A stretch of DNA of 64,000 nucleotides. It comes from Candidatus Gastranaerophilales bacterium (GTDB lineage Bacteria > Cyanobacteriota > Vampirovibrionia > Gastranaerophilales > Gastranaerophilaceae). Positions 1 through 64,000 of this stretch are shown here, piece by piece (positions within the stretch are counted from its first letter, which is position 1; each line of letters opens with the position of its first letter). A program made the translations under genes and the position numbers. The notes under the pieces were generated by a model. It worked only from the letters and a program-made list of their open reading frames with translations. It searched no databases and was not told the DNA's origin. The DNA is taken from NCBI GenBank assembly GCA_944323145.1, contig CALURJ010000003.1:1-64000 (forward strand). The letters run 5' to 3'.

Positions 1-48
1 AAAATGACACCTTGTGAATTTAGGAAATATTTAAATGCGTCCTACTGA
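1..48 (+). CDS. IS3-family transposase, C-terminal fragment (truncated by window edge)
   Basis: Only the last 15 codons are visible, reading KMTPCEFRKYLNASY and then TGA. The TPCEF segment matches the end of IS3-group OrfB transposases, where a short TPxEF motif follows the last helix of the integrase core. No catalytic residue is in view, so activity cannot be judged. The inverted-repeat-like sequence directly downstream supports the assignment. Confidence 0.5.
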   Translation, partial: KMTPCEFRKYLNASY

Positions 49-76
49 TTGATTACGTTTTAGAGGGTACAATTCA
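1..76 (+). mobile_element. Right end of an IS3-family insertion sequence
   Basis: The window opens inside an insertion sequence. The first codons read as the tail of an IS3-family DDE transposase, and after its stop the sequence at about 50-76 ends in GGGTACAATTCA. Read outward-in this is TGAATTGTACCC followed by an A-rich stretch, which resembles the terminal inverted repeats known for the IS150/IS3 group. I place the element edge at 76. The left end lies outside the window, so the matching inverted repeat and the target duplication cannot be checked here. Confidence 0.6.
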
Positions 77-169
77 TTTCTACCCCAACTGATAAATAAA
101 TATTTTGGGGATGGAAGCCCTAGCCTACATGTATCAAAATAAAGGCGGTAGCTTAGAAGATATAAAATT

Positions 170-2308
170 TTATGGATTTGAATTTTGAATAGCTGTTTGA
201 TTCAGAGCAATTTCTCTTTTCAAATCGTCGATGAATTCGGGCTTGTACATAAAACCCAGATGTGCGCCGTTACTGAAAAGCAGGGTCTTTTTACCGGAGT
301 AAATTTTTAATTTTTTTAACTGTGATTGATTTACAAGGTAATCGTCAAGTGAGTGATATATTTTGTAGTTATTGCTGTTTTGTAAAAAATCTGTCAAAGA
401 AAGCAGACTTGTGTCATTACCCAAATCGTTAAATGTTTTGTAATTCGCATCAAGAAGATATTTTTGTGCGTAATCCCTGTAATTCATGTTGTTAATTGTT
501 TCGTAAATATCCGTTTTTTTATTTGAGGGTGTTTTTTCGAGTGTAAATATAAGATCGGATAACTTTTGATGCATTATAAAGCCGGTAATAATCTTTCCTT
601 CTTCTTCTGAAAACGGAAGTATTTCAAGGTTTATATCCTGATTATTTTCTTTCATATCAAGTAATTGAATAATTTTGGCAGCAGTAATTGCAACTCTGTT
701 CTTAAGGTCATTTGGATTTTTGCTCCATTCTTCGCTGTTTTTATCTACCTGATCCATGGCATATAAAAGTTCAACAGGAGGGCAGACCGAAATATATTTT
801 GTTATGCCGAGCGTGTTTTCTTTATATTCTTTGTCTGCGAGAAAAAGTGTTGTTAAGGCTCCGAAAGAGGTTCCGAAAAGCATTTTCTCCTTAAAAGTGC
901 AGTTATATTTCTTTTCAAGCTTGTCAATGATTTTTGCTGTTGTAAGTTTCAAATATTCCGCATCCTGAGGAGGTATGCCGGGTTTGTATGTGTCAGGCAT
1001 GCTCTTAACAAATTCCCATTGAAAGTGGCTTCCCTGAATTATGACCGAATATCCCGCGTCATAGAAAATTTTTGCGAAAATAACAGAATGTTCCGACATT
1101 ATACCCTCGCCGATTGAGGGGTAAATTATTGCAACAGGCGAGTTTTTGTCTTTTTGCATAATATATCTGAACTTGTAGTTTTCTTTATCCGGTGTAATAT
1201 TCACCGATGAAGTTTTTATTTTTTCTGCAAAACTTCTGTTCCATATTGAAAGTTCATTCCACATTGACCTGTGGATTTCAGGTAACGAGAATAAAGCCGT
1301 TCTCATTGAATCAACAACAGGGTTCTGCGGATTATAGTCAAATAAAATCATATCTGCCATCAGCTTTGAGTTGTTTGCATTGTAGCTGTTTAACACAACG
1401 TTATCTATATTTGAGCCGCATTGAACAATATCTGTTACTGTCAGTTTGCCATCGTGCTCTTTTTTCTCCGGTTCATTTTGCGCTTCTATTAAATCTTGTT
1501 TATGTTCCACAAATTCGGGGGCTTCATAATTATTTTCCTGTGGCTCTTTTATTTCTTTAAACGCTTTTTCAAGGATTTCTTTTCTGTCGTAATTTTGACA
1601 TTTTATATAATTGTCTATCCCGTAGGCCTTTTTAGCTATATCGTAAGGGTCTGCATAAGTCGATTCTATCATTTTGATAAAAGGCTGAATATAAGAAGTT
1701 CTGTTTACGGTCAAACCTGCTTTTACCATTGCAAGAACAGGTGTTGCAACATAAGTTGTGGGGTTAAGTGAGATATCAAGCAGTTTCCCTGCCGCACCTC
1801 TGGGTGTTGTTCCTGATATAACGGGAAGTACAATGTAGGAACCTGAATTACATTTGCACTTAGTGAGTGCCTGCTCCATATCTTCCGTTGACGGTTCTAT
1901 TTTGAAATATCTTTTTGCAGGGTCAAACATTCCGCCGACTCCAATGGTTGTATTTGTCAAAAATCTTGCGGTTTCGGTTCCGCAGCTTTTAAAATCGCCC
2001 TGAATAAGATTGCTTACAAGTCTTTTGGGATATTCAATATTACGGTATGCGTATTGAATGCGTTCAATGCCGTATTCCGGCATAATTGATGACCACAGAA
2101 TATGAACAGGTCTTATTGCATATTTGTTTAATCCGAGGTTAAATGCAAATATTTTTCTGTTCATTTTCTCAAATTTGTCAGGGCCCAAATATTCATAGGC
2201 ATAATCCGGATATTTGCTTTGCTGCCTGACGGGTTCTTCTGCATTGCTGAAATCTGTACTTAAAATAATGCACAGTAAAATTACTATAATTTTATATTGT
2301 TTTATCAT
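170..2308 (-). CDS. MlaA-like outer-membrane lipid-transport domain fused to an alpha/beta hydrolase
   Basis: This 712-aa protein has a signal peptide (about 1-23, ending SNA) and no convincing lipobox. Residues about 40-250 match the MlaA/VacJ family: FEKMNRKIFAFN near 45, NLIQGDFKS near 100, RFLTNTTIGVGGMFDP near 115-130, GSYIVLPVISGTTPRGAAG near 156-174. MlaA normally removes misplaced phospholipids from the outer membrane and ends near 250 aa. Here a linker leads into a second domain (about 385-700) with an alpha/beta-hydrolase nucleophile elbow GTSFG at 479-483 (Ser481) and a late GAH His at about 683. The start has a GAAGAGG Shine-Dalgarno. I infer a lipid-handling esterase or acyltransferase coupled to lipid export; the hydrolase substrate is unknown. 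A separate mlaD-type gene lies near 15125. Confidence 0.75.
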   Translation of the reverse strand: MIKQYKIIVILLCIILSTDFSNAEEPVRQQSKYPDYAYEYLGPDKFEKMNRKIFAFNLGLNKYAIRPVHILWSSIMPEYGIERIQYAYRNIEYPKRLVSNLIQGDFKSCGTETARFLTNTTIGVGGMFDPAKRYFKIEPSTEDMEQALTKCKCNSGSYIVLPVISGTTPRGAAGKLLDISLNPTTYVATPVLAMVKAGLTVNRTSYIQPFIKMIESTYADPYDIAKKAYGIDNYIKCQNYDRKEILEKAFKEIKEPQENNYEAPEFVEHKQDLIEAQNEPEKKEHDGKLTVTDIVQCGSNIDNVVLNSYNANNSKLMADMILFDYNPQNPVVDSMRTALFSLPEIHRSMWNELSIWNRSFAEKIKTSSVNITPDKENYKFRYIMQKDKNSPVAIIYPSIGEGIMSEHSVIFAKIFYDAGYSVIIQGSHFQWEFVKSMPDTYKPGIPPQDAEYLKLTTAKIIDKLEKKYNCTFKEKMLFGTSFGALTTLFLADKEYKENTLGITKYISVCPPVELLYAMDQVDKNSEEWSKNPNDLKNRVAITAAKIIQLLDMKENNQDINLEILPFSEEEGKIITGFIMHQKLSDLIFTLEKTPSNKKTDIYETINNMNYRDYAQKYLLDANYKTFNDLGNDTSLLSLTDFLQNSNNYKIYHSLDDYLVNQSQLKKLKIYSGKKTLLFSNGAHLGFMYKPEFIDDLKREIALNQTAIQNSNP

Positions 2309-2410
2309 CCTCTTCCCTGATTGGTTTATTTTTCAAATATATTTATATTTTTGAAAATTTAATGTTAAAGTTCATTACTCGTCAGGGTATTTTTTGTATT
2401 AATTAAATAC

Positions 2411-2441
2411 AAAAAAGGCTTCCAGTTTATGAAAGCCTTTT
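2411..2441 (-). terminator. Rho-independent terminator after the Gln-rich gene
   Basis: On the minus strand AAAAGGCTT and AAGCCTTTT form a 9-bp stem with a short loop, followed by TTTTTTG. It lies just downstream of the minus-strand gene ending at 2485. Confidence 0.75.
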
Positions 2442-2484
2442 CAATTTTTTATGTTTTTCTTCTTCAGTAAGCTGAATTTCTCTG

Positions 2485-2982
2485 CTATAAGCCCAAAGCG
2501 TATTTGTTGCTTACAGAGATCATATTCATTGCATTAAAAATATTCTGTTGTGTGTTTGTAATAGAGTCTGCCTCATCTGAAATACTTGCAAGTTGTGATT
2601 GATATTGCTGAGCCGCTTTAATTTTCGACGGATCACCTGTGTCCATCATTGCCTGAATTTGATCGGCGATATTGCCCGTAATATCATCCAGTGTATCATC
2701 TGACGATACTGTTACGCCAACTTTTGCGGCAAGTTCTTTAGCTTCAGATATCAGCTGTTGTTCTGACGAATTACCTCCTTGTTGCTGTTGTTGTGAATTC
2801 TGCTGTTGTTTTGTTGCTTCTGCCTGCGCAATGAGCTGTTGGGCCTGAGCTTCGGAAGTTACTGATGAGGGGTCTATCCCGAGGGCTTCCAGTTTCATTT
2901 TTGTGGAAGAACTCAGCTCCTCACTTTTGTATGCAGACACGGCCATCGATTGTGTACTGCTTATAGAACTGATTGACGACAT
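2485..2982 (-). CDS. Gln/Ser-rich hypothetical protein
   Basis: No recognised family. The protein is about 165 aa, starts with a Ser-rich segment (MSSISSISSTQS), has a poly-Gln stretch near residues 60-70, and otherwise looks helical with many Ala, Gln and Asp residues. No signal peptide or membrane helix is visible. I chose ATG at 2982 because AAGGA sits 8 nt upstream; a GTG two codons earlier is too close to it. The gene is monocistronic and followed by a clear terminator. It may be a coiled or secreted structural protein, but there is no direct evidence of function. Confidence 0.6.
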   Translation of the reverse strand: MSSISSISSTQSMAVSAYKSEELSSSTKMKLEALGIDPSSVTSEAQAQQLIAQAEATKQQQNSQQQQQGGNSSEQQLISEAKELAAKVGVTVSSDDTLDDITGNIADQIQAMMDTGDPSKIKAAQQYQSQLASISDEADSITNTQQNIFNAMNMISVSNKYALGL

Positions 2983-3192
2983 ACCCACATCCTTTCTGTT
3001 GTTTACTGTTCTTTAACGATTTTTCATAAAAAGTCAACCAATTTTTTCATACATTTTTTATTTCGGAATTTGTTAAAGAAAACTTTAGATTTTAAAGTTA
3101 TATTTTTACATTTTTTAAATTAATTCTTTGAAAAATACCTAAAATTCTTCGCGGACGTATATTTGTGATATAATATAAGCAGGAGTTATATT

Positions 3193-3933
3193 ATGAGAAA
3201 GATTTTATTACTGGTTTCTATATTGTTATTGATGACATCTCCGTGTTTTGCGGCTAAGTATGTTAAAATTGAACCGGAATTTTTAACTGCGGCTCAGAGT
3301 AAAAATTATGAAACCGTAAATGAAACAATAGCTGTAATTTTCAGCAAAATAAAACCTGTTGTAAAAACTGATAAATACCCGAAATATTATCATGATTTTA
3401 CTCTTGTAAAAGATGACGGGACACAAAATAAGGCATATCGTTATGTTAAAAGCGGCAGTGCCGAGTTGATTTATACAACTGATTCAAACGAATTAAAATA
3501 TGTTTCATTCAGACGTCCTGAACTTCAAAAATGCAGAATACTGTATGATTATCCTTCTGGAAATCTTCATGCTGTTCAGGTCTTTATTTCGGAAAATGAA
3601 TCTTATGCCTTTGGCGCTGACGGAAAATATGTTGATTATACCCCTTATGTAAAAGAGGTAAAGGAAAAAGTTATAAAAAGCTGGAAGGTTCCGCCCAGAA
3701 AGAAAATAGATGTTCTTGCAAAGGGTCAAAAAGACTTGCTTGTTCAAATGGCTGTAACGGTCGGCAAGGATGGACATGTAAAAAAATGCAGAATTTTAAA
3801 ATCTTCCAAAATAAAAGAACTTGATGACAATGCAGGAGCTGCAATTAAAGCTGCTGCCCCGTTTAAACCGTTCCCGTCAAATTATTTCAACGAAGAAATT
3901 GTTATTATACTTAATTTTAATTTTAGTTTATAG
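3193..3933 (+). CDS. Periplasmic protein with TonB-like C-terminal domain
   Basis: The 246-aa product has an N-terminal signal sequence (hydrophobic 4-18, CFAA at the end) and a C-terminal segment from about 160 to 246 with the TonB_C layout: a VxxSWKVPP-like start, VTVGKDGHVKKCRILKSS, paired Ala residues, then APFKPFP and a closing beta strand. Such domains occur in TonB and TolA and in envelope proteins of unknown role. There is no N-terminal membrane anchor beyond the signal sequence and no Pro-rich spacer, so it is not a standard TonB. An AGGAG motif sits 7 nt before ATG. It converges on the zinc-ribbon/TonB-like gene with an 11-bp overlap; two more TonB_C-like genes lie in that minus-strand operon. 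Confidence 0.65.
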   Translation: MRKILLLVSILLLMTSPCFAAKYVKIEPEFLTAAQSKNYETVNETIAVIFSKIKPVVKTDKYPKYYHDFTLVKDDGTQNKAYRYVKSGSAELIYTTDSNELKYVSFRRPELQKCRILYDYPSGNLHAVQVFISENESYAFGADGKYVDYTPYVKEVKEKVIKSWKVPPRKKIDVLAKGQKDLLVQMAVTVGKDGHVKKCRILKSSKIKELDDNAGAAIKAAAPFKPFPSNYFNEEIVIILNFNFSL

Positions 3934-4786
3934 AAATTTCATAACTTCCGTGTTCTATAACAAATTTCATACGGATTGTTTCTCCGTTGTATTCGGAAGG
4001 CGGCGGCAAATATTTCGGAACGCTCATCAGCATATAATAAACAACGTCATTCAAAGTTTTGTTATCTGATTCGCGGGTAAATTTTCTGTTTATAAGTTTG
4101 CCTGTTTTATCTACGGAAAAAGAAATTTCACAGGAACCTGAGTCTGGAATACTTCCTGCTGCGAATTTTGAAAACAATGCTGCTCTAAGCTCTCCTTTAT
4201 ATTTAAGCATTGCTGGGCTGTTTGGATTATAAGAAGGTTTCGCAGGCTCTACACGTTTAGTCTGTTGTGTAACATCTTTTTTTTTAGAAACAGGGGGCGG
4301 ATTATAGACTATTTCATACTCAGCAGGCTTTGAAACTGTGGTATTTTGAGAGTTTTTTTTTACTGTATTGTTGTTATTTTGAACCGGTCGGTATAAAGTT
4401 TCCGGAGAAGGAGCTATTGCAACAGATTCAGGTTTATTTACTGCTTGAGTCTGAGGTTCTTGATATATAGGTGTGTCATTCCATATCTTGTCAATATCTG
4501 GAATTGGCGCTGTAACTGCAGGCTTTGTTGTTTTAGGCGCGGAAGGTGCTTTCTTCCCGCCTGATTTGACGGGTATAAGCCATACAATAACAGAAATTAG
4601 AATACATAATACAAAAAACAATTTTGATATAAGCTCTGATTTTTGTTCTAATGTCATGCCATTTTTTTGCTGCTGTTGTTTTTGCTGCGGTATCTTATCT
4701 TCTATATAATCAAAGGTATTATTTCCGCATTCACAGTATTCAACTTTTGTTTTATATTCGGTTTTACATTCTCTGCATCTGTACAT
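3923..4786 (-). CDS. Zinc-ribbon, single-TM protein with TonB-like C-terminal domain
   Basis: The 287-aa protein begins with a small zinc-ribbon-like motif (Cys4, Cys7, Cys18, Cys20), then a Gln/Lys-rich linker, one membrane helix (about 52-73) and a long Pro/Thr/Asn-rich spacer. Residues about 195-287 form a TonB_C-like domain with ISFSVDKTGKLINRKF and a YLPPPSEY segment. The order fits a cytoplasmic ribbon, an anchor and a periplasmic TonB-like tip. It is the last gene of the minus-strand operon running from 8255. The cytoplasmic ribbon is unusual for a TonB-type protein and suggests an additional binding partner inside the cell. The function is inferred only. Confidence 0.65.
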   Translation of the reverse strand: MYRCRECKTEYKTKVEYCECGNNTFDYIEDKIPQQKQQQQKNGMTLEQKSELISKLFFVLCILISVIVWLIPVKSGGKKAPSAPKTTKPAVTAPIPDIDKIWNDTPIYQEPQTQAVNKPESVAIAPSPETLYRPVQNNNNTVKKNSQNTTVSKPAEYEIVYNPPPVSKKKDVTQQTKRVEPAKPSYNPNSPAMLKYKGELRAALFSKFAAGSIPDSGSCEISFSVDKTGKLINRKFTRESDNKTLNDVVYYMLMSVPKYLPPPSEYNGETIRMKFVIEHGSYEISIN

Positions 4787-4793
4787 AACAATT

Positions 4794-4973
4794 TTATCCT
4801 AACACAAATAAGCCGATTTTATAAACTGCAAACATAATAATCATTATTAAAAGCATAATAATGACAATTGCCGTCTGCCTTATTATATCAAAATTCTTTT
4901 TTGCCTGCATAAATTTTATTGCAAACGGTATTTCTAATATTGTAAAAATTGTTATACATAAAATTTTAAACAA
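4794..4973 (-). CDS. Small two-helix membrane protein (59 aa), TTG start
   Basis: A 59-codon frame begins with TTG directly after the stop of the preceding small gene. It has an AAGGAG Shine-Dalgarno about 7 nt upstream, placed inside the end of the previous gene. The product has a hydrophobic start (FKILCITIFTILEIPFAI), a charged turn (QAKKNFDIIRQ) and a second membrane helix (TAIVIIMLLIMIIMFAV). It ends 7 nt before the start of the zinc-ribbon/TonB-like gene. Position, spacing and ribosome site make it a credible operon member although it is very short. No family is recognised. Confidence 0.55.
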   Translation of the reverse strand: MFKILCITIFTILEIPFAIKFMQAKKNFDIIRQTAIVIIMLLIMIIMFAVYKIGLFVLG

Positions 4974-5114
4974 CTACTTACTCCTTACAAAAATTATATT
5001 TTCAAGTTTAATTGTTTTATGCATTTGAGGTTTTATATTTATAATCAGTGCTGTTGCCAGACCGATTATAAGTATAGTAACAATAGAAATAACCGTAATT
5101 TTTGTTATACTCAT
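4974..5114 (-). CDS. Small single-TM protein (46 aa), translationally coupled
   Basis: The ATG overlaps the TGA of the upstream TonB-like gene (TGATG, one-base overlap), a typical coupling arrangement. The 46-aa product has one membrane helix (about 5-26, rich in Ile, Thr and Val) and a short basic tail ending FVRSK, which also carries the Shine-Dalgarno of the next small gene. It resembles the N-terminus of the upstream TonB-like protein (both are short hydrophobic segments followed by IKPQMHK or IHPDMHQP), so it may be a truncated duplicate of it. Function unknown. Confidence 0.55.
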   Translation of the reverse strand: MSITKITVISIVTILIIGLATALIINIKPQMHKTIKLENIIFVRSK

Positions 5115-5926
5115 CAGTAAGTTATCCTTTCATAATCCGCAAAATTTTCGGGAGTCGAATATCTTTCTTCAGTTCCTATCATAAATCCTCCTATTACAAT
5201 CGTTGAAGTTCTTTGTGATCCTCGCGGGAATTTTAATATGGGTTTGCGCTGAAGATTTGCTATTGCAGGTTTTACCCTGTTTCTGGCAAGATCCATATAG
5301 TTTTGATTAGAGCATTGAACTTTTATATTTGAAATATTACCGAATTTATCTACAACAAATGTAAACATAAACAATGTACCAAGAGGTGCATAATCAATTT
5401 GTGAATCTTTCATAATCTGATTTTGCAGGTTGCTGCGCCATCTGTTCCAGGCAATAATTTCTTCCTGTTCCGTCATATATGGATTTTGATTTGTTTTTTC
5501 CTGCTGCGGCCTTTGAATATTGTTTTTTACAGGCTTTTCCAACTCAACGGGTTCTTCTTGTGCAGCCTGTTCTATAATATGTTGTAAAAGCTCAAGCTGT
5601 GATGTTGTGTCAGGGGTATTTGTTTGAACTAATTTTTTTTCTTTTTTTTCAATTTTTTGAGGTTCAGGAGCAATATATTTTGTGGTATTTTCTTCAAAGG
5701 TTTGTTCCTTGACCTCAACAGTTTTATTTTGTTGTGTATCCGGTGGCGTTGATCTGACCGGCTGCGTTACCGGAAGATTTTTTGTGTCAATCGTATCGCT
5801 GATTCTTGTCAGCTTAAAGTGTTCATCTTCAATAATCATTGGCTGATGCATATCAGGATGAATTTTTATTGTTAAGATGGTGAGTATTATAAATAAGATA
5901 ATTGTTATAACTTTTAAAAAATCCAT
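5114..5926 (-). CDS. TonB/TolA-like anchored protein with Pro/Gln-rich spacer
   Basis: The 270-aa protein has one N-terminal membrane helix (about 5-22), a long Pro/Thr/Gln/Glu-rich spacer (about 45-150) and a C-terminal region (about 160-260) of TonB/TolA C-terminal type: ITAWNRWRSNLQNQIM-like start, FTFVVDKFGNISNIKVQCSNQ, then ARNRVKPAI and LKFPRG. This layout is that of a periplasm-spanning energy transducer. It starts 2 nt after the stop of the FHA-like membrane protein and overlaps the next small gene by one base, so the operon looks tightly coupled. No ExbB/ExbD pair is recognisable next to it; the multi-TM neighbour may replace them, but that is inference. Confidence 0.65.
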   Translation of the reverse strand: MDFLKVITIILFIILTILTIKIHPDMHQPMIIEDEHFKLTRISDTIDTKNLPVTQPVRSTPPDTQQNKTVEVKEQTFEENTTKYIAPEPQKIEKKEKKLVQTNTPDTTSQLELLQHIIEQAAQEEPVELEKPVKNNIQRPQQEKTNQNPYMTEQEEIIAWNRWRSNLQNQIMKDSQIDYAPLGTLFMFTFVVDKFGNISNIKVQCSNQNYMDLARNRVKPAIANLQRKPILKFPRGSQRTSTIVIGGFMIGTEERYSTPENFADYERITY

Positions 5927-5928
5927 AA

Positions 5929-7542
5929 CTAATCTTTATCTACTTTTGCAAGTAATTCATCGCAGGCATAGATGTCAAATTTTGTCTGACTCAGCATCAT
6001 TGTTTCTGCTATCAAAAGTGCTGTCGGAACAAGCGCTGCAACTAAACTTAAAAATATACCCTGCATATCTCCGCCTATTTCTGTCATAAAATAAGAAACG
6101 TTCATAGCAAACTCAATAAATATGATTGCGCAGGCAATAGAGAGCGAACGTGTTTTTTCGGAATTCAGCCTTCTTACACCTTCAAGTCCGTAAATTGTAA
6201 CACCGTGGTGCTGATAATCTGAAAAGCCGTCCTGTTTAATTACCTGCGAGCCCTGAACTTTCTTAGTACAAAGAAATGCGTTTACAAAAGAGAAGAATGC
6301 AAAGATAATTAAAAAGGTTGCCAGCACGAGAAATACAGGGCTTATCCTTAATCCTGAAATCCTGACCCAACCTGCTGCTTCCGGAAAGCACATCGCAAGG
6401 GTATTAGAAACACCATAAGCAAGAAACGGTGCAGTTAAAATCCCGACAACGGTTTCTCCTGCAGATTTCAATTGGAGATTAAACATTTTATCTCTTATGT
6501 ATTGAAGTTTTGAGTTGCTTAAACTGTTTATATATCGTTCAATCCACTGTCTGTAAGATTTTATAACACTTTCAAAATCTTCTCTGTATTCGTACTTGTC
6601 GAGTGTCATTGTCCACTCTGTCCCGTTGCATTTAAAGTATCCGCAGCTTATTGCAAGAACTGCCATTATGCCGGCAAAAAAGAACGAAATAAATATTGCA
6701 AATGTCATAAAATCATTTAAATTCATATAATAAACAAGGTTTACAACATAAATTCCGAGCACAAATATCAATGAAAAAATCAGCATAAAGCTCTGTCCGA
6801 GTTTGGCGGATTTGGACATTTCTTTTTGTACATTGCTTTGCAGATAGAGGTAAATCCCCTGTTTTAAAAGCAGGCAGATACCATAGATTAATATTGTATA
6901 AATTCCCCACACTTTTATGTTTGTCGGCAGGTGAAGGAAGTTTGCGGATTCTTTAATTTCAAGTCCCATAAGGTAATTTGAAACCCCGAATGCGCACACC
7001 ATCGCACTGAAAAACATTGCAATATGAAGAAAAATGCTTGTTTTAGAGTTTGCCGAAAGTTTTTTCTTTAAGTCATTTATATGAAATGCGACCTGTTTAA
7101 TTATTGCAACACGGGCATTTTCAAGGTCTTCTTTCTGCTTTTCGAGTTTAACTTTTGTAACCGCGTTCACATCTTTGCCGTAAAGCCCTTTAATATCTTC
7201 TTCTGTTAAATCTTCTTTTCCTATTGAAGTAACAGTTTTTGTATGTACTGTTTGAGCTTCTTCAAGCAATTTGACGCTTACAAATTCATCAGTTCCTGCA
7301 AACATAAGTTTACAGACATTTTTAACCTCAACCCTTTTTATCGGCTGCCCCTTGAAAAGGACTTTGTCGCTTTGAAAAGTATTCATAATGATACATTTGT
7401 TTTCGCCGGCATTGTATTGAAGTGTCAGCAAAATATCATATCCAGGATTAATAACTACGTCACATCCCGGGTTTGTACCGACATTTATTACATCTTTATT
7501 AAATACTTTTTCGCCTGATGAAGTTGAAATTATTACTGCCAT
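5929..7542 (-). CDS. FHA-like domain fused to an about eight-TM membrane protein
   Basis: Residues 1-95 of this 537-aa protein look like a degenerate forkhead-associated fold: a VGTNPGCDVVI stretch, a strand-rich middle and FAGTDEFVSV at the end. The canonical SxxH phosphopeptide-binding residues are not clear. A charged helical part follows (about 115-165), then membrane helices near 166-190, 207-230, 249-270, 278-300, 367-388, 400-425, 465-490 and 495-515. No transporter signature is recognised. The gene follows the VWA gene by 38 nt, with an AGAGGAT ribosome site. Its place between a VWA protein and TonB-like proteins suggests the membrane core of an envelope complex. Confidence 0.55.
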   Translation of the reverse strand: MAVIISTSSGEKVFNKDVINVGTNPGCDVVINPGYDILLTLQYNAGENKCIIMNTFQSDKVLFKGQPIKRVEVKNVCKLMFAGTDEFVSVKLLEEAQTVHTKTVTSIGKEDLTEEDIKGLYGKDVNAVTKVKLEKQKEDLENARVAIIKQVAFHINDLKKKLSANSKTSIFLHIAMFFSAMVCAFGVSNYLMGLEIKESANFLHLPTNIKVWGIYTILIYGICLLLKQGIYLYLQSNVQKEMSKSAKLGQSFMLIFSLIFVLGIYVVNLVYYMNLNDFMTFAIFISFFFAGIMAVLAISCGYFKCNGTEWTMTLDKYEYREDFESVIKSYRQWIERYINSLSNSKLQYIRDKMFNLQLKSAGETVVGILTAPFLAYGVSNTLAMCFPEAAGWVRISGLRISPVFLVLATFLIIFAFFSFVNAFLCTKKVQGSQVIKQDGFSDYQHHGVTIYGLEGVRRLNSEKTRSLSIACAIIFIEFAMNVSYFMTEIGGDMQGIFLSLVAALVPTALLIAETMMLSQTKFDIYACDELLAKVDKD

Positions 7543-7580
7543 TTTCTTTTTTATCCTCTTTATTGATTTGATATTAAGTT

Positions 7581-8255
7581 TTATCTGCCTATTGCGTGAA
7601 GAAATCTTCTTATAGATTTATCAATATTCTGTTCCGGAGAAACTATCAAATGTTTTTCTCCTAAAACTGGTGTTAATTTTTCTTTTACAAGATCAAGTTT
7701 TGAAGGATGTGCGTCCAAAAACATCATTGAAATCTCAGGTGCATATTTTTTCACATTCTGAACATTTTCCGGCAAAATATCCCAGTTAATTTGTTTTTCT
7801 ATTGCTCCTTCATTTTCAAGATCGCCTATAACGACAACAGCCGGAACATATCCGTTCTTTTTCATTGTCAGTGCGTGTGAGAAAGCTTTTTTCAGACCTA
7901 CACCGTAAGCTGTCCCGTAATCTTGTGCATCATACTGGGTGAAGGCATCCATTGATTTTGTAATGGTGCTTCCGTTCATCGGAGAACCTTCATATATTAA
8001 ATAAGCATCTTCTGATACCCTTAGAATTTTTATCTGATCTTCCGGATCAAGAAGGTTGCAAATTTGCCTTAAAGTCTTTTTCTGTTCCGGCAGGCGTCCC
8101 TGATTAGAGGCCGATGAATCTATTACAAAAATTACCGCGGCAGGGTGAAAATCGTCCACTTTGATTTGTTTTAACCCCGCCCAGATAAATTTTAATGCAA
8201 CCGAAAGTACAAGAATTATTAAACCTAATGTGACTAATCTTTTATTTAACTTCAT
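7581..8255 (-). CDS. Membrane-anchored von Willebrand factor A (VWA) domain protein
   Basis: The 224-aa protein has a short basic N-terminus, one membrane helix (about 8-28) and a VWA domain. The metal-site (MIDAS) motif is intact: DSSAS at 46-50, Thr115 in YGTAYG and Asp145 in VIGDLENEG. The domain should sit outside the membrane and bind a partner through a divalent metal. It is shorter than Bat-type VWA proteins, which carry a second membrane helix. It is the first gene of the minus-strand operon that continues with the FHA-like and TonB-like genes. There is no Shine-Dalgarno; the promoter -10 ends 6 nt before the ATG, so the mRNA may be leaderless. Confidence 0.75.
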   Translation of the reverse strand: MKLNKRLVTLGLIILVLSVALKFIWAGLKQIKVDDFHPAAVIFVIDSSASNQGRLPEQKKTLRQICNLLDPEDQIKILRVSEDAYLIYEGSPMNGSTITKSMDAFTQYDAQDYGTAYGVGLKKAFSHALTMKKNGYVPAVVVIGDLENEGAIEKQINWDILPENVQNVKKYAPEISMMFLDAHPSKLDLVKEKLTPVLGEKHLIVSPEQNIDKSIRRFLHAIGR

Positions 8256-8261
8256 AAATAA

Positions 8262-8302
8262 AATATAGCATATATTTATTCATTCTGCAAATATATGCTA
8301 TA
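8262..8302 (-). promoter_or_regulatory. Promoter with overlapping perfect 14-bp inverted repeat (VWA operon)
   Basis: On the minus strand TTGCAG (8285-8290) and TATATT (8262-8267) are 17 bp apart, and the -10 ends 6 nt before the VWA start codon. A perfect inverted repeat (arms 8264-8277 and 8289-8302, 11-nt spacer) covers the -10 and the upstream edge of the -35. That geometry suits a dimeric repressor that blocks RNA polymerase. Confidence 0.55.
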
Positions 8303-8307
8303 AAAAT

Positions 8308-8335
8308 AAACTCCTCAGAATTTTCTGAGGAGTTT
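8308..8335 (-). terminator. Terminator after the 267-aa unknown gene
   Basis: AAACTCCTCAGAA and TTCTGAGGAGTTT form a 13-bp stem. Read on the minus strand it is followed by ATTTTTATAG. It separates the gene ending at 8343 from the VWA operon promoter. Confidence 0.7.
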
Positions 8336-8342
8336 AAATGTT

Positions 8343-9146
8343 TTAATCAAAATTTGTTTTTGTTTTATTAAATTTATCCATTTCTATTTTTGATTCTTTT
8401 AGAACTTTGGTCTTAGCTGTTGAAAACTCTTTAGGAGAAGTTGCAAATTTTTCAGCGACAGCCTTATCTACAACAGCATTTTTATTGTTAAAGCGCTGTA
8501 TATCTACTTGTTTAATTGCTTTATCAAGCGGCTTTACTGTTTCAACTTCGCCCCTGAGGACTTTTCTTGTATCGACCATCATTCCATCCAATAGTTGTTG
8601 AAGTTTATTTGTTGTTTGTCTGTATTTTTCTAATAGGTATTTAGCATCAAATTCTCTTGCTAATTCTACTCCTTTTTGTTCGTCAAATTCTATATGATGT
8701 CTTGTTGCCTGTCCTACTGATAGATCAGTTGTAACTTTCCCGCCTTTGCGTGACATACCTGCTGCAATATCTTTTCCGTCTGCGACTTTGCCCCCGTCTA
8801 TAAATCCGTTGGCCTGCAAGGTTTTACCGCCATCAGCAGAAGCACGATATTTTACGACTGCCTGGGATGAACCCGGATTTGTGATTGATACTGCTCCCTG
8901 ACCGATTACTTTTTTACCGTCTCTTAATCTCATACCCGCGATTGCATAACTTGATTCTGCTTTATAAGCTACATCAAGTTTGGGATCTTTTAGACCGTTT
9001 AGGGTTTTTTGTATAAGTTCACCTGCCTTTTTGTCTTGTTTGCCGAGAGCTTCTAACTGTGTACGCCCCAAAGTAATGCGGCCTGCCGCGCCTTCTGTTT
9101 TCGGGAGTACTTTAATAATTTTACTCATAATTTTTCCGATTGACAT
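8343..9146 (-). CDS. Hypothetical protein, 267 aa
   Basis: No recognised family. The N-terminal third is basic (LPKTEGAAGRITLGRTQLEALG). A Gly-rich, strand-like middle (about 65-145) contains motifs such as GKKVIGQGAVSITNPGSSQAVVKY and NGFIDGGKV, and the C-terminal half (about 160-267) is a long charged helical region. No signal peptide or membrane helix is seen. An AAAGGGG ribosome site precedes ATG, and the gene ends at a strong terminator, so it is monocistronic. It could be a cytoplasmic or non-classically exported structural protein. Confidence 0.55.
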   Translation of the reverse strand: MSIGKIMSKIIKVLPKTEGAAGRITLGRTQLEALGKQDKKAGELIQKTLNGLKDPKLDVAYKAESSYAIAGMRLRDGKKVIGQGAVSITNPGSSQAVVKYRASADGGKTLQANGFIDGGKVADGKDIAAGMSRKGGKVTTDLSVGQATRHHIEFDEQKGVELAREFDAKYLLEKYRQTTNKLQQLLDGMMVDTRKVLRGEVETVKPLDKAIKQVDIQRFNNKNAVVDKAVAEKFATSPKEFSTAKTKVLKESKIEMDKFNKTKTNFD

Positions 9147-9405
9147 AATTTAATTTTCCCCTTTCATTTTTCTTTACTTTTTTAAAATTTTTATTAATTC
9201 TTTTAATGATTCCTCTTTTGTTTTGAAAATCGATTTCCCCTTACTCTTTTATAAAAACATGCGAAAATCCAAAATTGCTGAAATTTATGAAGTTAAAAGT
9301 ATAAATTAGCCAAATATAGAATTTACAATGCATTCCAGATTTACAAAACTTAATGTAAAATACTTTTAAATACTAAAAAGTTAAGTTTAAGAAGTAATAT
9401 TTGTA

Positions 9406-9732
9406 ATGGGTGTAAAACAGGAATTCGGTAAAAAAATTAAAAGAATGCGTTTAAACCGTGGTTTGACACAGGAAGAACTTGCAGAAGCCGTTGATTTATC
9501 ACAGCGTGCTATGAGCGGCATTGAAACGGGTGAAAATTTTGCTTCGGCTGAAACAATAGACAAATTAGTGTCTGCTTTGGATACGACACTTGAAGAACTG
9601 TTTGCAACAAATCATTTGAAAGTAGAAGAAGATTTGCGTCAGGAAATTGATGAAAAATTAAATTCATTAAATAATGACAGTAAAAAGCTTGTTATCGTAT
9701 ATAATGTGATTCAGAGCCTGTTGAAGGAGTAA
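9406..9732 (+). CDS. XRE-family helix-turn-helix transcriptional regulator
   Basis: The 108-aa protein has an N-terminal Cro/CI-type HTH (about 6-62): FGKKIKRMRLNRGLTQEELAEAVDLS, then a recognition helix region SQRAMSGIETGENF and the stabilising SAETIDKLVSALD. The C-terminal 40 residues are charged and helical, probably for dimerisation. There is no clear Shine-Dalgarno; the sequence just before the ATG is TAATATTTGTA. The last 41 bp overlap the convergent gene ending at 9692, so transcription of the two may interfere. Its targets are unknown. Confidence 0.8.
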   Translation: MGVKQEFGKKIKRMRLNRGLTQEELAEAVDLSQRAMSGIETGENFASAETIDKLVSALDTTLEELFATNHLKVEEDLRQEIDEKLNSLNNDSKKLVIVYNVIQSLLKE

Positions 9733-10531
9733 TTTTATACGGTACGGCATTCAATGGTTCTGTCAATTTTAGTTCAAAGCTTGTGCCATCTGGAATATTT
9801 ACATCTTTTCCCCTTTGCATAGCTCCTCTGAGCCCTCCTCCTAAAGCTCCTATTCCTCCATAGATTGCCATATTTCTTCCCCATTCGTCACTGCCGCCAA
9901 GTGCAGTAAATGCCGCCCCGATTAACATTGTCCCGAGGGCTCCTATGACAATATCCCTTGTCATTTTTTTAGCACGTTCGCTCTCTTCTTCAATATAAAT
10001 TTTTTCTGTTGATATTTTTATAAGATTGCCGTCAGGCGTTAAGATTTCATTAAAACTAAATTCTAAGGCTCCGCTTCCATAGGCATAACCGGCATTTTGC
10101 GCATCTGTTGCAGAACCGTAGACAAGACTGCCTGCTGGAGCGATTAAAACACCGTTATAAGTCAAATTTTCGGAAAGAGTTGCAGTGAGTCTGTCATTTT
10201 TTTCTAAACTGCCTGAATTTATACCCGAATCAAAAGTTATTTTGAATGTGGTTCCGGCAGGAACAGATACTACATTTCCCAGAAGCGGCTGAGGCTGCGG
10301 TGTATATGTATTATTCAATACTTCTTCCTGAATTACCGGCGGTGTATAATTTGTTCTGTTGCGGTGCTCTCTTTTTTTATAAAAATCGTTTTCAAGGGGC
10401 GCTGATTGAACAGGCTGGAACTTCTTCCTGTCAAATTCAGCCTGCGCCTCATCGCTGAAGTCATATTCTGCCATAACCGGCAGTGACAGTATTTGAAAAC
10501 ATAATAAGAGAGCCAAAATCTTTTTCATCAC
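9692..10531 (-). CDS. Exported TrbI/VirB10-like beta-domain protein with glycine zipper
   Basis: The 279-aa protein has a signal peptide (about 1-21, PVMAEY). Residues about 85-170 contain VPAGTTFKITFDSGINSGS and GVLIAPAGSLVYGSATDAQNAG, which resemble the beta-barrel part of TrbI/VirB10-type secretion scaffolds (a hydrophilic pore-like fold seen also in stand-alone exported proteins). A Gly/Ala-rich helix (about 190-240) follows, then DGTSFELKLTEPLNA. No other conjugation genes are nearby, so a solo envelope role is more likely. The final 13 residues run into the convergent regulator gene (41-bp overlap). Confidence 0.55.
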   Translation of the reverse strand: MMKKILALLLCFQILSLPVMAEYDFSDEAQAEFDRKKFQPVQSAPLENDFYKKREHRNRTNYTPPVIQEEVLNNTYTPQPQPLLGNVVSVPAGTTFKITFDSGINSGSLEKNDRLTATLSENLTYNGVLIAPAGSLVYGSATDAQNAGYAYGSGALEFSFNEILTPDGNLIKISTEKIYIEEESERAKKMTRDIVIGALGTMLIGAAFTALGGSDEWGRNMAIYGGIGALGGGLRGAMQRGKDVNIPDGTSFELKLTEPLNAVPYKITPSTGSESHYIR

Positions 10532-10551
10532 TTTAATATTATAATATATTC

Positions 10552-10580
10552 TTGAATTATTACAATATCCCTGTTATAAT
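10552..10580 (+). promoter_or_regulatory. Sigma-70-type promoter of plsY
   Basis: TTGAAT (10552-10557) and TATAAT (10575-10580) are separated by exactly 17 bp, 20 nt upstream of the plsY start codon. Confidence 0.7.
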
Positions 10581-10599
10581 TTTTGAACAAGGAGAGGTT

Positions 10600-11205
10600 A
10601 TGGAAAAAATATTGGAAATACTGGCAGTAGTTGTAAGTGCCTATATTATCGGCTCAATCCCGACGGGATATATTATTCTTAAGGTTTTTACGGGCGAGGA
10701 TATAAGAACAATAGGTTCAGGTTCAACAGGTGCTACAAATGTTAAACGCGTTATGGGCAAAAAATGGTTTTTTATCACCCTGCTTCTTGATGCGTTTAAA
10801 GGTGCGTTGCCTGTTGTACTGGCTGCATTATTTGCAAAAACTTTTACTAATATCGGCCTTTTGCCTGTGTTAGCTGCTGTTGCGGTTATTTTAGGACACA
10901 GCAAGTCAATATTTCTAAAGTTCACAGGCGGAAAGTCTGTAGCATCGGGTGTCGGCACAATTCTTGCTTTAAACTGGCAAGTAGGCCTTATTATTGCCGC
11001 AATTTGGGCTGTAATTACGTTTTTTACAAGATATGTTTCAGTCGGTTCAATTATTGCCCTTGCGCTTTCTCCTTTTATAATGTGGGCATTTAAGGCTCCT
11101 GCTGCATATATATGGTATTGTGCGCTCGGGGCTTTGTATATAATTTATTTGCACCGCTCAAATATTCAAAGACTTATTAAAGGCGAAGAAAATAAGGTGA
11201 GATAA
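10600..11205 (+). CDS. plsY: Acyl-phosphate:glycerol-3-phosphate acyltransferase PlsY
   Basis: PlsY moves an acyl group from acyl phosphate to glycerol 3-phosphate, the first step of phospholipid synthesis, at the inner membrane. The 201-aa product has the family's membrane helices and its conserved loops: GSIPTGYI near 19-26, GSGSTGATNVKRVMGKKW near 41-58, and GHSKSIFLKFTGGKSVASGVGT near 99-120. I chose ATG at 10600 because GGAGAGG lies just upstream and the promoter -10 ends at 10580; an earlier in-frame start would lie inside the promoter. A 66-aa membrane protein gene follows after one base. Confidence 0.93.
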   Translation: MEKILEILAVVVSAYIIGSIPTGYIILKVFTGEDIRTIGSGSTGATNVKRVMGKKWFFITLLLDAFKGALPVVLAALFAKTFTNIGLLPVLAAVAVILGHSKSIFLKFTGGKSVASGVGTILALNWQVGLIIAAIWAVITFFTRYVSVGSIIALALSPFIMWAFKAPAAYIWYCALGALYIIYLHRSNIQRLIKGEENKVR

Positions 11206-11206
11206 A

Positions 11207-11407
11207 ATGGATTTTACAATACTTTTTATCGGATTAGGCATCGTTGTTGCACTATTTATAATCGGAAAGATTTTTGCAATACTTACAAAGATTTTAGTAG
11301 TAATTTTGATTGTAGCGGCTCTTGCTGTGGGATTTTTTATCTGGCAGAATAAAGAAACTAATCCGGACAAAACAGGGGCGGCTTATTCATATATTATGTA
11401 CCTATAA
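11207..11407 (+). CDS. Small membrane protein (66 aa) downstream of plsY
   Basis: One base separates this start from the plsY stop, so the two are probably cotranscribed and coupled. The product is almost entirely hydrophobic from 4 to 47 (two tightly spaced helices or one long hairpin), with a short polar tail NKETNPDKTGAAYSYIMYL. No family is recognised. A role in the membrane next to PlsY can only be guessed from position. Confidence 0.6.
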   Translation: MDFTILFIGLGIVVALFIIGKIFAILTKILVVILIVAALAVGFFIWQNKETNPDKTGAAYSYIMYL

Positions 11408-11420
11408 TTTCCGGCGACGA

Positions 11421-13778
11421 TTAGCCTTTTACCATTTTTCTTAGCACGCTGCTGTTTGTAAAGTTTATATCCTGAGCGGATTTATCTTCTTTTGTTTGTT
11501 GAATAGCTGTTTTGGGCTGTTCTTTTTGATCTACTTCATAAGTTTTAATAGGACGTTTACCTGTTAAGCGTTTCATAAAGTCGAAGTATGATTTTTTGAA
11601 GCCGGTAGCATTATTTTGTTTATTTTCAAGTTCAATAAGTTCATCTCTAGAATGTGTACCTATAGGAACTCCGACAGAAGCCCTTGTCAGCCATTCGCCG
11701 AGTGTTGTATTGGTAAGTGTAATCCAGCTCATTCCAAATAATGATCCGTTATATTGTCTGCTGAATGTGCTGTTAAACAGGTCAATCAAAAGGGTTTGAT
11801 AGAACAATCTTGACATTTCCTGAACAAATCTTTCTTTAAATTTAGTTTGCGCGCCTTCAACATCATTACCGTTCGATTTTAGCATAACCATATTATAGTT
11901 ATCTGTCATAAGGAACCATATTGTTGCTGCGAGTGCCGCTGTTTTGGCAAGATTTGAAAGTTCACTGTTTGATACATTTGACATTGTTTCAACATTGAAA
12001 GCTTTCAAAATATTGTCGCTGACGTAATCTTTAAACTCTTTTTTCGAAATTTTTCCGTTTGAATATTTTTCAGCTTCACGTCCTATGTTTTGGACACTTT
12101 TTGCTAATGCTGATATATCTTCAACTTTTTTAGCGGATTTTTTAGCCCCTTTTGAACCGATTGATTTTATTGCATCATCAACAAATTTGTAGGGCATTGT
12201 ACCGTATTTCCAGACGAATTTGAACGGTGCAAGTACGAAATCAACAGCCGGTTTAATTTTCTTTTCTTTAGCGCCGAGGCTGATTGTGCCGTCAGCATTT
12301 ACGGATTTTGCTGCTATTTGTCTGTATTGCTGAGCAAGTTCCGTAAATCCGTTTTCTTCCAATACTTTTGTTATATTGTTGAATTTTTCTTTTGATATTT
12401 TAAAATCTTTAACCTGTGTAGCATCTGTATAAATTCTCTTAAAGAAGCCGGAGAAATCTTTCCAGGCATTATCAACCGCATTAATTTTTCTCAAACTTTT
12501 TACGGCAAATCCGCCCGCAATAATTACTCCTATTGCTTTAGCTACTGTATCAATAGAAAGCAGAGGCTTTTGCTGTTTATCTTTATTTTCTTCTTTGTTT
12601 TCAGAGGCTTTAAACGATAAATCAGGTTTAATTTCAGCTTCAGGAGCGTGGTTGCGTTCATTTTCCGCACGTGCTTCTTCCGGAGTAAGTCTTGTAATAT
12701 GTTTTCCATTAATTATACGGGAGAATGCTTCTGTTGTCAGTGTTGTCAGGGCTGTCATTAACATAATTCCCATTTTGGAATTGTTAATTAATTTATTTAA
12801 AGCTCCTAAGGTAACAAGTGTTATATATGCGTTGAAACCTATTCTTGCCATTTCCTGCTTAAATCTTACTTTTTGTTCATGAGTTGCGGCTTTGTTGTCA
12901 TCGTCCATCATACGCGACAGGTTATAAGCGTCATTCGCAAGAAATATTGCCGGCGGAAGTCCTGATACAAGTCTGTTTAATGACCTTTCATGTTTTGTGT
13001 CGTAATTTCCCGTTTTCGGGTCAAACATTTTTACCGAACGTTGGAATATTGCAGAAGTTATTTCATTTTCAGGTTTACCATTTAGTTTATTGGCTGTTTC
13101 AAAAAGTCCTCTTAAAGAATTTACCTGGGCATCAATTTTTGAACGTCTTCTAATATTTTTAAACAGAGGTTTATTTAAAGTATTTGCTGACCACTGTTTT
13201 AATGGTTTGATTTTACCCAGAGCCTGAACGGTTCCGTTTAAAATATCCCCGGGGAGTATTTTGAACGGGTACATAAGCCCGTCCCAAACAAGCTGAGAAA
13301 TAGTTTTTTTCTTGAAGAAGATTTTGTCACCTTCTATTGTAATCATTTTTTTTGCTAATTCTGATTTTTTGAGGTGTTCTAAAAGTTCTTCGCCAATAGA
13401 TGTTGTGACTTCTTTGCCGTCAACTTTTTTAGTTACTCCCATATATTTTTTTGCAAAAGCCTTGAATTCGGAAATACTGTAATCTCCGGCTTTTTTATAT
13501 GAAGGAGCAATTCTTAAGGCAAGTCCGATACCCGCTAAAGTTCCGAGCATTGCAAGCGTGGGAGCCAGAGCGGACGGTTTTTTCTTTTCTTCATTATTTC
13601 CGCTAAAAGAAAGACCTTTAAAAGATAAATCCTGGTGTTTATTTTTTAAAGGTCTCTCGCTTAAATTATTTTTTAAAGACATGAACTCGGAAGAAAGAGG
13701 AACATGTTTGACAGATAGTTCTCCTTTCGGTTTCTGTCGCTGCTTAACTGTATCGTAAGTTAATTTTCCTACAAACAT
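11421..13778 (-). CDS. Large hypothetical protein with several membrane segments and SFxG motifs
   Basis: No recognised family. The 785-aa product carries two adjacent short motifs LSFKG and LSFSG near residues 51-60, then hydrophobic helices near 70-90, 305-350, 410-430 and 640-665, separated by Lys-rich helical stretches. LSFKA recurs near 385. I prefer ATG at 13778 because AAGG lies 8 nt upstream; a TTG 17 codons earlier has no ribosome site. The protein ends in a charged tail. It converges on the small plsY-linked gene. Similar SFxG motifs appear in other unknown proteins of this window. Confidence 0.6.
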   Translation of the reverse strand: MFVGKLTYDTVKQRQKPKGELSVKHVPLSSEFMSLKNNLSERPLKNKHQDLSFKGLSFSGNNEEKKKPSALAPTLAMLGTLAGIGLALRIAPSYKKAGDYSISEFKAFAKKYMGVTKKVDGKEVTTSIGEELLEHLKKSELAKKMITIEGDKIFFKKKTISQLVWDGLMYPFKILPGDILNGTVQALGKIKPLKQWSANTLNKPLFKNIRRRSKIDAQVNSLRGLFETANKLNGKPENEITSAIFQRSVKMFDPKTGNYDTKHERSLNRLVSGLPPAIFLANDAYNLSRMMDDDNKAATHEQKVRFKQEMARIGFNAYITLVTLGALNKLINNSKMGIMLMTALTTLTTEAFSRIINGKHITRLTPEEARAENERNHAPEAEIKPDLSFKASENKEENKDKQQKPLLSIDTVAKAIGVIIAGGFAVKSLRKINAVDNAWKDFSGFFKRIYTDATQVKDFKISKEKFNNITKVLEENGFTELAQQYRQIAAKSVNADGTISLGAKEKKIKPAVDFVLAPFKFVWKYGTMPYKFVDDAIKSIGSKGAKKSAKKVEDISALAKSVQNIGREAEKYSNGKISKKEFKDYVSDNILKAFNVETMSNVSNSELSNLAKTAALAATIWFLMTDNYNMVMLKSNGNDVEGAQTKFKERFVQEMSRLFYQTLLIDLFNSTFSRQYNGSLFGMSWITLTNTTLGEWLTRASVGVPIGTHSRDELIELENKQNNATGFKKSYFDFMKRLTGKRPIKTYEVDQKEQPKTAIQQTKEDKSAQDINFTNSSVLRKMVKG

Positions 13779-13899
13779 TTCTTTTTCCTTCCCGTCATGT
13801 ATTTTTAACTGAAAATATTTTTTTGACAAGTGGGAGTATATACAAAATTTACAATATTTTATAATTGTGCTTAACTTTAGTCTGTGTCTTGTTTTTTTA

Positions 13900-14700
13900 T
13901 TATATTTTTCTCAAAATCTCTAAAATAAGCGACTTAAACTTTGTTTTCGCGTTTGCAGCTGCTTCTATCACTTCTTCATGTGAGAGTTTTGCACCTGAGG
14001 AAGAACTGGCAGCATTTGTAATACAGCTTATGCCAAGAACATTAAGCCCGCAGTAGTTTGCAACGATTGCCTCGGGAACAGTTGACATCCCGACGGCATC
14101 TCCGCCAAGTTTTCTTATCATATTTATTTCTGCCGGAGTTTCGTAAGACGGCCCTGAATTTGCCCAGTACACACCTTTTTTGATATCTATATTCAACTCA
14201 CACGCGCATTTTTGTGCAAGTTCAATAAGATTTTTCTTATAAACTTCAGACATGTCCGGGAATCTCTCTCCAAGAGTTTCATCATTTTCCCCGATAAGTG
14301 GATTTGAACCTGTAAAGTTGATATGATCCGTTATAATCATCAAATCAGCAGGTTTGAAACTTTCATTTACGGCTCCTGCGGCATTTGTCAAAATTAACGT
14401 TTTTACGCCGAGTGCTTTCATTACCTTAACCGGATATGTTATTTCCTGCATGGAGTGTCCTTCATAAAAATGATTTCTTCCCTGCATCATAATAACTTTT
14501 TTGCCGTTTATATCCGCAAAAACCAGTCTGCCTTTATGCCCCTGAACTGTTGATTTTACAAAGTTCGGAATTTCTGTATAAGGAATTGCATAATCACAGT
14601 ATTCGTCCGCAAGTTCTCCCAAACCTGAACCAAGAATAATTCCGATTTCAGGCTGGAAATTGTTTGTTCTTTCTCTGATAAAGTCAACAGTTATCTGCAT
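13900..14700 (-). CDS. punA: Purine nucleoside phosphorylase (inosine/guanosine type)
   Basis: This enzyme splits purine nucleosides with phosphate to give the base and ribose 1-phosphate. The 266-aa protein has the trimeric PNP signatures: GIILGSGLGELAD (22-34, phosphate loop), QGHKGRLVF, MQGRNHFYEGHSMQEITYPV, LTNAAGAVN and the purine-binding segment GPSYETPAEI followed by GMSTVPE. It lies upstream of nothing obvious on the same strand and starts with GAGGGG 6 nt before ATG. Together with upp near 15732 it points to nucleobase salvage. Confidence 0.93.
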   Translation of the reverse strand: MQITVDFIRERTNNFQPEIGIILGSGLGELADEYCDYAIPYTEIPNFVKSTVQGHKGRLVFADINGKKVIMMQGRNHFYEGHSMQEITYPVKVMKALGVKTLILTNAAGAVNESFKPADLMIITDHINFTGSNPLIGENDETLGERFPDMSEVYKKNLIELAQKCACELNIDIKKGVYWANSGPSYETPAEINMIRKLGGDAVGMSTVPEAIVANYCGLNVLGISCITNAASSSSGAKLSHEEVIEAAANAKTKFKSLILEILRKI

Positions 14701-14721
14701 TTAATACCCCTCATTTAACTG

Positions 14722-14749
14722 AAAAAGTTAGAGTTTTCTCTAACTTTTT
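14722..14749 (-). terminator. Terminator after rpoZ
   Basis: AAAAAGTTAGAG and CTCTAACTTTTT form a 12-bp stem with a 4-nt loop, ending in a T run on both strands. It lies 30 nt past the rpoZ stop and upstream of punA. Confidence 0.7.
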
Positions 14750-14779
14750 CATAGACTTTATGCGGCTATGTGCGCAGCA

Positions 14780-15022
14780 CTAACCTACCAATCTGTCGTC
14801 GTCTGCTTCTGCTGCTTTTACCATAATGGCATGCTCGACAGGATTTTCTTTTTTGTATGTTGTATCAAAATTTTCTTCAAAATTAAAGTCATCATGGGCC
14901 TTTTTAGCCTGATTTTCATCGACTAATTTTTTAGCAAGTTCCGCAATTTCGTAAACAAGCTGATATCTGTTATCTGTATTTTCGTTTAAGTCCCATGCAA
15001 CTCTTATTATTTGATCCATCAT
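14780..15022 (-). CDS. rpoZ: RNA polymerase omega subunit-like protein
   Basis: The 80-aa product contains the omega core: a short N-terminal strand (IIRVAWDLNENTDN), then NRYQLVYEIAELAKKLVDE, which matches the conserved N/SRYxLVxxIAxxAK helix of RpoZ, and an acidic tail. Omega helps assemble and stabilise RNA polymerase. I start it at 15022, with GTGAGG 12 nt upstream; a longer frame to 15235 would run into the divergent mlaD gene and its promoter. Length fits the family. Confidence 0.75.
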   Translation of the reverse strand: MMDQIIRVAWDLNENTDNRYQLVYEIAELAKKLVDENQAKKAHDDFNFEENFDTTYKKENPVEHAIMVKAAEADDDRLVG

Positions 15023-15089
15023 AATATTTAAAAACCTCACTTTTTGTTTCTGTAAAATAATAGTATAATACAAAAACTTTTTTGGCAAG

Positions 15090-15118
15090 TGGCAAAAAAT
15101 TATGTGTTGTTGTATAAT
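15090..15118 (+). promoter_or_regulatory. Promoter of mlaD giving a likely leaderless transcript
   Basis: TGGCAA (15090-15095) and TATAAT (15113-15118) are 17 bp apart. The -10 ends 6 nt before the mlaD ATG and no Shine-Dalgarno fits between them. Confidence 0.5.
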
Positions 15119-15124
15119 CAGCTT

Positions 15125-15763
15125 ATGAAAATTTTTGAAGGTATGCACAAGTATATTTGGATAGAATTCGGGGTATGGTTTTTTATATTGTGTGTTGCTG
15201 TTGCCGGAATACGAATTCATCATTATAATAAACAAAAAGAACTTGTTACATATCAGATATTTATGCCGGATGTTGACGGGCTTATAGTGGGTTCCCCCGT
15301 AAAATTTATGGGAGTGCAGGTCGGTTATATTGATAAAGTTAAAATAGTTTCAAATGATGTTTATTTAAAACTTGTAATAACAAAAGAAGACGTTGAGCTT
15401 CCGAAAGGTTCAATAGCAACTGTAGAATTTAGCGGCATGGGCGGATCAAAATCGCTGGAAGTTTATCCCCCGACACCGGAAAGTCTGGCATCAAATAAGA
15501 TTATTGTAGTTCAGGATCCGAAAAGGCTGCATGATTCATTAGGTCTGCTTAATGACATGTTTGATAAAATCGGTTCTATATCAAGCAGACTTTCATTTTT
15601 TGCAAAGGAAACAAACGGAGCAGATCTGAGTAAGGGAATTCATACTGTCGGAATTGAAAATAATCTGAATGTTTTAAATAAATGGATAGAAGAATTTAAG
15701 GTTAAAAAAGAACACAAAGGAGCGGGGAATTATGAACAAAGAAAGAGTCAGAGTAATCAATAA
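15125..15763 (+). CDS. mlaD: MlaD-type MCE-domain lipid transport protein
   Basis: MCE proteins form hexameric lipid channels between inner and outer membrane. The 212-aa product has one N-terminal membrane helix (about 10-29) and an MCE domain (about 36-110) with DVDGLIVGSPVKFMGVQVGYIDKVKI and the closing GGSKSLEVYPP. The tail is helical. The partner ATPase and permease genes (mlaF, mlaE) are not adjacent. I start at 15125; the slightly earlier frame overlaps the promoter. It overlaps upp by 32 bp. The MlaA-like fusion at 170-2308 may act at the other end of the same pathway. Confidence 0.8.
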   Translation: MKIFEGMHKYIWIEFGVWFFILCVAVAGIRIHHYNKQKELVTYQIFMPDVDGLIVGSPVKFMGVQVGYIDKVKIVSNDVYLKLVITKEDVELPKGSIATVEFSGMGGSKSLEVYPPTPESLASNKIIVVQDPKRLHDSLGLLNDMFDKIGSISSRLSFFAKETNGADLSKGIHTVGIENNLNVLNKWIEEFKVKKEHKGAGNYEQRKSQSNQ

Positions 15764-16382
15764 TCCTGTTGTTTTATTGAATTTATGTACAATGCGTGAC
15801 AAAGATACGGACAGTCAGGGGGTTAGAATTGCAACAAGAAAAATTACAAGATGTCTTTTGTATGAAGCCGCAAAAAATCTTCCGTTAGTGGATAAGGAAA
15901 TTACTACTCCTTTGACAACTTTTACTGCTAAAACCGTTGACTCTGATATAAATATCATAATTTCTCCTATTTTACGCGCAGGTTTGATTTTTACGGATGA
16001 AGCAATTGATATTCTTCCGCAAGCCTGTATAAGACATATAGGAATGTACAGGGATGAAAAGACTTTAAAACCGGTATGGTATTATAACAAAGTTCCTATG
16101 GAAGCTCCGAACCCCGAAAAATTCTATATTTATATCACAGATCCTATGCTTGCAACCGGAAATTCATTGATAGAGGCAATAAAACTTTATGCCGACAAAG
16201 GTATTCCGATTGAAAATATCAAAGTAATCTGTATTATTGCAGCGCCTCAGGGAATTGAAAATATCCAAAAACACTATCCTGATATAGAAATTATAACAGC
16301 TGCCGTGGATGACCATTTAAACGAAAAAGGTTATATAGTCCCCGGTATGGGCGATGCAGGAGACAGAATTTTTAACACTTAA
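15732..16382 (+). CDS. upp: Uracil phosphoribosyltransferase
   Basis: UPRT converts uracil and PRPP to UMP. The 216-aa protein has the typical fold with TRKITRCLLYEA (residues 35-46), SPILRAGLIF near 78, IGMYRDEKTLKPVWYYNKVP, the PRPP loop YITDPMLATGNS near 135-146 and the uracil-binding GMGDAGDRIF close to the C-terminus. The start, preceded by GGAGCGGGG, lies inside the end of mlaD. The 4-bp overlap with the convergent prepilin remnant is at the stop. Confidence 0.94.
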   Translation: MNKERVRVINNPVVLLNLCTMRDKDTDSQGVRIATRKITRCLLYEAAKNLPLVDKEITTPLTTFTAKTVDSDINIIISPILRAGLIFTDEAIDILPQACIRHIGMYRDEKTLKPVWYYNKVPMEAPNPEKFYIYITDPMLATGNSLIEAIKLYADKGIPIENIKVICIIAAPQGIENIQKHYPDIEIITAAVDDHLNEKGYIVPGMGDAGDRIFNT

Positions 16383-17026
16383 TGCGGTAATTGTTTCCAG
16401 TAATTTTTATCGTTCAGTGCCTTATATGTACATCCTACACCATTTTCAGTACTTAAGCTTCGGCTGTCGCAAAGTTCTGAACGTGTCCCGTCCGCTCCCA
16501 TTGGCAATAATTTCCCGTCGTCCATAATTTGGAATGTAAATAGATCGTGTCCCCACCTGTTGGGTTTGTTATCTTTTCCGTTTACATCAACGGTTAACTC
16601 CATTCTGTTGTCACCGAGTTCTATTATAACAAATGTACCGTCCTGCAATAGAAAATTCCCGTCGTCAAATCTGTATGTTGAAAGAGTGTTTCCGGTGTAT
16701 GTTTTATATTCTGTTGGACGGGTATTGCTTGAAAGGCACGTTTTTGTTTCCTCATTTCTGCAGTCATACGCATTTGCAAATTGCTTTATATAAGTATCTT
16801 TGAAAAGTGTATTTCCATAAGTACTATCATAATTTATGGTATATCCCAATTCATTTTGTGCCGAAGCCAGAGCCTGGCTCAGTGTGGAATAACTTTTATC
16901 TAACTGAGCTTTCAATTTTTTCCCCTTAATATCATTAATTACGGAAGGTAAGGTTATGGCTGCAATAACCCCGAGTATTCCAAGCGTAATCAGGACTTAT
17001 GCAAGAGTAAAGCTATGCATTTTCAT
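16379..17026 (-). pseudogene. Prepilin-like gene E with a nonsense codon at the conserved Glu
   Basis: An ATG at 17026 with AAGGAT upstream opens the frame MKMHSFTLA, but the next codon is TAA (16997-16999) where the family has GAA for the invariant Glu5. Beyond it the frame runs on as VLITLGILGVIAAITLPSVI and a full pilin body to 16379, with the DVNGKDNKPNRWGHDLF signature also found in the other prepilins of the window. A single G-to-T change explains it. The downstream frame has no other stop, so the loss looks recent. Suppression or readthrough is possible but less likely. Confidence 0.8.
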
Positions 17027-17071
17027 ATCTTATATCCTTATTTTATACTTATATAATACTGATATGATACA

Positions 17072-17119
17072 AGTATAACTATTTAAAATGATTTTGTAAA
17101 GTGTTTATATATACAAAAT
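17072..17119. promoter_or_regulatory. Divergent control region with inverted repeat between prepilin E and the AbrB-like gene
   Basis: For prepilin E the minus strand shows TTTACA and TATACT (17072-17077) 17 bp apart. ATTTTGTA (17091-17098) and TACAAAAT (17112-17119) form an 8-bp inverted repeat that overlaps this -35 and lies just upstream of the AbrB-like gene. It would suit binding by the AbrB-like protein itself. Confidence 0.35.
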
Positions 17120-17134
17120 CATGGAGAAATAAGG

Positions 17135-17293
17135 ATGAAGAAAAAATTATCCCGTTCGGGAAGCGGATGGGCGCTGTTTATGCCGAAAACTTTGCTTGAA
17201 TTGATAGATGTCAATCCTGAAACAGATTTACTTGAGGTAAAAGTCGAAAATAATGTCGTCAAAATTACAAAGGCAGAGGAAACTAAACAGTAA
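17135..17293 (+). CDS. AbrB/MazE-like small DNA-binding protein (52 aa)
   Basis: The product contains RSGSGWALFMPKTLLELI followed by PETDLLEVKVENNVVKITKA, which matches the swapped-hairpin AbrB/SpoVT/MazE fold (a strand, an xPKxLxELL helix, then an hxVxVENNxIxI strand pair). Such proteins are antitoxins or transition-state regulators. No toxin gene is next to it. GGAG lies 8 nt before ATG. The gene overlaps the convergent asparaginase gene by 11 bp. It diverges from the broken prepilin E. Confidence 0.65.
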   Translation: MKKKLSRSGSGWALFMPKTLLELIDVNPETDLLEVKVENNVVKITKAEETKQ

Positions 17294-18239
17294 TCAATAT
17301 TTCTCCGACTGTGTCGCCGTGCAGTGTTTTTATGCTGTTATCAAATTCTATATCAGCCCAGTGAAGATTTTTTAAAACCTGTAAAACAACTATTTCCCGG
17401 GCTTTCATATCACAGTCGGCAATTTTTACAACAAATGCTTCCTCTGTTCTTGTATTAACAACAATACAAAGTCCTCCTGCACCGACTTTTGCCGCAATCC
17501 CGTCCGAATTTTCTATTATTTTTGTATCAGTCCTGTCCTCTCCGCCGATTATATATGGATAGTTTAGAAATGCGTTTTTAATCTTTTCATATTTCGGATT
17601 ACAGAAAAGATTGAGATAACCATGCAGCATATTAGTTAATGGCATTGACATAATAGGCACGCCGCATCCGTCTTTTGTTATCGGATATTCATGCGTAAGC
17701 CGGCAGAGTTCTGTAATTTTAGCTTTTATTGCCTGCTGAAGCGGATGTTCAGGATTATCATAAGTTTTTAAATCCCAATTTTTCATCTTGCATAAACCGA
17801 GCATCATGATGTGTTTGCCCGAGCAGTTATTATGCAAAATATTTTCAGGAATTCCTGATATCAGCATTTTTGTCTGTTCTGTTTTGGAAAGAGGTTTATG
17901 CAACCCGCATTTTAAATAGCTTTCGTCTAATCCTATTTTCTTTAGCAGGCGCATTGCCGTATTAACGTGAATTTCTTCTCCGGCATGAGAGGCACAGCAG
18001 ATTGCAATTTCATCCTCTGCCATATCATAGAATTTATCCATTCCGAAGTCGATAATAAGGCTTGCCTGTAATGGTTTAGCGCAGGAACGCAGATAGAACG
18101 GATAGTTTTTTGTATCTCCGGTAAAGTCAAAAGCTCTGTCTTTATCAGACAATACAATATATCCGTAATGTTCCTCTTCTACAAGTCCATCTCTTACATA
18201 TTCAACTAAAAGTTCAGGTTCAGTATTATTATTGACCAT
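17283..18239 (-). CDS. L-asparaginase II family protein (PF06089-type)
   Basis: This family, distinct from the EcAII type and including the Rhizobium etli enzyme, hydrolyses asparagine to aspartate and ammonia. The protein has the expected motifs: SCAKPLQA near 50, ICCASHAGEEIHVNTA near 80, NNCSGKHIMML near 140, DGCGVPIMSMPLTNM near 190-206 and AAKVGAGGLCI near 250. Length (318 aa) fits. I prefer ATG at 18239, which overlaps the end of the upstream gene by 11 bp with GGAG 13 nt upstream; a TTG four codons earlier lies too close to the ribosome site. Confidence 0.85.
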   Translation of the reverse strand: MVNNNTEPELLVEYVRDGLVEEEHYGYIVLSDKDRAFDFTGDTKNYPFYLRSCAKPLQASLIIDFGMDKFYDMAEDEIAICCASHAGEEIHVNTAMRLLKKIGLDESYLKCGLHKPLSKTEQTKMLISGIPENILHNNCSGKHIMMLGLCKMKNWDLKTYDNPEHPLQQAIKAKITELCRLTHEYPITKDGCGVPIMSMPLTNMLHGYLNLFCNPKYEKIKNAFLNYPYIIGGEDRTDTKIIENSDGIAAKVGAGGLCIVVNTRTEEAFVVKIADCDMKAREIVVLQVLKNLHWADIEFDNSIKTLHGDTVGEILITV

Positions 18240-18981
18240 TACGTTTAACAAGCTCCAAAAGCTGCAGCATTTTCCTTTTTAGTTTAATATTTTCATCTTT
18301 TAAGGCTGCAATTTCTTCTTCATACTTCTGACTGTCATTTGTATATTCTGTTTCAGGTTTTGGAACAGTATTGTAGTCAAGAATAAATCTTTTTTTAGCT
18401 TCTTCTTTAAGAATAAATAGAGATTTTAAATCATCTTCGGTAACAAATCCGAGTTCTACCATTATTTCACCGAATCTTTTCGGATTTCCGCTTTCTTGAG
18501 CATCCCTATGTGCAAGAATTGCTTGCTGCAGTTGATCTACGGTTATTACGCCCTTTTGTTTAAAATATTCACCTGTTCTGAATTTCCCGGCAATATATCC
18601 TGCCATAGCATAAAGTTCTACGGAATCCGGTTTTTTAATAAAATTCTGTTCAAGACACAGCTCATAATATTTAGCAACTTCTTCCATGGAAAGGAATGTA
18701 TTAACCGAAATTTCAAGCATACTGTATTCATTCATGCAGCATTGAAGAAAGTTGTAAATATTATTATCAAGTCCGTATTTACGTTCTGCTAACTCGGTTT
18801 TGCCTTTAAATGTTATTGTAGGTACAAATGTTGCAAATATTTCATCCGGATTGTTACGAAGAAACTCCTCACAGGATTTATCTCTCATTTCCTGTGCAAG
18901 TTTAATATACATGACTATTTTTACCCAAAAAGGAACATTAAAAACTTTATTCAGAAACAATTCGAAAATATTTTTTTTCAA
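18229..18981 (-). CDS. MshEN/PilB-N-like domain protein
   Basis: The 250-aa protein ends in a coiled-coil (about 215-250). Before it, residues about 140-190 (FKQKGVITVDQLQQAILAH then RFGEIMVELGFVTEDDLKSL) match the MshEN/GspE-N fold, which in pilus and secretion ATPases binds cyclic-di-GMP or a membrane partner. The N-terminal 130 residues are helical and carry ITFKG near 57. There is no ATPase domain, so it is a stand-alone regulatory or adaptor protein. It is coupled to the asparaginase gene. A role in type IV pilus control is plausible given the prepilins nearby, but is inference. Confidence 0.55.
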   Translation of the reverse strand: MKKNIFELFLNKVFNVPFWVKIVMYIKLAQEMRDKSCEEFLRNNPDEIFATFVPTITFKGKTELAERKYGLDNNIYNFLQCCMNEYSMLEISVNTFLSMEEVAKYYELCLEQNFIKKPDSVELYAMAGYIAGKFRTGEYFKQKGVITVDQLQQAILAHRDAQESGNPKRFGEIMVELGFVTEDDLKSLFILKEEAKKRFILDYNTVPKPETEYTNDSQKYEEEIAALKDENIKLKRKMLQLLELVKRNGQ

Positions 18982-19144
18982 ATCAACCTCTCATCAAAAC
19001 ATCCTATATATTTATTTATTATAACATATCTTATAAATAATATCAAGATGTCTTACCCGAACAGGTAATTTATTTTTCCTGCTTTATGCTATTGATTTAT
19101 TCAAATAAAAATTGTATTATTGGTTTATAACAGGAGATTATAGT

Positions 19145-20341
19145 ATGGAAAAAGAAACGAAGAAAAAGATTTCAATTGCTGTTATTGCAATTATAGGAAT
19201 TATAACAACGATAAAGCTGGCAGTAATTTATTATAATGCAAATTTTAACCCTTATGCGCTTTCAAGTTTTTGTTCTGTTAATGATTTTATTGACTGTGAC
19301 GGTATTGCAAGAACTACGGAAGCACAATTTTTAGGGATACCTCTTGCATACTGGGGATTGTTTTTCTATGCCTTCGTATTTTTAATGCTTTTTGCCCCAA
19401 AATTGAAAAATTTTAAACTATTTAAATTTATGGAAGTATTTAAAAATCCTCTGGATTATATAGCTTCTTTAGGTTTATTTGCTTTTATTATTTCAATGGT
19501 ACTCCTTTGTTTAAGCTTGTTTGAAATTAAAAAACTGTGTGTTTTATGCGCATTTACATATATTTTGAATCTTTTAATCGGCTGTATTGCAACAGATTTT
19601 AAAAATGGCGGGTTTGTACATTCTATAAAACAGAGCGTAATTGACTTTTTAGATGCAATTAAAGTAAAAGCATATTTAATAGCTTTTATTGTTGTAATGC
19701 TTGCTGCAGCAGGTTGTTTGGCTTATACCAGAATATCTTTTGTATTTGCCCCGCAGGTTAAACGCCAGTACGAATTAAAGGAATTTACTCATCCAAATTA
19801 CAAAAAATATAATGTTAAAGGTAATATTTTAGGCGACGAGGATGCAAAGATAACTATTTATGTTTACTCGGATTATCAGTGTCCTATTTGTCCGGCACAA
19901 AATATTATGATGTATAAACTGGCAAAAGAAATGAAGGGAATACGGGTTATACATAAAAATCTCCCTCTGGATACCGAATGCAACCCTTATTTACAGGCTC
20001 CTTTCCATCAAGGTTCCTGTATTGATGCCAGATATGCAATTGCTGCGGAAAAACAGGGTAAATTTTGGGAAATGAACAGTATTCTGTTTGATAAAAAGCC
20101 TCAGACGGAAGATGATATTCTGGAACTTGTAAAAAATATGAATTTTGACCTTGATAAACTTCAGGCAGATGCAAACAGTCCTGAAACCGAAAAGGAAATT
20201 AAGGAGCAGATTAAATATGCTTATACTAACGGAATTAACGGAACTCCTGCAACAATAATTAACGGAAAAATTGATATCGGTATTCAGCAGTATAATGAAT
20301 ACAAGGAAATGGTGAAAAAACTTGGAGCAGAAGAAAGATAA
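19145..20341 (+). CDS. VKOR-DsbA fusion, disulfide bond formation
   Basis: Disulfides are made in periplasmic proteins by a DsbA-type oxidase that is recharged by a VKOR membrane enzyme; here both are one polypeptide of 398 aa. The VKOR part has membrane helices up to about 200, the loop cysteines Cys43 and Cys51 and the redox pair CVLC at 132-135. The DsbA/thioredoxin part (about 225-395) has CPIC at 246-249 and the cis-Pro loop GTPAT near 370. The same fusion is common in Cyanobacteria. ATG at 19145 follows an AGGAG site. The queH gene overlaps its end by 20 bp. Confidence 0.88.
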   Translation: MEKETKKKISIAVIAIIGIITTIKLAVIYYNANFNPYALSSFCSVNDFIDCDGIARTTEAQFLGIPLAYWGLFFYAFVFLMLFAPKLKNFKLFKFMEVFKNPLDYIASLGLFAFIISMVLLCLSLFEIKKLCVLCAFTYILNLLIGCIATDFKNGGFVHSIKQSVIDFLDAIKVKAYLIAFIVVMLAAAGCLAYTRISFVFAPQVKRQYELKEFTHPNYKKYNVKGNILGDEDAKITIYVYSDYQCPICPAQNIMMYKLAKEMKGIRVIHKNLPLDTECNPYLQAPFHQGSCIDARYAIAAEKQGKFWEMNSILFDKKPQTEDDILELVKNMNFDLDKLQADANSPETEKEIKEQIKYAYTNGINGTPATIINGKIDIGIQQYNEYKEMVKKLGAEER

Positions 20342-20867
20342 AATCGTAATTCATACATGCTGTGCAATATGTTCTGGATATCCCATATCTTATCTACAGG
20401 ATATGGGATATCAGGTTACTGCATATTTTTATAATCCGAATATTTTTCCAGATACAGAATATCAAAAACGATTGGAAGCGGAAAAAACTTTATGTTCTCA
20501 CTTTGGGTGTAATCTAGTTGAAGAAGTTTATAATCCCGATGAATTTTTTAAAGCTGCAAAAGGTCTGGAAGGGGAGCCTGAAAAAGGCAGACGCTGTGAT
20601 AAATGTTTCGAATTAAGGTTAAGAAAGACTGCTGAATTTGCTAAAAAAAGTGGTATAAATAAATTTACAACATCGATTGTAATAAGCCCTCATAAAAGTT
20701 TTCAAAAACTTTCCCAAATCGGAGAAAATATTGCTCGAGAGTTTGGGCTTGAATATATTGCCATTGATTTTAAAAAGAAGGACGGATTTTTAAAAACTAA
20801 TAAAATTTCAAAAGAACTTAATCTATACCGCCAGAATTACTGCGGATGCAAATTTAGTATAAGATAA
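20322..20867 (+). CDS. queH: Epoxyqueuosine reductase QueH
   Basis: QueH (DUF208) reduces epoxyqueuosine to queuosine in tRNA using an iron-sulfur centre. The 181-aa protein has the family cysteines: HTCCAICSGYP at 11-21, RRCDKCFELRL near 87, and YCGC close to the C-terminus, plus the NPNIFPDTEYQKRLE segment. It starts with TTG inside the end of the VKOR-DsbA gene and is probably cotranscribed with it. Confidence 0.88.
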   Translation: MEQKKDKIVIHTCCAICSGYPISYLQDMGYQVTAYFYNPNIFPDTEYQKRLEAEKTLCSHFGCNLVEEVYNPDEFFKAAKGLEGEPEKGRRCDKCFELRLRKTAEFAKKSGINKFTTSIVISPHKSFQKLSQIGENIAREFGLEYIAIDFKKKDGFLKTNKISKELNLYRQNYCGCKFSIR

Positions 20868-20972
20868 ATCATATATTTACACTATGATTATTTTCAGAAA
20901 TGTTATATAATAAAATAAAACTTGATTTATTGAAATTTATTATTAAAAACTATGCAAAAGGAATATTATTTT

Positions 20973-21992
20973 ATGAATAAGAAGATTGTTTGGATATTAT
21001 CAGCTTTTTTAGTATTAAATTCTTTGCAGGTTATTGCTGCCGGAGTGGACAAACTTGAACCTATAGGAAAACAGTCATCGTCTTCACGTTCTTCAAAAAC
21101 TTCCCGTTATGCGGAGTTATCAAGACAAAAAAATGAAGATTCAGAAAGACAGAAGCCGAAGGTTGAGTTAGATAAGGAAACGGTTTATTACCCTAATGCA
21201 AATATTAAAAGTGCAATGGCAAAATATAAAGCGGGAAATTATACCGGCTGCTTGCAGGAACTTTTTTCTTTGACTAAAAAGGAACCTTCAAATGCTCTTG
21301 CTTATTACTATATGGCAATGGCATATACTCATATTGACAGAGAAGCGGAAGCAATTGAGGCTTATGAAAAGGTTCTGTCGCTTAACCCGAATGAATATCT
21401 GTCTGAATATGCATTAAAAGGCAGGGATTGTTTAACCGGAGGTCCGGCATGTCATGAAGAAGAACCGCAGGAAGAATTATCCGATTTGGATAGGTTCATC
21501 AATGCCCCTTATGGAAACGGTTTATCACCAGAGCTTAATCAGGAGGTTAAACAAAAAGAATTAACAAATATTAAAGAAACCATTAATAAAAAAGAACATA
21601 TGGAAGATAATGATGTAGAAAAAATTCGAAAATTTGATGAAAAATATAAATCTTCTGAAGAGATGAACGATAGAATTGCTCAAGTAAGTGATGAAGAGGT
21701 TTTGAAAGCTATTCAAACACTTAAAGATGCGGGTGTAAATGTCACCGTACAGCAGGATAATCCTTATGCTCAAATGACGCAGTATCAAGACCCTAAAATG
21801 GCTGAGATGAGTATGCTGCTTGGAGGGAACAATAATAATAACGGAAATAACATGATGAATATGATTCCTATGCTTATGAGCCAGACACAGAAGGGCGAAA
21901 ATATCGATCCGCGTGTTATGCAGGCATTAATGATGAATTCTATGATGTCAGATTTCGGTTATATGAATAATAACAACAATAATAATTATTAA
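20973..21992 (+). CDS. Exported TPR protein with Asn/Met-rich tail
   Basis: The 339-aa protein has a signal peptide (about 1-24, QVIAAG), a Ser/Lys-rich spacer and two or three TPR units at about 75-145 (AMAKYKAGNYTGCLQELFSL, ALAYYYMAMAYTHIDREAEAI). A charged helical part follows, then a tail rich in Asn and Met with two poly-Asn runs (near 290 and at the end). ATG at 20973 has AAGGAA 10 nt upstream. A partner role on the cell envelope is likely, but no family is recognised. The next gene follows after 4 nt. Confidence 0.6.
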   Translation: MNKKIVWILSAFLVLNSLQVIAAGVDKLEPIGKQSSSSRSSKTSRYAELSRQKNEDSERQKPKVELDKETVYYPNANIKSAMAKYKAGNYTGCLQELFSLTKKEPSNALAYYYMAMAYTHIDREAEAIEAYEKVLSLNPNEYLSEYALKGRDCLTGGPACHEEEPQEELSDLDRFINAPYGNGLSPELNQEVKQKELTNIKETINKKEHMEDNDVEKIRKFDEKYKSSEEMNDRIAQVSDEEVLKAIQTLKDAGVNVTVQQDNPYAQMTQYQDPKMAEMSMLLGGNNNNNGNNMMNMIPMLMSQTQKGENIDPRVMQALMMNSMMSDFGYMNNNNNNNY

Positions 21993-21996
21993 TTGT

Positions 21997-22599
21997 ATGG
22001 TTTTAGATTATGAAACAGCAAAAGAAAAATTGTTGACAAAGAAGGATGATGCCTGTCAACAATTTTTCGTAAAAAATGGTTATATTTTGGAAAATGCATA
22101 CTATGAGCTTTTGTCTGATAACCTTGATAAAGCGAAAAATCTTTTTGGCTTAATAAAGAATAGTGATATAAGGGCGCATTGGGCTTCCTTTATGATTTCT
22201 TTAATAGAAGGGGATGTAAAAGAGTATCCTTCTTATTTTGAGTTAAGAAATTTCCTTGAAATAGATTTGAATATACTCCTTACATATTTTAAAGGTAATT
22301 ATATTGAAAAAATAATAAGATATGCAGATTTCCTGTTTACAATCAATCCTGAAGTACATAAATTTATCGGGAGAGTTTTTTATAACAACGGGTATAAAGA
22401 ACAGGGAATGTTTTTTTTAGACAGGGCAAGAAATTATTTTTACCATGATCCGGAGCTGCATTATCTTTTGGCTTTTATTTATTATAATGACGACGAGTTT
22501 GTAAAAGCAGAAAAGGCCGCCAATGACTGCCTCTATATTTTACCGAATTATTTCCCGGCTGTAAGTATGCTAAAAAAGATTAAGGAAATCAAAAAATAG
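21997..22599 (+). CDS. TPR-like helical-repeat protein
   Basis: The 200-aa product is helical, with a TPR-like pair at about 125-195 (FIGRVFYNNGYKEQGMFFLDRARNYF, LHYLLAFIYYNDDEFVKAEKAANDCL). No signal peptide or membrane helix. It starts 4 nt after the preceding TPR gene with no separate ribosome site, so it depends on coupling to it. The two proteins probably work together. Confidence 0.6.
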   Translation: MVLDYETAKEKLLTKKDDACQQFFVKNGYILENAYYELLSDNLDKAKNLFGLIKNSDIRAHWASFMISLIEGDVKEYPSYFELRNFLEIDLNILLTYFKGNYIEKIIRYADFLFTINPEVHKFIGRVFYNNGYKEQGMFFLDRARNYFYHDPELHYLLAFIYYNDDEFVKAEKAANDCLYILPNYFPAVSMLKKIKEIKK

Positions 22600-22667
22600 T
22601 TTGCGATTTATAATTGTTCATGGTACACTTATTCTCGCTTAAGACTTGCTAACAGGAGAAAACATAT

Positions 22668-23717
22668 ATGATTATAATAATGGAGCGTAATGCTACAAAG
22701 GTTCAAATACAACGTGTCATTGATTTTTTACGTGATAACGGATTTGATATAAGATTTAATCAGGGGCAGGTTCACGCGGTAATTGATGCTATAGGAGATA
22801 AAACTACTGTCACTCCCGGCAGGGTTGCAGCATTTGACGGAGTAAAAGAAGTTAAAATTATAAGAGAGCCTTTCAGACTTGCATCACGTGACAGAAAACC
22901 TGAAGACACAGTAATCGAATTTGCGAACGGTGTAAAAATCGGAGGAAATAATAAACCTGTTGCAATGATAGGTCCGTGTTCGGTGGAAGAAGATTATGAG
23001 GGGCTTTTGAAAGTTGCCCTTGCAGGAAAAGAAATGGGCTGTGAATTTTTAAGAGGCGGCGCATTCAAACCCAGAACTTCTCCTTATGATTTTCAGGGCT
23101 ACGGAGAAAAAGCTTTAAAGTATTTAAAAAGAGCAAGCGAAGAAACAGGTTTGTTGATTGTTTCAGAAGTAATGGATGCTTCTGATTTGAGTATGATGTG
23201 CGATTATGTTGATGTTTTGCAAATTGGGGCACGAAATGTACAGAATTTCAAGCTGCTTCATGCTGTCGGAAGATGCAGAAAACCGGTTATACTAAAACGC
23301 GGTCTGGCAAGTACAATCAGAGAATTTTTGCTTGCGGCCGAACATATTATGTATAACGGCAACCCGAATGTTATTCTTTGTGAACGCGGAATTAGAAGTT
23401 TTGACAGCGCGTTTACGCGTAACGTTATGGATATAGCTTCAATTCCCGTTATTAAAAAATATTCTCACCTTCCGATAATTGTCGATCCGAGCCATGGAAC
23501 AGGCCAGAGGTACTTAATTGAACCGATGGCAAAAGCAGGACTTGTTGTCGGTGCTGATGGAATTATGATTGAGGTTCACCATGATCCGGAAAATGCTCTG
23601 TCAGATGGTAAGCAAAGTTTGCCTATTCCGATGTTTAAAGAAGTTATGGGCAGAATTAACCAGTTCAATAACAGGCTTCACTATGAAAAGACTTGTTTGT
23701 CAGCGAATGTGAATTAG
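22668..23717 (+). CDS. aroF: 3-deoxy-7-phosphoheptulonate synthase (DAHP synthase, type I-beta)
   Basis: The first shikimate-pathway enzyme condenses PEP with erythrose 4-phosphate. The 349-aa protein has an N-terminal ACT-like regulatory segment (about 1-75, [24 protein letters not shown]) and the catalytic barrel with [60 protein letters not shown] and DPSHGTGQR. Catalytic Cys lies in GPCS. The short regulatory domain is typical of the AroF/TM0343 group. An AGGAGA site precedes ATG at 22668; the ATG four codons later is also possible. An intrinsic terminator follows. Confidence 0.93.
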
Positions 23718-23726
23718 ATATAAATC

Positions 23727-23755
23727 TTGAAAAATTCTAGACGGTTTGTTATACT
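23727..23755 (+). promoter_or_regulatory. Promoter of prepilin A, overlapping the aroF terminator
   Basis: TTGAAA (23727-23732) and TATACT (23750-23755) are 17 bp apart. The -10 lies in the stem-loop of the aroF terminator. Confidence 0.5.
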
Positions 23756-23773
23756 AATAACAAATCGTTTTTG
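23740..23773 (+). terminator. Terminator of the DAHP synthase gene
   Basis: CGGTTTGTTAT and ATAACAAATCG form an 11-bp stem with one G-T pair, followed by TTTTTG. Confidence 0.65.
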
Positions 23774-23792
23774 ATATTGAAAGAGGGAAAGT

Positions 23793-24981
23793 ATGAATAT
23801 ATTAAAAAATATTAAGAATATCGGGGGGGGGGCCTCTAGGCTCTGAAGGAACTGTTTTTATTTGTCATCCAGCACTGGTTGCGGGATCTGATGGAGTATT
23901 AGAAGATAAGGAGGTAGGAGGGTATGCCTTTATCGGTGAGTGCAGCCCGCGTAAAACTCTTTTCCCTCTCTTGGAAGATGGATTAAGGGAGAGGGTATTT
24001 TCATGGCATCCTGCTCAAAACGAAGGAACAGAGGATTGTGCTAATGCCGCTAGAATGCGATTGCGGATCAAGTCCGCAATGACGAATTACAACGGACAAG
24101 GAAGCCTTTCCTTACTAGGGAAAGTAAGGATGGGTTTTAAACAATCTAAACCTCACCCCATCCCTCTCCTTTACAAGGAGAGGGGGAACAATTCACCTAA
24201 ATTCACTTCACGTTTTACTGTTCACCCTTCACCTAAAAAACGCACCGCGTTCACTTTGGCAGAAGGCGCTACGCGCGTAGCCCTGCCGAACAGTCAACGT
24301 CGGGCTGCGTTTACTTTGGCAGAAGTTTTAATCACCCTCGGGATAATAGGTGTTGTTGCTGCAATGACCTTGCCTTCCGTTATTACTAAATATGAGAAGC
24401 ACGAAGCAGTTAACAGACTTAAAAAATCATATTCTACAATCAATCAGGCACTTGTATTTTCTCAAGCTGAAAACGGCGATTTTTCCGAATGGGGTATAGA
24501 ACGGCAGGAAGCTGATTGGGATAACTATCAGGATAAACTTTCCAAACTTGTTAAGCAAAATATTATTCCCTATCTAAAAGTCTTAAAAGACTGTGAATAT
24601 GATAAATGTAAAGACGCAGCCGACACAACATTCAGAGATGGTACAGTAAGCAGATGGTATGGTAATAGAACTCATTATGTCATTTATCTTAATGACGGTT
24701 CAAGAATACTGTTTTTTATAAATAATTCTAATGATAATGACGGAATAAACAGATGGCATGAACTCGTAATGTTGTTGGACATTAATGGAGACAGCAAACC
24801 AAACCGTATGGGAAGAGATGTCTTTTCTCTGTATTTATATGCAGATAATAGAAAAGTCAATATGTATGGAACAAGTTTTTCAAGAGAAGCAATGCTGTCT
24901 AATTGTGAAAACTATGGAAGTTATTGCGGCGGACTTATACAAACAGACGGATGGCAAATTAAGGATGACTATCCCTGGTAG
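23793..24981 (+). CDS. Type IV prepilin-like gene A, phase-variable and out of frame at a G10 tract
   Basis: ATG at 23793 with GAGGG upstream opens ten codons (MNILKNIKNI), then a G10 tract (23823-23832). In the current state this frame stops at 23844-23846. The prepilin frame is offset by one and is free of stops from 23806 to 24981, but has no good start; a TTG at 23971 is the first possible one and has no ribosome site. Loss of one G (G9) would join ATG to the prepilin. The body has two prepilin cleavage sites 20 residues apart (FTLAEG at 24250 and FTLAEVLITLG at 24310), a hydrophobic helix and the signature LDINGDSKPNRMGRDVF. It is most likely an exported pilin or pseudopilin whose expression switches on and off. 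Confidence 0.7.
23823..23832 (+). repeat. G10 homopolymer tract at the prepilin A leader
   Basis: Ten consecutive G bases follow the tenth codon of the leader. Changing the count shifts the frame into or out of the prepilin; G9 or G12 would put the ATG in frame. Confidence 0.9.
24268..24281. repeat. 14-bp palindrome inside the duplicated prepilin cleavage site (A)
   Basis: GCTACGCGCGTAGC is self-complementary. It sits in the 60-bp in-frame unit that separates the two FTLAE sites of prepilin A, and the same 14 bases occur in prepilin D (53667-53680). A partial copy lies in the element at 60475-60483. Confidence 0.8.
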
Positions 24982-26754
24982 TTAGGCATTTCTTTGAAAA
25001 AATCCTGCGATTTCTTTATGCGGGAAAAATTTTACAATCGGTCGTCCATGAGGGCAAGTGTACGGCATTTTTGTCGTACGCCATTTTTTTACTATTTCCT
25101 GCATCTGCCATGTGGACAGTTTTTGGCCTGCTTTGACAGAAGCTTTACAGGCTGTTGTAATAAGAATTTTTTCTTCCAGTCTGTCAATGCTGCCGTCAAT
25201 ATTTTCTAAAATATCCGCTAAAATTTCTTTAGGATTTACTTTGGCTATCATCTGCGGAACTTTTTTGAAGATAAGTTCGTTTTCTTTTAAAAATTCTATC
25301 CCGAAGCCGAATTTTTCAAACTTTCCAATATTTTCTTTGATAAGTTCGGCTTCAGTACTTGAAACAGGGATTACATCAGATACAAAAAGCATTTGTGATA
25401 CTATATTTTTTTCTGACATAAGTTTTTCGTAAATGTATCGTTCCTCTGCGATATGCTGATCAATAATTTCAAGGCCGTCTTCTTTTTCAACAAGAATATA
25501 AGTGTTTTTGTACTGTCCGATAATATTTTCTTCAGGCTCCGGTGTTTTTTCAACAGGTACAAAAAATTGGCGCTGTTCTTCCTGAGTCTGCTGGGTATGT
25601 TTTTCTTTTTCTGCTTCCATCATTTTGTCGGTGATGTAAATTGTATCCTCATCTTTGTTAAAAATAATCTCTCCGGAGCTTTCAAGTTTTGGCTGTACAA
25701 AATCAATTACATTTTCTGTTATACTCGGCATAGCAGGGCTGACAGGTTTTGCCTGCTGTCTTTCCACATAATTCATCAAACCTGCTTGAATAGATGTGTA
25801 TATAAAATTAAATACCTGATTAGGATTTTTATATCTGACTTCTTTTTTGGTAGGATGAACATTTACATCAACATCTGACGGCGGGATTTGCAGATTAAGA
25901 ACGATAAAAGGATATTTCCCGCTTGCAATAAGGCTTTTGTATGCGGTATCAATTGCTTTTTGAAAAACAGGACATTTAACCGTTCTTGAATTTATATAAA
26001 TATGGTAGCTTTTTTTGCTTGAACGTGTGTAATCGGGAGTGCTTACATAACCGCTGATTTTCAGATTAGACAACTCATCCGTTTTCAAAACCTCTTTCAG
26101 ATTTGAGATTACGTCAGCTGAATAAACCTCTTTAATCGTTTGTAATAAATTATTTTGTCCTGTTGTTTTAAGAACTGTTTTTCCGTTCTTTTTCAATTCA
26201 AGCGAGCACTCAGGGTGTGCAAGAGCAAGTGATTGGATGAGTTCCTGAATGTATGAAAATTCCGTATTTGAACTTTTCAAAAACTTAAGACGTGCGGGGA
26301 GATTATAAAACAAATCTTTTATATCCATAATAGTCCCGACTGCACAGCCTGTTTCAACCTGTTTAACTTCGGAATTTTCGCATTTAACTTTTGTTCCGGT
26401 TTCAAAATCAACAGTTCTTGTCGTACAGGTAAGTTTTGAGATTGATATAATACTTGAAAGTGCTTCTCCCCTGAATCCCAGTGTATGGATGTCAAATAAA
26501 TCTTCATCAGTTGCGATTTTGCTTGTTGCGTGTTTCGAAAATGCAAGAATAATATCGTCAGGATGAATTCCGCATCCGTTATCCGCTACACGAATATCGC
26601 GGCAGTCATTGTTTATTTCAATGCTTATTTTTGTGGCGCCTGCATCAATAGAGTTTTCAACAAGTTCTTTTACAACGGAAGCAGGACGTTCAATAACTTC
26701 GCCCGCTGCAATCTGGTTTATAAGATGTTTTGATAGTTGTTTAATCCTCGCCAT
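24982..26754 (-). CDS. mutL: DNA mismatch repair protein MutL (endonuclease type)
   Basis: MutL couples mismatch recognition to strand removal. The 590-aa protein has the GHKL ATPase motifs ELVENSIDAGA (about 29-39), DNGCGI (about 59-64) and TLGFRGEALSSI (about 91-102), and a C-terminal domain with DQHIAEERYIYE, which keeps the DQHx2-3E-x4-E metal-nuclease pattern, plus CKASVKAGQ and CPHGRPI. This marks a nicking MutL, as in bacteria without MutH. I use ATG at 26754, with GAGGG 10 nt upstream; a TTG two codons earlier is too near. No mutS gene is in the window. It is convergent with prepilin A and ends one base after it. Confidence 0.93.
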   Translation of the reverse strand: MARIKQLSKHLINQIAAGEVIERPASVVKELVENSIDAGATKISIEINNDCRDIRVADNGCGIHPDDIILAFSKHATSKIATDEDLFDIHTLGFRGEALSSIISISKLTCTTRTVDFETGTKVKCENSEVKQVETGCAVGTIMDIKDLFYNLPARLKFLKSSNTEFSYIQELIQSLALAHPECSLELKKNGKTVLKTTGQNNLLQTIKEVYSADVISNLKEVLKTDELSNLKISGYVSTPDYTRSSKKSYHIYINSRTVKCPVFQKAIDTAYKSLIASGKYPFIVLNLQIPPSDVDVNVHPTKKEVRYKNPNQVFNFIYTSIQAGLMNYVERQQAKPVSPAMPSITENVIDFVQPKLESSGEIIFNKDEDTIYITDKMMEAEKEKHTQQTQEEQRQFFVPVEKTPEPEENIIGQYKNTYILVEKEDGLEIIDQHIAEERYIYEKLMSEKNIVSQMLFVSDVIPVSSTEAELIKENIGKFEKFGFGIEFLKENELIFKKVPQMIAKVNPKEILADILENIDGSIDRLEEKILITTACKASVKAGQKLSTWQMQEIVKKWRTTKMPYTCPHGRPIVKFFPHKEIAGFFQRNA

Positions 26755-26939
26755 ACACAAAAAGCCCTCAATCTTAATCTCAATCTACATCAAAAACAAA
26801 TTCATCTAAATGTTTGATTACAAATTTGAAACATTTCTATAAGATGTTTTGTGTATAAAGATAATGCTTTTCTTCCGTTATTAAGTGAAACGTGAAGCGT
26901 GAAAAGTGAAGTAATTTGTAAATTAAGGGAGAAAAAGAC

Positions 26940-27812
26940 TTGGTAAGAGCGAGAATTAACACAAAAATAAAACCTTCAAAAAAAGCGGATTTGCAGGTTG
27001 TAAAACCTGTTAAAACTACAAAATACAGTGATATTGATTTGAATAACTGGAAAGCTTATGACCATGTTAAAACTGATACTTTGTGGGAATTCCCGACAAG
27101 GTTAAGAGAAGGCGGACATTCTAACGAATATCACGGAAATTATATTCCGCAGATTGCCCAGCAGTTGTATGAAAGATTTACCAAGAAAAATGACGTAGTT
27201 CTTGACCTGTTTTTCGGCTCCGGAACTTCAGGTATTGAAGCTGTTAATATGGGCAGACGCTGTATAGGGGTTGAACTTAAAGACGAGCTTGCAGAAAGCG
27301 TATCTCAAAAATTTACTCCAAAGCAGCTTGTAACAGATGTTAGAATTATTTGCGCTGACTCGGCTTCAGAAGCTGCTAAAGAAAAAGTTCAGGCAAGCCT
27401 TGATATTATGCGAGAAGAAAAAGCCCAATTTTTAATTCTTCATCCGCCTTATGATGATATTATTAAGTTTTCAGACAAAAAAGAAGATTTGTCAAACTGT
27501 GATACAACTGAAGAATTTTACGATTTATTTGAAAAAGTCGCTAAAAACGGCTATGATATGCTTGAAAAAGGACGTTTTGCGGCATTAATAATCGGCGACA
27601 GCTACAAAAATTCCGAAGTTCAGCCTCTTGGCTTTGAATGTATGGCAAGAATGATGAAACTCGGTTTCAGACTTAAAGGAATTATCGTAAAAGATATTCA
27701 GGGCAACGAACGTGCCAAAGGTAAAACCGCAAATCTGTGGCGTTACAGAGCGCTTGCAGGCGGATTCTTTATATTTAAACATGAATATGTAATGGTGTTT
27801 CAAAAAGCATAA
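26940..27812 (+). CDS. Orphan DNA methyltransferase (N4/N6 type)
   Basis: The 290-aa protein has an S-adenosylmethionine motif DLFFGSGTSGIEA (near 90-102) followed by GRRCIGVEL, and a catalytic motif IV reading HPPYDD (near 168-173), in the order SAM site first. The N-terminal region has GGHSNEYHGNYIPQI, typical of DNA methylases that modify adenine or cytosine amino groups. HPPY in place of the usual DPPY or SPPY is a variation. No restriction endonuclease or specificity gene is adjacent, so it may act in regulation. TTG at 26940 has GGGAG 8 nt upstream. Recognition site unknown. Confidence 0.75.
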   Translation: MVRARINTKIKPSKKADLQVVKPVKTTKYSDIDLNNWKAYDHVKTDTLWEFPTRLREGGHSNEYHGNYIPQIAQQLYERFTKKNDVVLDLFFGSGTSGIEAVNMGRRCIGVELKDELAESVSQKFTPKQLVTDVRIICADSASEAAKEKVQASLDIMREEKAQFLILHPPYDDIIKFSDKKEDLSNCDTTEEFYDLFEKVAKNGYDMLEKGRFAALIIGDSYKNSEVQPLGFECMARMMKLGFRLKGIIVKDIQGNERAKGKTANLWRYRALAGGFFIFKHEYVMVFQKA

Positions 27813-27813
27813 T

Positions 27814-28743
27814 TCATCGTACTATAGAAATTCTGAAAATATTTTTTCCGACAGTTGCTTTTGAGAGATTTTTTGCAAATTTTATAAAATCTTTTGCTGG
27901 TTTGCCGTCTAAAATATTAAATTTTATAATTTTATTTTTATTTTCTTTTATGAAATTTATAGTGCCTCTGACTATATCATCGTGCGGAATTTTATGCCCC
28001 CATTCAAGAGTTGATGAGATTTTATTTCTTAAAAGATAAGTGTAAAAATATTCTTTTGAATTTGTCATCTTTTTTCGCAGAATCAATTGCGATAGTTCTC
28101 TTTCGTTAGGGCGTGCTGTTGTTCTATCTAAAAACTTATTTTCTTCTATGTATTTAAGAATTTCGTACTTTTTAATAAATTCTTTTTCATTGATACTGAA
28201 CAAAATCGGCTGTCTTAAAAATGTATCAAGAATATCGGAAGTCGGGATATTTAATTTATCTGAAATTGTATAAATTTTTTTCTTTATTGTTTCCGGTTTT
28301 GTTACAAAAATTGTTGGATTATTTAATGCGCAGCGGAGATATTCTTCTCCGGAAAGTCCGTAATTTTCAAATAATTTTACTGTAGTCCTGACATTCTTTT
28401 CTACCGTATCCGGTGATAGTGAAAATAAACTCGGACAGTGCATTACGGCTTTTAGATATTTTTCTGTTGTAAGTCCTTCTGTGTTAAATCTTTTTGCAGT
28501 TTCTCTTACATTATGTTCCATAGTTCCAGGTTTTTGTACCAACAGAAAAGGATGCCGTTTTGAGGCTTCAAGGCATTGATTGTAGGTGATGCCCTCTTGT
28601 TCAAATCTATCTGCTAATCCTTGGATATTAGATCTATTTACGTCTGTTATTCTGCCTTCACTTATACGTTTCGAATAATCTTTTCTGAATTGTTTGCTGT
28701 TTCCGCTGAACGTAATATTATTTGTATAAAAATTTATTTTCAT
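27814..28743 (-). CDS. Helical-repeat protein resembling mTERF repeats
   Basis: The 309-aa protein starts with a hydrophobic-polar segment containing ITFSG (10-14). Residues about 50-170 hold three repeats of about 39 residues, each opening with GxTxxxYLxA or GLSGEEYLRCA, then a short NPxIF or CPSLF or HPFLL element, a KPxT turn and a helix ending in RF, LF or KL. This is the arrangement of mTERF/nucleic-acid-binding helical repeats. A fourth weaker copy (QPILFSINEKEF) follows. The C-terminal 100 residues are basic. It may bind nucleic acid or a protein surface; the call rests on pattern only. No ribosome site is obvious. Confidence 0.5.
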   Translation of the reverse strand: MKINFYTNNITFSGNSKQFRKDYSKRISEGRITDVNRSNIQGLADRFEQEGITYNQCLEASKRHPFLLVQKPGTMEHNVRETAKRFNTEGLTTEKYLKAVMHCPSLFSLSPDTVEKNVRTTVKLFENYGLSGEEYLRCALNNPTIFVTKPETIKKKIYTISDKLNIPTSDILDTFLRQPILFSINEKEFIKKYEILKYIEENKFLDRTTARPNERELSQLILRKKMTNSKEYFYTYLLRNKISSTLEWGHKIPHDDIVRGTINFIKENKNKIIKFNILDGKPAKDFIKFAKNLSKATVGKNIFRISIVR

Positions 28744-28775
28744 ACTACAAATAAAACGGGTAAAAATTTTTTTTG

Positions 28776-30242
28776 CTAAAATTTCAAATTTTTTACAACA
28801 CGCTGCATAAGCTCATTCCAATTTTCTTTTGGCCCGAGTCTGAAAAGTTTCACGCTGTCGTACCAGTCACAGTGTCCTAAATCTATATGCCACCGCCAGT
28901 TGTAATTGTACGGCAAAAGTATAATGCAGGGTTTGCCCATAGCTCCTGCAAGGTGCGCTAAAGATGAGTCGCTTGATATTACAAGGTCTACGTTTTCCAG
29001 AGCTCCCGCAGTGTATGAAAAATCCTTGAAACTTTCAGCAAGATTTGTTATGTCATATTTTGAGGCAAGTTTTTCAAATTCTTCTGAACCTTCAAATGTT
29101 TGAGCTGAATATATTTTTACATCAGGAAGATCAAACAGCGGAGCAAACGCTTCGACATTAATAACTCTGTCCGTTTCATAATATGTGTTGCCCTGCCATT
29201 TTATTGCAATTTTAAATTTATCGTTGTTGAAAAATTTCTCTTTGAAAAATTTTACTTTATCAGGCATTGCTTTTAAGTACTTATCGTGCCTCATAAATAT
29301 TTCTTTATTATCGAGCTGCAGAACGTATGGAACACTTAAAAACGGAATATGGTAATCAAAGTCAATTTTATTTTCTTCATAGAATACATCCATGAAATCT
29401 ATGTCCGGAAAATTATCCCTGAAAAGTTGTGAAAGAGCTTTCTGGGGTTTCATAATAATTTTTTTACATCGTTTTTGCAGTTCGGGCAAATATCTTGCAA
29501 ACATTATCATGTCGCCGAATCCGGCTTCGTAATATGTGTAAAGAGTTTTGTTTGAAATATCTTCACCCTGCCAGATATGAGCTTTTTTCATTAAATGCGG
29601 ATAAGTTACCTGCTGTGAAGTTATAGCCGTATTTCTGCATAACCTGTTTTCAAAAAATTTCATTCCGGTTTCGTAATTTTTAAGTCTGAAATACCCGAGT
29701 GATATAAAATATAAAACTTCTTTGTCATCGGGGGTAATTTCAAGACATTTTTTAAAAAATTCAACAGCTTTTTCCGGTTTATTCAAAAATAAATAAAGAC
29801 TTGCAAGATTAAATAGAGCCTTTTCAGATTTCGGGTTTATTTCAAGGGCTTTCAGGTAGGACTTTTCGGATTTATCATATTCAATATTATTTTTGTAGGC
29901 AAGGGCCAGTAAAAAATATATTTCAAAACTGTCAAAGCCGTCACTTACTGCTTCCTCGAGAATTTTTATTGTAGATTGAAACTCATTTTTTTCATTATAA
30001 ACTCTTGCAAGATTTTCATAAAAATAGCTGTCTTTTTTTAAAGTAAGAGCTTTTTTTATATACTTTTCAGCATCCGGAAATCGATTTTGGGAGAGTTTTA
30101 TAAGCCCCAGAAGATTTAATACTTCATAATTGTTTTCTGAGGTGTTTAAAATTTCCGAATAAATTTCCTCGGCTTTTTCTAAATCCCCGTTTTGATGGTA
30201 TTTAAAGGCTTCATTAAGTTTTTCTTTTTCTGAAACGGTCAT
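28776..30242 (-). CDS. TPR protein with C-terminal glycosyltransferase-like domain
   Basis: Residues about 1-200 of the 488-aa protein form about five TPR units (EAFKYHQNGDLEKAEEIYSEIL, ALFNLASLYLFLNKPEKAVEFFKKCL and others). The C-terminal half has the GT-B style seen in TPR-linked glycosyltransferases and heptosyltransferases: IAIKWQGN near 335, and DLVISSDSSLAHLAGAMGKPCIILLP near 425-450. It probably transfers a sugar to protein or lipid. The -10 (TATAAT) ends 5 nt before the ATG and there is no Shine-Dalgarno, so it may be leaderless. Confidence 0.7.
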   Translation of the reverse strand: MTVSEKEKLNEAFKYHQNGDLEKAEEIYSEILNTSENNYEVLNLLGLIKLSQNRFPDAEKYIKKALTLKKDSYFYENLARVYNEKNEFQSTIKILEEAVSDGFDSFEIYFLLALAYKNNIEYDKSEKSYLKALEINPKSEKALFNLASLYLFLNKPEKAVEFFKKCLEITPDDKEVLYFISLGYFRLKNYETGMKFFENRLCRNTAITSQQVTYPHLMKKAHIWQGEDISNKTLYTYYEAGFGDMIMFARYLPELQKRCKKIIMKPQKALSQLFRDNFPDIDFMDVFYEENKIDFDYHIPFLSVPYVLQLDNKEIFMRHDKYLKAMPDKVKFFKEKFFNNDKFKIAIKWQGNTYYETDRVINVEAFAPLFDLPDVKIYSAQTFEGSEEFEKLASKYDITNLAESFKDFSYTAGALENVDLVISSDSSLAHLAGAMGKPCIILLPYNYNWRWHIDLGHCDWYDSVKLFRLGPKENWNELMQRVVKNLKF

Positions 30243-30430
30243 AAATTATTATATACAGATTTTTTTAAAAAAATCAAAAAATCTCATGCATTTAAAGGAT
30301 AAAATCTGAAAAAATATGGTTTATTCTAATAATGTACATCAAAGGCATGCCCAAAAATATAAAAGGCATGGTGTAGAAGGGACAATATTACAAAATATTA
30401 ACCAAACTTGAAGAAATGTTAATTTACCTG

Positions 30431-30453
30431 AAACCATGATGGCATCATGGTTT
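30431..30453. repeat. 23-bp perfect palindrome in the intergenic region upstream of yggS
   Basis: The 325-bp gap 30243-30567 has no gene I can support. It contains this palindrome (11-bp arms around one G, centred at 30442), a GAGGAGGAAAGG stretch without a usable start codon after it, and two GGCATG repeats near 30344 and 30365. The palindrome could be a terminator-like hairpin or an operator. Confidence 0.6.
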
Positions 30454-30567
30454 TGGCGGAAAAAATATTGAGGAGGAAAGGTTAGAAATAAAAAAGTTGT
30501 CCGCGTCTGATGTATAGAGTACAATTAATACTATATTCAACTTCTTGTAGAGGTAGGATGATTATTC

Positions 30568-31230
30568 ATGCAGGACAGAGTTAGACAAAATCTTTTACAA
30601 ATACAGGAAGACATCGCACCTTATAAACCAAATATAATCGCAGTGACAAAGTATTTTGACGAAACCGCAATAATCAATGCATATAATGCAGGATTAAGAG
30701 ATTTCGCAGAATCAAGGGTAGTTGAAGCTGTTAAGAAGATTGACAATCTTCCCTCAGATATACGGAATAATTCAAAATTTCACTTTATCGGACATCTTCA
30801 AACCAATAAGGTAAAAAAAGTTGTAGGGAAATTTGATTATATCCATTCTGTTGACTCGCTGAAGCTTGCAAAAGTTATATCGGAAGAAGCTCAAAATACC
30901 GGTAAAATCCAAAATATTCTTCTTGAGATTAATATCGCTGAAGAAGAACAAAAGTACGGTTTTTCCGAAAACGAAATTTTCAACGTATTCACCTCTTTGA
31001 AAGAGCTTCCAAATATAAACATTGCAGGTTTGATGTGTATGACGCCCCTCGGGGCTTCTGAAAAAACGCAGGATGAAGTATTTTCTGAGATTGTTGAAAT
31101 TAAACAAGGACTTGAGAGCAGGTTTAATTGCAAATTAAAGGAAATGTCAATGGGAATGAGTCAGGATTACAAAGAGGCAGCTAAATATGGTGCAACTATG
31201 TTAAGGATTGGTAGAAAATTATTTAATTAA
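30568..31230 (+). CDS. yggS: PLP homeostasis protein YggS
   Basis: YggS/YlmE proteins bind pyridoxal 5'-phosphate and keep its free level balanced. The 220-aa product has NIIAVTKYFDE with the PLP lysine at about 27, DFAESRVVEAVKK, FHFIGHLQTNKVKKV and GLMCMTPLG, then EMSMGMSQDYKEAAKYGATMLRIGRKLF at the end, all family signatures. It lies directly upstream of sepF and in the division block with ftsZ, an order shared with Cyanobacteria and Firmicutes. Confidence 0.92.
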   Translation: MQDRVRQNLLQIQEDIAPYKPNIIAVTKYFDETAIINAYNAGLRDFAESRVVEAVKKIDNLPSDIRNNSKFHFIGHLQTNKVKKVVGKFDYIHSVDSLKLAKVISEEAQNTGKIQNILLEINIAEEEQKYGFSENEIFNVFTSLKELPNINIAGLMCMTPLGASEKTQDEVFSEIVEIKQGLESRFNCKLKEMSMGMSQDYKEAAKYGATMLRIGRKLFN

Positions 31231-31254
31231 AGTAAGATAAACGGAGGAAAAACG

Positions 31255-31755
31255 GTGGCAGCAGTAACAGACAAAATTAAATCAGTAGTGGATTTTTTAG
31301 TAAAAGGATTTGAACCCAGAGAAACTATTTTTGATGAAATGGCTCAGGAAGTGGAAGATGATTACCCTGTTCAGGATAATTTAGCAATTGACCCTTCATA
31401 TTCTTATCAGCCGGCAGTTGATAGAACTAGTGAACTTAAAGTAGTTAATCATCCAAGTTTCAAAGGTTATGAAGTAAAGGTTATGGAACCGAGATCATTT
31501 GAAGATGCTGCAACAATTGTTCAACACCTCAGAAACAGAAAGACCATCGTTTTAAACCTTCATCTTTTAGATAAAGAACAATCACAAAGAACAATTGATT
31601 TTGTTTGCGGTGCTGCTCATGCGCTTGACGGCAAGCCTCAAAAAGTGGGTGATTTGGTTTTCGTATTCACTCCGAGCAATGTGACTTTGTCTGTTGATGT
31701 TTCCGTAAACCAGAACAAATTTAATGACTCATTGTGGAGAGCTCCTTTACAATAG
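31255..31755 (+). CDS. sepF: Cell division protein SepF
   Basis: SepF anchors FtsZ to the membrane and supports septum formation. The 166-aa protein has an amphipathic N-terminus, an acidic linker and the SepF core (about 75-155): KVMEPRSFEDAATIVQHLRNRKTIVLNL, QRTIDFVCGAAHALDG and the KVGDLVFVFTPSNV end. GTG at 31255 has GGAGG 6 nt upstream. A terminator lies about 60 bp downstream. Its co-location with ftsZ and yggS supports the division role. Confidence 0.93.
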   Translation: MAAVTDKIKSVVDFLVKGFEPRETIFDEMAQEVEDDYPVQDNLAIDPSYSYQPAVDRTSELKVVNHPSFKGYEVKVMEPRSFEDAATIVQHLRNRKTIVLNLHLLDKEQSQRTIDFVCGAAHALDGKPQKVGDLVFVFTPSNVTLSVDVSVNQNKFNDSLWRAPLQ

Positions 31756-31812
31756 TAACACTGCTCCGCGATAGAGTTTTATTTTATGAGAAAGAGAGAG
31801 ATAGTTGAATAT

Positions 31813-31836
31813 GAGGTGTTTTACACCTCTTTTTTT
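31813..31836 (+). terminator. Terminator of sepF
   Basis: GAGGTGT and ACACCTC form a 7-bp stem with a small loop, followed by TTTTTTTTT. Confidence 0.75.
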
Positions 31837-31865
31837 TTGCAAAATTCCAAAGCTTGTGTTATAAT
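31837..31865 (+). promoter_or_regulatory. Promoter of prepilin B, starting in the sepF terminator T-tract
   Basis: TTGCAA (31837-31842) and TATAAT (31860-31865) are 17 bp apart. The -35 begins at the end of the sepF terminator T run. Confidence 0.6.
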
Positions 31866-31898
31866 AATACAAGGAATCAAGCAAACGGAGAGTAGAGT

Positions 31899-32883
31899 AT
31901 GGCAAGATTAAGAAATGTTAAGTATCCGGGGGGGGGGCTCTTCTAGGCTTCGCCAAAGGGTCAGAGGTCAAGAGGTCAGGAAGGCAAGATGATATCTGCG
32001 GGCAGAACCTGCGTAAAAATAAATTCACTCCCTTATTAGGGAAGGTCAGGATGGGTTTCAATTATTGCTGTTTCTTAAAAAGATCGCTATCCACCCCTAA
32101 CCCCTGTTTTGCCCGCTTTGCGATAAACGGGCACGGCTCCGCCTTTGGCCCTCTGCAAAGCGGGCGTTCCCTAATCAGGGATGGGAAGAATAATTCATTG
32201 AAACGCACTTCTCGTCCTAATGTCTTAACGTCTTATCGTCTTAAGAAAAAAGTTGCCTTCACTCTTGCTGAGGTTTTAATCACCCTCGGTATAATCGGTG
32301 TTGTTGCTGCTATAACAATTCCGGGACTTGTTGCTGATTATCAGAAAAAAGTTTTAGTGGCTCAGTTTAAAAAAACTATTCAAATTTATCAAATGCTCTT
32401 AATTTAGTTCAGGCTGAATACGGTACGGTATATGAATGTTATAATACCGGTTTTGGCCGATATCATATTAATGAGTGCAAACCCTTTTTTGAGCAGTATG
32501 TAAAAAAACTAAATATTATAAAAGAATGTGATGACTGGAAAAATAAATGTCATCCGGAATATAAGACAAAATCTTAAGTTTTGTCTGCTGGCGGCGAAGT
32601 GAATAATAATGCATGTTCATTTGATATTGATTCATATACAACTTATTATACATTATCTGATGGTTCAATGTTTGTTTTGCAAAATACGAATAATAACAGT
32701 CATCATCAGCTATTTCCGTTAGTTGACGTAAACGGAATGAAAGGTCCCAACAAATGGGGGTATGATCTTTATACGTTGACTTTTCAGCGTAACAACGATG
32801 GGCAGAATGTTATATTATCTAATAATGTTTGTGCAATGAAGGAAAAAGGCGGAATGTTTCTTGACGAAGTTTTAGGGGAGTAA
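31899..32883 (+). pseudogene. Prepilin-like gene B, phase-off and decayed
   Basis: ATG at 31899 with GGAG upstream opens MARLRNVKYP, then G10 (31928-31937), and stops soon after at TAG. The prepilin frame is open from 31922 to 32407 and encodes the leader modules and FTLAEVLITLGIIGVVAAITIPG. At about 32370-32376 a one-base deletion breaks it; the reading continues in the next frame, then meets TAA at 32575-32577, and the remaining C-terminus (to 32883) keeps VDVNGMKGPNKWGYDLY. So the locus has a phase-off leader, a frameshift and a nonsense codon, and is a pseudogene. Restoring G11 or G8 alone would not repair it. Confidence 0.8.
31928..32060 (+). repeat. G10 tract and leader repeat module of prepilin B
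   Basis: G10 lies at 31928-31937. The following sequence, translated in the prepilin frame as LLGFAKGSEVKRSGRQ and later PLLGKVRMG, is closely repeated at the prepilin C leader (44124-44230) and in part at prepilin A (GKVRMGF near 24120). Confidence 0.75.
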
Positions 32884-32886
32884 GAT

Positions 32887-32915
32887 TTGCATAAAATTTT
32901 CTAATATGTTATATT
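32887..32915 (+). promoter_or_regulatory. nadK promoter giving a likely leaderless transcript
   Basis: TTGCAT (32887-32892) and TATATT (32910-32915) are 17 bp apart; the -10 ends 7 nt before the nadK ATG and no Shine-Dalgarno fits. Confidence 0.5.
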
Positions 32916-32922
32916 CTGCTGT

Positions 32923-33717
32923 ATGAAAAATTTTGCAATTTGTTTTAATCCTAATATTGATCATTCTGTTGAAATAAAAAATAAACTTTCAAATATTTTG
33001 GTTTCAAGGGGAATTAAAACCACCGCTTTAGATATTGATGGCCTTAAAGAGGGATTTGATTTTGCTTTTGTAATCGGCGGTGACGGTACAATATTAAAAA
33101 CTGCAAGATTTTATGCAAAGTTTCAAACACCTGTTTTTGGTATTAATTTGGGTCGTTTAGGGTTTCTGTCACAATCCTCAAAAGAGGACATTGAAACATC
33201 TGTTGATAAAGTTTTGGCAGGCAAATTTATTGTTGATGAAAGAATTATGTTACAAAGCGGCAATTATACGGCCTTGAATGATTTTGTTTTAAAATGTGCT
33301 TCAATGGGAAGGACATCAAAGTTTGTTCTGAAAATTAATGATAAGCCTGTTTGTGACTATCTTGCGGACGGAATAATTATTTCAACTCCTACAGGTTCAA
33401 CCGCTTACGGCCTGTCTGCCGGCGGCCCTGTTTTGACTCCGTCATTAGAAGCTTTTGTAATAGTGCCTATATGCCCTCATACTCTTACTGCTCGCCCGCT
33501 TGTTATTTCTGATAACGAAAAAATTACTGTCTGCGTGGATGAAGCCAAAGAACACTATTTGTATGCTGACGGTCAGGAAAATATTCTGTTTAATAAAGAA
33601 ATTAATATTGAAAAATCAAATTTAAAAGTGAAACTTGCGCTTCTTGAAAATTCTGATTTTTATTCGGTGTTAAGCGACAAACTTCACTGGGGTGTGCCTC
33701 TTAATTATAATTATTAA
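32923..33717 (+). CDS. nadK: NAD kinase
   Basis: NAD kinase phosphorylates NAD to NADP. The 264-aa protein has the diagnostic VIGGDGTILKTARF (near 50-64), FGINLGRLGFLS (near 73-84), the NE-type region around ALNDFVLKC, and the substrate loop DGIIISTPTGSTAYGLSAGGPVLTP (near 148-172), plus PHTLTARPLVI. Length fits the family. It is placed between the decayed prepilin B and ftsZ, with its own promoter. Confidence 0.94.
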   Translation: MKNFAICFNPNIDHSVEIKNKLSNILVSRGIKTTALDIDGLKEGFDFAFVIGGDGTILKTARFYAKFQTPVFGINLGRLGFLSQSSKEDIETSVDKVLAGKFIVDERIMLQSGNYTALNDFVLKCASMGRTSKFVLKINDKPVCDYLADGIIISTPTGSTAYGLSAGGPVLTPSLEAFVIVPICPHTLTARPLVISDNEKITVCVDEAKEHYLYADGQENILFNKEINIEKSNLKVKLALLENSDFYSVLSDKLHWGVPLNYNY

Positions 33718-33827
33718 TTTTTGTTCATAATTTTTGATTATTTCTTGTACTTTTTTTCTATTTAAAATAGTATGTTATTATACTATTGTAGATGTCTAAT
33801 TATACAATTATATAAAGAGGTAAAAAA

Positions 33828-35015
33828 GTGGAAAATTTCGTATCAGATATCTTTGCTAAAAAAGATGAAACAACAAGCAATGATCAAGCTCAAAGGTCTC
33901 CTGTTAACCCTACAAAAATAAAAGTTATAGGTGTTGGCGGCGGCGGTGGTAATGCCGTTAACCGAATGATAAAAGCCGGGCTTTCAGGTGTTGAATTCTG
34001 GTTAATGAATACAGATTTACAGGTTTTGGAATACGGCCAGACTAAAAATAGAATCCAATTGGGTGCTAAATCTACAAACGGTCTTGGCGCAGGCGGCGAT
34101 CCTTCAGTAGGAGAAAAAGCTGCTGAAGAAGCTCAACAGGAAATAACAGAAGCTTTAGACGGCGCAGATATGGTATTTATTACTGCCGGAATGGGCGGCG
34201 GAACTGGTACCGGTGCAGCTCCTGTTGTTGCTAAAATCGCTAAAGAATTAGGAATTTTAACAATTGCCGTTGTTACAAAACCATTTACATGGGAAGGAAG
34301 AAAAAGACAAAATCAGGCTAATCAAGGTTTGGAAAAACTTAGAGAAGCTGTTGATGCCGTTATTGTTGTGCCAAACGACAAATTATTACAGGTTGTCGAC
34401 AGACAGGTATCTTTAACAGAATCCTTCATTATTGTTGATGAAGTTCTTTTAAGAGGTGTTCAGGGTATTTCCGACATCATTACGGTTCCCGGACTTATTA
34501 ACGTTGACTTTGCTGATGTTAAGTGCGTTATGCAGGCTTCAGGCTCCGCTCTTATGGGTATCGGCCGTGGTCAGGGTGAAGGCAGAGCTGTTAAAGCTGC
34601 TGAAATCGCTATCAACTCACAGCTTCTTGAATCATCAATTAACGGTGCAACCGGTGTAATTGTTAATATTACAGGCGGCCCTGATATGACTTTACACGAA
34701 ATTTCAGATGCAGCAAATATTATTCATGACGCTGTTAACGATGATGCAACTGTTATTATCGGTACTGCTGTTAATGAAAATATTCAGGGTGAAATTCAGA
34801 TTACCGTTATTGCAACAGGTTTTGAACTGAAAAATTCTTCTAAACCTGAAGAAAAAACTGATGTAAAACAGTTGAGTGCTTCTGATTTCTTTGCAGGAAC
34901 ATTTAATAACTCATCTGCTTCTTCTGTTTCTCAGTCGCAGGTCAGAAGATCTTCAATGCCGGATGTTTCTCCCAGTTTCACAAACATTGAAATTCCGGAT
35001 TTTCTAAAGAAATAA
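33828..35015 (+). CDS. ftsZ: Cell division protein FtsZ
   Basis: FtsZ is the tubulin-like GTPase that forms the division ring. The 395-aa protein has [19 protein letters not shown] (about 26-44), NTDLQVL, the tubulin signature [19 protein letters not shown] (about 115-133), and the T7 loop region NVDFADVK, then [12 protein letters not shown]. The C-terminal tail ends in IEIPDFLKK, a typical partner-binding peptide. GTG at 33828 is preceded by AGAGGT. It lies downstream of yggS, sepF and nadK on the same strand. Confidence 0.96.
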
Positions 35016-35054
35016 ATCACACTAACAACAGTTGGAATATGAAAAAGATAGAAA

Positions 35055-35084
35055 GAGAATCGGTTGTTTAATCGGTTCTCTTTT
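35055..35084 (+). terminator. Terminator of ftsZ
   Basis: GAGAATCGGTT (35055-35065) pairs with AATCGGTTCTC (35070-35080) with two G-U pairs, then TTTT. The rest of the gap 35016-35400 shows only a small hairpin (AAATAGC/GCTATTT, 35336-35355) and no supportable gene. Confidence 0.7.
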
Positions 35085-35400
35085 CTATTATGTAACATAA
35101 TTTGAATATTGTTACGAATTGTAAATATAAGTTTAAAATGGTCTGAAACCCAGATATACTCTCTCATAGAATAGGATAAGATAGGATGTGGATGGGAACC
35201 TTTAGTCAATTTTTCCTTCAAAAAATTTTTATTAAAAGCATAGGGGATATTACCAATTAAGAAAAAGAAAAAAGATTTAAGGCTGCGGTGAAGATAACTA
35301 TCTTTGTCGTTCAAATAAATCTGTCAAAAAAATATAAATAGCTTTTATGCTATTTGGGGATATTACATTACGAGGAAATACGAAAGGGGAAATTAAGATT

Positions 35401-36915
35401 ATGTCTAGATGGCAAATTGAAGGAAACGCTGATTATTACACAAGGTACAGAAATTATGAAACTTATTTAAGAGCAAATGCAGGTAAATTAGGTTTATCAG
35501 CTGAACAGGTTAACGAACAACTCGGTCGTTATGCACAAGGTTTACAACAAAAAATGCAGGTAGAACCTGGTAACATTCAAGTCGGTAGAGAAATTGCAAG
35601 AAATCCGCAGGCTTACGGTATTATGAATCCGAATGAAGTTACTCAAAAACTTGAAGATGCTCAAAGGCAGCTTCAGAAACTAACTGCAAATTTGGGCGAT
35701 GGCGCAACTTCAACAACATATTTTGGAACTACAGATCAATTAAGAAGTGCAGCTCCATTAGGCAATATTGCGCCTGATGTTACTTTTGAAAGTGAGTTTA
35801 AAAAATCACAATTGTATAAATCAACAAAAGGACAGCCCGTTCAAAAATTAGGGAAAAGAAAACAGCAGCAGATTGCAGATGAAATTGAAAAATTAGCAAG
35901 ATTAGCTAAAACACCAGAAGAAAGAAAACTTTTGGAAGAAAGAGTTGCAAAATTCAGAGGCGGAAATGATAAAGCTTTATTTAACAAGGTTTTACAGGAA
36001 AATAAACCTGCAGTTGGTGAACCGCAAATAAAAGCAGAACCTCAAAAACCTGAGGCTCCCAAGACCTGGAAACAATATGCAGAAGCCCATGGTACAAAAT
36101 ATACGGCGCCGGCTAAATCAGGCATATTAGAAGCTGAAAAAAGGGCACAGGAAATTATTGCAAGAAATGAACTAGCATCAAAGATTCCGGCTGAATCGAA
36201 ACCTCAGATACAGGAAGCTCCGAAACAAATTATCGACGACATAGCAAAGCCAGGAGCTAATTTAGCTGATGATGCAGCCGTTAATATAGTTGACGATATA
36301 ACAGATGATGCAGTAAAATCATTTACAAATACAGCTGACGATATAGCTGACAATTTAGCTGATGATGTAGCAAAAGGTGCAGAACATACAAAATCTACAG
36401 GATTTTTGTCAAACGTTAAAAATGCTATGAAAGGCAAAAAAGGAAAAGTTGCATTAATAGCTGCAGGAGCCGCAGCATTGATTGGCGGAGGAATTGCCCT
36501 CTTCGGTGGTAAAAAAGACGAAGAAGTTCCTCAGCAGCAGCCGGGACTTCCTGCACCAGGCACAGCTGAACCGGATAAACCTGTAGTAACTCCTGAAAAT
36601 CCAACAGATACTGTCCCAGAACAGCCTACACCGGTTGTAACACAGCCGCAGCCTGAACCGGAGCCAGTAGTTGCTCAAGAACCTGAATATGACGAATATA
36701 CAGTTAAGAAAGGTGATCATTTCTGGGGCTTGGCAAAACAAGAATTGATAGAAGCTCATAAAGATGATCCGAATTACAAACCGACAGACAAAGAAATCTT
36801 AGAATTAGCTGAACAAATAATGAAAGATAATAAATATGGATTTGATGACGATCACTGGTACCCTGATCCGATGTTGATGCCGGGCGATAAACTTAAACTT
36901 CGCAAAATAGCGTAA
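35401..36915 (+). CDS. LysM-like domain protein with internal membrane helix
   Basis: The 504-aa protein starts MSRWQIEGNADYYTRYRN and has a Gln-rich helical region, an Ala/Asp-rich stretch (about 270-345, repeated ADDIADNLADDV-type units), a membrane helix (about 356-378) and a Pro/Glu spacer. The C-terminal about 75 residues begin YTVKKGDHFWGLAKQEL and end MLMPGDKLKLRK, the LysM carbohydrate-binding pattern with an insertion. It probably binds peptidoglycan outside the membrane. I start at ATG 35401, with a GGGG site upstream, since an earlier ATG lies in a hairpin. A strong terminator follows. Confidence 0.65.
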   Translation: MSRWQIEGNADYYTRYRNYETYLRANAGKLGLSAEQVNEQLGRYAQGLQQKMQVEPGNIQVGREIARNPQAYGIMNPNEVTQKLEDAQRQLQKLTANLGDGATSTTYFGTTDQLRSAAPLGNIAPDVTFESEFKKSQLYKSTKGQPVQKLGKRKQQQIADEIEKLARLAKTPEERKLLEERVAKFRGGNDKALFNKVLQENKPAVGEPQIKAEPQKPEAPKTWKQYAEAHGTKYTAPAKSGILEAEKRAQEIIARNELASKIPAESKPQIQEAPKQIIDDIAKPGANLADDAAVNIVDDITDDAVKSFTNTADDIADNLADDVAKGAEHTKSTGFLSNVKNAMKGKKGKVALIAAGAAALIGGGIALFGGKKDEEVPQQQPGLPAPGTAEPDKPVVTPENPTDTVPEQPTPVVTQPQPEPEPVVAQEPEYDEYTVKKGDHFWGLAKQELIEAHKDDPNYKPTDKEILELAEQIMKDNKYGFDDDHWYPDPMLMPGDKLKLRKIA

Positions 36916-36930
36916 ATTTAACTAAATAAC

Positions 36931-36961
36931 AAAAAGACCGCTTTTAAAAAGCGGTCTTTTT
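36931..36961 (+). terminator. Terminator after the LysM gene
   Basis: AAAAAGACCGCTTTT and AAAAGCGGTCTTTTT form a long perfect stem with a T tail. Confidence 0.85.
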
Positions 36962-37071
36962 GTTTGGTTTTATCTAAAGTTTTGCTTGGAAAGCGGCTGT
37001 GCTCCATCTTTAGTTTAGTTTTGCAAACTTTATGTGCAACCCCTGTTTGGTGGGTGGAGCGGCTACGCTCC

Positions 37072-38031
37072 CTAGTCTTTTGCGTGTCCAGCTGTACCTA
37101 GTACGTCGCGCATTTTATGCATAACCATTTCTTTAACAGCAGTTCTACCCGGTCCCATATATTCTCTCGGGTCGAATTTTTCAGGATGTTCAACAAAGAA
37201 TTCTCTGATTGTTGAAGTCATAGCTAATCTCAAGTCTGTGTCAATGTTGATTTTAGCAACGCCGTGTTTAGAAGCGTAGTTAAGCATTTCTTCAGGAACA
37301 CCTTGAGCATCAGGCAATTGACCGCCGAATTTATTACATTTAGCAACGAATTCAGCAGGAACTGATGAAGAACCGTGAAGAACTAACGGATAATCATATC
37401 CTACAACTTCATTTACAGCTTTTTTAATTTCTGCAAGTCTTTCAAAGTCTAATTTAGCTTCGCCTTTGAATTTGTAAGCACCGTGAGAAGTTCCGATAGC
37501 AACAGCTAAAGAATCGCAGCCTGTTTCTTTAACAAATCTTGCAGCTTCTTCAGGGTCTGTGTATGTTGAATCTTTTGCATGAACTTTAACATCATCTTCA
37601 ACACCTGCAAGTTTACCGAGTTCGGCTTCTACAGACACACCGCGTTGGTGAGCATAATCAACAACTTCTTTAGTTACTCTGATGTTTTCTTCAAGCGGGA
37701 ATCTTGAACCGTCAATCATAACAGATGAAAATCCGCCGTCGATACAAGCTTTACAAATTTCAAAATCTGCACCGTGGTCTAAGTGTAAAGCAATAGGTAC
37801 AGTAGTTGTAGCTAAAGCAGCTTCAACAAGTTTGATTAAGTAAGTTTGGTTTGCATATTTTCTTGCGCCTGCAGAAACCTGTAAAATGATAGGTGATTGA
37901 GTTTCTTCAGCAGCTTCAGCAATACCTTGTAAAATTTCCATGTTGTTAACATTGTAAGCACCGATAGCATAACCGCCTGCGAGTGCTTTTTTGAACATTT
38001 CTCCTGTTCCAACTAATTTTCTTTCACTCAT
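37072..38031 (-). CDS. fba: Fructose-bisphosphate aldolase, class II
   Basis: This zinc enzyme splits fructose 1,6-bisphosphate in glycolysis. The 319-aa protein has the zinc and substrate signatures: ALHLDHGADFEICKACIDGGFSSVMIDGS (about 78-106), VSVEAELGKLAGVEDD, AIGTSHGAYKF and VLHGSSSVP, then KINIDTDLR. An AAGGAG site lies 9 nt before ATG. It stands alone with the small gap that contains a GGAGCG-GCTA-CGCTCC hairpin just past its stop. Together with adhE it fits a fermentative, sugar-using metabolism. Confidence 0.95.
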   Translation of the reverse strand: MSERKLVGTGEMFKKALAGGYAIGAYNVNNMEILQGIAEAAEETQSPIILQVSAGARKYANQTYLIKLVEAALATTTVPIALHLDHGADFEICKACIDGGFSSVMIDGSRFPLEENIRVTKEVVDYAHQRGVSVEAELGKLAGVEDDVKVHAKDSTYTDPEEAARFVKETGCDSLAVAIGTSHGAYKFKGEAKLDFERLAEIKKAVNEVVGYDYPLVLHGSSSVPAEFVAKCNKFGGQLPDAQGVPEEMLNYASKHGVAKINIDTDLRLAMTSTIREFFVEHPEKFDPREYMGPGRTAVKEMVMHKMRDVLGTAGHAKD

Positions 38032-38208
38032 TTGAGTTCTCCTTCTTTTATACTATATCCTGACAAAAGTCAGCTTCTAAACAGAGATATTACAATAGCA
38101 GATTACAACAAACAAAAAAAGGGCGCAAGTGTAAAGAAATATTAATATCGTATATACTATTTTACAAAATCCGAAATGACTTGTTATAATACGTTTAAAG
38201 GGGAATTA

Positions 38209-38250
38209 ATGAAAAATTTGGCTGTCAAAAAATATTTTGACAAGTCTTAA
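38209..38250 (+). CDS. Possible 13-codon leader peptide
   Basis: ATG at 38209 follows AAAGGGG, and a TATAAT lies about 20 nt upstream. The frame MKNLAVKKYFDKS ends at TAA, 54 nt before the gene at 38305. It may be a leader peptide or chance; evidence is only the strong ribosome site and promoter. Confidence 0.25.
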   Translation: MKNLAVKKYFDKS

Positions 38251-38304
38251 TTTGACATACAAAAATGGTGAAAATTAAATAAAAATAAAGTGGGGTAAAT
38301 TATT

Positions 38305-39036
38305 ATGACTATCAGACCAATTACATCAGTTTCCTATGGCAAAAATTACTACAGCCAAGCGTTTGAAGGGAAAAAGGACAGGCGAAATAATCACAGGCCG
38401 TCCTATGTTTCGAACACAATAAAATCCATACCGCTTGCGGCAATATTGGCGATGAGCCCGTTGAATAGCAGTATGAATGTGTATGCTCAAGAACCTGTGC
38501 AAAAAGAAATTGTTATGTCAGGAAAAGTAAGAAATGCAACTCCGCCTGATGCTGTTGGTAAATATGGTGAGTGTGATATTGATTTTATAAGTACTGACGG
38601 GAATAATAATAATGCAGAGATTATACAATTGATGTTTTTTGATCCTCAAAAAGGTGAGGAGTTTATCAATGGAGTCAGAACTGAATGCGAGTATACTTAT
38701 ACAACGACTATGGAGCTTAAAGCACTTGAACTATGTAAAGAAATAAGAAAATATGATGGTGCTCCTGATAAACTGAGTGAACGCTATTTTGTTATAGGAC
38801 CGGGTTCATATGCAAGATCATATTTTTATGATTTAGATGGTAACTGTTATAATACCGGTAATTTTGATAGAAAAGGCACTCAAAAACAAGAAGTAACAAA
38901 AGAGTTTTATGACTATCTTGCAAATTTGTTAAAAGATGCTGATATGGTTGAATATAAGACAACAACAAAAACTATTGACGGAGATGAGGAAACGGATCAA
39001 TTTTTAGATGCTCTTACTGGAGGTAGTTTTTATTAA
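38305..39036 (+). CDS. Hypothetical protein with internal signal-like segment
   Basis: The 243-aa protein has no recognised family. Its first 30 residues are polar and include an AFEGKKD segment; a hydrophobic stretch (about 42-63, SIPLAAILAMSPLNSSMNVYAQ) resembles a signal peptide ending at YAQ, so the mature protein may be exported. The remainder is strand-rich with FISTDGNNNN and FDPQKGEEFINGV. A GTGGGG site precedes ATG. A terminator at 39062-39096 follows. Function unknown. Confidence 0.55.
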   Translation: MTIRPITSVSYGKNYYSQAFEGKKDRRNNHRPSYVSNTIKSIPLAAILAMSPLNSSMNVYAQEPVQKEIVMSGKVRNATPPDAVGKYGECDIDFISTDGNNNNAEIIQLMFFDPQKGEEFINGVRTECEYTYTTTMELKALELCKEIRKYDGAPDKLSERYFVIGPGSYARSYFYDLDGNCYNTGNFDRKGTQKQEVTKEFYDYLANLLKDADMVEYKTTTKTIDGDEETDQFLDALTGGSFY

Positions 39037-39061
39037 TTTGTAAATTTTTGTAAACATGAGA

Positions 39062-39096
39062 AAACATGCTGAAATCCATGGTTTTGGCATGTTTTT
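39062..39096 (+). terminator. Terminator between two hypothetical genes
   Basis: AAACATGC and GCATGTTT pair around a 17-nt loop and are followed by TTTTT. Confidence 0.55.
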
Positions 39097-39131
39097 ATAT
39101 TGGTAAGAGAGAAACTAAGAGAAATATAATC

Positions 39132-41933
39132 ATGTCAGTTGAATTTAATAATACAAATTATAATATTAATACAGGAGCTGTAGGCTCTGCCGGACAATTG
39201 GTTGGTTCGTCATCAGTATCCGGCAGTGGATCTAATGCTCCAATTGACTTGGTAGATGCTAAAAAGCAGGAATTATTAAAACGTTTAAATCTAACTTCTG
39301 ATGAATATGCTGCAATTGTTAAGAATAATCGTGACTTTCCGACTTTAGATGAAGCAAAACAATTAGAAATTGTCGAACAATATAGAGAAAAACAAATCTC
39401 TGCTCCGACTGAAATATCTGTCAATGAAGACGCACGGGTTTCTTCATTAAATTTTGATAGAGCTGCATACAATTCAAAGAGTAAAGACGAAAAGTTTGAT
39501 AGTTTAAAATATGAATTTGCAAAAAATATATTTATTTATGGCATCAAAGATAGTAATGGTGTAACAGTTGCTGGGTTGTCTGCTCATTCTCCGGAAGAAT
39601 GGAATAACATGTCGGAAGCTCAGAAACAACAGTTTATCACTCATTTAATGGATGGTATGAAGAATGATGCTAATTTACAAGAAATAGGAAAATCTATCAA
39701 AAATTTTGTCCAAGGTATGTCTGAAAGTGCGCAAATTGGTTTAATAGATTCAACTATGCGTACTGTTCAGGTCGCAAATTCTCAAAATTTATCATTTTTA
39801 GAATTTATGGGTTTAGACGAATATGACAAAATAGATGCCACGGAAAAATATTTGAATAAAAATAAAGATACTTTAAATGCAAGCGATGAAAATTATTTAA
39901 ATATAAATAATTTTGTTAAATCAGAGATGCTTAAATCTCTAGAGAATCGCGGTGTGGGTTTACGTGAAGAACCTTCTATGTCAGAGGTAGCAGAATATGC
40001 CCGCCTGTGTAACCTTGATCCTACAGAAGAAGCTTTGCGAAAATTAAAGACTAAAAAAGAACAATCCGGCCTGTCTAAGGAAGAAGAACAGTGGTTTAAA
40101 GAATTAAGCAAATTTGGTACCGGTAATGGTAAACATATTATAGAAAAATCAAAAGCTGCTAATTTAATAGAACTACAAAAAGAATTTGACGAATTAAATG
40201 AAAAAATGGCATCAGGCCAAGTACTTGATGTGGATGACCAGGGCAAATATAATACCCTTTCTCAATATTTAGGTTCAGATGAGGCAAAATATTTACGAGA
40301 AGAAGTTATTCCGAATTTACCTCAACCCGAAACCGAATATGAAAAAGGTATTGCAGCTGAAATAGACGAATTAAAAAGCAAGTTAACAGCCTATACAAAT
40401 GACAGCAGATTAATAAATGCATTTACTAATAAATACATTGAAAACAAAACTTCCAGTATGAGTCAGGCAGAAAAAGAAAAGTATATTCAGACTTTTCTTA
40501 AATTTAACAATGATACTACATCTGTTTCAATTATAAAACATTTTGGTGACAAAATTCCGAGTTTGTATGGAGATACAAATACCATTTCTGAAAGTATTGC
40601 AGCAACAGATGGAAATACAAGTGTTGAAGCATTAAATATGCAGTCTAAAGCTTTGGCAGGAGCTGCATCTTCTGGTAATTCCTATATGAAGTCCATAGCT
40701 ATGGATGGAGCTATTTATAGAGCTGATAAAATAGTAGCAGATGGAAATGATGATCAGAAATCTGTTGTTTCTACAAATATGATTGATATGGCAGAGTTGG
40801 GTGTATACTCTCAGGACGAAAATGATACATTAGCCTGTAAAGCAGTAGATTTGAACATATCAATTGATGATGTAGAGAAAGAACGTCAGGCTCAGGCTAA
40901 TTTAGAAAAAAGTTCTGTTTTCAACACTACTGTAAGAAATTATACAACTGATCATATCGGTGAGTTTCATACAAAAAACCAGCTTGCAACTTATGAAGCA
41001 GCAATTACCGGAGATAAGGATGCTGCAGCGCATGCTTCCGAAAACGGTTCTGTTTCTAAAATGGCTACTGAAAATCAAACTGAAGGTTTTGATTTATTAT
41101 ATAACAGATTAAATGAATATTTTGAAGGTGATGAAGCTGTAAAATATTTAAACAATTTATCTGATCAAATTCCTGATTGTGCTAAAGAAAATCAGCTTGA
41201 TATGCACAATCGTATGATGGGTTCACAATACTCCGAAGTTCAGGAACATGCTGCAGGTAATATCGGAAATTATGACCCTTCTGTTCAATCTGAAGCAATG
41301 GATTCTGTCTATGCTACAGGTAATCAGGAAGCAATTGAATCGGCTTGGAGCAGTTTAGGTTCTAATACAACTTCGGAAACACGCGGTTATATTCAAAATG
41401 AAACTGAGCTGCCAGATGCTATAAAAAGTGCAATTCTGGATAAAGTATATTCAGGTGCACAGTTGACTCCGCAGGAATATGCGTCATTATCACACAGAGA
41501 AAAAATAGAATATCAGGCAATTTATTTCAAAAACTTATCTCCTGCTAAACAAATTAAACTCTTGGCTTCTATTTCTGACAACAACCAGAAAAAAACAATT
41601 TATCAGTTAATAATGAACAGCAACAGTGCTTTATTCCAGAGTATTGTTGAAAGCAGCGCTGATACAGCTAAATTTATTTATAATAACATTGATTCTGCAA
41701 GAGGGATTGTCAAACAGACCGCAGAAAGAAAAGCAGCTTCTGATATATCTTTCAGCGAATTATTAAAACAGATTAATAAAGATGAGTCTGAAAACATTCA
41801 GAATTTATCTTCTGAAAGATTAAAAGAAAATGTATCATATACCTCCTTTCCGGATACATTAGGACGATTAAATGCCCAAAACCCGAAATACGATATGTAT
41901 CCTAAAGACCGTTATGGAAATCTCCTTTCTTAG
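39132..41933 (+). CDS. Large helical hypothetical protein (about 933 aa)
   Basis: No family is recognised. The product is mostly charged helices with no signal peptide or membrane segment. Ser/Gly/Asn-rich N-terminal 60 residues (GSAGQLVGSSSVSGSGSN) look like a flexible linker. From about 560 to 800 there are repeated elements such as HAAGNIGNYDPSVQSEAM and IESAWSSLGSNT that resemble HEAT-like helical repeats. I start at ATG 39132 because an upstream in-frame start at 39066 lies inside the preceding terminator stem. The gene is monocistronic. Confidence 0.6.
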   Translation: MSVEFNNTNYNINTGAVGSAGQLVGSSSVSGSGSNAPIDLVDAKKQELLKRLNLTSDEYAAIVKNNRDFPTLDEAKQLEIVEQYREKQISAPTEISVNEDARVSSLNFDRAAYNSKSKDEKFDSLKYEFAKNIFIYGIKDSNGVTVAGLSAHSPEEWNNMSEAQKQQFITHLMDGMKNDANLQEIGKSIKNFVQGMSESAQIGLIDSTMRTVQVANSQNLSFLEFMGLDEYDKIDATEKYLNKNKDTLNASDENYLNINNFVKSEMLKSLENRGVGLREEPSMSEVAEYARLCNLDPTEEALRKLKTKKEQSGLSKEEEQWFKELSKFGTGNGKHIIEKSKAANLIELQKEFDELNEKMASGQVLDVDDQGKYNTLSQYLGSDEAKYLREEVIPNLPQPETEYEKGIAAEIDELKSKLTAYTNDSRLINAFTNKYIENKTSSMSQAEKEKYIQTFLKFNNDTTSVSIIKHFGDKIPSLYGDTNTISESIAATDGNTSVEALNMQSKALAGAASSGNSYMKSIAMDGAIYRADKIVADGNDDQKSVVSTNMIDMAELGVYSQDENDTLACKAVDLNISIDDVEKERQAQANLEKSSVFNTTVRNYTTDHIGEFHTKNQLATYEAAITGDKDAAAHASENGSVSKMATENQTEGFDLLYNRLNEYFEGDEAVKYLNNLSDQIPDCAKENQLDMHNRMMGSQYSEVQEHAAGNIGNYDPSVQSEAMDSVYATGNQEAIESAWSSLGSNTTSETRGYIQNETELPDAIKSAILDKVYSGAQLTPQEYASLSHREKIEYQAIYFKNLSPAKQIKLLASISDNNQKKTIYQLIMNSNSALFQSIVESSADTAKFIYNNIDSARGIVKQTAERKAASDISFSELLKQINKDESENIQNLSSERLKENVSYTSFPDTLGRLNAQNPKYDMYPKDRYGNLLS

Positions 41934-41996
41934 TGCTTGATTTTTACGGATGTTTATATTTTAATGGACTTACAGCGATGATTATCGCAAGTTCAT

Positions 41997-42890
41997 TTGA
42001 AAGAAGACAATTACAAATTGCCCGATAAAATAGCAAAAGATATTAAATTAGCAAAATATGCAGGTTTCTGTTACGGTGTGAAAAGAGCCGTTGAAACAGT
42101 TAAAAAATTAAAATCCGAAAACCCTGATAAAAATGTTTTTGTTCTGGGGGAGTTAATTCATAACGCTCATGTTATCAAAGAGCTTGAAAAACTAGGGATT
42201 AAAACGTTAACGGAAATTCCTGAGAAAGGTGAGGGAATTTGCGTTATAAGAAGCCATGGTGAAAGTCCGGAAGTAATTGAAAAAATTAAACGGGCCGGTT
42301 TTGAACCTGTTGATTTAACCTGCCCTGATGTTAAAAAAGTTCAGCAAAAAGCTGTTGAGCTTGCTAAAGAAGGTTATTTTCTTGTAATTGTCGGGAAAGA
42401 AGAACACCCTGAGGTTATTGCGATTAAGGCAAATGCAAAATTATGGTCGGATAAAGTTATTGTTGCGGCAAATCCAGAACAGTTAGAGCCTTATAAGGAG
42501 CAAATCAAATCTAATAAACGTGTCGGGGTGGTAGTGCAGACTACACAAAGGATTACCGCGCTTAATGCTGTAGTTGAATATCTCACATCTGTTGCAAAAG
42601 AAGTTCATATCGCAAATACAATCTGCCAGAGTACTGCTATGCGTCAGGCTGAAGCAAAAGAACTTGCTCAGGAAAGCGATCTTGTTATAGTTGTAGGTTC
42701 GAAGAAGAGTGCTAATACAACACATTTAGCAGAAATTTTGAAAGATATTACAAGCACAATACATATTGAAAACGCGGATGAACTTCTCTGTTATAAAGAT
42801 TTAATCGAAAAATCAAATAAAATTTCTGTTACTGCCGGAGCTTCCACTCCGCAGGATATTATCGAAAAAGTTATAAAAACTCTTAATTAA
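41997..42890 (+). CDS. ispH: 4-hydroxy-3-methylbut-2-enyl diphosphate reductase IspH
   Basis: IspH is the last enzyme of the MEP isoprenoid pathway and holds an iron-sulfur cluster. The 297-aa protein has AGFCYGVKRAVE (Cys24), GELIHNAHVIKELEKLG, VIRSHGESPEV, DLTCPDVKKVQ, VGKEEHPEVIA, VVVQTTQRI, ANTICQSTAMRQAEAKE and the closing SVTAGASTPQDII; the cluster cysteines are the first, the TCPD and the TICQ ones. TTG at 41997 is the only suitable start; no clear ribosome site precedes it. The ribosomal S1 gene follows 25 bp later on the same strand. Confidence 0.94.
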   Translation: MKEDNYKLPDKIAKDIKLAKYAGFCYGVKRAVETVKKLKSENPDKNVFVLGELIHNAHVIKELEKLGIKTLTEIPEKGEGICVIRSHGESPEVIEKIKRAGFEPVDLTCPDVKKVQQKAVELAKEGYFLVIVGKEEHPEVIAIKANAKLWSDKVIVAANPEQLEPYKEQIKSNKRVGVVVQTTQRITALNAVVEYLTSVAKEVHIANTICQSTAMRQAEAKELAQESDLVIVVGSKKSANTTHLAEILKDITSTIHIENADELLCYKDLIEKSNKISVTAGASTPQDIIEKVIKTLN

Positions 42891-42915
42891 CTATAAAGAA
42901 AGGAAAAATAAAATA

Positions 42916-43992
42916 ATGACAACAACATTGGAAAAAACAAACTTAGATGAATTTGAAAGATTATTGGAAGAATCTTTCTCAAAATCTTTTTCAGTTGCTG
43001 ATATCGTTGAAGGTACAGTAATGAAAAAAGAAAATGACGGCTATTTAATCAGTGTTAAAGGTGCTAAAACAGAAGCATTTTTACCTGAAAAAGAAATATC
43101 ATCTTCAGAAGGCGCTGATTCTATGGAAATAGGCGATGAAAAGGAATTTTATGTATTAAAAGAAGAAAATGATGAAGAAGGAATGATTCTTTCTCTTAAG
43201 AGACTTGCTAACGCTCAAGCATGGGCTCAGCTTAATGACGCAAAAATTCAGGGTGATACTATCCTTGCAAAAGTTGTTTCAATTGTTAAAGGCGGTGTTC
43301 TTGTTGATGTTGCTGATTTAAAAGGCTTTATACCATCTTCTCAATTAAGAACCGGAACTCCTTTTGACGGTTTGGTTGATACAAAAATCGAAGTAAAAGT
43401 TCTTGAAGCTGATCCTAAGAAAAATAAACTTATTCTTTCTCAAAGACAGGCTGTAGCAGAACAAAGAGATCAAGTTGTTGATAACATTTTGGCAGAACTG
43501 GAAGAAGGACAGGTTGTTAAAGGTGAAGTTGTAAGAATCGCTGATTTCGGTGCATTTGTTGATATAAACGGCATTGACGGATTGCTCCCGATTTCTGAAA
43601 TTTCCTGGTCAAGAATTAAACATCCGTCAGATGTAATTTCTCTAGGTGAAACTATTGAAGTAAAAATTATCAAAATAGATAATGAATTAAAAAGAATTTC
43701 TCTTTCTTTAAAAAGAATGGGTGAAGATCCATGGCATCAAATTGAAGGCCAGTTTGAAGAAGGACAGGTTATCACGGGAACTGTTAATAAAGTAACCGGT
43801 TTTGGCGCATTTATTAACATATTCCCCGGAGTTGAAGCTTTACTGCCTGTTTCTGAAATGGCAGAAGAAAATGTTAATCCTTTCAACACTTTCAAAGTAG
43901 GTGACAGCGTAGAAGTTCTTATTAAAAAATTCACTCCGCAGGAACACAGAATTGCGTTGAGCATTAAAGACATTAATAAAGATGCTGAATAA
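42916..43992 (+). CDS. rpsA: Ribosomal protein S1-like, four S1 domains
   Basis: S1 brings mRNA to the 30S subunit. The 358-aa protein has four S1 (OB-fold) domains at about 28-96, 112-177, 197-267 and 282-352; the last two show the clearest pattern (GVEVRIADFGAFVDI-like GEVVRIADFGAFVDINGIDGLLPISEIS and GTVNKVTGFGAFINIFPGVEALLPVSEM). Length is between the six-domain proteobacterial form and the short forms in Cyanobacteria and Firmicutes. AGAAAGGA precedes ATG. It is linked to ispH upstream and ends at a strong terminator. Confidence 0.88.
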   Translation: MTTTLEKTNLDEFERLLEESFSKSFSVADIVEGTVMKKENDGYLISVKGAKTEAFLPEKEISSSEGADSMEIGDEKEFYVLKEENDEEGMILSLKRLANAQAWAQLNDAKIQGDTILAKVVSIVKGGVLVDVADLKGFIPSSQLRTGTPFDGLVDTKIEVKVLEADPKKNKLILSQRQAVAEQRDQVVDNILAELEEGQVVKGEVVRIADFGAFVDINGIDGLLPISEISWSRIKHPSDVISLGETIEVKIIKIDNELKRISLSLKRMGEDPWHQIEGQFEEGQVITGTVNKVTGFGAFINIFPGVEALLPVSEMAEENVNPFNTFKVGDSVEVLIKKFTPQEHRIALSIKDINKDAE

Positions 43993-44010
43993 TTAGTTTA
44001 TATTTATTTG

Positions 44011-44043
44011 ACAAAGGCCGAACTTGTAAAAGTCGGCCTTTGT
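44011..44043 (+). terminator. Terminator of rpsA
   Basis: ACAAAGGCCGA and TCGGCCTTTGT pair over 11 bp. Confidence 0.75.
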
Positions 44044-44052
44044 TGTTATAAT
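44024..44052 (+). promoter_or_regulatory. Promoter of prepilin C inside the rpsA terminator
   Basis: TTGTAA (44024-44029) lies in the loop of the rpsA terminator and TATAAT (44047-44052) follows 17 bp later. Confidence 0.6.
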
Positions 44053-44083
44053 CAAAGTATGGTAGAAAAACGAGGAGTAATGT

Positions 44084-45044
44084 ATGAGAAAGAATAGTGT
44101 GAATTGTAACTTCGGGGGGGGGGCCTTTAGGCTTCGCCGGAGGCTCAGAGGTTAAGAGGTCAGGAAGGCAAGCTGATATCGGCGGGCAGAGCCCGTGTAA
44201 AAATAAATTCCTTCCCTTATTAGGGAAGGAAATAGAAATTCCCTTAAACAAAAAAACGGCCTTTACTCTTGCTGAGGTTCTAATTACTCTCGGAATTATC
44301 GGTGTTGTTGCGGCAATGACCATTCCTTCAATTGTCGGAAAATATCAGCGAAAGACGCTTGAAAGTCAGTTTAAGAAAACAATTTCAGTTGTTTCTCAAG
44401 TTATTCTGAAATCAAAATCAGAAATGGGAATTGAGAATTTTTCACAATATTGTACAAATTACGATGAGGCTAATAATTTATACACAAATACTAAAGAGTG
44501 TTATAATGTGCTATATCGCAACTTGTTAGCTAAAAATATAAATAGTAAATATGAAAACTGGTCTGCTGGCTGGAGCTATGATATTAGCCGTGAACCTGAG
44601 TCGATAAAAACTTATAATGGTAAGCAGACACTTACTGCAAGTGCTCTTGCTGTAAGCGGATATGGAATATTTAGTACATTTTCGATGTCTGATGGAAGTT
44701 TTATTAACTTTTATATAGGTGAAAGGAATTTATTAATTTCGGTTGATACTAACGGTTTTAAGGCACCGAATAAATTTGGTCATGATATTTTTATACTATA
44801 TGTGAATCCTAAAAATGATGCTGTTTATTTTTACGTGAAACCTAATAATAACTTGACTGATGAAGATATTCAAAATGGTATTGATGACGGGACATACAAA
44901 GAGGATTGGCAGGCTCAAAGAGCAGGGTACCCATGCAGTATAACTTCAAACCAAAGGGCCAACGGTATAGGGTGTATTTACTATGCATTAATAGATAAAT
45001 GCCCGTATGATTCTTCAAAACGGTATTTTGAATGTCTGCCCTAG
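44084..45044 (+). CDS. Type IV prepilin-like gene C, phase-variable and out of frame at a G10 tract
   Basis: ATG at 44084, after a GAGGAG site, opens MRKNSVNCNF, then G10 (44114-44123), and stops soon after. The prepilin frame is offset and is open from 44103 to 45044, so one G less (G9) or two more would join them. The body encodes FTLAEVLITLGIIGVVAAMTIPSIV, a variable pilin-like region with several Cys, and VDTNGFKAPNKFGHDIF. It is the best preserved of the three phase-off copies: no other lesion is seen. The leader module between the tract and FTLAE closely matches that of prepilin B. Confidence 0.72.
44114..44230 (+). repeat. G10 tract and leader repeat module of prepilin C
   Basis: G10 lies at 44114-44123. 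The next about 107 bp is stop-free in the prepilin frame (PLGFAGGSEVKRSGRQADI then CKNKFLPLLGK) and is near-identical in layout to the module at 31938-32045. Confidence 0.8.
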
Positions 45045-45052
45045 GATTTTTG

Positions 45053-45098
45053 TTATTTGCCAAAATAGTTTTTCAAACCGACAGCGAGTTTTTTGTTT
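45053..45098. repeat. 46-bp direct repeat, copy 1 (duplicate of the sigma-gene 3' end)
   Basis: This copy matches 45776-45821 over 46 bp with one mismatch. The second copy is the last 15 codons of the sigma-factor gene, so copy 1 is a partial duplicate that lies after the prepilin C stop. Confidence 0.85.
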
Positions 45099-45151
45099 AT
45101 AGGTGATAACTTTTCTAATATTTATGTTAGAATCTATTTTGGTATTATTTT

Positions 45152-45616
45152 ATGGAAAATAAGTATAAACATTTTTCAGATTTTAACTGTGACAGCCGAC
45201 ATTTTGCAGAATATGTCCGAAAAAATACTATCGGAATGTCTGTTGCACAGCAAATAGAATTTGCAAGAAAAGTTTATACAAAAGATTTGTTGAATAGCAG
45301 ACTAACAGTTGGTTTCTTGAGTGATGATGTTAAAAACATGCTTGGGAGCAATGCTAAATTATTAAATTTTTCAATGGATAATATGATTAAAAACAGACTA
45401 TCTCATCCAGAAGTCACTGATGAGGATTATGCAAAAATTGTAAAAATAATTAAATCACCTTCAAAATATTATAGATCAAAAAGCGGGTATGATGTAATAC
45501 TCTTCAAAGAAGATGAAAAATATTATAAGTTGGTAATTAAAACTACGCGTAACAGAAAAGAAAATTTTGTAAAGTCGTTACATTTGCTAAATAAAGACAG
45601 GTATAATAAATATTAA
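45152..45616 (+). CDS. Small BECR-fold (PBECR/RelE-like) nuclease-type protein
   Basis: The 154-aa product resembles phage-associated barnase/EndoU/colicin/RelE-like domains in its C-terminal half: a helix with NMIKNRLSHPEVTDEDYAKIVKII, then KYYRSKSGYDVILFKEDEKYYKLVIKTTRNR, the strand-turn-strand pattern typical of that fold. No antitoxin or structural phage gene is adjacent. It lies alone in a 723-bp unit bounded by a duplicated 46-bp sequence, so it may have come in with a small integrated element. There is no clear Shine-Dalgarno. The functional label is tentative. Confidence 0.4.
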   Translation: MENKYKHFSDFNCDSRHFAEYVRKNTIGMSVAQQIEFARKVYTKDLLNSRLTVGFLSDDVKNMLGSNAKLLNFSMDNMIKNRLSHPEVTDEDYAKIVKIIKSPSKYYRSKSGYDVILFKEDEKYYKLVIKTTRNRKENFVKSLHLLNKDRYNKY

Positions 45617-45626
45617 AAACAATAAA

Positions 45627-45703
45627 ATAGTCTTGATTATGTGGGCTTGCTCCACCACTGTCGCCTGTTGGCTCGGTTGCAAGATTTACCGTATCAAGAC
45701 TAT
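45627..45703 (+). ncRNA. Candidate structured RNA after the BECR-like gene
   Basis: ATAGTCTTGAT (45627-45637) and ATCAAGACTAT (45693-45703) form a perfect 11-bp closing stem. The 55 nt between them can fold further: GTGG/CCAC (45641-45655) and GCC/GGC around 45663-45672. No family is recognised. The structure might be a transcript end, an element-specific RNA or a DNA recombination site. Confidence 0.3.
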
Positions 45704-45775
45704 CTGATAATATTATAACTTATTGGGATATATTTTTCAACCCCTATTTTGTAAATTACAAATAGGGTAATAAAA

Positions 45776-45821
45776 TTATTCGCCAAAATAGTTTTTCAAA
45801 CCGACAGCGAGTTTTTTGTTT
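45776..45821. repeat. 46-bp direct repeat, copy 2 (sigma-gene 3' end)
   Basis: Matches 45053-45098 with one mismatch. Here the sequence is the real end of the sigma gene. The single mismatch changes the last residue from Glu to Lys in the duplicated copy. Confidence 0.85.
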
Positions 45822-46777
45822 TTGCAAAGTTTTTTGAGCTTTGCAATTGCTCTATTTTCAATTTGCCTTATGCGTTCTCTTGAAACTCCGTATTGCGAGC
45901 CTATTTCATCCAACGTCTTTTTAGTCCCGTTATTATCAAGCCCGTAACGCAGAATAAGAACATCACGCTCTTTCGGACTTAACTGGTTAAGGATTTTTCT
46001 TATATCTTCAAACAAATTTTCCTGAGAAACCCTGCTGTCCGGCGTTATAGAATCTTCATCAACGATAAAATCAGCGATTTTGGAAGAATCCTCAGAAGAA
46101 TTCGCCGGAGTTTCCATACTAATTGTTGATTGTGCAGATTTAATAATCTGGGTTAATTTATTTACGGGAACTCCAAGCCTGTAGGCAATTTCCTGTTTTG
46201 TCGGAGAATGTCCGAGTTCTGTTGTCAAATCTATTGTTGCACGGCGGATTTTCCCGAGCGACTCTATCATATGGATAGGAAGTCTGATAATCCTTGCTTT
46301 GTCGGCAATTGCACGGGTAATTGACTGTTGAATCCACCATGTTGCATAGGTTGAGAATTTGTAGCCTTTTGTGTAATCAAACCGGCTGGCGGCTTTCATC
46401 AATCCCATATTCCCTTCCTGAATTAAATCAAGGAAAGACAGACCTCTGCCTATATATTTTTTTGCAATACTTACAACAAGTCTTAAGTTTGCGTTCACAA
46501 GAAGATTTTTTGAAAATTCATCATGCTCTTCATAGATTTTTTTTGCAAGGTCCAGCTCTTGTTCTGCTGACAGAAGCGGAATTTTCCCGATTTGCTGAAG
46601 ATAAATTCTTACGCTGTCGTCGGAATTAACACTAGAAAGGTTTTCCTGAACTTTTGGATCTTCAACGGATTCCAAAACATCTTCATCTTCGTCTGGAATT
46701 TCTATTGCATGAAAATCGACATTTTCATCAGATATATCTTCGGTTAAAAGTCCGTATTTTTCTAATTCTTTTTTCAT
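45776..46777 (-). CDS. RNA polymerase sigma-70 family factor (SigA/RpoD group)
   Basis: Sigma-70 factors direct RNA polymerase to promoters. The 333-aa protein has region 1.2 ([19 protein letters not shown]), region 2 ([39 protein letters not shown], ending [17 protein letters not shown]), region 3 ([16 protein letters not shown]) and region 4 ([13 protein letters not shown] with the [20 protein letters not shown]). It is probably the primary or a group 2 factor. I start at ATG 46777, with GAGAGAGA upstream; a longer start lies in a low-coding-quality segment. Its 3' end is duplicated at 45053-45098. Confidence 0.9.
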
Positions 46778-46851
46778 TTTGCAAATTCTCTCTCTTAATC
46801 TAATAATACCGATTATAATAAAATTTTGCAATCAAATATTTGGACTATATT

Positions 46852-47589
46852 TTATTTTTTTGTAAGTTTTTGTCTGACGGTTTCAAAAATTATTGCACTT
46901 AATGCATTTGAAACATTTAGAGAGTTAAAATCCTTTAGCATAGGAATTTTTACCGTAAAGTCCGCAAGTTTCAGAAGCGATTTTGAAACCCCTGCATGTT
47001 CTGCCCCCATAATTATTGCAAAATTCATATCATTATAGTTTATATCATAATAATTATCTTTTGCTGAGGCGTCTGTTGCAACTACCCACCAGTCTGAATT
47101 TTTTAAACTTTGTACTGCACTGACCAGACTGTTTACTTTTATAATCGGAATATGGTTAATTGCCCCTGCGCTTGTTTTTTCAACGATTGCGTTAACCTGT
47201 ACATTACGTCTTGAAGGTATTATTATCCCTTCAACCCCTGCGCAAACACATGTTCTGATAATTGCTCCCAAATTGTGGGAATCTTCAACCCCGTCAAGAA
47301 TTACAAGAGATGAATTCTCATGCCGTTTTTCTAAAAATTCCTCAAGGTCTTGGTATTTTACGGGAGATATTTGTGCGATTATACCCTGATGGTTAAATTC
47401 TGCATAAGGTTGAAACTTTTCTTTTGCAACAAACTGAAAAACAATTCCGTTAGCTTTTGCAAGCTCTTTGATTTTATTAAGTTTGTTGTCGGAATGGCTA
47501 TTTTTTGAAATAAGGATTTTGTTAATTTCTCTGTCGCCGGCAATTAAAGCTTCCATTACCGAATTTTTGCCGAAAATTATATCATCCAT
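46852..47589 (-). CDS. rlmB: 23S rRNA 2'-O-ribose methyltransferase, TrmH/SpoU family
   Basis: This SPOUT enzyme methylates a guanosine ribose in 23S rRNA. The 245-aa protein has an N-terminal substrate-binding domain (DIIFGKNSVMEAL start) and a catalytic domain with ILDGVEDSHNLGAIIRTCVCAGVEGIIIP (near 97-125), FAIIMGAEHAGVSKSLLKLAD and the knot motif IPMLKDFNSLNVSNALSAIIFE. The RlmB assignment follows from length and motifs but cannot exclude a tRNA target. It overlaps nadA by one base. Confidence 0.82.
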   Translation of the reverse strand: MDDIIFGKNSVMEALIAGDREINKILISKNSHSDNKLNKIKELAKANGIVFQFVAKEKFQPYAEFNHQGIIAQISPVKYQDLEEFLEKRHENSSLVILDGVEDSHNLGAIIRTCVCAGVEGIIIPSRRNVQVNAIVEKTSAGAINHIPIIKVNSLVSAVQSLKNSDWWVVATDASAKDNYYDINYNDMNFAIIMGAEHAGVSKSLLKLADFTVKIPMLKDFNSLNVSNALSAIIFETVRQKLTKK

Positions 47590-48512
47590 TATTTTGCAGC
47601 TCCGTTTTTTGACACATCAAGCATTCTGTTTATACAATTTAGCGCTTTTGATGCAATATCTCTATCTACATCTATTTCATGTTCTTCTTTCTCAAGTGCA
47701 TTATAAATATCAACAAGTGTATGCCATTTCATATTCGGACAGATTATGCTGTTTTTAATAAGAATAAATTCTTTTTCGGGATAATCTCTTTCGAGCCTTT
47801 CAACAACACCTTTTTCTGTCGCAATAATAAAACGTTTTTTATCACTTTCTGTTGCATATTTCATAATTCCTGTTGTCGAGCCTACATAATCTGCTAGTGC
47901 AGTAACCGATTGATGGCACTCCGGATGTGCGAGAACCGGAGCATCAGGATATTTCTTTCGGGCCTTTTCAATATCTTCAGGTCTGATTTGCAAATGTGTC
48001 GGGCAAAATCCCGGATATGTAATAACTTTTACGTTCCCGAGCTGAGCTTCTACCCATTTGCCTAAATATGTGTCAGGAAGAAATAAAACTTTTTCGGCAT
48101 TAAGACTTTTAACTATTTTTACCGCATTAGAACTTGTGCAGCAAATGTCACATTCTGATTTAACTTCTGCTGTTGAATTTATGTAACATACAGTCGGAAT
48201 ATCAGGGTTTTTACTTTTGAATTCTCTCAATTGGTTTAGTGAAATCATATCTGCCATTCTGCAACCAGATTCAAGACGGGGAAGAAGGACTTTTTTATTT
48301 GGACAGAGAATTTTTGCTGTCTGCGCCATAAAATATACACCTGCAAAGAGTATTATATCTGCATCTGTTTTTGAAGCCATCTGACTTAAATATAGGGAAT
48401 CTCCGATAAAATCTGCGACATTGTCTATTTCAACATTTTGGTAACAATGTGCTAATATTACAGCATTTTTTTCTTTTTTTAATTTTTTAATTTTTTCAAT
48501 AAGTTCTTTCAT
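47589..48512 (-). CDS. nadA: Quinolinate synthase NadA
   Basis: NadA makes quinolinate for NAD from dihydroxyacetone phosphate and iminoaspartate, using a 4Fe-4S cluster. The 307-aa protein has ILAHCYQNVEIDNVADFIGDSLYLS near 18-43, a Cys in LLPRLESGCRMADM (near 84), CYINSTAEVKSECDICCTSSNAV (near 111-133), VLAHPECHQSV and GSTTGI; conserved cluster cysteines are present. nadB and nadC are not adjacent. AGGAGAG precedes ATG. It is coupled to rlmB downstream. Confidence 0.94.
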   Translation of the reverse strand: MKELIEKIKKLKKEKNAVILAHCYQNVEIDNVADFIGDSLYLSQMASKTDADIILFAGVYFMAQTAKILCPNKKVLLPRLESGCRMADMISLNQLREFKSKNPDIPTVCYINSTAEVKSECDICCTSSNAVKIVKSLNAEKVLFLPDTYLGKWVEAQLGNVKVITYPGFCPTHLQIRPEDIEKARKKYPDAPVLAHPECHQSVTALADYVGSTTGIMKYATESDKKRFIIATEKGVVERLERDYPEKEFILIKNSIICPNMKWHTLVDIYNALEKEEHEIDVDRDIASKALNCINRMLDVSKNGAAK

Positions 48513-48631
48513 TCGGGTAAACTCTCCTACATTTAGTGTAAATTTATGTTAAATTTGCGAACTTTGTAAAATATATTGTATAATAAAAATACTAGAGAGT
48601 AAATATTTATAAATTATAAGAAAAAGAAATT

Positions 48632-50314
48632 ATGGATTTAAGCAGTATACTTTCACAATTAGGCCTTGGAGCAAGCAGGAATGTTGTCTATCTATCGGTA
48701 ACTCCCAGCGTTGGTTTGGAACTTATTCAAATTGATGCAGCTTCACGTACAGTTAAAAATTATTCATACAGGCCTCTAGAATATAATGAATCTTTAAGAG
48801 AAATTGCTAATATTGAAAGCTTTAAAAATGCTGTTACGGAACTTTTTGAAGAGTTAAAAATAAATATCAAAAGCAACGTTGTTTTAAATTTACCAATGGT
48901 TCTATTCGGTAGCAAAGAGCTCCCTCTTTTGCTTGCTGATGATGCTGTTACAGAGGCATTAACTTCAGAGGTTGAACAATCTTATATATTTAAGAGATAT
49001 GAGCCTGTTGTAAGTTGGTGTGATGCAACTTCTACACAGTCAGGAGATAACAGAAGATTATTTTATTCTGCTTTGCAGAAAAATGTTGTTGACGATATTA
49101 AAAATGCTTTATTTGAACTTGGTATAACACTTGTTGGTGTTGAAATATCTTTAACTTCGATATTAAAAGCTCTTGCTTTCACCGGTCTTGCAGAAGATCA
49201 GATGAAAGACAATGTTTCATGGAATCTAATGCTTATAAATCAAAATGGCTATTCAATATGTTCCATGGTTGGAAAAAATATTGTTGAATATTATGAAGAG
49301 CCTCTTGCTATCAAGTCATTTGAAGGCGATGAAATATATAATGCCATAAATGCATCCGCACAAATCACTCTGATGAGTTACCCTGCAAACTATCTTTATA
49401 TCGTTTCTACAACTGATATGGTTAGTGCGGAACTACTTTCAAAACGTATCAGTGTTGAGGCTATTGTTAATTATTATGATAATAATGATTTTAAAAGAGA
49501 TAACCCGATTCCTGTAAGTTTGGATGTCTTAGAGGATACGGCGCATAAAATTACTTTAGAAGCTATAGGTATTGCTGCCGGTTCTGCAGTTAGTATGCCT
49601 GTCAAATTTAATTTTATGACAACTTCGTCGGAGTCAGGTGTTGAAAATCCAGATGAACCTTTCCATGTTGAGTTGGGTTCTTATGAATTTGATATATCTC
49701 CGAATGCCGCAAGAAATATATCTTTGCTTATTTCAATATTGCTTTTAATTCCGGTATTCGCTATATATATTATTGTTCCTATGCTTGAAACTCAGAAACA
49801 AAACCAACTTAATGAGCTTAATTCTAAGCTGGAACAAACAAATAATGAGATAAAAAGAATACAGGAAGAACAGAATAAGTTGAATGATTTTGATGCAAAT
49901 GCTGAAATTAAAAAGGTGCTTGGATATAATAGATCCAAACTTATGGCATATACTGCATTGGGAGAATCTGTTCCAAGAAGTTTGTGGATTACATATTTTA
50001 CTGCCAAAGATGACGGAAAAATTGATATTAAAGGAAATTCCGAAAATGTAGAGGATATATATACTTTCTTCAAAAATATGAAAGATTCTTTGATTAATAC
50101 AAAATTAAGGCTTCATAAACTTGAAATGAAAACTGATTCCGTTGACGAGGCAGTTAGTATTGATCCTAACATGCCTACTGATTATCAATTTGAAATAACA
50201 AATATGACAGATGCTGAAGTAAATGCAATAGCACAGGCAGCTGCTCAGGCTGCTGCCAATGAAGCAGATAAAAATGGGAAGACAAATAATGCTGTGCCTA
50301 GCGTAAAAAAATAA
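48632..50314 (+). CDS. Type IV pilus assembly protein, fused PilM-PilN
   Basis: PilM is an actin-like cytoplasmic protein and PilN a membrane-bound partner; together with PilO they form the inner-membrane platform of type IV pili. The 560-aa protein has an N-terminal PilM-like region (about 1-330, with VVYLSVTPSVGLELIQI, NVVLNLP and LYIVSTTD), then a membrane helix (about 379-401) and a PilN-like C-terminal region (about 405-520) with a coiled coil (LNELNSKLEQTNNEIKRIQ) and RSLWITYFTAKDDGKIDIKGNS. The fusion is an unusual arrangement for proteins that usually bind each other. A pilO-like gene follows. Confidence 0.7.
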   Translation: MDLSSILSQLGLGASRNVVYLSVTPSVGLELIQIDAASRTVKNYSYRPLEYNESLREIANIESFKNAVTELFEELKINIKSNVVLNLPMVLFGSKELPLLLADDAVTEALTSEVEQSYIFKRYEPVVSWCDATSTQSGDNRRLFYSALQKNVVDDIKNALFELGITLVGVEISLTSILKALAFTGLAEDQMKDNVSWNLMLINQNGYSICSMVGKNIVEYYEEPLAIKSFEGDEIYNAINASAQITLMSYPANYLYIVSTTDMVSAELLSKRISVEAIVNYYDNNDFKRDNPIPVSLDVLEDTAHKITLEAIGIAAGSAVSMPVKFNFMTTSSESGVENPDEPFHVELGSYEFDISPNAARNISLLISILLLIPVFAIYIIVPMLETQKQNQLNELNSKLEQTNNEIKRIQEEQNKLNDFDANAEIKKVLGYNRSKLMAYTALGESVPRSLWITYFTAKDDGKIDIKGNSENVEDIYTFFKNMKDSLINTKLRLHKLEMKTDSVDEAVSIDPNMPTDYQFEITNMTDAEVNAIAQAAAQAAANEADKNGKTNNAVPSVKK

Positions 50315-50346
50315 TTAAAATAAAAAACAGATAGGAAACATAAAAC

Positions 50347-51063
50347 GTGGAAAAATACAATATATATTTTAAAAAATTTCAAGTAGCAATAATGATTTTT
50401 GTTGCAGCTATACTCACAATTGCTTTTTTAATATATAAGACGGTTCCCGTAGTGCAAAAAATAATTGATATACAAGAGCAGCAAAAAACTCAGTCTGCTT
50501 CTCTTGCTGATGCTGAAAGAAAACTCGCAGATCTTAGAGCTGATGCTGAAAGAAGAAAAGTCGAAAGTGAAAACTTGCCAAAACTGTTTTTTAAACCTGT
50601 TAATATGGGATTAGATACAGAAGCTGCAATAGCCGAAGAATTTGCTGAAATATTGCAGCTTATAAGAGAAAATAAAATAAAAACACGTTCAATTGTTTAT
50701 GAATATGATCCGAAAGATGATAATTTTGTTAAAAACGTTCCTGAAAAATATCAGGTTTGCCGCATAACCGCTGAAATGATAGCCAATTACAGCAATTTTG
50801 AAAATTTTTTAAGAGATCTTTATAAACATGAACATTATCTGGAAATAGCTAAAATTGAAATATTGCCTTATGAAAAAAATAAAAGAATTTTACTTATAAA
50901 TATGCAGATAAAATTGTATGCTCAAAGAGATCCTTCAACTTATATCCCGCCTGCTCCAACGGCAGAAGAAGGAGCAAATAAAAGCGGCGATAGCAGTACA
51001 AAGGTTCCTTCGCCTCAAAAGGTTGATACATCGGGCGGAGTCTCTCCAGAAGCTACACAATAG
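50347..51063 (+). CDS. pilO: PilO-like type IV pilus assembly protein
   Basis: The 238-aa product has one N-terminal membrane helix (about 15-32), a coiled coil (about 38-78, ADAERKLADLRADAERRK) and a ferredoxin-like domain (about 90-200) with YQVCRITAEMIANYSNFENFLRDLYKHEHYLEIAKIEILPY, the PilO pattern. The tail is Pro/Ser-rich. GTG at 50347 has AGGAAA upstream. It directly follows the fused pilM-pilN gene, which supports the role. No pilP, pilQ or pilB gene is in the window. Confidence 0.78.
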   Translation: MEKYNIYFKKFQVAIMIFVAAILTIAFLIYKTVPVVQKIIDIQEQQKTQSASLADAERKLADLRADAERRKVESENLPKLFFKPVNMGLDTEAAIAEEFAEILQLIRENKIKTRSIVYEYDPKDDNFVKNVPEKYQVCRITAEMIANYSNFENFLRDLYKHEHYLEIAKIEILPYEKNKRILLINMQIKLYAQRDPSTYIPPAPTAEEGANKSGDSSTKVPSPQKVDTSGGVSPEATQ

Positions 51064-51065
51064 CA

Positions 51066-51923
51066 TTATTGAAATAATTTATAATTTATTCCGAACAATT
51101 TTTCTTTATTGTTTATACAGGTGGCGCAGAATGATGTTTCAAGCGAGTTATGCTTTGCATAATCTTTAAAGTCTGCTCCGCATCTTCCTCTATGGTCATT
51201 TGCGAGGAAAGGACATGTATAAACGCCTTTTGAGGTTAAAATTCTGCCGTATTCACAGTCTAAATTGTTCCATTCAAGTTCAGGAAAATTATCAAAAGGT
51301 TTGTTTTTGTCATAGAATAAGTTTACTGTAAAATTACTGTCTTTGGCATTAAATCCTGCTTTTAAACATACCTGTTTAAATTCGTTGAGAAGAGTTTTTT
51401 TATCTTCGTTGTAATAATTTGTGATGCATATTATCGGATTAAATCCATATTTAACAAGGCTTTTTATTGCGTGTATACTTTGCCTGTATGAGCCTCTGCC
51501 ACGTATGTCATCATTTTTAATTTCATTATAATGATCAATGCTCAGTTTAAATATGATTTCAAAAGAGCTTTCTTCTTCTACGCGTTTTAAGAAACGAACT
51601 TTCTTTTCGTTTATAAAAGTTCCGTTTGTAAAAATACAAACATTTGAGCGTTTCAGGCAGGCTCTTAAAATTGAATTGAAATCGGGGTGTGTCATTGGCT
51701 CTGCCCCTGTAAGGTATATACATTCAATATTTTCGTTTTTTGTATCGGCCAGTGCATTTTTTACTATATCAAACGAAATAAAGTCTTTTATATTTTTGCT
51801 CAGCGGAAAGTCTATATAACAATGCTTGCAATGCTGATTACAGTTTTTTTCGGTTAGTTCGATAAAAAGATTGTTTAATTCTTTAAGTTCACAGACGGGT
51901 GTTTGGAAAATCGCATTTTTCAT
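51066..51923 (-). CDS. Radical SAM protein with SPASM-like C-terminal cysteines
   Basis: The 285-aa protein has the radical SAM cluster motif CNQHCKHCYIDF (Cys28, Cys32, Cys35), the TGAEPMTHPDF segment and a C-terminal cysteine set (CPFLANDHRGRCG and CATC) typical of SPASM or twitch auxiliary clusters. Such enzymes often modify peptides. No precursor peptide is visible in the 77 bp up to the next gene or on the other side, so the substrate is unknown. AGAGGAG lies about 10 nt before ATG. It converges on pilO. Confidence 0.8.
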   Translation of the reverse strand: MKNAIFQTPVCELKELNNLFIELTEKNCNQHCKHCYIDFPLSKNIKDFISFDIVKNALADTKNENIECIYLTGAEPMTHPDFNSILRACLKRSNVCIFTNGTFINEKKVRFLKRVEEESSFEIIFKLSIDHYNEIKNDDIRGRGSYRQSIHAIKSLVKYGFNPIICITNYYNEDKKTLLNEFKQVCLKAGFNAKDSNFTVNLFYDKNKPFDNFPELEWNNLDCEYGRILTSKGVYTCPFLANDHRGRCGADFKDYAKHNSLETSFCATCINNKEKLFGINYKLFQ

Positions 51924-51999
51924 ATAATATCAACTCCTCTTTTTAGTTATTGATATTTTAGTTTTGTAAAACTTAAAAAAAAATTCTCCTACAGGGTAA

Positions 52000-52314
52000 T
52001 TATTTTTGAAAATCGTCAGGCTTTTTATCTTCCAGCCATTTACTCATTATATAGTGCTCGTAACTTTGTGCATAGTTGTATAGAGCGTTTACTAGAGTCC
52101 TTCCGCTTTCTGATTTCCCGACTATCAAAAAATCACCTGATTTATTTTGGGCAAGCATTATTTCTCTATGGACAATTTTGTCAACATGGTTTTTGGGATT
52201 TTTATTTATAACAAATTGTATCCACTCGCATAAAAGTTTTGTGCAAGTGGTTCTGCTGTTTATTATGTCGTCTGTTTTTGACTGTATATATTTGGAAAAT
52301 TCTTTTAGTATCAT
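52000..52314 (-). CDS. Hypothetical protein, about 104 aa, downstream of comF
   Basis: No family is recognised. The product is helical and charged with SGRTLVNALYNYAQSYEHYIMSKWLED as its densest helical part. ATG at 52314 lies 4 nt after the comF stop, so expression depends on coupling to comF. No ribosome site is visible. A role in DNA uptake beside ComF is only a guess. Confidence 0.5.
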   Translation of the reverse strand: MILKEFSKYIQSKTDDIINSRTTCTKLLCEWIQFVINKNPKNHVDKIVHREIMLAQNKSGDFLIVGKSESGRTLVNALYNYAQSYEHYIMSKWLEDKKPDDFQK

Positions 52315-52318
52315 AATT

Positions 52319-52966
52319 TTAATTTTCAAACGGGGTTGTTGCTGCAAGACATATTATATCTGTTATTCCGTTTCTTGTAAGTTCATTTATCATTTCTTCA
52401 AATGTTGAGCCAGTTGTGCAAATATCATCTATAAGCAGAACGGCTTTTCCTTTGTAATTTTCTTTGTTTACTTTAAAGGCATTTGAAAGGTTTAGCATTC
52501 TTTCCGCACGCTTGAGCTTGTACTGTGGTTTTGTGTCTTTAATTCTTCTTATCAAATCTTTGTTAAGTTCATTTGAAGTAAGTCTGCAAAATTCTTCTGC
52601 AACAAGGTTCATATGGTTGTATTTTCGTTTTTTCTCACGCTTGGGGTAAATTGGTACGGGAACAACTTCAAAATCTTTTTTATCTGTTATTTTTTGAAAA
52701 TATTCAGCCATGAATTTTGCAAGGTAGAAAGCCAAATCCTTCTGATTATGATATTTTAGCCCTCTGATAAGTTTTTGCAGGTTTTTAGAATAAACTCCCG
52801 CGCAGTAGACTTTTTTACCGTCAATAATCCTGTTTACTCTAACCGGCAGATAATCAAGAGTGTCATAGCAGGCAGAGCACATTCTGATAGCTTCTTTTGA
52901 GCTTTTGCAAAAGTAGCATTTCTTTTTGTATATCCAGTCTAGAAGATTTATTAAGCTTTTAAACAT
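52319..52966 (-). CDS. ComF family protein (phosphoribosyltransferase-like)
   Basis: ComF/GntX proteins are needed for late steps of natural DNA uptake in some bacteria. The 215-aa protein has an N-terminal zinc-finger-like pair (CYFCKSSKEAIRMCSAC), a middle KKRKYNHMNLVAEEFCRLT and the PRPP-binding loop LLIDDICTTGSTFEEM (near 173-188). The -10 ATTATA (rc TATAAT) ends 6 nt before the ATG and no Shine-Dalgarno fits, so the mRNA may be leaderless. It lies downstream of prepilin D, which may link it to DNA-uptake pili. Confidence 0.82.
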   Translation of the reverse strand: MFKSLINLLDWIYKKKCYFCKSSKEAIRMCSACYDTLDYLPVRVNRIIDGKKVYCAGVYSKNLQKLIRGLKYHNQKDLAFYLAKFMAEYFQKITDKKDFEVVPVPIYPKREKKRKYNHMNLVAEEFCRLTSNELNKDLIRRIKDTKPQYKLKRAERMLNLSNAFKVNKENYKGKAVLLIDDICTTGSTFEEMINELTRNGITDIICLAATTPFEN

Positions 52967-52978
52967 AATAAAATTATA

Positions 52979-53776
52979 CTACAAGGATTTCCAGGGGTAA
53001 TCATCTTTTATTTCCCATCCGTCTATCATTATAAGCCTTGAGCATGCTGGAGAGTTTTTTTGACTACATTTATTTATAAGTTCACTTCTACTGTTCCCGA
53101 CCAAGTTACTGTTGCCAACTATAAGCTTTTCATTACTTACAAATGTCATTGAAAATCTGTCTCTGCCGGTTTTATTGGGGGCGTGTATATTGTTAATATC
53201 AACTGTTATCATTAGGGTTTTTGGTCTAATACTGCCATCTGATGTAGTTTCTGCATCAAATGCAAAGGTCAACAACACTCCATTGTTTAACGATATAAAA
53301 TATCCTCCGGATGTTAGATCCGTTGTGTTTATTTTGTCGCCGTAATAGTTTTTATATGTTCTCCACCCATTGTCTGTGTAATCGTTAATATAAGGTAAGA
53401 AATATTTTTTAACGTAAGTTTTAGTTGATTCTGATATGGTTTCTGAAGGTTTATCCCAACTTGATGAGTCTCCGTATTCTGCTTTTGCATGTTCAAGTGC
53501 ATTTGCACAAATAGAATAGGCGCTTGCAAGTCTTTTTGCCGTTACTTTTTTCTGGTGATTTGTAATTAACGAGGGCATTGTCATTGCAGCCACAACACCA
53601 ATAATTCCGAGAGTAATTAAAACCTCAGCTAATGTAAACGCTGCACGACATTGACCGTTCGGCACAGCTACGCGCGTAGCGCCTTCTGCCAGAGTAAAAG
53701 CTCGGTTCCTTGAAACGTTTACAATAAGGCTGTCTTTTCGTAGGGGGGGGCAGTTCAAAGCTTCTCTATTCAACAT
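52979..53776 (-). CDS. Type IV prepilin-like gene D, in frame, with duplicated cleavage site
   Basis: The 265-aa product starts MLNREALNCPPLRKDS, coded through a C8 tract (53743-53750). It has two prepilin cleavage sites: FTLAEG at residues 27-32 and FTLAEVLITLGIIGVVAAM at 47-65, exactly 20 residues apart. The body has the VDINNIHAPNKTGRDRF signature. The start has AGGAGG 7 nt upstream and a good promoter. The peptidase may cut after Ala26 or Ala46; cutting at the first would leave 20 extra residues on the mature pilin. This is the only intact and in-frame prepilin of the five in the window. Confidence 0.8.
   Translation of the reverse strand: MLNREALNCPPLRKDSLIVNVSRNRAFTLAEGATRVAVPNGQCRAAFTLAEVLITLGIIGVVAAMTMPSLITNHQKKVTAKRLASAYSICANALEHAKAEYGDSSSWDKPSETISESTKTYVKKYFLPYINDYTDNGWRTYKNYYGDKINTTDLTSGGYFISLNNGVLLTFAFDAETTSDGSIRPKTLMITVDINNIHAPNKTGRDRFSMTFVSNEKLIVGNSNLVGNSRSELINKCSQKNSPACSRLIMIDGWEIKDDYPWKSL
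53667..53680. repeat. 14-bp palindrome inside the duplicated prepilin cleavage site (D)
   Basis: The same GCTACGCGCGTAGC as in prepilin A, in the 60-bp unit between the two FTLAE sites of prepilin D. Confidence 0.8.
53743..53750 (-). repeat. C8 tract in the coding start of prepilin D
   Basis: Eight C on the coding strand, seven residues after the start, in frame. Any change not divisible by three would shut the gene off. Confidence 0.85.
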
Positions 53777-53795
53777 ATAAATACCTCCTCAAATT

Positions 53796-53824
53796 ATTAT
53801 CTATAATTTATCCGGAATTGTCAA
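53796..53824 (-). promoter_or_regulatory. Strong sigma-70-type promoter of prepilin D
   Basis: TTGACA (rc at 53819-53824) and GATAAT (rc at 53796-53801) are 17 bp apart, just upstream of the AGGAGG site. Confidence 0.65.
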
Positions 53825-53845
53825 GCTGTTAACGTTATTGAACAT

Positions 53846-55117
53846 TTACATCGGGAGTTTGACGCAGAATTCGGTTCTTACATTTTCTTCACTTTCAACA
53901 ATAATTTCTCCGCCATGCGATTTTACGATTTGTTGGGAAAGATAAAGCCCCAAACCTGTTCCTATTTTACGGAATTTTTTAGCAGCGGAATAATATTTGT
54001 TAAATATAAGTTTTATTTCCTCAGGCGGAATTCCCTGACCGTAATCTATTATGGAAATTGTTATATATCCCGGTATCTCACCTGTTGTTATATCTATTCT
54101 GTCTTTAGTGTTACTGTGTGATATTGCGTTTGATATAAGGTTTTTGATAACCCTTTCAAGCTGCAGCGGGTCTGCCGTTACTTTTATGTCACGCGAGGGG
54201 GTAAAGTATATTGTGATTCCAGAATTATTTGCAATCGGCTGTGTGCTGTCGACAATATCTGAAATAAATTTGTTCAGCATGATATTTTCTTTTAAGAGTT
54301 TTATGCCGGTTTCTTTTATTTTGTATGTTTCAAGAATTATCTGTACAAGTTCGACAAGTTCTTGATTTGAATTTTTCATATTATGCAGTGCAACCCGTTG
54401 TTTTTCTGTTATTTCTCCAAAAGTTCCGTTGAGCAGGAAATTTATAATATTTGATTCAGCAACAATAGGAACTTTCAGGTCATGGGTTAAGGTTGCAACA
54501 AAATCTTCTTTTAATGTTTCAATTTCGCGTTCTTTTGTAACATCTTTAATAAGAATTACATAACGTTTTTTATCATCATCAAGCGAAAGTTTTATAACAT
54601 TCATCACGAAGTTGTTTGTTGGCGTGTGTTTAATAAAAACATCTTTATTTTTGACTCTTTCAAGCGGAGTGTCATCGCTTATTTGTATGTATTCGAATAT
54701 ATTTGTGCCGACAATTTCCTGCCCTTTTAGTCCGAACCATGTTCCGACCTTCGGTGTTACACGCAGAATGTTGTATTTATCGTTAATGATTAAAATACCG
54801 TCAGAAAGCGAGTTAATGACTGATTCGAGAAGTTTATTCTGGCGCATAAGTTCTGCCTGATATTCAATAATCATTTTTTCTCTGTCGTTAAGCGTTTCAA
54901 CCATTCTGTTAATACTTTCGGTTACATTTTTATATGTAGGGTGGTTGATTTCTTCAATTTTTGTTGATAAATTCCCGTAACGTACCGAATTTACGGTATT
55001 TGTAACCATGCCTAAATAATCATTAATTTTTGACCAGCGTCTGTTAGTCTGTCTTGCAACTAAAAATAAAACCAGAAATATCAGGATGATACTTAAATTT
55101 AAAATATACCAGAGCAT
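53846..55117 (-). CDS. PAS-containing sensor histidine kinase
   Basis: The 423-aa protein has one N-terminal membrane helix (about 4-22), a helical linker (HAMP-like), a PAS-like domain (about 90-200; LLESVINSLSDGILIINDKYNI), a histidine-phosphorylation helix (VATLTHDLKVPIVAESN) and a HATPase with NLISNAISHSN, IIDYGQGIPPE and GTGLGLYLSQQIVKSHGG. No response-regulator gene is next to it. I start at ATG 55117, which has GAGGG upstream; a longer frame would overlap the divergent kdsC-like gene. Confidence 0.85.
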   Translation of the reverse strand: MLWYILNLSIILIFLVLFLVARQTNRRWSKINDYLGMVTNTVNSVRYGNLSTKIEEINHPTYKNVTESINRMVETLNDREKMIIEYQAELMRQNKLLESVINSLSDGILIINDKYNILRVTPKVGTWFGLKGQEIVGTNIFEYIQISDDTPLERVKNKDVFIKHTPTNNFVMNVIKLSLDDDKKRYVILIKDVTKEREIETLKEDFVATLTHDLKVPIVAESNIINFLLNGTFGEITEKQRVALHNMKNSNQELVELVQIILETYKIKETGIKLLKENIMLNKFISDIVDSTQPIANNSGITIYFTPSRDIKVTADPLQLERVIKNLISNAISHSNTKDRIDITTGEIPGYITISIIDYGQGIPPEEIKLIFNKYYSAAKKFRKIGTGLGLYLSQQIVKSHGGEIIVESEENVRTEFCVKLPM

Positions 55118-55172
55118 TTTGTTTTTCCCTCTCTTTATGTTAAAATTATACCAGATAAGGGATGTTTTGTAT

Positions 55173-55655
55173 ATGGGAAATTTAAAATTACCAAACACAA
55201 TTAAAATGGTTATTACTGATTTTGACGGAGTAGTTACGGATAACTGTGTTTATATAAAAGACGATTTTACAATGTCAAGAAGGCTGAATTTCAAGGATAT
55301 TATGGCTTTTTCTATTTTAAAAAAGAACGGTTATAAAATCGGGATAATTTCAGGAGAAGGAAATGCCGCAATTGAAATTCTGGCGAAAAAATTCGCAGTT
55401 GATGAGGTTCACCAGAATATCAGAATCAAAATTGACGTTTTAAAAGATATTGTGGAAAAATACAAGCTTTCAAAGGAAGAATTCCTTTATATTGGTGATG
55501 ATATCAATGATATTGAATGTTTGAACTTTGCAAAATACAAGATTACTGTCCCTCATTCCGTGGACAGAGTAAAATCTGTTGACGGTATTCAGGTAACGCA
55601 GAATAATGCCGGCGACGGGGCTTTTAGAGAGGTAGCGGATTGTTTGATTGGTTAG
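55173..55655 (+). CDS. KdsC-like HAD phosphatase
   Basis: KdsC removes phosphate from 3-deoxy-D-manno-octulosonate 8-phosphate during lipopolysaccharide synthesis; related HAD proteins act on other sugars. The 160-aa protein has the family motif MVITDFDGVVTD (near 12-23), IGIISGEGNAA (motif II region), a Lys near 85 and LYIGDDINDIECLNFA (motif IV). The size fits the short, tetrameric C0-type HAD. Start at ATG 55173; AAGGGA lies 10 nt upstream. Other kds genes are not in the window, so the exact substrate is uncertain. It overlaps the TPR gene by 16 bp. Confidence 0.75.
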   Translation: MGNLKLPNTIKMVITDFDGVVTDNCVYIKDDFTMSRRLNFKDIMAFSILKKNGYKIGIISGEGNAAIEILAKKFAVDEVHQNIRIKIDVLKDIVEKYKLSKEEFLYIGDDINDIECLNFAKYKITVPHSVDRVKSVDGIQVTQNNAGDGAFREVADCLIG

Positions 55656-57133
55656 TTCTGGCTTTAAATAAAATTAAAGAAATCAGCGGTTCTATTGATA
55701 AGTATAAAAAAGATACGGTAATTCAATCTCTGCCGTCATATTCATGTGTCATCAGGGCAAAAAAACTTATTGAACAGAATAAAATTGCGGAAGCAAAAGC
55801 AATCCTTGAAAAAGCTCTTTCACTTCCGCAGAAAGATGCGCTTGTTTATAAATATCTGGGTATTGTCTATGAAAAACTCGGGGATAACACTATGGCGGTT
55901 CAAAATTATCAGATGTCAGCAGATATTGAGCCGCAAGATAAAGAAATCTGGAAAAAACTCGGTTTTGCGTTAATTTCTGCCGGAAAGTTTGAGCAGGCTG
56001 AGAAGTCTTTTGAAAATGCTGATAAAATTCAAAGTTCAAATACGGATACTTTTACGGGCTGGGGCATGGCACTTATGAAACAGAAAAAATTTGCTCAGGC
56101 GCGTGAGAAATTTATGTCAGCAATTAAATTTAACAGATATAATTTTTCTGCAGTTTTCTTGTGTGCAGTAGTTGAAATTAAACTGGAAATGTACGATAAA
56201 GCGGAAACAAAACTTACATTTCTGGCAAACGTTTGCCCTAACGAGAACAATACATTTGAATTCGCAAGATTAAAAGCTTTAAGAAATGATATATCTAGTG
56301 CAATTCACTATGCACGAAAATCTTTGGAATATAATCAGAACATGCTTCCTGCTTATATTTTGCTGGGGCAGCTTTATGCTGATAACTATGATAAAGAGAG
56401 GGCGCTTGAATATTTCCAAAAAGCAGAACAGAGAAATTTAATCAGTGTAAATCTTTATCTGGAATGGGCAAAAGTTCTGGAAAAGTTTGGCTGTTATGAT
56501 GAAGGGAAATTGAAACTTTTAAAAGCAGCAGAACTTGATAAGGATAATCTTGACGTGATGGCAAATCTCGGTTTGTGCTGTGTAACAAGGCAGGAATTTG
56601 ATGAAGCACGTCCGCTTTTGGAAAAAGTTCTTGAAAAGGATTGTGATAATTCTGTTGTTAAACAGGCGCTTGGTATAATTGACTATGAAAATGGCGATAT
56701 TGATAAGGCCATGGAATTTTTTAAAAGTAATGACGAGGATTGTGTAAATTGCTACTATCTTGCAAAATGCTATGAGAAGAAAAATAATGATACAAAAGTT
56801 AAAGATTATTACGAATCTGCAATTAGCCGTAACCCTAAATATTTAGCTGCTTTTATTGATTATTCAAAATATCTTATTTCAAAATCCGAGTTTGACGAAG
56901 CACGTCGTAAGCTGCGTAAAGCGCTGAAAATTGATGAAAATAACATAACTATTTTAAATATGTTGTTTTTTGTTAGTTATGTACTTGTCAAAGATGAGGT
57001 TTATGAATATAATGTAAAAGAAACAATTAAAATTGCACAAAAAATAGAAGAAATTAATTCGGACTTGTTTGAGTACCCTGAGCAAAAAGCAGAATTGGAA
57101 AAGCTTTTGCAAGACAGTTCAGAAAGAGAATAA
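55640..57133 (+). CDS. TPR-repeat protein
   Basis: The 497-aa product is made of about a dozen tetratricopeptide-like repeats (for example ALVYKYLGIVYEKLGDNTMAVQNY, NLGLCCVTRQEFDEARPLLEKVL, CYYLAKCYEKKNNDTKVKDYY). The first 30 residues are amphipathic. TTG at 55640 follows GAGG by 7 nt and overlaps the kdsC-like gene. The next gene, lysC, starts 3 nt after its stop, so kdsC-like, TPR and lysC form an operon. A scaffold role is likely. Confidence 0.75.
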   Translation: MFDWLVLALNKIKEISGSIDKYKKDTVIQSLPSYSCVIRAKKLIEQNKIAEAKAILEKALSLPQKDALVYKYLGIVYEKLGDNTMAVQNYQMSADIEPQDKEIWKKLGFALISAGKFEQAEKSFENADKIQSSNTDTFTGWGMALMKQKKFAQAREKFMSAIKFNRYNFSAVFLCAVVEIKLEMYDKAETKLTFLANVCPNENNTFEFARLKALRNDISSAIHYARKSLEYNQNMLPAYILLGQLYADNYDKERALEYFQKAEQRNLISVNLYLEWAKVLEKFGCYDEGKLKLLKAAELDKDNLDVMANLGLCCVTRQEFDEARPLLEKVLEKDCDNSVVKQALGIIDYENGDIDKAMEFFKSNDEDCVNCYYLAKCYEKKNNDTKVKDYYESAISRNPKYLAAFIDYSKYLISKSEFDEARRKLRKALKIDENNITILNMLFFVSYVLVKDEVYEYNVKETIKIAQKIEEINSDLFEYPEQKAELEKLLQDSSERE

Positions 57134-57136
57134 ACC

Positions 57137-58405
57137 TTGAGAAAAATTATTGTTCAAAAATTCGGCGGAACCTCGGTTGCAGACACAGAAAAAATTAAAA
57201 ATGTAGCCAAAATAGTAATAAGGGAAAAAGAAAATGGAAATGATGTTGTTGTAGTGGTTTCCGCTATGGGACATACAACGGATTACCTTGTTAAGATGGC
57301 TAAAGATTTATCTCCAAATCCTTCGGAAAGGGAAATGGACATGCTTCTATCTACAGGAGAAGGTGTGTCAATTGCGCTTCTTGCAATGGCAATTCAAGCA
57401 CAAGGATATGATGCTGTCAGCTACAACGCTATGCAGGTTGGAATTTTGACTGAAAATATTCATTCAAAAGCAAGAATTTTAGATATTAAAACTGATAAAT
57501 TAAAACAAAATTTAAAAGAAGGTAAAATTATTGTTATAGCAGGATTTCAGGGTGTAACGGAAAACGGCGAAATTACAACGCTCGGCAGAGGCGGCTCAGA
57601 TACTTCTGCTGTAGCTCTAGCTGCTGCCTTGAACGCCGAAAGATGCGATATTTATACTGATGTAGAAGGTGTTTATACTACCGATCCGAGAGTAGTTCCG
57701 CATGCTTCAAAATTGAAAGAAATTTCTTATGAGGAAATGCTTGAATTAGCTCATGCCGGAGCAAATGTATTACATCCGCGGAGTGTTGAAACCGCGAAAC
57801 TTAATAATGTTCCCCTAAGAGTAAGAAGCAGTTTTAAACTCGACAATTTAGGTACTTTAATATTAGGAGTTGATAAAATGGAATTAAATAACCCTGTCGC
57901 AGGTATTGCGCAAGATTTGTCCCAGGCAAGAATTGTTGTTTGCGATGTTCCTGATAAGCCCGGTGTTGCTGCAAAATTATTCAGCAAACTCGCGCAGGAA
58001 AATATTTCTGTAGATATGATTATTCAGTCTTATGCACGTAAAGTTTCTAATACAAATGATATTGCTTTTACTATAGATAAAACCGATTTAAATAAAACAG
58101 TTGAAACACTGAAAGTTTTAAAGGAAGAAATCGGTGCAACAGGCGATATAGAGGTCGATGAAAATATTGCAAAAGTATCTATAGTTGGAGCGGGGATGAT
58201 TGACAGACCTGGTGTTGCCTCTGCTATGTTTGAAACTCTTGCCGAACAAGGTATAAATATAAGAATGATTTCAACAAGTGAAATTAAAATCAGCTGTCTT
58301 GTTGATAAAAATCAATCCTCGGCTGCTGTAAAAGCTCTTCATAAAGCATTCAATCTTGATTGTGAAGAAGCTGCAGATGTAAAAGGCGACTTGCCTGATG
58401 TTTAG
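57137..58405 (+). CDS. lysC: Aspartokinase LysC
   Basis: Aspartokinase phosphorylates aspartate, the first step to lysine, threonine, methionine and diaminopimelate. The 422-aa protein has the kinase motifs VQKFGGTSVAD (near 6-16), VVSAMGHTTD, IVIAGFQGV, TTLGRGGSDTSAVALAA and DVEGVYTTDPRVV, then two ACT domains (about 265-420: VVCDVPDKPGVAAKLFSKL and SIVGAGMIDRPGVASAMFETL) for feedback control. TTG at 57137 is the start. A terminator follows at 58440. Confidence 0.94.
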   Translation: MRKIIVQKFGGTSVADTEKIKNVAKIVIREKENGNDVVVVVSAMGHTTDYLVKMAKDLSPNPSEREMDMLLSTGEGVSIALLAMAIQAQGYDAVSYNAMQVGILTENIHSKARILDIKTDKLKQNLKEGKIIVIAGFQGVTENGEITTLGRGGSDTSAVALAAALNAERCDIYTDVEGVYTTDPRVVPHASKLKEISYEEMLELAHAGANVLHPRSVETAKLNNVPLRVRSSFKLDNLGTLILGVDKMELNNPVAGIAQDLSQARIVVCDVPDKPGVAAKLFSKLAQENISVDMIIQSYARKVSNTNDIAFTIDKTDLNKTVETLKVLKEEIGATGDIEVDENIAKVSIVGAGMIDRPGVASAMFETLAEQGINIRMISTSEIKISCLVDKNQSSAAVKALHKAFNLDCEEAADVKGDLPDV

Positions 58406-58439
58406 AACATAAAATAAGGGGAATATTATAATAATTAAC

Positions 58440-58478
58440 AAATGCCTGGCTTACAAAAAGCGGGTATTTGTTTTTTTA
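58440..58478 (+). terminator. Terminator after lysC
   Basis: AAATGCC and GGTATTT plus GCTT and AAGC form an imperfect stem with one G-U pair, followed by TTTTTTT. Confidence 0.55.
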
Positions 58479-58487
58479 TTAAAAAAA

Positions 58488-58680
58488 AACGGGAGCAAAA
58501 TAGCTCCCTGTTGGAATTAAGAATAGCTGGAAGTATGAAAAAGATTTATGAATATATTTAACAGAATAAGTGTTATTTTTACAATTACCCACCTGATTAA
58601 TTATAAAAGTCCGGTTGGCTAATCTAAAATTTAAAGAAATCAGGGCATGCTTTTTTAAAAAATCATTGTACAAAATATAT
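58488..58680 (-). ncRNA. Candidate minus-strand small RNA with strong terminator
   Basis: The 458-bp gap 58406-58863 has no supportable protein gene. On its minus strand a perfect terminator (GGGAGC, 6-nt loop, GCTCCC, then nine T; hairpin at 58490-58508) has no gene upstream of it. A stem CCTGATT/AATCAGG and a 9-bp inverted repeat (AAATAAGTG/CACTTATTT at 58688-58714) lie upstream on that strand. An untranslated RNA of about 170-200 nt would explain this. The 5' end is not defined. Confidence 0.3.
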
Positions 58681-58772
58681 TGTGAATTAAATAAGTGTAC
58701 ATTCTGCACTTATTTGAAAAAACTTGATATATTGGTGTTTTGAGACATCTTAATAAAACTTTATAACAGGGG

Positions 58773-58801
58773 TTGACAAAATGTTTTTTATAGTTTATAT
58801 T
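58773..58801 (+). promoter_or_regulatory. Promoter of the 95-aa gene
   Basis: TTGACA (58773-58778) and TATATT (58796-58801) are 17 bp apart. A small hairpin (AAGTGTT/AACACTT) follows, then GAGAGGAGGGC and ATG. Confidence 0.65.
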
Positions 58802-58863
58802 AAAAGTGTTAGATGAAGTGTTAATTAAACACTTAATAAAAACCTCACGAGAGGAGGGCTAAA

Positions 58864-59151
58864 ATGATAACAGTAAATCCAGTAAAATTTAATACAATAA
58901 AAACAATTACTTTTGGCGAAGGTAATTTGAATAATATAACGCCAAGCTTAGCAATTTTATCACTGCAAAACCCCAACGCGAAAATCAATTTTGAGAATGA
59001 TTTAAATCGTACTCAAAAAGCGGATATGGTACAAAATCCGAATCTGTTTAACGCTTTAGGCGCTAAACTTCGCAAGACTTATAATATACTATTTTCACCC
59101 AGCTACGACAGAGCAAGCAAAAGTCCTAAACATATATCTTTTTTAGGATAG
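58864..59151 (+). CDS. Small hypothetical protein with N- and C-terminal F-x-G motifs
   Basis: The 95-aa product has a strand-rich start with ITFGEG at 15-20, a polar middle (KINFENDLNRTQKADM) and ends in HISFLG. No family is recognised. A very strong GAGGAGG ribosome site and a consensus promoter suggest high expression. Its two motifs recall the LSFKG, ITFSG and ITFKG motifs of other unknown proteins here. Confidence 0.55.
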   Translation: MITVNPVKFNTIKTITFGEGNLNNITPSLAILSLQNPNAKINFENDLNRTQKADMVQNPNLFNALGAKLRKTYNILFSPSYDRASKSPKHISFLG

Positions 59152-59266
59152 TTCTTGTCGCAGTTACCCCGTAAAACTTACTTTATTGATTATATACATG
59201 TTGCTAAGTAATAATTTAATAAACTGATTTATCCTTTCTGTGGAAACATAGAAAGGATATTCATTT

Positions 59267-59647
59267 ATGAACGAAAAAATTAAAGAAATACGGTTTGACT
59301 CTGAAAAAGCCCGTTGTTATTTTTCGAAAATTCTGGCTTTTACATTGGGGCCTGTTGAACTAAAAACACTTATGGATGAAGGGAAAGTAAAGCTTTTGGA
59401 TGTAAGAAGGAAAGAGGATTATGATATTTCTCATATTCCTGGAGCTGTGTCCGTCCCAAAAGATGAATTGGAAAATAACACAGATAAATTTTCCAAAGAT
59501 GAAACAACTGTAGTTTATTGCTATAATCAGCAGTGTCATCTTGGGGTTGAAGCGTGTTTAATTCTTGCGGATTACGGCTATCCTGTCATGCTTTTGGAAG
59601 GCGGCTTCAAGACCTGGAGTGAAGATTTCCGTTTTACGACAACTTAA
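59267..59647 (+). CDS. Rhodanese-like domain protein
   Basis: Rhodaneses move sulfane sulfur between carriers. The 126-aa protein has one rhodanese domain (about 30-120): LMDEGKVKLLDVRRKEDYDISHIPGAVSVP, then the active-site loop VVYCYNQQCHLGVEACLILADYGYPV with Cys near 85, and LEGGFKTW at the end. The active-site loop carries a second Cys and lacks the usual basic residue. An AGGATATTC site precedes ATG. It shares a terminator with the convergent gene. Confidence 0.82.
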   Translation: MNEKIKEIRFDSEKARCYFSKILAFTLGPVELKTLMDEGKVKLLDVRRKEDYDISHIPGAVSVPKDELENNTDKFSKDETTVVYCYNQQCHLGVEACLILADYGYPVMLLEGGFKTWSEDFRFTTT

Positions 59648-59668
59648 AGGACAGTTTAACTGTCCTTT
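59646..59668. terminator. Bidirectional terminator between convergent genes
   Basis: AAAGGACAGTT and AACTGTCCTTT form an 11-bp stem around one T. The rhodanese stop codon overlaps its left edge and the stop of the minus gene its right edge. Confidence 0.75.
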
Positions 59669-60369
59669 TAAATATTTGCTCCGCCGTCGTTTTTCATCTT
59701 ATCAAGAACATTTTTGGAGCCTTCTTTTGCTTTTGCAATTTCAAGGGCAAAATTTGTGGCTTCCTGGTCGCGGTTAATTGCTTCTTTCAAACCTGTCATT
59801 TCGTCCAGATTAAGATTAGAAAGTATTGCCTCATCAGAGTTTAAATATATTTTAAAAAGTTTCTGGGAAACAAAATCATAACCCGGCAGTTTCATTTCAA
59901 GCGCATACCATTTATAAAACTGATGAGCCATATAGTAAGGATCTATATTTCCGTTGCGCATAATGAACATGGGTTTTGATTTAAAAGAGAAGCCGGAATG
60001 AGTAATTAAATTAATGTAAAATGCTTCAATCCCTTGGAGTTCTGTCACAAGTCCTTCTTCTTCTTTTATAACGGACAGGAGTTTGTCTGCGTTGTCTAGC
60101 CTTATAACTTTAGTCCCTTTGCTTTCAATATATGCTAAAAGTTTTGCGGGGTCATTGTTACAGCCTTTTACAATATCAGACACATTTTTTTTAACAAGTT
60201 CTTTATTTTTTTCTGTTTCTGAGCTCAAAGTCATAGTAACGCCGGTAGAAAGTACGGTTTTTGAAGTGGAATTTGAACTTGAGGATTTCAAATGCCTGTC
60301 AAGCTTTTTTGCAAGCGCTTTTTCCTGCATTTGTAAGAAAAAGTAGATGATTTTTTGAAACATATTCAT
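59668..60369 (-). CDS. Hypothetical protein, 233 aa
   Basis: No family is recognised. It begins with an amphipathic or hydrophobic segment (FQKIIYFFLQM), then a Lys/Ser-rich part, and a globular region with IESKGTKVIRLDNADKLLSV and GIEAFYINLITHSGFSFKSKPMFI, then charged helices to the end. No signal peptide. It diverges from the region with the inverted-repeat element and adhE. Function unknown. Confidence 0.55.
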   Translation of the reverse strand: MNMFQKIIYFFLQMQEKALAKKLDRHLKSSSSNSTSKTVLSTGVTMTLSSETEKNKELVKKNVSDIVKGCNNDPAKLLAYIESKGTKVIRLDNADKLLSVIKEEEGLVTELQGIEAFYINLITHSGFSFKSKPMFIMRNGNIDPYYMAHQFYKWYALEMKLPGYDFVSQKLFKIYLNSDEAILSNLNLDEMTGLKEAINRDQEATNFALEIAKAKEGSKNVLDKMKNDGGANI

Positions 60370-60413
60370 AATATAAATATATTATATTATTTAGTTCTTG
60401 TAAATATATTTTA

Positions 60414-60885
60414 CATAAAGAATATTATCGGAAACTAAAAACAACCTAACATACTTTCTTTGCCTCCGGCGGGTGCTACGCGCACAGCGGTCGCTTTTAT
60501 GGAAAAGCGACGTAAACCAGCGAACACGCTTCATTCACTAATAATCTCTAAAGGCTCAGCTATAAGGCGTGTAAACTCGTTACACTCAAACAATACACGC
60601 CTTTGTCATCTGCTTCGCCTGAGATTATTGTTCATTCCGCTATCGTCGCAATAGAACAAATAATTCGGCTGTTAGCGGAGTGAACAATCAATGTTTGCGA
60701 AACAATAACGAGGTGAGCATTGTCTGAATGATAGTGAGTTTGCTCACCTTAGGTTGAGCAATTACAATTGATTAGTGAACGGAGTGAAAGCCGGGAGTTT
60801 CTTTGCGGTCCTTTCTTGTCGGCACAAGAAAGGACCAACAAGGTATCTTTAGCAGATTGTTTAGTTTCCGATAATATTCTTTATG
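60414..60885. mobile_element. MITE-like element with 26-bp terminal inverted repeats
   Basis: Bases 60414-60439 and 60860-60885 are perfect inverted repeats of 26 bp. The 420 bp between them hold several further hairpins: a 13-bp stem with 4-nt loop at 60807-60836, AGGCGTGTA/TACACGCCT near 60564-60603, AGGTGAGC/GCTCACCT near 60711-60750, and TGTTCATTCCGCTA/TAGCGGAGTGAACA near 60630-60690. No transposase or other open frame is convincing. The base composition is more G+C-rich than the surroundings. It fits a non-autonomous transposable element. Confidence 0.6.
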
Positions 60886-60923
60886 AAAATATTAAATTTG
60901 TATAAAGATTGTAAAAAATACAC

Positions 60924-60952
60924 TTGCTTTTTATTGTTTATTGTTTTATAAT
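60924..60952 (+). promoter_or_regulatory. Promoter of adhE
   Basis: TTGCTT (60924-60929) and TATAAT (60947-60952) are 17 bp apart, upstream of the Rex-like site. Confidence 0.6.
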
Positions 60953-60956
60953 GTAA

Positions 60957-60974
60957 TTGTGAAATAAATCACGA
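60957..60974 (+). promoter_or_regulatory. Rex-like operator at the adhE start site
   Basis: TTGTGAAATAAATCACGA matches the Rex consensus TTGTGA-N6-TCACAA with one mismatch. It begins 5 bp after the -10, where bound Rex would block initiation. Rex releases DNA when NADH is high. Confidence 0.55.
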
Positions 60975-61024
60975 ATAAAAATTATATTTTATAAAATGTG
61001 CTGAGCACAAGGAGATACAAAACT

Positions 61025-63703
61025 ATGACTACAAAAAGCAAAAAAACGGTTGAAAACCTTGAAAAAGCTTTAAAAAGCGATTCAAGTAAAGTAGAAACCG
61101 CTGAACAATTAGAATTGTTAATTGAAAGAGTTAAGAAGGCTCAAAAGATTTATTCAAATTATTCTCAAGAGCAGGTCGATGCAATCTTTAAGGCTGCAGC
61201 TACTGCCGCTGATAAAGCTCGTATACCTCTTGCAAGAATGGCTGTTGAAGAAACAGGTATGGGTGTATTAGAAGATAAAATTATTAAAAACCACTTCGCA
61301 TCAGAATACATCTATAACAAACACAAAAATGCTAAAACTTGCGGTATTATCAAAGAAGACAAAACTAATGGTATTAAAATTGTTGCCGAACCTTTAGGAG
61401 TTATTGCAGGTATTGTTCCTACAACAAACCCGACTTCTACTGCAATATTTAAATCTTTGATTGCATTAAAAACAAGAAACGCAATAATCTTTTCACCTCA
61501 CCCGAGAGCAACAAAATGCACGATTGAAGCTGCAAAAGTAGTTTTGGAAGCTGCAGTTAAAGCTGGTGCTCCGGAAGATATTATCGGCTGGATTGATGTT
61601 CCGTCTATTGAATTGTCTAACCAGTTGATGAAACATGAATCTATTTCATGTATTTTAGCAACAGGCGGCCCGGGAATGGTTAAAGCAGCTTATTCTTCAG
61701 GCAACCCTGCATTGGGTGTAGGCCCCGGTAATGCTTCTGCAGTTATCGATGAAACAGCCGATATTAAAATGGCTGTATCTTCAATACTTATGTCAAAAAC
61801 ATTTGATAACGGTATGATTTGTGCTTCTGAACAATCTGTAATCGTTGTTGACAAAGTTTATGAAGAAGTTAAAAAAGAATTCATTTACAGAGGTGCTTAT
61901 CTTTTAACTCCTGCAGATGAAAAGAAAATGATTGCACTGCCGTTTATTGATCCAAAACGCGGAACTGCTCATCCGGCAATCGTAGGTCAGCCTGCTCACA
62001 AAATAGCAGAACTTGCAGGTTTCAGTGTTCCAGAAACTTCAAAAATTCTTTTAGCAGAAAGACCTTCCGTAGATTGGGAAGATCCATTCTCAAGAGAAAA
62101 ATTGTCCCCGATTTTGACAATGTATAAAGCAAAAGACTTTGAAGATGCTACAGAAATGGCTTACGAACTTGTATCTAAAGGTGGTGCAGGTCACTCTGCA
62201 GACCTTTACACAGATACCCGACATCAGGAAAGAATTGACAAATTCTCAGAAAAAATGCCTGCTTGCCGTGTATTGATTAACTCTCCATCTGCTCAAGGCG
62301 GTATTGGTGATTTATACAACTTTAAGCTTGAACCGTCATTATCTCTTGGCTGCGGTTCATGGGGTAAAAACGCAATATCAGGTAATATCGGCGTTGAAAA
62401 CTTATTAAACTACAAAACAGTTGCAGAAAGGAGAGAAAACATGCTCTGGTTTAAAGTTCCGCCAAAAGTTTACTTCAAAAGAGGTGCAGTTGATCTGGCA
62501 CTTCGTGAACTCCAAGGCAAGAAACGTGCCTTTATTGTAACTGACAGATTTTTGTTCAATTCAGGTGCAGTAGATCATATTGTTAACGTATTGGACGAAG
62601 TTGGTATTGATCATCAAATCTTCTTTGATGTTAAACCGGATCCTACATTGTCTACAATTAATCAGGCTATGGAAATTATCAGACCTTACGAACCTGATAT
62701 AATTATATCGCTCGGCGGCGGTTCTCCGATGGATGCTGCTAAGATTATGTGGTTAATGTATGAACAGCCTGATACAGTATTTGAAGATATCTCAATGAGA
62801 TTTATGGATATCAGAAAGAGAATCTGCCGTATCCCTGAATTAGGTAAAAAAGCAACAATGGTTGCAATTCCTACAACTTCAGGTACCGGTTCTGAAGTTA
62901 CACCGTTTGCAATCATCACTGATGATGAAACTCACGTAAAATATGCTATTGCTGATTATGCTTTAACTCCTAACATGGCAATCATTGACCCGAACTTTGT
63001 TGACGGTATGCCAAAAGGATTAACGGCAGCATCAGGTATAGATGCATTAGTTCACTCAATTGAAGCTTATGTATCTTCTATGGCTACAAACTTCACAAAT
63101 TCAAATGCACTGGAAGCTGCAAAACTTGTATTCAGATACCTTGAAAGATCATGGTCTGAAGGTGCAAACGATCCAATTGCAAGAGAAAAAATGCACTATG
63201 CAGCAACAATTGCAGGTATGGCATTTGCAAACGCATTCTTAGGATTGTGCCACTCAATGGCTCACAAACTCGGTGCTATGTTTAACGTACCTCACGGTGT
63301 TGCAAACGCATTGTTAATCAGACAGGTAATCAAATACAATGCTGTAGATTGTCCGAAAAAACAATGTATCTTCCCGCAATACAAATTCCCGAATGCAAAA
63401 GCAAAATATGCTCAAATTGCTGATGAACTTGGTTTAGGCGGAAAGAATGACGATGAAAAAGTTGAATTGTTAATTCAGGCAATCGACAAATTGATGAAAG
63501 CTGTAAATCTTCCGAATTCTATCAAAGACTTTGGCGTAAAAGAAGCAGACTTTAACGCTAAGTTGGATGAAATGGTTGAATTGGCATTTGACGATCAATG
63601 TACAGGTGCTAACCCGGCTTATCCGTTGATGGAAGATATCAAGGCTATTTACAAAGATGCTTACGAAGGTATTGTAAGAGATTACTACCCGACTAAGAAA
63701 TAA
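61025..63703 (+). CDS. adhE: Bifunctional acetaldehyde/alcohol dehydrogenase AdhE
   Basis: AdhE turns acetyl-CoA into acetaldehyde and then ethanol, reoxidising NADH in fermentation. The 892-aa protein has an N-terminal CoA-linked aldehyde dehydrogenase (about 20-450; catalytic Cys in NGMICASEQ near 262, GPGNASAVI before it), a linker, and a C-terminal iron alcohol dehydrogenase (about 465-880) with SLGGGSPMDAAK, the metal His residues in DALVHSIEAYVS and HSMAHKLGAMFNVPHG. AAGGAG lies 10 nt before ATG at 61025. A promoter and a Rex-like site precede it. A terminator follows at 63724. Confidence 0.96.
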   Translation: MTTKSKKTVENLEKALKSDSSKVETAEQLELLIERVKKAQKIYSNYSQEQVDAIFKAAATAADKARIPLARMAVEETGMGVLEDKIIKNHFASEYIYNKHKNAKTCGIIKEDKTNGIKIVAEPLGVIAGIVPTTNPTSTAIFKSLIALKTRNAIIFSPHPRATKCTIEAAKVVLEAAVKAGAPEDIIGWIDVPSIELSNQLMKHESISCILATGGPGMVKAAYSSGNPALGVGPGNASAVIDETADIKMAVSSILMSKTFDNGMICASEQSVIVVDKVYEEVKKEFIYRGAYLLTPADEKKMIALPFIDPKRGTAHPAIVGQPAHKIAELAGFSVPETSKILLAERPSVDWEDPFSREKLSPILTMYKAKDFEDATEMAYELVSKGGAGHSADLYTDTRHQERIDKFSEKMPACRVLINSPSAQGGIGDLYNFKLEPSLSLGCGSWGKNAISGNIGVENLLNYKTVAERRENMLWFKVPPKVYFKRGAVDLALRELQGKKRAFIVTDRFLFNSGAVDHIVNVLDEVGIDHQIFFDVKPDPTLSTINQAMEIIRPYEPDIIISLGGGSPMDAAKIMWLMYEQPDTVFEDISMRFMDIRKRICRIPELGKKATMVAIPTTSGTGSEVTPFAIITDDETHVKYAIADYALTPNMAIIDPNFVDGMPKGLTAASGIDALVHSIEAYVSSMATNFTNSNALEAAKLVFRYLERSWSEGANDPIAREKMHYAATIAGMAFANAFLGLCHSMAHKLGAMFNVPHGVANALLIRQVIKYNAVDCPKKQCIFPQYKFPNAKAKYAQIADELGLGGKNDDEKVELLIQAIDKLMKAVNLPNSIKDFGVKEADFNAKLDEMVELAFDDQCTGANPAYPLMEDIKAIYKDAYEGIVRDYYPTKK

Positions 63704-63723
63704 TTATAATTCAGCTGAAAGTT

Positions 63724-63754
63724 AAAAAGGAGTCGTTTTAAACGGCTCCTTTTT
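63724..63754 (+). terminator. Terminator of adhE
   Basis: AAAAAGGAGTCGTTT and AAACGGCTCCTTTTT pair with one G-U and end in a T run. Confidence 0.8.
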
Positions 63755-63829
63755 GTAAGATATTATATTTTATTTATAATGATTATCTTGACTTTTTAGT
63801 ATGTCTTTTTTATTATAAAGTAACGTTAA

Positions 63830-63900
63830 GGCGACATGGCCAAGTGGTAAGGCAGGAGCCTGCAAAGCTCTTATCCCCCAGTTCGAATCTGGGTGTCGCC
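63830..63900 (+). tRNA. tRNA-Cys (anticodon GCA)
   Basis: The 71-nt sequence has a 7-bp acceptor stem (GGCGACA/TGTCGCC), a D arm with AGTGGTAAGGC, an anticodon loop CTGCAAA (GCA) and a T arm with GTTCGAATC. A T run follows directly, which may be a terminator. Confidence 0.93.
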
Positions 63901-63926
63901 TTTTTTATATTTGTTTTTATCGACTA

Positions 63927-63955
63927 TTGACATAATTTTTATATACTGATATAAT
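63927..63955 (+). promoter_or_regulatory. Consensus promoter for the last gene, leaderless
   Basis: TTGACA (63927-63932) and TATAAT (63950-63955) are 17 bp apart, both perfect consensus. The -10 ends 6 nt before the ATG at 63962. Confidence 0.7.
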
Positions 63956-63961
63956 TTTTGT

Positions 63962-64000
63962 ATGTTTAAGAAAAGTTGGTTATTGGTATTATTTCTTTTG
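63962..64000 (+). CDS. Start of a gene, N-terminal signal-like segment (cut by window end)
   Basis: ATG at 63962 opens MFKKSWLLVLFLL, a basic start followed by a hydrophobic run, as in a signal peptide or membrane anchor. Only 13 codons are visible, so the family is unknown. There is no Shine-Dalgarno and the promoter -10 ends 6 nt before ATG, which implies leaderless translation. Confidence 0.5.
   Translation, partial: MFKKSWLLVLFLL

Follow-up and report, generated by a model that had tools for sequence, protein, structure and literature searches.

The question raised by this locus is how a type IV prepilin gene can be expressed when its reading frame stays open for more than 400 bp upstream of the FTLAE site but offers no good start codon. 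The locus lies in a 64,000-nucleotide stretch of DNA (hereafter the window; positions 1 to 64,000 of contig CALURJ010000003.1, assembly GCA_944323145.1) from a Candidatus Gastranaerophilales bacterium, a gut bacterium related to cyanobacteria. The original prediction held that this open leader, beginning at 23806, is unlikely to arise by chance, that it is translated in some state, and that it is joined to ATG 23793 when a G tract has nine residues. To examine this, we analyzed the locus, the other prepilin genes of the same 1.885-Mb genome, and those of related genomes.

The observation was confirmed. The frame containing FTLAE (at 24250 and 24310) is open from 23806 to the TAG at 24979-24981, i.e., for 444 bp to the first FTLAE and 504 bp to the second. 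In-frame start codons between the tract and the motif are TTG 23971, ATG 24055, TTG 24061, ATG 24079, ATG 24130 and TTG 24256, but none has a convincing Shine-Dalgarno sequence (ATG 24130 follows GGGAAAGTAAGG, which is weak). When the region 23833-24249 was shuffled with dinucleotides kept, this frame remained open in 13 of 20,000 cases, and any of the three frames in 32 of 20,000. However, 23806 is only where the stop-free frame begins. In the ON state the codons before the tract are those of the ATG frame, and the translated part of the leader frame starts after the tract at 23833.

ATG 23793 is preceded by a Shine-Dalgarno-like stretch, AAAGAGGGAAAGT (23780-23792, + strand), and similar purine-rich stretches precede the ATG of most tract-bearing prepilins. 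Further upstream, a promoter-like site, TTGAAA-N17-TATACT (23727-23755, +; 10 of 12 matches, TG before the -10), was found in a consensus scan, although this is not evidence of function and the site overlaps the presumed terminator hairpin (23739-23770) of the upstream DAHP synthase gene. The start segment (23793-23822, +), consisting of the ATG plus 27 nt and encoding MNILKNIKNI, places the ATG exactly 30 nt before a G10 homopolymer at 23823-23832 (+), the presumed slippage switch; this distance is 30 nt in 22 and 29 nt in 14 G-type genes. In the assembled G10 state, the ATG frame reads MNILKNIKNIGGGASRL and ends at the TGA at 23844-23846 after 17 codons. With G9 or G12, it enters the leader and runs through the pilin to 24978 (395 codons with G9), while G10 and G11 are OFF.

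The translated leader (23833-24249, +; 139 codons to the first FTLAE, and including peptides such as VFSWHPAQNEGTEDCANAAR) is a mosaic of modules shared with the leaders of other prepilin genes. It contains a palindromic interspersed repeat with a GCGGATCAAGTCCGC core (24055-24086, +), exact or near-exact copies of which lie at C9:54655, C15:35005 and C3:92798 (C denotes a contig of this genome). It is followed by an upstream duplicate of the cleavage motif, FTLAEGATRVALPNSQRRAA (24250-24309, +), which has no hydrophobic helix behind it and is probably part of the leader in effect. This duplicated motif, 20 residues before the real one and with a GGCGCTACGCGCGTAGCC palindrome at the window site, gives two candidate cleavage sites; the same duplication occurs at window 53638-53698 (-) and C1:77506. 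The predicted cleavage falls between 24309 and 24310 (Ala-Phe), and the mature type IV pilin-like protein (FTLAEVLITLGIIGVVAAM..., 223 aa) and its stop occupy 24310-24981 (+).

The same plan recurs widely in this genome. A DNA search of the genome with this region gave 60 places, nearly all at other genes with FTLAEVLITLGIIGVV, and a pattern for the motif found 47 places, of which about 46 are real FTLAEV prepilins. Thirty-one of them share the order RBS, ATG, 20-35 nt, a run of 8-11 G or C, an open leader and FTLAE; 12 are in frame and 19 out of frame, near the one third expected for random phases. Fifteen others lack a tract in frame, and most of these have short leaders and their own ATG next to the motif; one (gene L048; L denotes a locus) has an interrupted tract, GGGGAGGGGG, that leaves it in frame. 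Three further genes of the plan lie within the window. The gene at 31899-32404 (+) carries a G10 tract and is OFF (ON at G8/G11), and its mature part is frameshifted after 49 codons and resumes in another frame (NALNLVQAEYGTVYEC; window 32258-32960), so it has a second frameshift and may be decaying. The gene at 44084-45044 (+) also carries a G10 tract and is OFF (ON at G9/G12), while that at 52979-53776 (-) has a C8 tract (53743-53750 on + as G8) with its ATG 26 nt before the tract and is ON. Elsewhere, at L023 (C11:22700-25900), two divergent prepilin genes share one intergenic region, one with a G10 and the other with a C9 tract. Interestingly, the core TTC-G10-C of G-type genes (L010, L011, L026, L030 and others) is the reverse complement of the GC10GAA core of many C-type genes, as if one core occurs in both orientations.

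The genome holds 45 G/C runs of nine or more, against about 0.5 expected from base composition. Besides the FTLAEV prepilins, these runs sit in three more prepilins (YTLAEI, FTLAEM) and in glycosyltransferase-like, radical-SAM-like, methyltransferase-like and other genes, as read from the translations rather than from a family search. The tracts inside glycosyltransferase-like genes (L160, L165 and L168 on C1, C9 and C19) suggest a wider surface phasome. Within the genus, genomes carry 0 to 176 such runs, the trait is patchy over the family, and genomes of other families in the order have 0-6. Tract number is very uneven: the related genome G026 has 176, while G021, with about 94 prepilin matches, has only 4. 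Species without tracts still have long prepilin leaders made of interspersed repeats (HAELDSASQDEILKQVQNDV..., at L177 and L181 of G021), so the repeat-filled leader does not depend on the tract.

Is the leader translated? Taking the nearest tract within 700 nt irrespective of frame, 102 of 117 prepilins across this and related genomes are open from tract to motif. The 15 exceptions are one gene of this genome (L034) and 14 genes in two MAGs (CALUYU and CALUYR); in the eight of these that were inspected (L061, L070, L072, L078 and L080 are among the loci with this arrangement), the tract seems to lie in a different, short conserved upstream ORF (ATGCAAAACCCAATCATAGC...GGGGGGGGGGCAGACTAAGG) about 300-500 nt before a prepilin that seems to have its own start. 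In an earlier set there were no stops in 5,028 codons of the FTLAE frame, a count partly biased because tracts had been sought inside the open frame, while the other two frames held 342 and 451 stops, on average about 8%. In 41 of the 102 genes there is no ATG, GTG or TTG between tract and motif, and in 92 there is none preceded by a Shine-Dalgarno match, so the 41 can only be started upstream of the tract. OFF frames stop after a median of 4 codons, and at most 47. Although this is inference from sequence, it makes translation through the tract in one phase the only simple reading, and both parts of the original prediction, translation in some state and joining to ATG 23793 at G9, are supported.

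What is selected in the leader appears to be its frame and hardly its peptide. Homologous leader modules lie in the pilin frame in 231 of 295 same-strand matches, and 45 matches are in inverted orientation. Substitution rates at codon positions 1, 2 and 3 are 0.157, 0.168 and 0.197 in these modules, against 0.195, 0.132 and 0.366 in the mature pilins of the same genes; the third-position excess is 1.22 (bootstrap 95% CI 1.01-1.47) and 2.24 (2.04-2.49), respectively. The expectation of constraint on the frame is therefore right, whereas constraint on the leader peptide is not borne out, as judged from homologous modules rather than from true strains. The closest orthologue of this pilin (L050/L130; 75% aa, 77% nt) aligns only from window 24307, at the cleavage site, and carries an unrelated short C11-type leader, and the flanking genes are not shared. 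Other relatives have no tract or yet another leader. This fits a leader that remains in the cytoplasm and is removed, for which any stop-free sequence will do. A conserved DNA pattern of the start segment gave only the own copy when sought in relatives, a scan of viral contigs for the cassette found nothing, and the leader had no Rfam, Pfam or NCBIfam match.

Tract length does differ between near-identical copies of sister genes, although no second copy of the present locus could be compared. L011 (this genome, G10) and L076 (a related species, G9) are 93.3% identical over 2,155 bp with 98.8% identical tract flanks, and L066 (G9) and L067 (G8) are identical over the first 120 nt downstream of the tract. 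The pairs L066/L067 and L052/L139 have identical sequence downstream of the tract but diverged start segments, as if genes recombine at the tract, but such pairs are few. Contig ends cluster upstream of the pilins (21 upstream against 5 downstream within 800 nt, p=0.0025); as they mostly fall within leader repeats, this is only weak support for tract polymorphism.

The mature part passes the prepilin motif model TIGR02532 (19.1 bits, cut-off 16.3) when residues before the Phe are included, while PF07963 was below its cut-off. It is predicted as a 53-residue N-terminal helix (residues 3-55) plus beta-sheet with a pLDDT of 89. P. aeruginosa PAK pilin ranked first among its structural neighbors, with FimA and gonococcal pilin (PilE) also listed, but Z was only 3-4.3, and Foldseek gave no match with E <= 0.001. 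A prepilin peptidase gene is present (PF01478 at C8:5390-5782, 35.6 bits over a cut-off of 26.5). However, the short hydrophilic leader of 6-26 residues ending in Gly that has been reviewed for type IV pilins (PMC4471445) is not found here, as the ON-state leader has 152 residues to the first FTLAE or 172 to the second and ends in Ala. The protein thus appears to work like a type IV prepilin with an aberrant leader.

Taken together, we consider it highly likely that this is a phase-variable type IV prepilin gene, with switching in living cells inferred. Translation starts at ATG 23793, and the G tract ten codons in sets whether the ribosome continues into the leader-pilin frame or stops within a few codons. 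Slipped-strand mispairing during replication would change the tract by single bases and flip expression at random. In G9/G12 cells, a 395- or 396-residue precursor would be made, the leader would stay on the cytoplasmic side, and the peptidase would cut at A|FTLAEV (24309/24310, the second of the two motifs, since only it is followed by the hydrophobic helix), after which the pilin would join a type IV filament. Cleavage of so long a leader, pilus assembly and the benefit (surface variation against host immunity or phage) are likewise inferred. Against this reading, in relatives only 9 of 64 genes are in the ON phase, below one third, and G10 dominates, which could mean selection for OFF, shared ancestry of cassettes, or that DNA length is not the whole story (for example transcriptional slippage).

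Alternative explanations seem unlikely, and none accounts for the whole pattern as well. Transcriptional slippage or ribosomal frameshifting on the G10 run could make a fixed fraction of in-frame product from an unchanged DNA tract, giving constant low expression. A run of ten Gs may well be long enough for polymerase slippage, G10 is the commonest length, and many genes sit one base from ON. However, tract lengths differ between near-identical copies, and the ON phase needs different lengths modulo 3 in different genes, which a fixed recoding signal would not show, although the two mechanisms can coexist. It is also possible, but less likely still, that the assembled tract length is an error and the true tract is in frame, as homopolymers are error-prone and contig ends cluster on the leader side of these genes. 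Yet the other tracts in this genome are also C8, G9-11 or C9-11 with mixed phases, an error would not alter the architecture, and real length mixtures would cause the same assembly trouble.

Two further possibilities appear very unlikely. Translation might start inside the leader, for example at ATG 24130, with the upstream open frame being a by-product of repeat modules that happen to lack stops; in-frame ATGs do exist at 24055, 24079 and 24130, and L034 has stops between its tract and FTLAE. Against this stand the leaders that hold no ATG, GTG or TTG, the placement of most modules in the pilin frame, and the stops that fill the alternative frames. Nor does the gene look like a pseudogene inactivated by a fixed G10 frameshift, even though the assembled copy is out of frame and at least one sister (window 32258) has a further frameshift in its pilin part. 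The 223-codon pilin part is intact and aligns full length to relatives with an invariant cysteine and C-terminal motif, both the 504-bp leader and the pilin are free of stops, and 12 sisters are in frame.

Phase variation by simple sequence repeats is already known. In Campylobacter, many poly-G/C tracts of 8-11 within coding sequences switch surface structures by frameshift, with 52% 9G, 30% 10G and a median of 20 tracts per C. jejuni genome (PhasomeIt, PMC6321876). In the present case, the commonest target found is a prepilin family, the tract lies before a long leader rather than in the functional protein, the genome holds 45 tracts, and the lineage is a non-photosynthetic cyanobacterial group. 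In Neisseria (phasome paper PMC5953494), slippage near the 5' end probably affects pilus and surface genes such as pilC, opa and the pgt genes, but the pilin gene itself, pilE, seems to vary by gene conversion, while here many separate prepilin genes each carry their own tract. The opa family, with about 11 genes (PMC3745409), likewise has dispersed paralogues that each switch on their own to give combinatorial surfaces; here there are about 31 pilin genes with a presumably cleaved, interchangeable leader. Rickettsia palindromic elements apparently also sit in frame inside protein genes, but the repeats described here are confined to a part that is predicted to be cut off, and no mobility has been shown. 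No paper combining Gastranaerophilales and phase variation was found in the literature searched, which left out most subscription papers; the one hit for Melainabacteria with phase variation was a flagellin survey.

A more far-reaching, and tentative, reading is that Gastranaerophilales carry a pilin phasome of dozens of genes per genome in which the leader is an evolutionary free zone. Because it is cut off, it would take up repeat modules and be selected only for an open frame, while conserved joints at the tract and at the FTLAE site would let start segments, leaders and pilins be reshuffled between genes and species.

Homopolymer phase variation is best studied in small-genome pathogens, whereas here an uncultured gut lineage of the cyanobacterial phylum carries dozens of such tracts in one genome, most of those examined lying in prepilin genes, and still more in a sister species. 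Gene callers will misannotate these genes as late-starting or truncated. The leaders also give a natural experiment, a translated stretch that seems to be kept open but is otherwise free. With about 30 independent switches, a population could display very many pilin combinations, which would bear on gut colonization, immune recognition and phage attack.
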